This document shows positions 1 through 22,289 of a stretch of DNA of 22,289 nucleotides, in pieces. Made by a program: the position numbers and the translations under genes. Under the pieces are notes generated by a model. That model was not told where the DNA came from and did no database searches. It saw only the letters and a program-made list of their open reading frames with translations. The stretch comes from a virus. The first letter of the stretch is position 1. The number at the start of each line of letters is the position of its first letter. The stretch spans positions 1-22,289 of IMG/VR virus record IMGVR_UViG_3300020166_000125. One strand, 5' to 3'.

Positions 1-73
1 AAGGACCGTACATGCGCTCCTTCTCTTCAGATCTTTCATTGATAATTTTGTTTGCTTCTTCTAGAATGTTCAT
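1..73 (-). CDS. Partial small phage protein, cut by the left edge
   Basis: An ATG at position 73 opens a frame that reads MNILEEANKIINERSEEKER and then MYGP before leaving the window, so only the first 24 residues are visible. It begins 5 nt after the stop of the 105-aa gene, as expected for an operon. The helical start with the charged ERSEEKERMYGP stretch reminds me of small nucleotide-metabolism-type or hypothetical proteins of Bacteroidota phages, but the fragment is too short to assign a function. There is no stop in the visible part. Confidence 0.7.
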   Translation of the reverse strand, partial: MNILEEANKIINERSEEKERMYGP

Positions 74-78
74 GGTTT

Positions 79-396
79 CTATATTTCTCTTACTCTATAA
101 TTATTATGTGTGTTAAAGTTGATCCCTCCAAAATTGCAACCTTTTAGTGAGTAGTCTTCTTTTGAAAAAGTGTATTTCTCTTCTTCCGCGTATTCACCTT
201 TTGACTTTACAATAAGTGTTTTACCTTTTCTTTCAATTCTTACAAGAAATCTAGCGTATGTATCTCCGTTTATAGATGTCGTAATCTTCATAGGTTCTAC
301 GTTTTCTAACTTGTAATTTAATCCTTTTAATTGGCTTTTAGTTAGAGATTGAATGTAGTTAAAAAAATCTTCGTTTGTAATTCTTAAGTTTTCCAT
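79..396 (-). CDS. Hypothetical 105-aa early-type phage protein
   Basis: I do not recognise this protein. It is 105 aa, soluble-looking, with a mix of charged and aromatic residues, a basic middle (RKGKTLIVKSKG, about residues 56-67) and an Asn/Gly-rich C-terminus. No signal peptide or membrane segment is visible. The start is supported by a promoter-leader cassette lying directly upstream (box at 431-439), which is shared with two other small genes in this window. It is therefore probably expressed from its own promoter, and the partial gene at the left edge follows 5 nt later in the same transcript. Confidence 0.75.
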   Translation of the reverse strand: MENLRITNEDFFNYIQSLTKSQLKGLNYKLENVEPMKITTSINGDTYARFLVRIERKGKTLIVKSKGEYAEEEKYTFSKEDYSLKGCNFGGINFNTHNNYRVREI

Positions 397-430
397 GATA
401 TTTGTTTTTAGTTATTTTGTTATTGATGAA

Positions 431-470
431 GTAAACTTACAAATAAAAAATTAACTAGAAAAACTTTTTG
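431..470 (-). promoter_or_regulatory. Promoter-leader cassette A, upstream of the 105-aa gene
   Basis: On the minus strand the box TAAGTTTAC (439-431) matches the Bacteroidota -7 pattern TAnnTTTG except at the last positions. About 18 nt further upstream is a T-rich element that includes the dyad AAAAAGTTTTT (459-469). Downstream an A-rich leader containing AACTAAA and AAATATC runs to the ATG, about 35 nt away. The same arrangement recurs at 2600-2638 and 3187-3226, which is the main support for calling it a promoter. Confidence 0.6.
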
Positions 471-492
471 ATACTTTTTTTCACTTCTAGCT

Positions 493-540
493 AAAAAAAA
501 CCTATAGACTACCGAATCCTAATCAGTAGCCTATAGATTT
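493..540 (-). terminator. Strong rho-independent terminator after the DUF3127-like gene
   Basis: On the minus strand, arms 540-524 and 514-498 pair over about 17 positions with only G-T wobbles as imperfections. The inner part is CTATAGGCTACTG against CGGTAGTCTATAG. A 9-nt loop (523-515) separates them, and a run of eight T follows at 500-493. It begins 9 nt after the stop of the 110-aa gene and precedes promoter cassette A, so it separates two transcription units. Confidence 0.88.
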
Positions 541-548
541 TAAAACAA

Positions 549-881
549 CTAAAACGGTAGATCACTTCCACCTGCATTGCTTGCTCCTACTGGATCAGCA
601 ACACTATCTTCACTAATTTCATCGTTGAACATTCTCCAACCTCTGATGTTTACAAAGTATCTACCCTGCCATTCTCTACCACAAAGGTTGATACCAAGTT
701 TAACGTTTTGGCCTACTTCTAATTGGCTTGAGATCTCATCAACACTTTTGTTGACAAATTCTACTGGTACTTCTTTGTCGTACATTGCATCGGTTTGTTC
801 AATAACAACTACTTGCTTCTTAAACTTTTCGCTAATTGTTTCGAGATCTAAGATCTTTACTACTTTTCCTGTTAACTCCAT
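549..881 (-). CDS. DUF3127-like OB-fold protein, probable ssDNA-binding role
   Basis: This 110-aa protein starts MELTGKVVKILDLETIS and continues through KKQVVVIEQT to GREWQGRYFVNIRGWRMF, the order of strands I associate with DUF3127, an OB-fold family common in Bacteroidetes and their phages. It ends in an acidic, Gly/Ser-rich tail closing with DLPF (residues 107-110). Such a tail resembles the C-terminal tip of bacterial SSB, which recruits partner proteins. I infer binding of single-stranded DNA during phage replication; this is not proven for the family. It overlaps the end of the DnaA-like gene by 10 nt and is followed by a strong terminator, so it closes its operon. Confidence 0.82.
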   Translation of the reverse strand: MELTGKVVKILDLETISEKFKKQVVVIEQTDAMYDKEVPVEFVNKSVDEISSQLEVGQNVKLGINLCGREWQGRYFVNIRGWRMFNDEISEDSVADPVGASNAGGSDLPF

Positions 882-1363
882 AACTTGTTTATTTGTGATT
901 TTAATTTATTTGCACTCTGCTTAATTAATTTATTCTCCATTGAAAGCGCATCATGCTTAAGCTTCAATTGGTCGAACTTTTGTTTTAGATCAATATATCT
1001 CTCTATGTCTATTAGTTTAGCTTTACCTGCTTTAAATTCATCTATGTTTTCGCCATGTATGCTCTTTAAAATGTCATAGCTAATCTTATAGTAGTCATAC
1101 ATCTCATAATCTTTGTTGTGCATTTTATACCAATGATGAGGATTAGTATGGTTTCCAATAGGTTCTTGTGTAAGAAAGTTAGCTATCTCTTGAAAACCCC
1201 ATCCTCCTTCTCTTAGTATTGCTGTCACAAGTTGTCTTGCTTCCACAATAAATCTTCTTCTGTCTTTTGACTTCACCAACTCTGGTGTAGCTTTACATTG
1301 ATCAGCTGCTGCTTGTAAAACTGCTTTAGCTACATCGTCGCTTAGTATTTCTCCTCCCATCAT
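872..1363 (-). CDS. DnaA domain IV-like DNA-binding protein with coiled-coil tail
   Basis: The protein is 163 aa. Residues 31-80 resemble the C-terminal DNA-binding domain of DnaA: a basic KSKDRRRFIVEARQ stretch (31-44), a helix-turn-helix-like GFQEIANFL (56-64) and NHTNPHHWYKMH (71-82), which sits where DnaA has its HTT-type signature contacting the DnaA box. There is no Walker A/B AAA+ module. Residues about 115-163 are heptad-rich (KLIDIERYIDLKQKF onward) and probably form a coiled coil, which suggests a dimer. The likely role is phage origin recognition or regulation of replication. It starts by ATGA overlap with the upstream gene and overlaps the DUF3127-like gene, which fits a replication operon. 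Confidence 0.75.
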   Translation of the reverse strand: MMGGEILSDDVAKAVLQAAADQCKATPELVKSKDRRRFIVEARQLVTAILREGGWGFQEIANFLTQEPIGNHTNPHHWYKMHNKDYEMYDYYKISYDILKSIHGENIDEFKAGKAKLIDIERYIDLKQKFDQLKLKHDALSMENKLIKQSANKLKSQINKLWS

Positions 1364-1566
1364 AATAAATGTATTAATTTAATTAGACTTATTTTACTGT
1401 CTGTTGATATTGTTTTTAGTTGATTAAATGTAAGTTGTTGCTCGTCTTTAAATAGCTTTCTAAGAGTTGGTTGAGTTACAGAGAGTCTCACACATGTAAG
1501 ATCTTTTGTTTTATAAGTATCAAACAACACTTGCTGTAAGGGTGTGTTAGGTGTCCATGTTCTCAT
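1360..1566 (-). CDS. Small putative HTH DNA-binding protein
   Basis: A 68-aa product from the ATG at 1566, which lies 8 nt after the stop of the 123-aa gene. An in-frame ATG at 1599 would add 11 residues but overlap that gene by 26 nt, so I prefer the shorter form. The stretch LTCVRLSVTQPTLRKLFKD followed by LTFNQLKTISTDSKISLIKL has the spacing of an XRE/Cro-like helix-turn-helix: a second helix after VTQPTLRKL and a closing helix. I infer a small DNA-binding regulator. The match is only by pattern, and it could be another all-helical protein. It ends in an ATGA overlap with the DnaA-like gene. Confidence 0.6.
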   Translation of the reverse strand: MRTWTPNTPLQQVLFDTYKTKDLTCVRLSVTQPTLRKLFKDEQQLTFNQLKTISTDSKISLIKLIHLL

Positions 1567-1573
1567 AAGGTTA

Positions 1574-1945
1574 TTATCTTTTAAAGTCATCAGACTCATC
1601 TTCTCCGAAGTGACCTAGTTCATAAAATCCAGTAAGCTTTAATACAGCTCTACTCATAGCTCTTTTTTCTGCCATTGATACAGGATACGCTTGAGCAGTA
1701 TTTGCTGGTGAAGACTCTCCGAAAGTTTGTATTGTTTTATCTCCACATTTAGCTGTAGCTTTTATGATAATACATTTGTTGTCAGGAGAATTATGGATCA
1801 AATCATATTCGATCACTATGTTATTGTTAGCTTGTATCTTATCGATACCTGATCTTGAGATGATAGTGTAGAACTTGTGTTTAAAAATATCTTTAGCTGT
1901 AAGACCGTTCTTGATATACAACTCGTTTAGTTTACTTGGCTCCAT
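1574..1945 (-). CDS. Uncharacterised phage protein with AEKRAxSRAVLKLxG motif
   Basis: This 123-aa protein has an alpha+beta look: SRSGIDKIQANNNIVIEYD (31-49), a strand pair around CIIIKATAKCGDKTIQTFGE, then AYPVSMAEKRAMSRAVLKLTG and an acidic end (GEDESDDFKR). The AEKRAxxRAVLKL segment is a hallmark I associate with a family widespread in Bacteroidota phage replication regions. It resembles the core of some phage ssDNA-annealing or ERF-like proteins, which also carry a conserved EKRA-type helix. Involvement in recombination or replication is inference from this motif and from the DnaA-like and SSB-like neighbours. It overlaps the 66-aa gene upstream by 14 nt. Confidence 0.65.
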   Translation of the reverse strand: MEPSKLNELYIKNGLTAKDIFKHKFYTIISRSGIDKIQANNNIVIEYDLIHNSPDNKCIIIKATAKCGDKTIQTFGESSPANTAQAYPVSMAEKRAMSRAVLKLTGFYELGHFGEDESDDFKR

Positions 1946-2132
1946 TTGTAGGTTTGTTTAGGTAGTTAAATTCGTTTATCGTTGCATTTAAAGGTGAACG
2001 AGTACCTTGTTTCCATTCTTCTACGTAGTTAGCACATTCATCGTAATGAGCATTGTATTGCATTTCCAACATTTGCTCTCTGTCAATTTGTTGCTCTCTA
2101 GTACCTAATAATAATTCTTTTAGCTTTCCCAT
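1932..2132 (-). CDS. Hypothetical 66-aa charged helical protein
   Basis: I do not recognise this protein. It is 66 aa, rich in Glu, Gln and Asn, with a long predicted helix (REQQIDREQMLEMQYNAHYD) and no membrane segment. Its start overlaps the stop of the upstream small gene (TAATG at 2132), and its end overlaps the 123-aa gene by 14 nt. That tight coupling supports it being translated. It probably serves as an accessory protein of the replication operon, but nothing in the sequence tells its role. Confidence 0.65.
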   Translation of the reverse strand: MGKLKELLLGTREQQIDREQMLEMQYNAHYDECANYVEEWKQGTRSPLNATINEFNYLNKPTNGAK

Positions 2133-2302
2133 TATTCATCTATTCTATAGGCAACTATGTGCCAGTTATCACCTCTTGCTTTTCTGTATTCTTCCACTAG
2201 AAGATCTTTATTTTTTTCTCCGTAGACTACATCAATGTCTTCGTACTTTCTTCCCTCGTAACTCCCTACGATTTGAAATACTGGTATAACCGTACTTTCC
2301 AT
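2132..2302 (-). CDS. Hypothetical 56-aa protein
   Basis: A short protein, MESTVIPVFQIVGSYEGRKY onward, not recognised. I chose the ATG at 2302, which is 2 nt past the stop of the 88-aa gene; an in-frame ATG at 2329 would add nine residues inside the upstream gene. The sequence alternates beta-type stretches and charged helices (KDLLVEEYRKARGDNW), as in a small alpha/beta fold. Its stop overlaps the next start in TAATG, indicating translational coupling in the operon driven by cassette B. Confidence 0.62.
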   Translation of the reverse strand: MESTVIPVFQIVGSYEGRKYEDIDVVYGEKNKDLLVEEYRKARGDNWHIVAYRIDE

Positions 2303-2304
2303 AA

Positions 2305-2571
2305 TTAGCTTACTTGAATAGTTGAACAATTACCTAATCCAATAAATGAAGTTGAAACGTTTGTGTCACTTACTACTTCTAGTTTGCCTATAGTTTCTAA
2401 TTCAATAGCTATAGCCATAAAGTTAATTGTGTTTAGAATAATCTCTCCGTCTAGTTCTAGTAAGAATTTACAGGACTTTTTATCGAACCATAGCATAACG
2501 AAGTTTTTGTCGTTTTTGAGTACTATAGTTACTCCTCTGTATACGTGTGGTTTTAGATCTAAATAATTCAT
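2305..2571 (-). CDS. Hypothetical 88-aa protein, first gene after cassette B
   Basis: I do not recognise this 88-aa protein. It is mostly beta-like (GVTIVLKNDKNFVMLWFDKK, then a hydrophobic INFMAIAIELETIGKLEVV) with no clear membrane helix or signal peptide. Its start codon is supported by the promoter-leader cassette at 2600-2638, whose A-rich leader ends in AAATATC just before the ATG, as in cassette A. It opens the operon that carries the HTH-like, DnaA-like and DUF3127-like genes, so it is probably an early gene. Confidence 0.7.
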   Translation of the reverse strand: MNYLDLKPHVYRGVTIVLKNDKNFVMLWFDKKSCKFLLELDGEIILNTINFMAIAIELETIGKLEVVSDTNVSTSFIGLGNCSTIQVS

Positions 2572-2599
2572 GATATTTGGTTTTAGTTATTTTGGTTAT

Positions 2600-2638
2600 G
2601 TAAATATACGAATAAAAAGTTTAGTAAAAAAATTTTAC
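2600..2638 (-). promoter_or_regulatory. Promoter-leader cassette B, driving the replication operon
   Basis: Minus strand: a T-rich element inside the dyad GTAAAATTTTTTTAC (2638-2624), about 16 nt of spacer, then CGTATATTTAC (2610-2600), then the A-rich leader AAAATAACTAAAACC to the ATG at 2571. The box TATATTTAC equals that in cassette C and is close to the Bacteroidota TAnnTTTG. The distance from box to start codon is 29 nt. No transcription start can be seen from sequence alone. Confidence 0.62.
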
Positions 2639-2648
2639 ACAATCTTTT

Positions 2649-2864
2649 TTATCCTTCTGAAACTTCTTGCTCCATGTCGTTAATGAACCACGTATCCATT
2701 TGATCATACATAAAGTTGGTTATGTCCATCTCAGTGTTGTTCTTAGTGTCATGAAATGTTATAACAATATCTTCCATTTCATTGTCTCTAAATGTTCCTA
2801 CAGCGTCTACTCTATAGTTTTCTCCGTAGTATGCTTTGCTTCTAGTTGTTGCTGGTGATTTCAT
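2649..2864 (-). CDS. Hypothetical 71-aa acidic protein
   Basis: I do not recognise this 71-aa protein. The N-terminus is basic (MKSPATTRSKAYYG) and the rest strongly acidic with many Asp, Glu and Met (MEDIVITFHDTKNNTEMDIT). It follows the 84-aa gene by 37 nt and probably lies in the same transcript from cassette C. There is no clear terminator between its stop and cassette B. Small acidic proteins of this kind in phage early regions are often host-takeover factors, but that is only a general expectation. Confidence 0.62.
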   Translation of the reverse strand: MKSPATTRSKAYYGENYRVDAVGTFRDNEMEDIVITFHDTKNNTEMDITNFMYDQMDTWFINDMEQEVSEG

Positions 2865-2901
2865 GGTTTTGCAGTTTATTTAGTTAGTAAATGTTTATGT
2901 T

Positions 2902-3156
2902 TTAACGGAATGGACAATTTTGTTCTTCAATAATTTCATCAATCTTCCACATTACTTGTCTGTCAATCATTTCTAGTATATCTTTTTTTCTTAATCCAAT
3001 CCATCCATCGCCTTCAGCGTAGGAATCATTAATGTGTATTGAGTAGCAAAATCCACCTTCTTCATATCCCTCTACCAATACCGTAACTTTATGGTTTTTA
3101 TAAGTTCCGTTTGCTTCGTAACTACCTTGGCAAGATTTTTTGAATTTAAGTTTCAT
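2902..3156 (-). CDS. Hypothetical 84-aa protein, first gene after cassette C
   Basis: The open frame extends to an ATG at 3228, but I choose the ATG at 3156 (MKLKFKKSCQGSYEANG). The 24 extra residues would be read across the promoter box and A-rich leader of cassette C, which elsewhere sit upstream of the start codon. The 84-aa product has beta-type stretches (NHKVTVLVEGYEEGGFCYSI) followed by GWIGLRKKDILEMIDR and a Cys near the end. Function is unknown. It is followed by the 71-aa gene in the same direction. Confidence 0.68.
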   Translation of the reverse strand: MKLKFKKSCQGSYEANGTYKNHKVTVLVEGYEEGGFCYSIHINDSYAEGDGWIGLRKKDILEMIDRQVMWKIDEIIEEQNCPFR

Positions 3157-3186
3157 ATCGTTTAGTTGTTTTGTTTTTATTGATAT

Positions 3187-3226
3187 GTAAATATACGCAA
3201 ACATCGCGAAAGAAAAAAATATTTTC
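3187..3226 (-). promoter_or_regulatory. Promoter-leader cassette C, upstream of the 84-aa gene
   Basis: Minus strand: dyad-like GAAAATATTTTTTTC (3226-3212), about 16 nt spacer, then GCGTATATTTAC (3198-3187), then a leader with AACTAAACGAT to the ATG at 3156 (31 nt from the box). It lies directly after the terminator of the phosphoesterase gene, which is where a new promoter is expected. The box TATATTTAC is the same as in cassette B. Confidence 0.62.
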
Positions 3227-3239
3227 ACAAAAAAAGTGC

Positions 3240-3271
3240 AAAAAAAAAGAGCCTTATTTCTAAAGCCCTTT
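3240..3271 (-). terminator. Rho-independent terminator after the phosphoesterase gene
   Basis: On the minus strand AAAGGGCTTTA (3271-3261), loop GAAA (3260-3257) and TAAGGCTCTTT (3256-3246) form an 11-bp hairpin with two G-T wobbles, running into nine T (3248-3240). The stable GNRA-type tetraloop and U-run are typical of intrinsic terminators. It lies 17 nt downstream of the phosphoesterase stop and ends the long late transcript. Confidence 0.9.
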
Positions 3272-3288
3272 ATCTACAATACTTGTAG

Positions 3289-4380
3289 CTATATAAAAAA
3301 GTGTGTGAGTCTTGCTACCTGACCGAAGTCTGATGAATGTACGAATGCTTCTACAGCAGTAGGAGTACCAACGTAGCCTTTTCTAGCGTGCCATGAGTCT
3401 GCAGCACTAGGAGATCTTAAGTATTCTACTGTTACGCCAATAAAGTCCTTAGCGTCTCTCCATTTGTATTTGATCTTATGGTGTAAGTGATGTAAGTACC
3501 AGTATCTATATTTAGCTCTACCCCATTCTTCTGGTTTTTCTTGTGCCATAATCAAAGGTAGGTTATCCATTTTAGCACCATCTCCGTGTTCCAATCCTAT
3601 AAGATTGTTACCATATTCATAATACTTACGATGACGTGCTGAAGCATCTACAGTTACTGACTTGTCTTTTCTGAACCAAGCCTTTAGTGCTTGTGCCAAG
3701 TGAAAGCCACTTTGGTAATCATGGTTACTCATAGAATGCACGCAATCTACTGGTGCAATTTCCCTTAATCTTTCTACGCATCTAACATATAACTCCAACG
3801 CTATTTCAAAATGTTCCCACCACATCCCGTCTACGTCCTGCTGAGTACCTTTAGTAGTTTTATTATAAACATTATCTACGTGTAGTACATCGTTACCAAT
3901 ACAGAACAATATTCTTTCAACATTAAAGCCTTTAGCTTTTTCTATCAAACCTTCGATACCTTCAACTACTCTAGATACTGCTATCATTCGATCGTATTGC
4001 TCTCCAGTTTCGTCAACAGCACAATATTTACCAATATGAATGTCAGCAGGGTTTATAACGAGAAGATGTCCTGTTTTGCTATAATTACTGTAGTTAACTC
4101 TATCGTACTTAGGAGCTCTTTTTTCAAGAAACTCTTTAAGCTTGCCAACTACGTAATCACTATTTAGCTTGTCATTGTCTTTAGTAACAATAGAGAACCT
4201 ATATTCTCCATTAGCTGCTTGCCAATGCTTTACACTTACAACGTCATCTTTGTGAATACCCCTTTCTGATAGATGAGCATCTAAAAGAGTATTGTCGTTT
4301 ATGTTGTCTATGGTTTTTGCTCGATGTTGTTCAATGAGCTCTACCTCCTCGTCTTTGAGTCGATATCTATTGTCCTTCAT
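3289..4380 (-). CDS. Calcineurin-like metallophosphoesterase
   Basis: The 363-aa protein carries the ordered metal-binding motifs of the calcineurin-like phosphoesterase superfamily: PADIHIGK (D113, H115), IGND (161-164), SNHD (218-221, in place of GNHD), LEHGDG (H265, D267) and HHLHH (297-301, in place of GHxH). Residues 1-100 form an N-terminal extension of unknown type. The fold hydrolyses phosphomono- or diesters with two metal ions. Relatives include nucleases such as SbcD/Mre11 and many phage enzymes, but substrate cannot be told here. It lies between the lysis island and a strong terminator, the last gene of the late transcript. An 8-bp inverted repeat lies just upstream at 4389-4411. 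Confidence 0.85.
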   Translation of the reverse strand: MKDNRYRLKDEEVELIEQHRAKTIDNINDNTLLDAHLSERGIHKDDVVSVKHWQAANGEYRFSIVTKDNDKLNSDYVVGKLKEFLEKRAPKYDRVNYSNYSKTGHLLVINPADIHIGKYCAVDETGEQYDRMIAVSRVVEGIEGLIEKAKGFNVERILFCIGNDVLHVDNVYNKTTKGTQQDVDGMWWEHFEIALELYVRCVERLREIAPVDCVHSMSNHDYQSGFHLAQALKAWFRKDKSVTVDASARHRKYYEYGNNLIGLEHGDGAKMDNLPLIMAQEKPEEWGRAKYRYWYLHHLHHKIKYKWRDAKDFIGVTVEYLRSPSAADSWHARKGYVGTPTAVEAFVHSSDFGQVARLTHFFI

Positions 4381-4388
4381 AATTTAGC

Positions 4389-4411
4389 TTTTAGTTTAAC
4401 TTCAACTAAAA
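4389..4411. repeat. 8-bp inverted repeat upstream of the phosphoesterase gene
   Basis: Perfect arms TTTTAGTT (4389-4396) and AACTAAAA (4404-4411) are separated by 7 nt, 9 nt before the start codon of the phosphoesterase gene. No U-run follows on the minus strand, so a terminator is unlikely. It may be an operator or an mRNA hairpin near the ribosome entry region, or chance in AT-rich DNA. Confidence 0.45.
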
Positions 4412-4453
4412 TAAAAAAAATTAACTTTATAGACTTGGTATTGTTTATAAATG

Positions 4454-4669
4454 CTACTTTTTCTCAAATACAGAGAAGCATAATGGTAATACAGCTATAA
4501 AAGCTAAGATCAAAGAATTAGTGGTAATGCCGTTGACTTCCATGTCTATCACACAAGCCATAGCTAGCACACCAGAAACGGTGCGTCTGCTACTCCACTT
4601 TCCTTTGTGATCTTTAAATAGTTGTGGAATTATTGGCAAGATCCCTTTTGTCAAAAAGGCCTTAATCAT
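4454..4669 (-). CDS. Holin-like small membrane protein
   Basis: This 71-aa protein has two hydrophobic segments, about 31-46 (TVSGVLAMACVIDM) and 52-69 (NSLILAFIAVLPLCFSVF), separated by a short polar turn. A basic N-terminal part (KDHKGKWSSRR) precedes them and the end is charged (EKK). Size, two-helix topology and position next to an endolysin gene fit a phage holin, which would permeabilise the inner membrane to let the M15 enzyme act. The family cannot be named with certainty. The start overlaps the 56-aa gene by 8 nt. Confidence 0.68.
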   Translation of the reverse strand: MIKAFLTKGILPIIPQLFKDHKGKWSSRRTVSGVLAMACVIDMEVNGITTNSLILAFIAVLPLCFSVFEKK

Positions 4670-4832
4670 TTACTTTATTTTTTTTGTCCTTAATAAAGTA
4701 GTTAACGAAGTCATCTAAGTAACCAAAGATCTTGTTGTCTTTTTCAGTAGGAGTTACGTTAGCTAGTACTTTAAAAAATGCCATTGCTCCGATTAGCAAT
4801 TCAGCCCAGTTTGATTTCAAAATCTCAATCAT
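4662..4832 (-). CDS. 56-aa membrane-associated lysis-region protein
   Basis: The frame reads MIEILKSNWAELLIGAMAFF, then KVLANVTPTEKDNKIFGYLD and a charged C-terminus ending in VND. It has one hydrophobic helix (about 9-26) followed by a TPTEKDNKIFGYLDD segment that I have seen in small proteins next to endolysins in Bacteroidota phages. It starts inside the upstream 45-aa gene (8-nt overlap) and ends inside the holin-like gene (8-nt overlap), strong evidence for coupled translation. Probable role: holin accessory or pinholin-type protein; this is inference. Confidence 0.7.
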   Translation of the reverse strand: MIEILKSNWAELLIGAMAFFKVLANVTPTEKDNKIFGYLDDFVNYFIKDKKNKVND

Positions 4833-4962
4833 AATAAGTATTTATTTCAATGAATATAAATGGTAAGTACAAAGCGTGTTTGTAACCGTTCTCGTATTTA
4901 CCCGACCATAAGCCAACTAGAACGCCAGTGTAGTAGCCAAATCCTAAATCCCAACCTGTCAT
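4825..4962 (-). CDS. 45-aa hydrophobic small protein after the endolysin
   Basis: The frame reads MTGWDLGFGYYTGVLVGLWS, then a GKYENGYKHALYLPF segment and an aromatic end. It starts 1 nt after the endolysin stop and overlaps the next gene by 8 nt, so it fills a gap exactly, as a real gene would. The glycine- and tyrosine-rich hydrophobic first half could insert into or lie along a membrane. No function can be assigned; a lysis accessory role is suggested only by position. Confidence 0.58.
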   Translation of the reverse strand: MTGWDLGFGYYTGVLVGLWSGKYENGYKHALYLPFIFIEINTYYD

Positions 4963-4963
4963 A

Positions 4964-5314
4964 TTAGTAAGTCCAAATTACACAATCAGCAAGCTCTTCA
5001 TCTACATCAGCGTGTATAAATGTACTGTGAATACCTATCCTTGTAAACCCAACATCTAACAAAGCTTGTACTATTTTAAATCTATGGTAGGAATTTTCAC
5101 AATGTATATCAACGGCATTACCTCTCAAGTGAGCAGACTTTTTAGAGCCACCTTCTCTATCGTTTGTTTCTTTATCCCTATAAGAAGAGGTAATAAAGAA
5201 AGATACTTCAGCAATACCTCTAGCTAAATCTAGTTTCTTTATTAGTTCAGGGTTCATAAGATCAAAGCACTGAACGTCATTGCATTTAAACTCACTTTTA
5301 GAGAAGTACTTCAT
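4964..5314 (-). CDS. Peptidase M15-type endolysin (L-Ala-D-Glu or D-Ala carboxypeptidase-like)
   Basis: This 116-aa protein has the zinc-site motifs of the M15 peptidases: SAHLRGNAVDIH (residues 60-71), giving H62 and D69, and IHADVD (100-105), giving H101. TSSYRD (42-47) matches the usual segment before them. The compact length equals the M15_3-type catalytic domain alone, with no signal peptide or cell-wall-binding domain. It would cleave peptide cross-bridges or stems of peptidoglycan in the periplasm at lysis, after holin action. Its start overlaps the 45-aa membrane gene upstream (ATGA), and small hydrophobic genes follow, forming a lysis island. Confidence 0.87.
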   Translation of the reverse strand: MKYFSKSEFKCNDVQCFDLMNPELIKKLDLARGIAEVSFFITSSYRDKETNDREGGSKKSAHLRGNAVDIHCENSYHRFKIVQALLDVGFTRIGIHSTFIHADVDEELADCVIWTY

Positions 5315-5448
5315 TTAATTAATCTTTGCACATTGTATACTAACGCCGTAACCAAGACTAACGTCGTCAATATTGCATCAAAGTCTGCAAAGGTAACACC
5401 TATGGCAGCAGCATTAATGCTATTTAGTTCTATCAAGTCGCTTTTCAT
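5311..5448 (-). CDS. 45-aa single-helix membrane protein, lysis island
   Basis: The frame reads MKSDLIELNSINAAAIGVTF, then ADFDAILTTLVLVTALVYNV and QRLIK. A hydrophobic helix (about 25-40) is followed by basic residues, giving a simple bitopic membrane protein with an outside or periplasmic N-terminus. It overlaps the endolysin start by ATGA and begins within the 30-aa frame upstream. I recall similar small proteins placed before endolysins in Bacteroidota phages. It may be a holin or spanin-like accessory; that is inference from position and topology. Confidence 0.68.
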   Translation of the reverse strand: MKSDLIELNSINAAAIGVTFADFDAILTTLVLVTALVYNVQRLIK

Positions 5449-5512
5449 CCTTTAGTTTTCTTAAATACACCTTTAGCTTTTTTATATTATGTAGCTTTGG
5501 TCTGTATTTCAT
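5420..5512 (-). CDS. Possible 30-aa basic peptide gene
   Basis: An ATG at 5512, overlapping the stop of the connector gene in ATGA, opens a 30-codon frame reading MKYRPKLHNIKKLKVYLRKL and then KDEKRLDRTK. It is strongly basic and helical, and overlaps the next membrane protein start by 29 nt. The ATGA coupling is the only support. It may simply be a re-initiation relay that carries ribosomes to the next start. No known family. Confidence 0.38.
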   Translation of the reverse strand: MKYRPKLHNIKKLKVYLRKLKDEKRLDRTK

Positions 5513-6006
5513 ATTTTTATACCTGTAAAGTAAGCATTTTTTATTGGTTCAATCTCATCATCATTATTCGTTGTGTATTCTGGGAAAAGTGATGAATTAT
5601 AACACAAGTACTCTACAATTCTTTGTCCGTAAAACTCTGCAGTATCTCTTTCTTTTTGCACTAAGTAATTTACATCTTCTCGGCTTGCCGCGTTACCATT
5701 TTCACTATTTTTTTGGGTAATGCTACCGTTCTTTATTTGGTATGATATAAATGGTAATGCTTCAACTAAAGCGTAATGCACTAGGCAGTCCTGAACGTAA
5801 TCGTCGACAAGTGTTTTATATACACCATCAAGATCACGGTCATTTATATCGGTACTTATTTTGTTGTACAAACGAGTTCCAAGAATCATTTGCAAATGTT
5901 TATCTTGAGCTATCTTTAAAAAAGGTAACAAAAATGCAGTATCAACGTTGTAATTGATAGCTGTGCAATTTTTTAATTTATCTTCGTTTACAAATAATGC
6001 TGCCAT
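5509..6006 (-). CDS. Head-tail connector (DUF6712-like, gp6-type adaptor)
   Basis: The 165-aa protein begins MAALFVNEDKLKNCTAINYN and continues with FLLPFLKIAQDKHLQMILGT and RLYNKI. This N-terminal helical pattern is one I associate with the DUF6712 family of Bacteroidota phage proteins, equivalent to the head-completion adaptors placed after portal genes. Expected role: docking onto the portal ring after packaging to form the tail attachment surface. It follows the portal gene by 6 nt, as such adaptors usually do. The C-terminal half is acidic and Asn-rich. Family name is by recall, not by search. Confidence 0.72.
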   Translation of the reverse strand: MAALFVNEDKLKNCTAINYNVDTAFLLPFLKIAQDKHLQMILGTRLYNKISTDINDRDLDGVYKTLVDDYVQDCLVHYALVEALPFISYQIKNGSITQKNSENGNAASREDVNYLVQKERDTAEFYGQRIVEYLCYNSSLFPEYTTNNDDEIEPIKNAYFTGIKI

Positions 6007-6012
6007 TGTTTA

Positions 6013-8172
6013 TTAATTTAGTCGTCCTTTATTAGGTGTATCAATCATTGCTTTAGCCTCTTCACCTTTTTGCTTCACATAAGGATTGTTACCTACACGT
6101 TTGTCGTTTTCTAAGCCTTCGTTAGGTAAGAACCTTCCTTTATTATTCTTTTTTCTAAAGTATATTCTTCTAAGCCAACCATGGTGGCAATTAACGCCTC
6201 CTTTGTATTTGAACAAATTATAGGTATTTTTTCCTTTTGGAGCAAATTCTGAGTTTATGCCGTCTTTACCCATTTTGATAATATCCTCATACCGGTACTC
6301 TATTCCGCTTGATGATAATTCTATCATTCTACTACAGAAACGTCTTGAGGATGATTTAGACTCTTTTCTAGAAGTCTTAGAATAAACATATCTTACCTTA
6401 TATAAACCAGTGTCTCCCCATCTAGACTTTTCATCTGGATTAGCATCTGATTTTGTAGGATTAGCGAATTGGTGAAAACCATCCTTAGTAGTATCAACCT
6501 CTTCTTCACTTATTAATTCCCATTCATCATTATCGTTTTCTTCTCCAACTAATTCTAAGTAGTCTAACAGATCATCGCCTTGATCATCTGATAAAAAAGG
6601 TCTTTCGTCTTTAAAGTTAGAAGAACATTCACATTTACCTTTTTTCTTTTTACAACCAGGTTTACATTTATAAAAGTCTTCTTCTACATTCTTTATTTCT
6701 TCTACCTTTCTTTTTGACCAAGTAAACCCAGCGTCTCCACCCCAAAGTAGCCAAGCTATTTTACCAGCACTTGGGTAGCCATCGTCTCCTACTTTGTAGC
6801 CTTGTCCTCCTTTAGTAGATTTCTCATGTCTGCTAAAAAATGAGTACATTCTTTTGATAGTACTTAAGCTTAAATTTTTACCGTTAGATATATCTCTAGC
6901 TCTAGCAACTCCAACAGCAGTACCTCCTCTACCAAACTCTCTTCTTAGTTCCAGTCCTCTCTTAGCCTCAGAGATCATTCCACTAGTTGGCTTAGTATCT
7001 ATGTCTTTTAAGTCTTTGAATTCACTAAACTCACTGTATTGATCAATCCCAGTCTCTATCTCTTTCTCATCAGCATCAAGACCTTCGGTTTCTATAAATT
7101 CTATTGGTTGTAAAGTCTTAAAGTATGTGTTTAAAATAATACCGTTAACAAGCAGCACTTCGTTTATAGCATCAAGTATCATATTTTGATATGGCCGTAT
7201 AACTGTGTTGTCCCATAATTGAGAAGCAGTCTTTATTTCGTCAGCGTTGTTTCCTAAACCTGTGCTGTCTTTTATACCAAACAAAATAGGACTAGTTACT
7301 TTGTGACCTATTAAGATCTTACGTGTAGCCTCTTCGCTTAAAAACTTGTATTGTTCACTAGCTTCTGATATTGGTAAACTATCAATAGTAGTTGCGTTTG
7401 TAGTATCATCGTTAAATGATATAAGCCACTTTTTACCTTTAGTACCTTGAAGCTTTTGCATCACTTTATTCTCGATATGATTTTGCTCATCTTCAGTTGG
7501 TTGACCATTGTTGAAGTTGATCATCATCGTAGGAGCGAAGCCATTTTGAATATTAGATAAATGGTATGTACCAATTTCTTCGTCTATCTCTGCCCATTGC
7601 AAACATCCAGCGTAATCAACAGGTGAAAAGTAAAAGTAACCTGAAGCATAAGGTTTTATAACCAATACTTGCGATGTATCTCCTTTTTCACCAGTAAACG
7701 TTTCGATGCGTTTAGGTGCATATCTTTCTTTTCTATATTGACTCCAATCATCGGAGTAGTAGTATGCCTGGATTTCACCTTCTATAGATTTCTCAGGCCT
7801 TAAGTTTTGCATAGGTATATGCTTTGCCTTAAGTATTTGAGTTCTACCTTTATTCCAAACAATGTTAAACGCACCTTGACCTAATAACTTAAGATCATGA
7901 GATACACGCTTTAAATCGTTTGGTTTAAATATAGTCTTCATCTTAGCGTGATCTAAAGGCTTTTTGTTTTCGTCAGTACACGATAAACCTTCACCATATA
8001 TTTGATCACTAACAGAAGATATAATTGCGTTGTTCACAGCACTACCATTGTATCTGTCAATCAAATACTCAAAGTAGTTATTGTCATCACCGTAAGATAC
8101 CCACTCCTTAGAGTTAGACTCTTTTGCTTTTGGTGATTTCTCAGCCGCTAAATTTATTATTCTTAAGCTCAT
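6013..8172 (-). CDS. Portal protein with fused C-terminal domains
   Basis: The 719-aa protein has three parts. Residues 1 to about 360 look like a phage portal: VNNAIISSVSDQIYGEGL, LLGQGAFNIVWNKG, HIPMQNLRPE, then TRKILIGHKVTSPILFGI and the helical LWDNTVIRPYQNMILDAINE. Residues 397-492 hold a domain with EFGRGGTAVGVARARD and GYPSAGKIAWLLWGGDAG, which I know as a module of unknown function in phage head proteins. A Cys cluster (C503, C507, C514, C516) follows. Residues 580-680 have RFCSRMIEL and YKGGVNCHHGWLRRIYFRK, seen in Bacteroidota head proteins. The portal part forms the dodecameric DNA channel. It overlaps the adhesin gene end by 4 nt. Confidence 0.82.
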   Translation of the reverse strand: MSLRIINLAAEKSPKAKESNSKEWVSYGDDNNYFEYLIDRYNGSAVNNAIISSVSDQIYGEGLSCTDENKKPLDHAKMKTIFKPNDLKRVSHDLKLLGQGAFNIVWNKGRTQILKAKHIPMQNLRPEKSIEGEIQAYYYSDDWSQYRKERYAPKRIETFTGEKGDTSQVLVIKPYASGYFYFSPVDYAGCLQWAEIDEEIGTYHLSNIQNGFAPTMMINFNNGQPTEDEQNHIENKVMQKLQGTKGKKWLISFNDDTTNATTIDSLPISEASEQYKFLSEEATRKILIGHKVTSPILFGIKDSTGLGNNADEIKTASQLWDNTVIRPYQNMILDAINEVLLVNGIILNTYFKTLQPIEFIETEGLDADEKEIETGIDQYSEFSEFKDLKDIDTKPTSGMISEAKRGLELRREFGRGGTAVGVARARDISNGKNLSLSTIKRMYSFFSRHEKSTKGGQGYKVGDDGYPSAGKIAWLLWGGDAGFTWSKRKVEEIKNVEEDFYKCKPGCKKKKGKCECSSNFKDERPFLSDDQGDDLLDYLELVGEENDNDEWELISEEEVDTTKDGFHQFANPTKSDANPDEKSRWGDTGLYKVRYVYSKTSRKESKSSSRRFCSRMIELSSSGIEYRYEDIIKMGKDGINSEFAPKGKNTYNLFKYKGGVNCHHGWLRRIYFRKKNNKGRFLPNEGLENDKRVGNNPYVKQKGEEAKAMIDTPNKGRLN

Positions 8173-9698
8173 ATTTTTAAGTATACTTCGTTTGTTGAAT
8201 CTGCGTCTTTTTGTTTTACGTATTCAGGTTGACCTATTCCCTGTACAAATAATTTACCTTCTTCTCTTAAACCAAGAATAGAGTCATCGTAAATATCTGT
8301 GTTATTTTTGCTTGTTTGCTCGTATATTTTGTACTTATAAAAAGCGTTATCATCAAAAGCAAACATAGGTGTTGAGCCTGTTCGGAAAGTTGCACTAGCT
8401 ACAAGTGTAGCTGTTAGGTCATAAGTTGTTCCTTTAAACCTAGCCCCATAAGCATAAATAGCATCTCCTTTTTGTGGGTCACGTGCAGTACTTGTATTGT
8501 CCCAAAATATTAATGGCTCAAAACCTAAAACCAAAGAGCCAGTAACACCTATATAAGTATAAGTATCTACAAATTGCCATTGATCAGTGTATATAAATAT
8601 AGTCTCTTGAGGGTATTGCACAGAAGTACCAGAGTAAAACCTTAATCTTCCTCTACTTCCTATTGTGTTACCTTCTCCTTTTACCCACATTCCAAACCTC
8701 CATTCCCCAGTACCTGGAACGTTCGTTATTGTTTGGGTTATAAGATTAAAATTAGAAACACCATCGTAAGTTATTCTGTCAGCTATTTTAAACCCATTGT
8801 TTGATAAAGCTACGTTGTTACTTATATCAAGGTTGTTTATGTTTTCCCAACTAAAAAAATCGTTAGGATAGTCTATTAAATTATCGTTGTAAGAGTTGTG
8901 TAAGTTACCGAATGTAGAGCTAGATAATTCATACCTAGTTTTCATACTTCTATTAAAAGGAGCTGCGTTTTCTTGTCTATCTGAAGCTAAAAAGTCAGGA
9001 AAGTCATAATCAAATTTAATATCATCACCATTTAAAGTGTAGTCCCATAGTTGAAAGTCTTTAAGTTCACCAAATAAACTTCTTCCTGATACAGCTAAAT
9101 TGGTTCCTAAATAGTACCTATCAAAGTTAGACCAATACAAAGTAAAATCGATGGCTGTATTACCAATGTGTTCACCATCTATATAGCATTTAATCTTATT
9201 AGCAGAGGCGCCATTATTCTTTTGAGTTAACACCAATCTGTGCCAATTACCATCATCAACTTTAACACTATCAAATACGTGAACCTTATTTAAGTATTGA
9301 TTTACTTCTATATAACCATCAGCGTTAATCACACAAATAAACTCAGACGGAGTTGTTAATTGTCTAAGGTACATCAAAGTTTTTATGTCACTGTTTCCAG
9401 TGTTGTACTTATGTTTAAACCATAAACACATACTCCAATTATCACCAGTTGTTAGTAAGTAAGGAAGGTGATCCATATACACAGCACCAGAAGAAGAGAA
9501 ATTTGTGTAAGTGACTTCGTCTAAACTACAAGCTACTGATCTATTTGTAACAGCTCCTTTAGTGATCACCTTAGCAACTTTTCTTTTTGTTTGCTCGTTT
9601 TCAACCTCCATTAGGTAGTAATTGCTATTAGCATCATCACTAACTGAAGTTAGGCTAGGGTATATTGTCTTTGATGTCTCAGATTGTACCTTAATCAT
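8169..9698 (-). CDS. Virion adhesin with LamG-like and second beta-sandwich domain
   Basis: The 509-aa protein begins with about 50 residues that may anchor it to the particle. Residues about 60-230 look like a concanavalin A/LamG-like fold: GDNWSMCLWFKHKYNTGN, DDGNWHRLVLTQKN, IKCYIDGEHIG and LFGELKDFQLWDYTL. Residues about 275-445 form a second beta-rich, carbohydrate-binding-module-like domain (GEWRFGMWVKGEGN, TDQWQFVDTYTYIG). Such domains bind glycans, so a receptor-binding or capsid-decorating role is plausible. The gene sits between the tail tube and portal genes, directly after a terminator, so it may have separate expression. Its product's place in the virion cannot be told. Confidence 0.72.
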   Translation of the reverse strand: MIKVQSETSKTIYPSLTSVSDDANSNYYLMEVENEQTKRKVAKVITKGAVTNRSVACSLDEVTYTNFSSSGAVYMDHLPYLLTTGDNWSMCLWFKHKYNTGNSDIKTLMYLRQLTTPSEFICVINADGYIEVNQYLNKVHVFDSVKVDDGNWHRLVLTQKNNGASANKIKCYIDGEHIGNTAIDFTLYWSNFDRYYLGTNLAVSGRSLFGELKDFQLWDYTLNGDDIKFDYDFPDFLASDRQENAAPFNRSMKTRYELSSSTFGNLHNSYNDNLIDYPNDFFSWENINNLDISNNVALSNNGFKIADRITYDGVSNFNLITQTITNVPGTGEWRFGMWVKGEGNTIGSRGRLRFYSGTSVQYPQETIFIYTDQWQFVDTYTYIGVTGSLVLGFEPLIFWDNTSTARDPQKGDAIYAYGARFKGTTYDLTATLVASATFRTGSTPMFAFDDNAFYKYKIYEQTSKNNTDIYDDSILGLREEGKLFVQGIGQPEYVKQKDADSTNEVYLKI

Positions 9699-9753
9699 CT
9701 TTGTTGATTTGATATATTAATAAATAGAGAATAGTACAAGTTGTTTTAGAAGT

Positions 9754-9782
9754 AAAAAAAAAGCACCCTTTCGAGTGCCTTT
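9754..9782 (-). terminator. Rho-independent terminator after the tail tube gene
   Basis: On the minus strand AAAGGCACTC (9782-9773), loop GAAA (9772-9769) and GGGTGCTTTT (9768-9759) form a 10-bp stem with two G-T wobbles, running into nine T (9762-9754). It lies about 28 nt after the stop of the tail tube gene and before the adhesin gene. Confidence 0.9.
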
Positions 9783-9809
9783 AATTATTTTATTAATAAC
9801 ATTATACTA

Positions 9810-10385
9810 TCAAGATCCGTCGTCGATAGTTGGTGGATTAGTTGTTAACCCTTGGAAAACATCTTCATTTGCAGAATCAGCTGCTACAACAGCAATAGCT
9901 GCTGCTTTTTCTCTTCCTGTAAAAGTAAGATTGTAACCGCTCATATCGCCAAATGCTTGACCTCTACCAACGTTACCAGCTGTAACAGTCATACCATTGT
10001 ATGCTCCAGCTAGGTATAAGTCACCGTTACCAGTAACCTCGTTTATGTTATTATCTTCTACAAAGACTTGAAAGCGTCCTTGTACTAATTCTTTTAATGC
10101 TTTTAAAGCCGTAATTGATAGATTAGGTAATGCTAGCGTTAGCACTTGCTCGTAAAACACTGTACCATTTTCTTCAGAAACTGTTACTGTTTCATCGAAA
10201 GTTGAGCTCTGTGGATTTAAAGCGTATTGATATGCTGTACTTGCTGTGCCTAATGCTGTCAATTGGCCGTCTGTTCCGATAACCAGGGTTCCAGCAGCTC
10301 CATTATTGACAAAGTATACATTTCGTATACCTCCAATAGCGGTTCTACATTCTAGCCCTCTACCATCTTGTAATAAACATGCCAT
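9810..10385 (-). CDS. Major tail tube protein (putative)
   Basis: The 191-aa protein begins MACLLQDGRGLECRTAIGGI and continues RNVYFVNN. It has VFYEQVLTLALPNLSITALK in the middle and ends with AGAYNGMTVTAGNVGRGQAF, then GDMSGYNLTFTGREKAAA. This pattern of N-terminal Cys/Gly stretch and C-terminal GYxLTFTGxEK is one I associate with tail tube proteins of Bacteroidota siphoviruses. It would polymerise around the tape measure to form the tail shaft. The gene lies just after the capsid gene and between two terminators, which fits a highly expressed structural protein. Assignment is by recall. Confidence 0.7.
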   Translation of the reverse strand: MACLLQDGRGLECRTAIGGIRNVYFVNNGAAGTLVIGTDGQLTALGTASTAYQYALNPQSSTFDETVTVSEENGTVFYEQVLTLALPNLSITALKALKELVQGRFQVFVEDNNINEVTGNGDLYLAGAYNGMTVTAGNVGRGQAFGDMSGYNLTFTGREKAAAIAVVAADSANEDVFQGLTTNPPTIDDGS

Positions 10386-10398
10386 ATTGAATAGGTTT

Positions 10399-10425
10399 AA
10401 AAAGTAGGAGGTGTTACCCTCCCAC
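10399..10425 (-). terminator. Terminator or attenuator between capsid and tail tube genes
   Basis: On the minus strand GTGGGAGG (10425-10418), loop 10417-10412 and CCTCCTAC (10411-10404) make an 8-bp stem with one wobble, followed by five T (10403-10399). It lies 12 nt after the capsid stop and about 14 nt before the tail tube start. The U-run is short, so partial read-through is likely; this would lower downstream relative to capsid mRNA. Confidence 0.75.
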
Positions 10426-10436
10426 TAAATTATTAA

Positions 10437-11339
10437 TTATGCAGAGTAAAGTGCAATATCTTCAGATACAGCGTAACCAACTCCAGCGTTGTATTTCATA
10501 ACCATTCTAACATTGTCAGAACCATCAGTAGTAGTCATATCGATTACTTTAACTTCAGTCAAGTCAGAAAGTAAATCGGTTGCGAAGAACAAGTTAGACT
10601 TTCTTGCAGCTACCATTTTGTTTGCAGCCATTCCTGGACACCATACTAAAGGAATACCTTCGAAGTTTGGTGCAGTAACTCCAGCGTGGTATTGGTCCAT
10701 GTAACCAAGAGCAGCTTGTTTAGCAATGTAGAATTTAAATGCAGCAGTTCCTAAGTAGATATTAAGATCTTCCTTTCCATAAACAGAGTTTGGAATAGCG
10801 TCTCTTAATTCTCCTAGCTTAGTTACAATGTTACCAGCAGTTAAAGCAGCAGGTGTAGGTACGTCAACTACATCAGTATCAGCGATGAACTGAGTAACAA
10901 AACCGTCAAACTGACCGTTAGTAGCAGTGCTACCTTGCCAAATAGAAGTTTCAACATCTGCTCCTACTACAGCTCCAGCATGAGAGATTAAGTACTCTGT
11001 AAAGTTACCAGGGAAAGTTCCATCTACACCTGCTCTCATTTGAGCTCCTGCGTAAGTAGAAAACCACTCTTTCTTACAAAGTTCTTTGTGAAGTTGGAAT
11101 CTTTCTGGTGTGATAGACTTTTCGTCATAAGTAACCGCAGATCCGTCATCGAACGCACATGTTGCATCTTTTACAGATCCAGCTGCGAAGTCCAAAGCCT
11201 TCAAGTTAATTTTAAATGAAACGTTAGGTAGAATAGTTACATTTTCTTTTCCTAAAGTTTCTCCGCTTAATAGCGATGCAGAGATAAAGCCAGCAGCTTC
11301 GTCTCCAGCGTAAACAGTTGTTCCAATTGTTTGTGCCAT
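10437..11339 (-). CDS. Major capsid protein
   Basis: The 300-aa protein starts MAQTIGTTVYAGDEAAGFIS. It contains ITPERFQLHKELCKKEWFST, AGAQMRAGVDG, EYLISHAGAVVGADVETSIW, and ends with VMKYNAGVGYAVSEDIALYS. This arrangement resembles the HK97-fold capsid proteins of Bacteroidota phages, with an N-terminal arm, a long spine helix near HAGAVVGADVE and a P-domain/A-domain mix of Ala and Gly. Direct placement after an XkdF-type protease and an acidic scaffold supports it. It has a terminator right after its stop, usual for the most expressed late gene. No obvious cleaved delta domain is visible, since the scaffold is a separate gene. Confidence 0.82.
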   Translation of the reverse strand: MAQTIGTTVYAGDEAAGFISASLLSGETLGKENVTILPNVSFKINLKALDFAAGSVKDATCAFDDGSAVTYDEKSITPERFQLHKELCKKEWFSTYAGAQMRAGVDGTFPGNFTEYLISHAGAVVGADVETSIWQGSTATNGQFDGFVTQFIADTDVVDVPTPAALTAGNIVTKLGELRDAIPNSVYGKEDLNIYLGTAAFKFYIAKQAALGYMDQYHAGVTAPNFEGIPLVWCPGMAANKMVAARKSNLFFATDLLSDLTEVKVIDMTTTDGSDNVRMVMKYNAGVGYAVSEDIALYSA

Positions 11340-11341
11340 AA

Positions 11342-11968
11342 TTATTTGTTTTTATGAATTAAATATTGTACTCTTTGTTGAGCTGTCAGTTTAGACAAAT
11401 CAACGTTTTGATTTACTTGTTTAAAGTTGCCTTCTGGATTTGGCTTAATCTCTTCAGCTACTTTTTCAAACTCTTCTACCTTAGCTTCGTTTTCTTCAGC
11501 TTCAGTTTTAACAGCTTCAAAGTTTTCAGATAAACCGTTTACCTTAGACTTAATATCTTCAAATTCTTGTACTAAATTCTCTAGTACTCCGATAGCCTGA
11601 ACAAGTGCTTCTTTAGAACCATCTCCTTCAGTTTCTGTCATTTCTTCAACAACAGACTGTTCTTCTACCTCTTCTTCAACTTCTTCTTCAGCAGCTTTAA
11701 TTTCAGCGATAACGCCTTCCTCTTCGACTACTAACAAAGAACCATCAGCCATAGCGTACTCGCCAACTGGTAGAGGTTGCTTCTCTTCTTCAACAACAAT
11801 AAAAACCGATTGACCAGCTTCAAAAGAGTCTGCACTAACTACAGTGCCATCTTCTAAAGCAGCATCTTCGAACTTCAATTGTTCTTGAGCTTCTTGGAGT
11901 TCTTGTGGAGTAGCAGTGTCTTCTACTTCCATGCCAAGTAAGACTTTGATTTTGTTTAGTGTTTCCAT
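11342..11968 (-). CDS. Acidic scaffolding protein (putative)
   Basis: The 208-aa protein is very rich in Glu (EEEVEEEVEEQSVVEEM around residue 95-110). It has predicted coiled coils around 125-185 (ALVQAIGVLENLVQEFEDIK and following) and a basic C-terminal tail (LTAQQRVQYLIHKNK). This is the usual composition of phage head scaffolds: charged, elongated and with a C-terminal capsid-binding helix. It lies between the prohead protease and major capsid genes, the standard place. It would guide prohead assembly and be degraded by the protease. Composition alone cannot exclude another head assembly factor. Confidence 0.72.
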   Translation of the reverse strand: METLNKIKVLLGMEVEDTATPQELQEAQEQLKFEDAALEDGTVVSADSFEAGQSVFIVVEEEKQPLPVGEYAMADGSLLVVEEEGVIAEIKAAEEEVEEEVEEQSVVEEMTETEGDGSKEALVQAIGVLENLVQEFEDIKSKVNGLSENFEAVKTEAEENEAKVEEFEKVAEEIKPNPEGNFKQVNQNVDLSKLTAQQRVQYLIHKNK

Positions 11969-12001
11969 GTGATAAATTTATATTTTTAAATAGTTTAAAT
12001 G

Positions 12002-12598
12002 CTAAAGTGTTTTATTTTGGTCTTCTAGAATTATAGCCTTTATTCTGTCTAATAACTCTAATTCACTCATCTTAGTTTGCTTCTCATCAAAGTAACCTTC
12101 AATGGAGAATCCTTTAACTACACCTTCTTTAATATAGTTTTGCCAAACCTCTTCATTCTCTATTTTCATGCAAGCTACCCAGGTCCCTTCAGGGTACTCT
12201 AATCCGTGAAGTTGAGTCTTATCAATCTTGCTATCTTCAACTATCCAGGTTTCAACCGTTGTTATTCCATTAACCACTCTTTGATGATCTAATGTAGCAT
12301 TCTTATGTTTCGATTGTAACATATACAGCTCGCTAACTCTTCTAACAGTATCTTTAGAGAAAAAGCAGTTGTACTCCTTTCCTTCTTCATCTAACCTAGG
12401 TATTTGTATATCTGGTATCATCACAGCTCCCATGACAATGCGTTTCTCGTTGTCTACGGTTGCGAATTGATTTGGTTGTTTACCATCTTTAGAAAAGTAT
12501 TTAAAGTTCTCCTCAATGGCTGGGTGCTCTACTAAGCTAATAGCAAAAACTCCACAGTCTTCGCTTTCTTCATCTAATGTAAATTCTACTACCTTCAT
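12002..12598 (-). CDS. Prohead protease, XkdF-like (Peptidase S78_2 type)
   Basis: The 198-aa protein has FAISLVEHPAIEENFKYFSK (17-36), RIVMGAVMIPDIQIPRLD (53-70), YNCFFSKDTVRRVSELY, ATLDHQ (H105), ETWIVEDSKI and VVKGFSIEGYF (S165). These segments and their order match the XkdF family of phage serine proteases, in which the conserved His and Ser are the expected catalytic residues. It would process the scaffold inside the prohead. The gene comes directly before scaffold and capsid genes, and its start overlaps the tape measure stop (TAATG). Confidence 0.82.
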   Translation of the reverse strand: MKVVEFTLDEESEDCGVFAISLVEHPAIEENFKYFSKDGKQPNQFATVDNEKRIVMGAVMIPDIQIPRLDEEGKEYNCFFSKDTVRRVSELYMLQSKHKNATLDHQRVVNGITTVETWIVEDSKIDKTQLHGLEYPEGTWVACMKIENEEVWQNYIKEGVVKGFSIEGYFDEKQTKMSELELLDRIKAIILEDQNKTL

Positions 12599-14181
12599 TA
12601 TAACGTTGTTTGAGTGTCTATATATTTTTGTGCGTCTTGACTATCTGTAACATCTTGACCGATCACATAAGCTTTTATTGGTTCGGTAGACTGTTTATCT
12701 ATACTTCCGACTACATCATCTAAATTAGTTTCTCTCGGTATTCCTCCAGCAACACCAGTAGCTAAACTTGGAACGCTAGCCGTAGGTACCGAAGCTCCAG
12801 AGTCATCACCAGATTTAGTAGCTAAAATACTTTTGACGCTTGATAAACCACTAGCTAATACAGCGGCAGCTTGAATAAAGTTTAGAGGTGGTGGTCCTGC
12901 ACTTAATGCTCTAGTAACACCGACTTGAGTATTGATTAATGCTTCACCAACTGCTAATGCTTTATTATCACCAGCAAGTTTACCTAAAGCTCCAGCAAGT
13001 TTTCCGAAAGCCTCCATTTCAGTAAGCACTTGCTCTTGAGTTATTTTCTTTTTCTTTTTAGCATACTCTCGATCAATAGCTTCAGTATCACTACTATTCT
13101 TTTTTGCTAGCCTTAATTTATCTTGATACCATTGATCTAACTCTATTAGCTCTAATTCTCTTTGAGTTTTACCTACAGTTGCTAACTCGTTAGTAGCATC
13201 TAATTCTTCTCTAAGTAAAGCATTGTTGTTTGTTAACTGCTCTGACCTTTGGCCTGTTATCCTTTCATTAATATCTACTAATTCTGTTTCTGCTAGTATT
13301 AAAGCTTGTTTTAGCTCTACGTTTTCACTATTAAGATCAGACTCTATTTGTGCTAAGTCAACTTTCTTTTGAGCTAAACTTAGTTCCTCTTCTAGTTGCC
13401 TGTCTAGAATTAATCCTAACTGTTTGTTGGCTTCTATTCTATCAGCAAAAGATGCACTCTCGTCATCCCTTATTTGTCTCTGAAGCTCTGCTTGTGTTTG
13501 ATATGATAGCATCAACTTTTGCTGGCCAGCTTCTAGTAAAGCAACTTCATTTTTTAGCTGAGTAAGATCTGAACCTGTTTCAATAGCTTTCTTAGTGGTA
13601 TCAACAAAATTCTTAGTTGCTGTAGCTACGGTAGTCGTAACGTTATTATAAACATCAGTAACGTCTTCACTAAAGTCTTGAAGGTCTCCTTTGATCTCAC
13701 TAAGACCTTCTTTGATCATATCACTATCAAAAGTAAATACTCCAGTCAATAAAGTACCAACACCACTAAATTTATCAGTTATATATGTTCTAAATTCTTC
13801 GAACTTTTCACCTAGCTTAGCTAAAGTTTTTTGTGGTTGTTGAAAAGCATTGAATATACTTTCACCAAAACCAACAACAAGGTCACCAACCTCTCTAAAT
13901 ATGATCCCTAAAGAAGTTGTTGCAGTGCTTAAGGTATCTATTACAGCTTGATTTTGCCCTATAATGTTCTTAAGAAAGTTAAAAGCTTCGATTACAAGTC
14001 CAATACCTGCGGCTTTCATAGCTAAACCTAAACCTTTAAATCCTTTAGCTAAACTCTTAGTAGATTTAGCTGCTGCCTTATTTGATTTAGCAACATCTTC
14101 AAGCTTTTCGTTTAAAGCCGATATTTCCTCTATTGCCTTATCGACCTTAGCTTCTAAAGGTATTACTACTGTTTCAGCCAT
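12598..14181 (-). CDS. Tape measure protein
   Basis: The 527-aa protein is helical and Ala/Lys/Glu-rich. After an N-terminal coiled coil (IEEISALNEKLEDVAKSNKA) comes a hydrophobic GFKGLGLAMKAAGIGLVIEA segment (48-67). A long charged coil covers about 205-390, and a second Ala-rich segment (LINTQVGVTRALSAGPPPL, about 437-455) lies near the end. This layout is typical of small tape measure proteins in Bacteroidota phages. If length scales at about 0.15 nm per residue, the tail would be near 79 nm (inference). A GGAG sequence lies 3 nt before the start codon. Here it stands just before the head genes and far from the chaperone gene. Confidence 0.8.
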   Translation of the reverse strand: MAETVVIPLEAKVDKAIEEISALNEKLEDVAKSNKAAAKSTKSLAKGFKGLGLAMKAAGIGLVIEAFNFLKNIIGQNQAVIDTLSTATTSLGIIFREVGDLVVGFGESIFNAFQQPQKTLAKLGEKFEEFRTYITDKFSGVGTLLTGVFTFDSDMIKEGLSEIKGDLQDFSEDVTDVYNNVTTTVATATKNFVDTTKKAIETGSDLTQLKNEVALLEAGQQKLMLSYQTQAELQRQIRDDESASFADRIEANKQLGLILDRQLEEELSLAQKKVDLAQIESDLNSENVELKQALILAETELVDINERITGQRSEQLTNNNALLREELDATNELATVGKTQRELELIELDQWYQDKLRLAKKNSSDTEAIDREYAKKKKKITQEQVLTEMEAFGKLAGALGKLAGDNKALAVGEALINTQVGVTRALSAGPPPLNFIQAAAVLASGLSSVKSILATKSGDDSGASVPTASVPSLATGVAGGIPRETNLDDVVGSIDKQSTEPIKAYVIGQDVTDSQDAQKYIDTQTTL

Positions 14182-14312
14182 ATCTCCATTTTAAATTGTT
14201 TCCAAGCCTGTTTTATACTCTTTGGGTATTCATATATGCCAAAAGCAATTGCGTTATCCCTAGTGGGCTTTATTTTACCCTCAGCTAATGCTTTAATCAC
14301 GTCATTTATCAT
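14166..14312 (-). CDS. 48-aa small protein before the tape measure
   Basis: The frame reads MINDVIKALAEGKIKPTRDN, then AIAFGIYEYPKSIKQAWKQF and ends WLKQ. It begins 22 nt after the stop of the fibre gene and overlaps the tape measure start by 16 nt, filling an otherwise empty 150-nt gap. The sequence is helical and basic with no membrane segment. No function is known to me; it might be a translational coupler or small tail assembly factor. The coding evidence is position and a continuous frame only. Confidence 0.55.
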   Translation of the reverse strand: MINDVIKALAEGKIKPTRDNAIAFGIYEYPKSIKQAWKQFKMEIWLKQ

Positions 14313-14334
14313 AAATAGAAATTATTTGCTTTTG

Positions 14335-17300
14335 TTATTTGTTTTTAAGCTCTTTTATCTCAGCTTTTAATGTTTTTATTTCAGCATGTAGCTCTTTTAC
14401 CGAGTTAATTAAAGCAAAAGTTAAAGCGTGAGAGTCAAAGTTGTACAATTCTGTTTCTTCCTCATCTTCTTCATTTAACTTAGCGTTGTAAGTGCTAATT
14501 GTTTCAGGGAATATGTCTTTAACATCTTGTGCAATAATACCTATATTGCCTTTCATCGAAGAATCAAACCCTGCTTTACCATTATAATCGTAAGTCTTAG
14601 GTTCTAATTGAACTATCTCACTTAATCCTTTGGTGTATTCTTGTATATTCTCTTTAACTCTTACATCTGAAGCTATTGTCCAAGTATTAGTAGAAGGTTT
14701 AGCTGCGCTATTAGTACCTAAGTGTAAATCATAACTAGGTAAAGTTTTCTTTATACCTACTTGTCCGTTACCTGTAACTAAGAAAGCTGTAGCTCTATTT
14801 GCTAATAAAGGTCCCGTACCGTAACCAACGCTAAATAAAAGGTGTGCTGAGTTTTGATCATAATTATATTTACCAACAACTGTTTGACTTTGACCTGCTG
14901 CATCACCTCCTGTATTTTTTGGTACTGCTAAACCTAAACCAAATAAGAATTGGTTTTTAGAGTTGTTAGATCCTGCACTTGTTACACCTGCATCACAATC
15001 AGAACCAAATACAATACCATCGTTTATCTGTACAGAGTTGTTATACCCACCTACAAGGCATCCTGTTCCTCCTCCCGATGTTCCACCTGCGTAAAGGTTC
15101 AATAAAGTATTGCTTTGACCCATCAATAAACTATTAGATGAGTTGTTTGTATTCTCGTATCCAAGAGTTAAAGACCTATCACTCGTTGTAGCAACTCCGT
15201 GATTGTGACCCATAACTACTGAATCTTCACCATAATTATCAGAATTTGATCCAAATGAAGCCGACCTTTCTCCGTAAGATGAGGTTAAAGCTCCTATTGC
15301 GAAAGATGCTGAACCTTGTGCAAGGCACTCATAACCACCTGCTATAGATTGTCTACCACTTGCTAAAGCGTTTTCACCTAAAGCAAAGGCATCTTGCGAG
15401 GTAGCGTTAGTGTTAGTACCTATAGCAAATGCGTAAATACCAGTAGCTCCATTGTTAGCATCTCCAAAGGTGGCTCGACCATTCATATAAAAATTACCAC
15501 CGCTTTGGTCTACATTAAATTTAAATTGAGAATATCCAATAAAATTACCACCACTACTTTTACTTTGTATGCTATTAGTTACACCTCCTGGAGTAACAGT
15601 AGCGTCTGTAATTTCTTGTTGAACAAAACTACACGTTGCTACTTTAGAACTAGAATCATTAAGTGGCTGCAATGTTGCGGTTACACCATCAATAAGAATA
15701 GAAGTTGCCGTAAGATTACCATCAAGAAAAGTAGCATCAACTGTACCAGCCACATTAAGAGAGTAGGTAGTATTATTGTAAGCCATTCCAAAGTCAGCAC
15801 CAAAACTTCCGTTGTTGTTATATTGTACAAAAGTATTTGAACCTGCTGGTGTAGCACTTCCTGAGTTTGCCTGTACAAACGCTGTAGTAGCTACTTTAGT
15901 AGTATTATCTCCTACTGTTTGAGTGTTAGCCTCGCAATCTGTTAACGTTTTATTTGTAAGCGTTTGTGTATCTGTTAATTGAACTATATTTGAGTTTGTG
16001 ATAGACGCAATCTTTGTTGATGTGTCTGCATTACCTGTCAAATCCCCTGTAATAGTACCTGATATAGTAGCGTTAGGAGCTTCTATTGTATCTGTGCTTG
16101 TATTATATATAAAGTCAGCATCAGCACCAAAACTACCGTTGTTGTTAAACTGTACCTGTGTATTACTTCCAGCAGGATTAGTCGTACCACCGTTAGCTAC
16201 AACAAAAGCAGTAGTTGCAATTGTAGTATCATTTGTTCCGGCTGGCTGAGTCGTAGCTTTTACACCGTCTGCTAAGTAAGCATCTGAAACAGTGGCTCCG
16301 TTTTCTAAGACTAAATCATCATTATCAGCTAAAACGTCTCCTCTAAGATTACCAGTAATATTACTTGTAAGATCTCCGCCTTCAATTATAATTTCCTGAC
16401 CTTCTTCACCAATTTCTATCACACTATTATTAAGCACAATCGGTGGTGGATCTACATTTGCATCGTTGCTTTTTAAAGCTTTACATATATTAGGTACCCC
16501 GAGAGTCCCAGGCGCGAATGTGTAGCCGTATGACTCGCAGCATTCTCTTGTTGTAACAGCAGTATTGCCATCTAGGTCTTCAAAAATCACCCAACCCCAT
16601 TCAGTAATTGTCTTAATTACGTTGTTACATTGAAAAGCTGGTTGAGCTGTATTGTCAACTAAATCTACTATCTTTATTAATTCTATCTGAGTAGAAATGT
16701 CTTGACCTAACGGGTATGATTTTATCTTGTTTATTCTGTAGTAAGCATCCTTTATAAATATCTTGTCATTAAATCTAAAGTCAGCTATGTCGGTAGGCTT
16801 TAATAAAAAGTTAGCGATTAGAATTCTTGCGTCAGGGCCATATATACTGTTAATGTATCTTGACCAGCATGTAGTGTAAACATCATTTACAGTAGAGGTA
16901 ACTATCAAATCTGACTCACCAAAACTTTCTAGTGATCTAAATCTAATATCGTAGTCAGAGTCCTCTATTTCATCCCCAGCCATGGAAAACGTAGAGCAAA
17001 AAGGATATTCTGATAATGTATCATAAACAGATGACCCTGTTTCCGTGTAAAACCTGTACGGAGGTGAACTCTTTTTACCTGAATAATAGAATAATTTAGG
17101 TTTAGTTTTTACAAACTGAGGTGCACTGTTATCCCATCTAAAAAGTTGTGCCATTCTCATCCCACCTATATTGTAAGTAGGAAAACTTGAGAACATACTA
17201 TCTATTTCTAAATCACTTCCGTTGGTAAATTCGTTAGGAAACTTAGCTTGAAAAGAACCATAAGGTACGCCATTAGTTGCTTGAGCCTCTTCGCTCATCC

Positions 17301-18798
17301 AATCGTCATCTTCTAAATCACTTAGATTTAAGCCTGCATTTTGAAACTCGTGAGTAGGCTTTATAACTATGTTTTTACTTAAATCTAATTTATCCGTCCA
17401 ATCTTTAGATATACCTGCATCAAAATAATTTTGAGCTGGTTCAATGTTTAGTTGTCTAGGATTATCCTTATCATTTTCTATTATTAAATTATATCTATTT
17501 AGAATAGAAGTTAAGAACTCAACTTGAGTGTTACTAGGTAGTAAGTTATTATTAGAACCAAACTCTATATTAGTACCAATATATTGAATTGGTGCTTCTA
17601 GCAGCTGAACGTAACTATCAGCAAGTATATCAGTCTTCTCAGTAGGTTCTGCAAAATATCTTTCAAAATGAAAATACACCTTGTCAGTGTCTTTCAAATC
17701 AATTTCACGCATGATGAACTCTACATACCCTGTAGCGTCAGGACCTTTAGCGTTTTGCAATGCAGGACCCTGTCTACCGTTCACATTTATACCATCAAGC
17801 CTAGGTGAACCTGTAGATTGCCCAGATCTTAAAGTAATAGTATATTGAATAGTATTAGTAAAAGGCTCAGTATCAACAGGTCTTATTTTTAGCCTTACTT
17901 TAAACTTGTATCTACCACTTGCTGGTACATCATAATAGCTATCAGCGTTGACACTAGCGTTTACGTGATAGTTGCTATTTAAGTTATAAGAATTAGTACC
18001 ACTGTCGTCTTGAAAATAAAGCACCTGTCTTTGATCAGAGAAAACTTGCTGTGTAGCATTTTTATATACCTTAAAACCATCACTCTCACCGTTAGTTATA
18101 ACCTGTTGACTACTAGAAAGAGTCATATACTGGTTAGTAAAAAAGTCTGTAGATAAAAATGTAGAATTTACAGAATAACCAGCATCAGATAAAATTTTAT
18201 AAAATATAGTCTGGACTTTCATTGCTGGCTTTAACCTATCAGCAGTTAACCGATCACTATCAGTACTCGTAATACCTGTAAAGTCGTAACCATAGTCAAT
18301 TATAGGATATAAGATCTCATCACCAGTAGAAGAATCAGTGTACTCAATAGCATTGTTCCATGAGTTATAAATATTTGCCCTGTTGAAAACGTGATTGAAC
18401 TCACTAAAGTCAATATCGTTTAACTTTTTGCCTTCAATAGATTTTATAATATTACCTAATTGACCGTAAATGGTAACATCATAAACCTCAGTGCTGTTAT
18501 TTACCTTCATCAACTGTAAATAACCCTCTAACACCTCTATGCCATCAACTAAGATAGTAGCAGGCATTCTAACGTTAACGTCAAAAGCACCTGTAGAAGC
18601 ATTGATATTATAAAAGTGGCCAAATACTAAATTATTATTTTCAGTAAAAGGCAATGAGAAAGTTTGCGTGCTCTCTGCTTTTCTTTTAGTTACATCTTGA
18701 ATTTCTACAGCTGAATAATTAGCTTTAATGCTAACCTCACCTACATCTAAATATACTTTATTTCCACTACTTAGTAGCGTTACTAATATTTGAATCAT
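14335..18798 (-). CDS. Giant baseplate-tail fibre fusion with C-terminal S74 chaperone
   Basis: The 1487-aa protein starts one base after the 532-aa gene. Residues 1 to about 130 (DVTKRKAESTQTFSLPFTEN, then ILVDGIEVLEGYLQL) look like the baseplate proteins of flavophages. A beta-rich body follows to about 760. Residues about 850-1060 hold three degenerate fibre repeats with IATTAFV, VATTAFV and VATCSFV, and two AGSNTxVQ-NNNGSFGAD units. About 1110-1230 resembles a YadA-type head (AFALGENALASG, SFAIGALTSSYG). Residues 1377-1487 are an S74 intramolecular chaperone: SDVRVKENI at the expected autocleavage site, then GIIAQDVKDIFPE and a final coiled coil. Expected role: trimeric host-binding fibre. 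Confidence 0.83.
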   Translation of the reverse strand: MIQILVTLLSSGNKVYLDVGEVSIKANYSAVEIQDVTKRKAESTQTFSLPFTENNNLVFGHFYNINASTGAFDVNVRMPATILVDGIEVLEGYLQLMKVNNSTEVYDVTIYGQLGNIIKSIEGKKLNDIDFSEFNHVFNRANIYNSWNNAIEYTDSSTGDEILYPIIDYGYDFTGITSTDSDRLTADRLKPAMKVQTIFYKILSDAGYSVNSTFLSTDFFTNQYMTLSSSQQVITNGESDGFKVYKNATQQVFSDQRQVLYFQDDSGTNSYNLNSNYHVNASVNADSYYDVPASGRYKFKVRLKIRPVDTEPFTNTIQYTITLRSGQSTGSPRLDGINVNGRQGPALQNAKGPDATGYVEFIMREIDLKDTDKVYFHFERYFAEPTEKTDILADSYVQLLEAPIQYIGTNIEFGSNNNLLPSNTQVEFLTSILNRYNLIIENDKDNPRQLNIEPAQNYFDAGISKDWTDKLDLSKNIVIKPTHEFQNAGLNLSDLEDDDWMSEEAQATNGVPYGSFQAKFPNEFTNGSDLEIDSMFSSFPTYNIGGMRMAQLFRWDNSAPQFVKTKPKLFYYSGKKSSPPYRFYTETGSSVYDTLSEYPFCSTFSMAGDEIEDSDYDIRFRSLESFGESDLIVTSTVNDVYTTCWSRYINSIYGPDARILIANFLLKPTDIADFRFNDKIFIKDAYYRINKIKSYPLGQDISTQIELIKIVDLVDNTAQPAFQCNNVIKTITEWGWVIFEDLDGNTAVTTRECCESYGYTFAPGTLGVPNICKALKSNDANVDPPPIVLNNSVIEIGEEGQEIIIEGGDLTSNITGNLRGDVLADNDDLVLENGATVSDAYLADGVKATTQPAGTNDTTIATTAFVVANGGTTNPAGSNTQVQFNNNGSFGADADFIYNTSTDTIEAPNATISGTITGDLTGNADTSTKIASITNSNIVQLTDTQTLTNKTLTDCEANTQTVGDNTTKVATTAFVQANSGSATPAGSNTFVQYNNNGSFGADFGMAYNNTTYSLNVAGTVDATFLDGNLTATSILIDGVTATLQPLNDSSSKVATCSFVQQEITDATVTPGGVTNSIQSKSSGGNFIGYSQFKFNVDQSGGNFYMNGRATFGDANNGATGIYAFAIGTNTNATSQDAFALGENALASGRQSIAGGYECLAQGSASFAIGALTSSYGERSASFGSNSDNYGEDSVVMGHNHGVATTSDRSLTLGYENTNNSSNSLLMGQSNTLLNLYAGGTSGGGTGCLVGGYNNSVQINDGIVFGSDCDAGVTSAGSNNSKNQFLFGLGLAVPKNTGGDAAGQSQTVVGKYNYDQNSAHLLFSVGYGTGPLLANRATAFLVTGNGQVGIKKTLPSYDLHLGTNSAAKPSTNTWTIASDVRVKENIQEYTKGLSEIVQLEPKTYDYNGKAGFDSSMKGNIGIIAQDVKDIFPETISTYNAKLNEEDEEETELYNFDSHALTFALINSVKELHAEIKTLKAEIKELKNK
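15794..16155 (-). repeat. Imperfect direct repeats inside the fibre gene
   Basis: Two 35-nt copies, 15794-15828 and 16121-16155, differ at only three positions. They encode the in-frame NNNGSFGAD units 109 codons apart. Related ATTAFV-coding repeats lie near 15623, 15875 and 16201. The unequal spacing (about 252 and 326 nt) shows that repeat units differ in length. Confidence 0.85.
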
Positions 18799-20397
18799 CT
18801 ATACGAACGTTTTTTCTTTGTGAGCAAATTCAAAAGTAAATTTGTATTGTATCAACTTATCGTTGTTATGAGTTTTATATGTAAACGATTTGTCTGTAAT
18901 ATTTACTGGAACAGGTTGCGATGAAGGGTAAGTTAATTGAACATCGTTGCTCATCAGTAAACCTTCAAAATATTTATTATATGACTCATCTACAAAATCA
19001 GTGTTTACAGTAACAGACTTACTACCTGTTGTCTTTTCTATTTTACCTCTTTCGTATGAAGCAAGATCAAAGGTTGACCCTCCATAATTACCTGGTAGCC
19101 TTTTATAAGTTTCTTTTCTGTCGTAAGAAATATTCTCAGTGCTTTTACCTTCAAACATATAATAATCCCAAGTTCCATATATATTTTTCCACGCCAAGCA
19201 GTATTGATCATAAAGTGAACAATCAACGATCTCAAATTGATAAAAATGACTTAAAGACTTATAGTGGTAAATTTGGTAGGTTCCAGTACCCGTGATGCCT
19301 TCACCGTCTTCATCTGCGTAGAAAAAAGTGTTAGTGTTATTATCAGGAGCACCAAGTAAAACAAAATTAATAGTGTTGGCGCTATTAATACGAATATAGT
19401 CTCCTTTTTTTATAGGACTAGGACTTGAGTTTGAAAAACTTTCTGGCATTGAACCTGTGAGAGAACTGTAGTTTATTGTGTAATATTTAATACCACTTGT
19501 AGGGTTTAAGTTATAACCACCTCTATCAGGTATATCTATGTGTGTCATGTTATTAGCTCCAGCCCCAAAGTACAATAATTGTTGAGCATCAGTTGTAGAG
19601 TTAGGGTTAGCACCGCCAAAGGTACTATCGTTGTCTATAATAATTTTACCAACATAATTTCTTGGAAACTTAAATGTACTAAAGCCTGGGACAGTGCTTA
19701 GAACAGGTTTTTCTTCGAAAAAACTAATGGTAATTTTACCTAGCGAAGAGTCTAAATTAGTGTCACTAGATGTCACTTTATCGGAGTTTATAAAACTTAA
19801 AGTTCTATTTTCATTGTAACTTGTACGGTATGGGTGTGTCAAATAATAACCACTTTGTGTATCACTTAAAGGCCAATCAGTTAAAAACTTACCATCTCTT
19901 GGTCTAGATGTGTTAAAGCAAAATGGTTGTGTATTAAAGTTCATTTGATCTTCCCAACTATCTGCATAATTTATTCTGTACCAAACAACATCAGTTGCAG
20001 TAGTCGTTGGTGTTACGCTCACGGGTCCTGTAGCTGTTGTAGCATATTCTTCGTAGAACTTAAAAACTACAGTTCTAAAAGTTTTGCCGTTATTAGTGCT
20101 AAAAGGCTTTTCGCCTTCTTCGAAAATAGGTAGATCATGTATGTGTCTATCTTCAATGTCATAAGTAGCAGTGTTTACGTCTGTCTCGTAAGTTATATCT
20201 ATGTAGTCTTTTATTATTTTCTCAAATGATATATGTGCCTTTCCAGCAGGGTTTTTTGGCTGTTTTATCCTAACAACCTTTACACCACCTGGCGAACCAA
20301 CATATACGTCTACTACAAATTTAAAGTTAAATACTGGCGTGGTGCTACTCTCAAGAGTAAGCATCCAGTAGTTAGTTTGTGTTCGTGTTGTTGCCAT
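18799..20397 (-). CDS. Tail/baseplate structural protein, 532 aa
   Basis: I do not recognise a named domain. The 532-aa protein begins MATTRTQTNYWMLTLESSTT, then a beta-type FNFKFVVDVYVGSPGGVKVV. It is rich in Thr, Ser, Tyr and Asn throughout, with few charged helices, as in virion beta-sandwich proteins. It lies between the tail completion gene and the baseplate-fibre gene, so a distal tail or upper baseplate part is the likeliest job. It overlaps the upstream gene by 26 nt and is followed directly by the fibre gene (TAG then ATG). No signal peptide or membrane helix is present. Confidence 0.7.
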   Translation of the reverse strand: MATTRTQTNYWMLTLESSTTPVFNFKFVVDVYVGSPGGVKVVRIKQPKNPAGKAHISFEKIIKDYIDITYETDVNTATYDIEDRHIHDLPIFEEGEKPFSTNNGKTFRTVVFKFYEEYATTATGPVSVTPTTTATDVVWYRINYADSWEDQMNFNTQPFCFNTSRPRDGKFLTDWPLSDTQSGYYLTHPYRTSYNENRTLSFINSDKVTSSDTNLDSSLGKITISFFEEKPVLSTVPGFSTFKFPRNYVGKIIIDNDSTFGGANPNSTTDAQQLLYFGAGANNMTHIDIPDRGGYNLNPTSGIKYYTINYSSLTGSMPESFSNSSPSPIKKGDYIRINSANTINFVLLGAPDNNTNTFFYADEDGEGITGTGTYQIYHYKSLSHFYQFEIVDCSLYDQYCLAWKNIYGTWDYYMFEGKSTENISYDRKETYKRLPGNYGGSTFDLASYERGKIEKTTGSKSVTVNTDFVDESYNKYFEGLLMSNDVQLTYPSSQPVPVNITDKSFTYKTHNNDKLIQYKFTFEFAHKEKTFV

Positions 20398-20908
20398 TTA
20401 TTTCGTCTATTGTAAAATTCAAAAAGTTTTCTAAATCTAAAGCAAAAGCTTTTTCTAATTCTTTAGGTAGCTTCTTATAGCTTTGTGCAAAAGCATCATC
20501 TAAAAACTTGGTTCCTTTATATCCAAATCTATGGATCTTTCTAGTAATCACATAAGCAATACCTCTTTGTTGTTGCTCTTTATTTCTCCAAGCAGTAAAT
20601 TGGCCTTTGCTATTTCTTGGTCTTAAATTCTTTCGTTTAACCCACTCTAAGATCTTAGGATATAAAGATCCGCTACCACCTGATTTACTTGAACTTCTAC
20701 CTTCGTTGATAGCAAGTCCATATTCTTCCATTCTTATTTTAACGCTTATAGAATTAGCTGCAACACCAAGATCATAGTCTAATGACTTCATTAAACGACC
20801 AGTATCGTAACCACGTTTTCTAGTTTGCAAATACGTAGCTGCTTTTATGATCACGTCTTTTCCAAATTTGGATAACGCTTTTTCTGTTGCTTCTAACTCT
20901 AAACTCAT
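20372..20908 (-). CDS. Tail completion protein, HK97 gp10-like
   Basis: The 178-aa protein has TYLQTRKRGYDTGRLMKSLD (25-44), EYGLAINEGRSSS (62-74), LYPKILEWVKRKN (82-94) and AYVITRKIHRFGYKGTKFLD (118-137). The elements YDTGRLxxS, YGxxINEGR and FGxKxTxFL in this order resemble gp10/HK97-type neck and tail completion proteins, which join tail and head. It overlaps the upstream gene by 4 nt (ATGA). The C-terminus ends in a helix and an Asn/Thr-rich tail. The function is by family resemblance only. Confidence 0.72.
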   Translation of the reverse strand: MSLELEATEKALSKFGKDVIIKAATYLQTRKRGYDTGRLMKSLDYDLGVAANSISVKIRMEEYGLAINEGRSSSKSGGSGSLYPKILEWVKRKNLRPRNSKGQFTAWRNKEQQQRGIAYVITRKIHRFGYKGTKFLDDAFAQSYKKLPKELEKAFALDLENFLNFTIDEINGNNTNTN

Positions 20909-21366
20909 ATTGGAGTATTACACGCGTTATTATTGCTTGGTACTCTAATGCTTATTGAACCTTTCCATCCAGCTAATAGGTTCTCAAATCTATCTGTAAA
21001 TGGCTCACAGCTTATGCTATCACTTACTACAAACTGATCAGAAACTATAATTTGATTTGCACTAAGTCTACCAAGTCCATTTTTAAACTCTCTATAAACG
21101 TCGGATAGTATCAAGAATGTGTCACTCAGCACGTCAGTTTCATTCGAACCATCAGCGCTAACTAGATCCATCACTAATAAATCAAAAGTGAATACAAAGT
21201 CTCTATTGTTTATCGTAGCAGATTGTTCTACTAAATGAGCTTTAGCGAAATCCATCTCATTGGAAAGATCTACCTCGAATATATCTCCATTAGTAAACGA
21301 GTTTAACTGCTTATGAGCTTCACAAATATCTTTAAATTGATCTACTATTGCTTTAAACGTTTTCAT
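20905..21366 (-). CDS. Tail terminator-like structural protein
   Basis: The 153-aa protein starts MKTFKAIVDQFKDICEAHKQ and continues LNSFTNGDIFEVDLSNEMDF, then AKAHLV. It has FTFDLLVMDLVSADGSNE and VLSDTFLILSDVYREFKN in the middle and beta-type WKGSISIRVPS at the end. Bacteroidota phage proteins with the FKxxxxxHxxxNSFxxGDI start usually precede gp10-like genes, and I take them as tail terminator or neck proteins. It overlaps both neighbours by ATGA, consistent with coupled expression and stoichiometric assembly. Assignment is moderate because it rests on recall and order. Confidence 0.62.
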   Translation of the reverse strand: MKTFKAIVDQFKDICEAHKQLNSFTNGDIFEVDLSNEMDFAKAHLVEQSATINNRDFVFTFDLLVMDLVSADGSNETDVLSDTFLILSDVYREFKNGLGRLSANQIIVSDQFVVSDSISCEPFTDRFENLLAGWKGSISIRVPSNNNACNTPI

Positions 21367-21587
21367 TTCTTTAATTTTTCTTGATCTTTTAAATAACTTA
21401 AATAAGTAAAAGCTTTGTATATACTTATTTGTGTTGCTTCTTCAATCTTTAACACATCTCCTTTAGATAGCGTTATCAATATAGAGTACCAACCCCACTT
21501 TTCGTTGAACTGTTGGTGCTTAGAGTCTGAGCCTCCTGATTGGAAGAGGTTATCGAACTCACTAAGTAATCTTTTCCTAAAGTCCAA
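21363..21587 (-). CDS. Frameshift extension of the tail assembly chaperone (T part)
   Basis: This frame has no proper start: its first codon is a TTG lying inside a run of nine T. Reading in after a -1 slip from the chaperone frame joins 164 residues of that protein to these 74 codons, giving about 238 aa. The segment contains FNEKWGWYSILITLSKGDVL and KIEEATQISIYKAFTYLSYL, which I know as the continuous C-terminal part of chaperones in related flavophages. In lambda-like phages the corresponding GT product binds tape measure and tail tube proteins. The frame overlaps the 200-aa frame by 112 nt and ends in an ATGA overlap with the next gene. Confidence 0.75.
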   Translation of the reverse strand: MDFRKRLLSEFDNLFQSGGSDSKHQQFNEKWGWYSILITLSKGDVLKIEEATQISIYKAFTYLSYLKDQEKLKK

Positions 21588-22078
21588 AAAAAAAGAATAG
21601 CACCATTTACCACGTTAGCTGGCATCTTTTCTTTAAACAAATTAGCTCTACTTTCTATATCTCTACCATAAGCTTCTATTTGATACTTACCAGACTTTTC
21701 AACAGTAACTTTTCTATAAAGTATTGCCATAATCATATCAAGGTTCTTATTAAGATCTTGACACAAAGTATCTATGTCTACAAATTCACCTGTGCTAATA
21801 TTAGACAAGTTAGGATGAAAGCCATACTTTTCATCTTCTATGTTTACAAACTTCACAAGCTTTTCTTCTTGTTTAGTTAAACTCAGGAGCTTATCGTAAA
21901 CCATTTGTAGATCACTAAGCCTAAATCTATCAAGTGTCCCTCGGTCAACCTTTGTCAAGATCTCAATAGACCTTTTCATTAGCTCAATAGGTTCTAACTT
22001 TAACTCGTTAATCTTATTAAGATCTTGTAGTTGCCCTAATGTAATTTCACTTAAATCTGTAGGTACTGTAAGCTTCAT
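21476..22078 (-). CDS. Tail assembly chaperone, short (G-like) form
   Basis: The 200-aa protein has VPTDLSEITLGQLQDLNKIN (5-24), a YGFHPNLSNISTGEFVDID core (85-103), MIMAILYRKVT and MPANVVNGAILFFWTLGKDY (152-171). This pattern is that of Bacteroidota phage tail assembly chaperones. The codons for residues 162-164 form a slippery T tract; without a slip the frame ends after a Ser/Thr-rich tail of about 35 residues. In lambda the short G form predominates and the shifted GT form is the minor product. It is the first protein gene after the tRNA-like gene and likely opens the structural transcript. Confidence 0.78.
   Translation of the reverse strand: MKLTVPTDLSEITLGQLQDLNKINELKLEPIELMKRSIEILTKVDRGTLDRFRLSDLQMVYDKLLSLTKQEEKLVKFVNIEDEKYGFHPNLSNISTGEFVDIDTLCQDLNKNLDMIMAILYRKVTVEKSGKYQIEAYGRDIESRANLFKEKMPANVVNGAILFFWTLGKDYLVSSITSSNQEAQTLSTNSSTKSGVGTLY
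21584..21595 (-). promoter_or_regulatory. Probable -1 programmed ribosomal frameshift site
   Basis: On the minus strand the sequence is CTTTTTTTTTGG, read as CTT TTT TTT TGG in the chaperone frame. The heptamer T TTT TTT permits simultaneous re-pairing of both tRNAs, and a -1 slip gives TTG GAC and enters the 74-codon frame. A weak hairpin candidate CCTC/GAGG lies about 35 nt downstream; no strong pseudoknot or internal Shine-Dalgarno is obvious. A homopolymer sequencing error is the main alternative. Confidence 0.7.
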
Positions 22079-22115
22079 ATTATTAAATAGAGATTTTGCA
22101 ATATTGTAACAATAG

Positions 22116-22226
22116 CTGAAAGGAGAGGACTCGAACCTCTACGAAGGGATTAGGCAACTAAGTGCTTTATTTCTTGTCTTCACCCAAGAGACAGTTGGGC
22201 GTGTCTGCCAATTTCACCACCTTTCA
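22116..22226 (-). tRNA. tRNA-like gene, leucine-type body with GTC anticodon
   Basis: The minus strand folds as a cloverleaf: 7-bp acceptor TGAAAGG/CCTTTCA, D arm GTG AAATTGGCAGA CAC, 5-bp anticodon stem CCCAA/TTGGG with loop CTGTCTC, and T arm AGAGG TTCGAGT CCTCT. The discriminator is G and no CCA is encoded. D and T arms look like bacterial tRNA-Leu, but the loop gives anticodon GTC (aspartate). The variable region is 42 nt (22182-22141), longer than the usual 10-24, with possible stems TGAAG/CTTCG and TTAG/CTAA. It may be a rearranged or non-canonical tRNA, or a degraded one. A competing hairpin TGTCT/AGACA overlaps the anticodon stem. Confidence 0.7.
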
Positions 22227-22289
22227 TGTCTTTCTTTACTCCTCGTGATCATAGAAATATTTTGAATAGTAGATATTAACTGCTGCTAC

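Follow-up and report, generated by a model that had tools for sequence, protein, structure and literature searches.

The described tRNAs closest to the RNA reported here fall into several groups. Among class II tRNAs, tRNA-Leu and tRNA-Ser usually have G1-C72 as their first pair, and the SerRS and LeuRS of most bacteria do not read the anticodon. Allo-tRNAs, known mainly from genomes and metagenomes, and tRNA-Sec are noncanonical class II tRNAs whose acceptor branch of 12 or 13 bp is divided differently. The non-proteinogenic tRNA-Gly of staphylococci, which belong to class I, act as cell-wall amino-acid donors. For tRNA-Asp, the aspartate determinants are G73, G34, U35, C36 and C38, with a minor contribution of G2-C71, and the first pair G1-C72 is strictly conserved in bacteria (PMC9976931); U1-A72, by comparison, is the pair that is read by amidotransferases (PMC9976931; PMC4206432).

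We analysed a 22,289-nt stretch of viral DNA (IMG/VR record IMGVR_UViG_3300020166_000125, positions 1 to 22,289; hereafter the window) that contains on its minus strand a 111-nt tRNA-shaped sequence (Table 1). Read directly, this sequence has the first pair U1-A72, the anticodon GUC and the discriminator G73, and all of its stems are perfect (acceptor, 7 bp; D, 3 bp; anticodon, 5 bp; T, 5 bp), which bears out the leucine-type body, aspartate anticodon and discriminator, and intact stems given in a preliminary description. The two small nested stems reported there match features of the family described below, namely the V stem GAAG/CUUC and the distal hairpin GCA/UGC. To these traits we add U37, which is as unusual as any of them. 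The Infernal comparison that had been suggested earlier supported a tRNA: in a cmscan of the local stretch, the Rfam tRNA model RF00005 scored 40.9 bits, where the gathering score is 29, and placed the whole variable region into one insertion. The window tRNA was not called by ARAGORN or by an Rfam scan of the whole window at default filters, and its folding energy was no better than that of shuffled sequences (z −0.08). Because the single-sequence folding energy is unremarkable, the case for this tRNA rests on its relatives. A covariance model (R1) built from 28 long relatives with the window copy excluded, the E-values of which are rough, found the sequence at 101.6 bits (E 6e-26). With R1, tRNAs of ordinary length in the sampled genomes stayed at or below 68 bits and long family copies reached at least 86 bits, and the window tRNA is a significant match as a family member. 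It represents a reduced form, in which the V stem and the AAUAAA/CUAA loop are kept and a three-pair hairpin replaces the inner helix (P2) of longer members. The tRNA-shaped RNA of the window is real; it is not a decayed copy and is not confined to this phage. A 15-codon open reading frame, MKGGEIGRHAQLSLG, can be read in the 5′ half of the tRNA (window 22180–22227, minus strand) with GAGGAG about 13 nt upstream, and is probably due to chance.

Table 1 Parts of the tRNA in the window, with the evidence for each.
Feature	Position	Strand	Description and evidence
Whole tRNA	22116–22226	−	111 nt; CCA not encoded, C74 present; RF00005 40.9 bits, family model R1 101.6 bits
Acceptor stem, 5′ arm UGAAAGG	22220–22226	−	U1-A72 first pair, G2-C71 second; sequence
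Leucine-type D arm GUGAAAUUGGCAGACAC	22201–22217	−	3-bp stem; sequence; resembles phage tRNA-Leu genes; D-stem covariation
Anticodon arm CCCAA-CUGUCUC-UUGGG	22183–22199	−	Sequence; searches with the anticodon left free
Anticodon GUC; U37; C38	22192–22190; 22189; 22188	−	Sequence
Variable region	22141–22182	−	42 nt; sequence; family range 21–130 nt
V stem, 5′ arm GAAG	22178–22181	−	Pairs with CUUC at 22143–22146; V stem covaries in 28 relatives
Distal hairpin GCA-CUUAGU-UGC	22154–22165	−	AAUAAA and CUAA on its flanks; counterpart of the covarying inner helix in long members
T arm AGAGG-UUCGAGU-CCUCU	22124–22140	−	Sequence; T-stem covariation
Acceptor stem, 3′ arm CCUUUCA, and discriminator G73	22116–22123	−	G73 in 285 of 285 members

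Pattern-based searches placed the window tRNA in a large and apparently undescribed family of oversized aspartate-type class II tRNAs in Bacteroidota and their phages. A degenerate pattern of the D arm and anticodon arm gave 14 loci in the viral collection and a looser one 101 stretches, and a similar pattern gave at least 119 loci in bacterial genomes. Altogether we collected at least 285 distinct family sequences, 138 from viral contigs and at least 147 from Bacteroidota chromosomes, and the family is present in more than 150 phage contigs. Among the matches listed, the titles of the chromosomal loci were all from Bacteroidota, comprising Cyclobacteriaceae, Cytophagaceae, Saprospiraceae, Chitinophagaceae, Flammeovirgaceae and some Flavobacteriales. 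R1 found copies of at least 86 bits in 22 of 198 sampled Bacteroidota genomes; of the sampled Cyclobacteriaceae, 31 of 60 matched a strict pattern, which is more stringent than R1, so that absences by it are not firm. The variable region spans 21–102 nt in the collected phage members, some of which have only 21–27 nt, and 39–130 nt in chromosomal ones. Rfam scans of 16 relatives gave no gathering-level match beyond ordinary tRNA, tmRNA and permuted tmRNA, and a scan of one member up to E 5 gave no match for the insert; a search of the open-access literature, a scope outside which most subscription papers lie, found no description of the family. No Rfam family of its own was found for this conserved RNA gene, and its long forms are missed by ARAGORN. 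Tandem copies are common (L202 and other chromosomal loci): a Sporocytophaga MAG has four that are nearly identical, and Algoriphagus has two separated by about 500 nt. The D loop carries an inserted hairpin in 47 distinct viral members (L106–L114, L234–L292 and others) and in no chromosomal one, and 19 of these 47 have in the D region a second GTCTC, the same letters as in the anticodon loop.

Conservation across the collected members is concentrated in the acceptor end and anticodon loop. G73 and G2-C71 occur in 285 of 285 and a C follows the discriminator in all; the first pair is U-A or A-U in 284 of 285, and G1-C72 was never found. C38 is present in 283 of 285, and pyrimidine 37 and U33 in 282 each; the D-loop GG and the UUCRA T loop, both elements of the L shape, are conserved as well. 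C74 was considered as a special signal and dropped, because canonical host tRNA-Asp have it too. The GUC anticodon was recovered when the anticodon was left free. A body pattern with N at positions 34–37 returned GUC at 60 of 60 loci, 59 of them with U37, and two V-domain motifs searched alone returned 83 distinct members, all with GUCUC. Hits of these motifs outside the 83, read by eye, were likewise GUCUC, except for five chance hits in unrelated DNA and two odd copies, one truncated where its contig ends and the other joined or chimeric. Host copies found with R1 were nearly all GUCUC, with three rare exceptions. Two host copies keep UCUC at 35–38: L415 (genome G043) has the loop CGGUCUC and thus G33, and L416 (G172) has the loop CUCUCUC, with anticodon CUC and G34 lost. 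The third, L419 (G078), is an arm-less 76-nt relative with U1-A72, G73 and the loop CUAUCUC, in which the arm may have been lost secondarily, or which may hint at how the family arose. Members with C33, G33, C34 or A34 exist and keep U35, C36, C38 and G73. The exceptions thus indicate that positions 33 and 34 can vary while U35, C36, pyrimidine 37, C38 and G73 stay.

The variable arm of the long members is a conserved folded domain. In 28 diverse long members, the cloverleaf and V helices were paired in 96.5% of cells compared with 80.9% after shuffling, and 144 cells were changed on both sides compared with 34.7; none of 500 shuffles reached any of the five measures used, and slid controls collapsed. 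Covarying changes in the long arm, which the preliminary description had proposed to look for in relatives, are therefore present, and compensatory change also supports the cloverleaf stems, as expected for RF00005. P2 showed double changes in six of its eight pairs, and RNAalifold independently added a further helix of three pairs with 14–17 double changes each. Between P2 and this added helix lies a conserved internal loop, GAUAAAC/GCUAA, and distal to P2 lie a conserved GGGUUGACCAC element and hairpins of variable length. Pairing of the GAUAAAC and GUUGA motifs was suspected and is contradicted by individual members. A failed copy, raised as one possibility in the preliminary description, is rejected by the at least 285 distinct sequences with compensatory changes, and a random insertion, pseudogene or assembly artefact is ruled out because the RNA recurs on independent contigs and covaries. 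An intron in a tRNA-Leu is likewise ruled out, since the anticodon stem is perfect and the insertion lies in the V arm with its own covarying helices.

By fold and model score the window RNA is a tRNA, yet it is not a canonical tRNA-Asp, tRNA-Leu, tRNA-Ser, allo-tRNA or tRNA-Sec. It has all five aspartate determinants, G73, G34, U35, C36 and C38, which are nearly invariant in the family, and the family shares with canonical bacterial tRNA-Asp (class I, GUC) also G2-C71, the 7-bp acceptor stem and the 5-bp T stem. The family differs from canonical tRNA-Asp, alongside which it occurs in the same genomes, in several respects: its first pair is U1-A72 rather than G1-C72, position 37 is a pyrimidine rather than A, the D arm is of leucine type, and the variable region is long (42 nt in the window copy) where class I tRNAs have a short loop. 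The long variable arm and leucine-type D arm are shared with tRNA-Leu and tRNA-Ser, and G73 with tRNA-Ser; the family departs from both in carrying U1-A72, an anticodon of aspartate type and a V domain that has several helices and can reach about 130 nt. The window tRNA has neither the A73 and leucine anticodon of tRNA-Leu nor the serine anticodon and G1-C72 of tRNA-Ser. With the GatCAB substrates tRNA-Asn and tRNA-Gln it shares U1-A72, and the hosts encode GatB; unlike these, the family has the anticodon GUC and a class II body. Allo-tRNAs and tRNA-Sec have a class II body and unusual identity in common with it, but their 8/4, 9/3 or 8/5 acceptor branch is replaced by a normal 7 + 5 branch. 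The staphylococcal non-proteinogenic tRNA-Gly are a functional analogy only, as non-decoding donors, and have no sequence relation to the family. The family also departs from the purine 37 and invariant U33 of elongators. Of the 558 ordinary tRNAs found at the viral loci of the family, 549 carry A or G at 37 and 555 carry U33; the nine with a pyrimidine at 37 include some short family members.

Six hosts were checked: Algoriphagus, Echinicola, Spirosoma, a Cytophagales isolate, a Cyclobacteriaceae MAG and Hymenobacter. All six also encode a canonical class I tRNA-Asp (loop CUGUCAC, G1-C72, A37), and the 22 ordinary tRNA-Asp in the set called by ARAGORN all lacked U1-A72; tRNA-Asn had U1 in 11 of 12 host genomes. 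GatB and a full-length AspRS were found in six of six hosts, as were AsnRS and an AsnB-type asparagine synthetase, and GlnRS exceeded the cut-off in four. Asparagine auxotrophy as the reason for the RNA is weakened by the presence of AsnB in all six. Position 31 of AspRS is Lys in the five host sequences read (G006 was not among them), which matches neither the Leu nor the His that we take to be expected for the discriminating or non-discriminating type. GatB exceeded the cut-off in all 22 sampled genomes that carry the long RNA and in 143 of the 176 that lack it (Fisher p 0.03, a value that ignores phylogeny), being common among the sampled Bacteroidota in general (165 of 198). In the four hosts with both AsnRS and GlnRS, GatCAB looks redundant, a situation that has been discussed for Bdellovibrio (PMC4206432). 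Upstream of 42 of 144 chromosomal copies lies a promoter-like site, TTTG-N(18–22)-TANNTTTG, where shuffling predicts 0.4, and 127 of 144 are followed within 80 nt by a T-run, a raw count with no background rate set. A divergent gene for an Lrp/AsnC-type regulator adjoins 48 chromosomal loci (L115–L233), and other lineages have other neighbours; shared neighbour genes were for this reason dropped as a functional clue.

Judged from the sequences, the family keeps the AspRS determinants and has lost ordinary decoding features. Because the aspartate determinants are kept and position 37 is altered, AspRS recognition appears conserved and decoding relaxed, and this apparent combination favours an aspartate acceptor outside ordinary decoding. 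We tentatively suggest, at somewhat less than even confidence, that the RNA is an aspartate acceptor charged by AspRS, probably a GatCAB substrate, and a poor decoder. The host AspRS would charge the family tRNA with Asp, and GatCAB may convert the carried Asp to Asn; amidation is proposed because the family shares its first pair, U1-A72, with tRNA-Asn and tRNA-Gln, whereas true tRNA-Asp has G1-C72. Pyrimidine 37, the occasional loss of U33 or G34 and the bulky arm would keep the RNA from routine decoding, leaving a dedicated amino-acid carrier that may act as an Asp or Asn donor or in tRNA-dependent Asn synthesis. The V-arm domain could be a handle for a partner protein or complex, and a phage would supply a copy of the host RNA during infection. 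Several observations count against such a carrier. The GatB association is weak and confounded by phylogeny, AsnB and AsnRS in all six hosts mean that Asn supply does not obviously need the RNA, the exceptions at positions 33 and 34 are few, and U1-A72 could instead serve the avoidance of SerRS and LeuRS. The most specific form of the proposal, which we regard as rather unlikely, is that Bacteroidota keep a non-decoding tRNA solely to carry Asp for GatCAB amidation or non-ribosomal Asp/Asn donation, with the V arm as a docking platform, and that phages encode a copy because infection depends on this pathway.

A serious rival to the carrier, if a somewhat unlikely one, is a second tRNA-Asp isoacceptor active in translation, whose large arm would project into the solvent, be tolerated and serve in regulation or stabilisation, and which phages would carry, as they do other tRNAs, to support translation. 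Such an isoacceptor accounts for the retention of all aspartate determinants, the conserved D-loop GG and UUCRA T loop, and U33 in nearly all members; a translational role also fits the position of many phage copies near other tRNAs (another tRNA lies within 1.5 kb of the family member at 85 of 138 viral loci) and the CCA encoded in one member, L010. It is harder to reconcile with pyrimidine 37, found in about 2% of the ordinary tRNAs in the same loci, with the G33, C33, C34 and A34 variants, with the absence of G1-C72 from the family and with the canonical tRNA-Asp that is often also present in host and phage. The long variable arm together with G73, as in tRNA-Ser, and the leucine-type D arm might alternatively mean that SerRS (or LeuRS), neither of which reads the anticodon in most bacteria, charges the RNA, giving a mistranslating tRNA that inserts Ser or Leu at Asp codons. 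We consider this very improbable, as an unread anticodon would leave the near-invariant U35, C36 and C38 unexplained, G73 sets the RNA apart from tRNA-Leu, and U1-A72 differs from the usual first pair of both tRNA-Leu and tRNA-Ser.

The preliminary description had offered roles specific to a phage (a recoding or decoy tRNA, a nuclease-resistant tRNA or a primer), none of which explains chromosomal copies beside a normal tRNA-Asp; with such copies often flanked by a promoter-like site and a T-run, phage-specific readings are insufficient. One of these is a counter-defence tRNA or decoy that would withstand or soak up host anticodon nucleases by means of its altered anticodon loop and oversized arm. 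It has precedent in two reports of phage tRNAs that escape tRNA-targeting defences through changes in the anticodon loop (PMC10264068, PMC11555353), and some phages here carry both a canonical tRNA-Asp and the giant-armed tRNA. The family is, however, chromosomal in many Bacteroidota, and host copies share U37 and the arm, so these features need not stem from phage evasion; we regard a counter-defence role as improbable. A non-tRNA regulatory or structural RNA that has taken over a tRNA fold in order to be processed and stabilised, and that works through its V-arm domain, would agree with the conserved, structured V domain and with the Bacteroidota-type promoter sites and T-runs of the host copies. 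The short V regions of some phage members, the arm-less variant in G078 and the largely kept aspartate determinants make it, in our view, highly unlikely.

Two roles that a single tRNA normally combines seem separated in this family, with synthetase recognition conserved and decoding features not. A dedicated carrier, if real, would help to explain why GatCAB persists beside AsnRS and GlnRS in four of the six hosts checked, and an amidation carrier or amino-acid donor would represent a new non-ribosomal use of aspartyl-tRNA; if the RNA decodes, it reveals how much change the variable arm and position 37 can bear. Either way, the puzzle of the seemingly redundant GatCAB in Bacteroidota becomes testable.

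The nearest relatives of the window copy are found in two viral contigs that carry the same RNA at the same place, next to a protein that is 72% identical; neither relative has a normal tRNA-Leu there. One of their tRNA copies is identical to that of the window and the other, L001, has two differences, both in the loop of the distal hairpin. At the DNA level the downstream gene reaches only 77% identity, yet the 63 comparable nucleotides upstream of the tRNA are 100% identical. Recent exchange may explain part of this conservation, which we do not take as proof of selection. The next-nearest relatives, at 74–77% identity, are the phage copies L043 and L091 and the reduced chromosomal copies L209, L122 and L228, and a blastn search of isolate phages with two relatives of the window tRNA gave no match. 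Genes beside the viral loci gave no functional hint. The phage copy is probably transcribed inside a structural-gene operon. Directly 5′ of the tRNA lies a small open reading frame (MTNVYAMILVVVAVAAVNIYYSKYFYDHEE in L002), at 22229–22289 (minus strand) in the window and about 2750–2844 in L002, to which the identical 63 nt belong. Phage tRNA clusters that include the family RNA (L102:634–855, minus strand; L047; L049) also contain tmRNA genes, including one that is permuted (RF04321). The window further encodes a 719-aa portal protein at 6013–8172 (minus strand); the C-terminal half of this protein matches a different unknown phrog (phrog_2859) and is possibly a fused extra domain.
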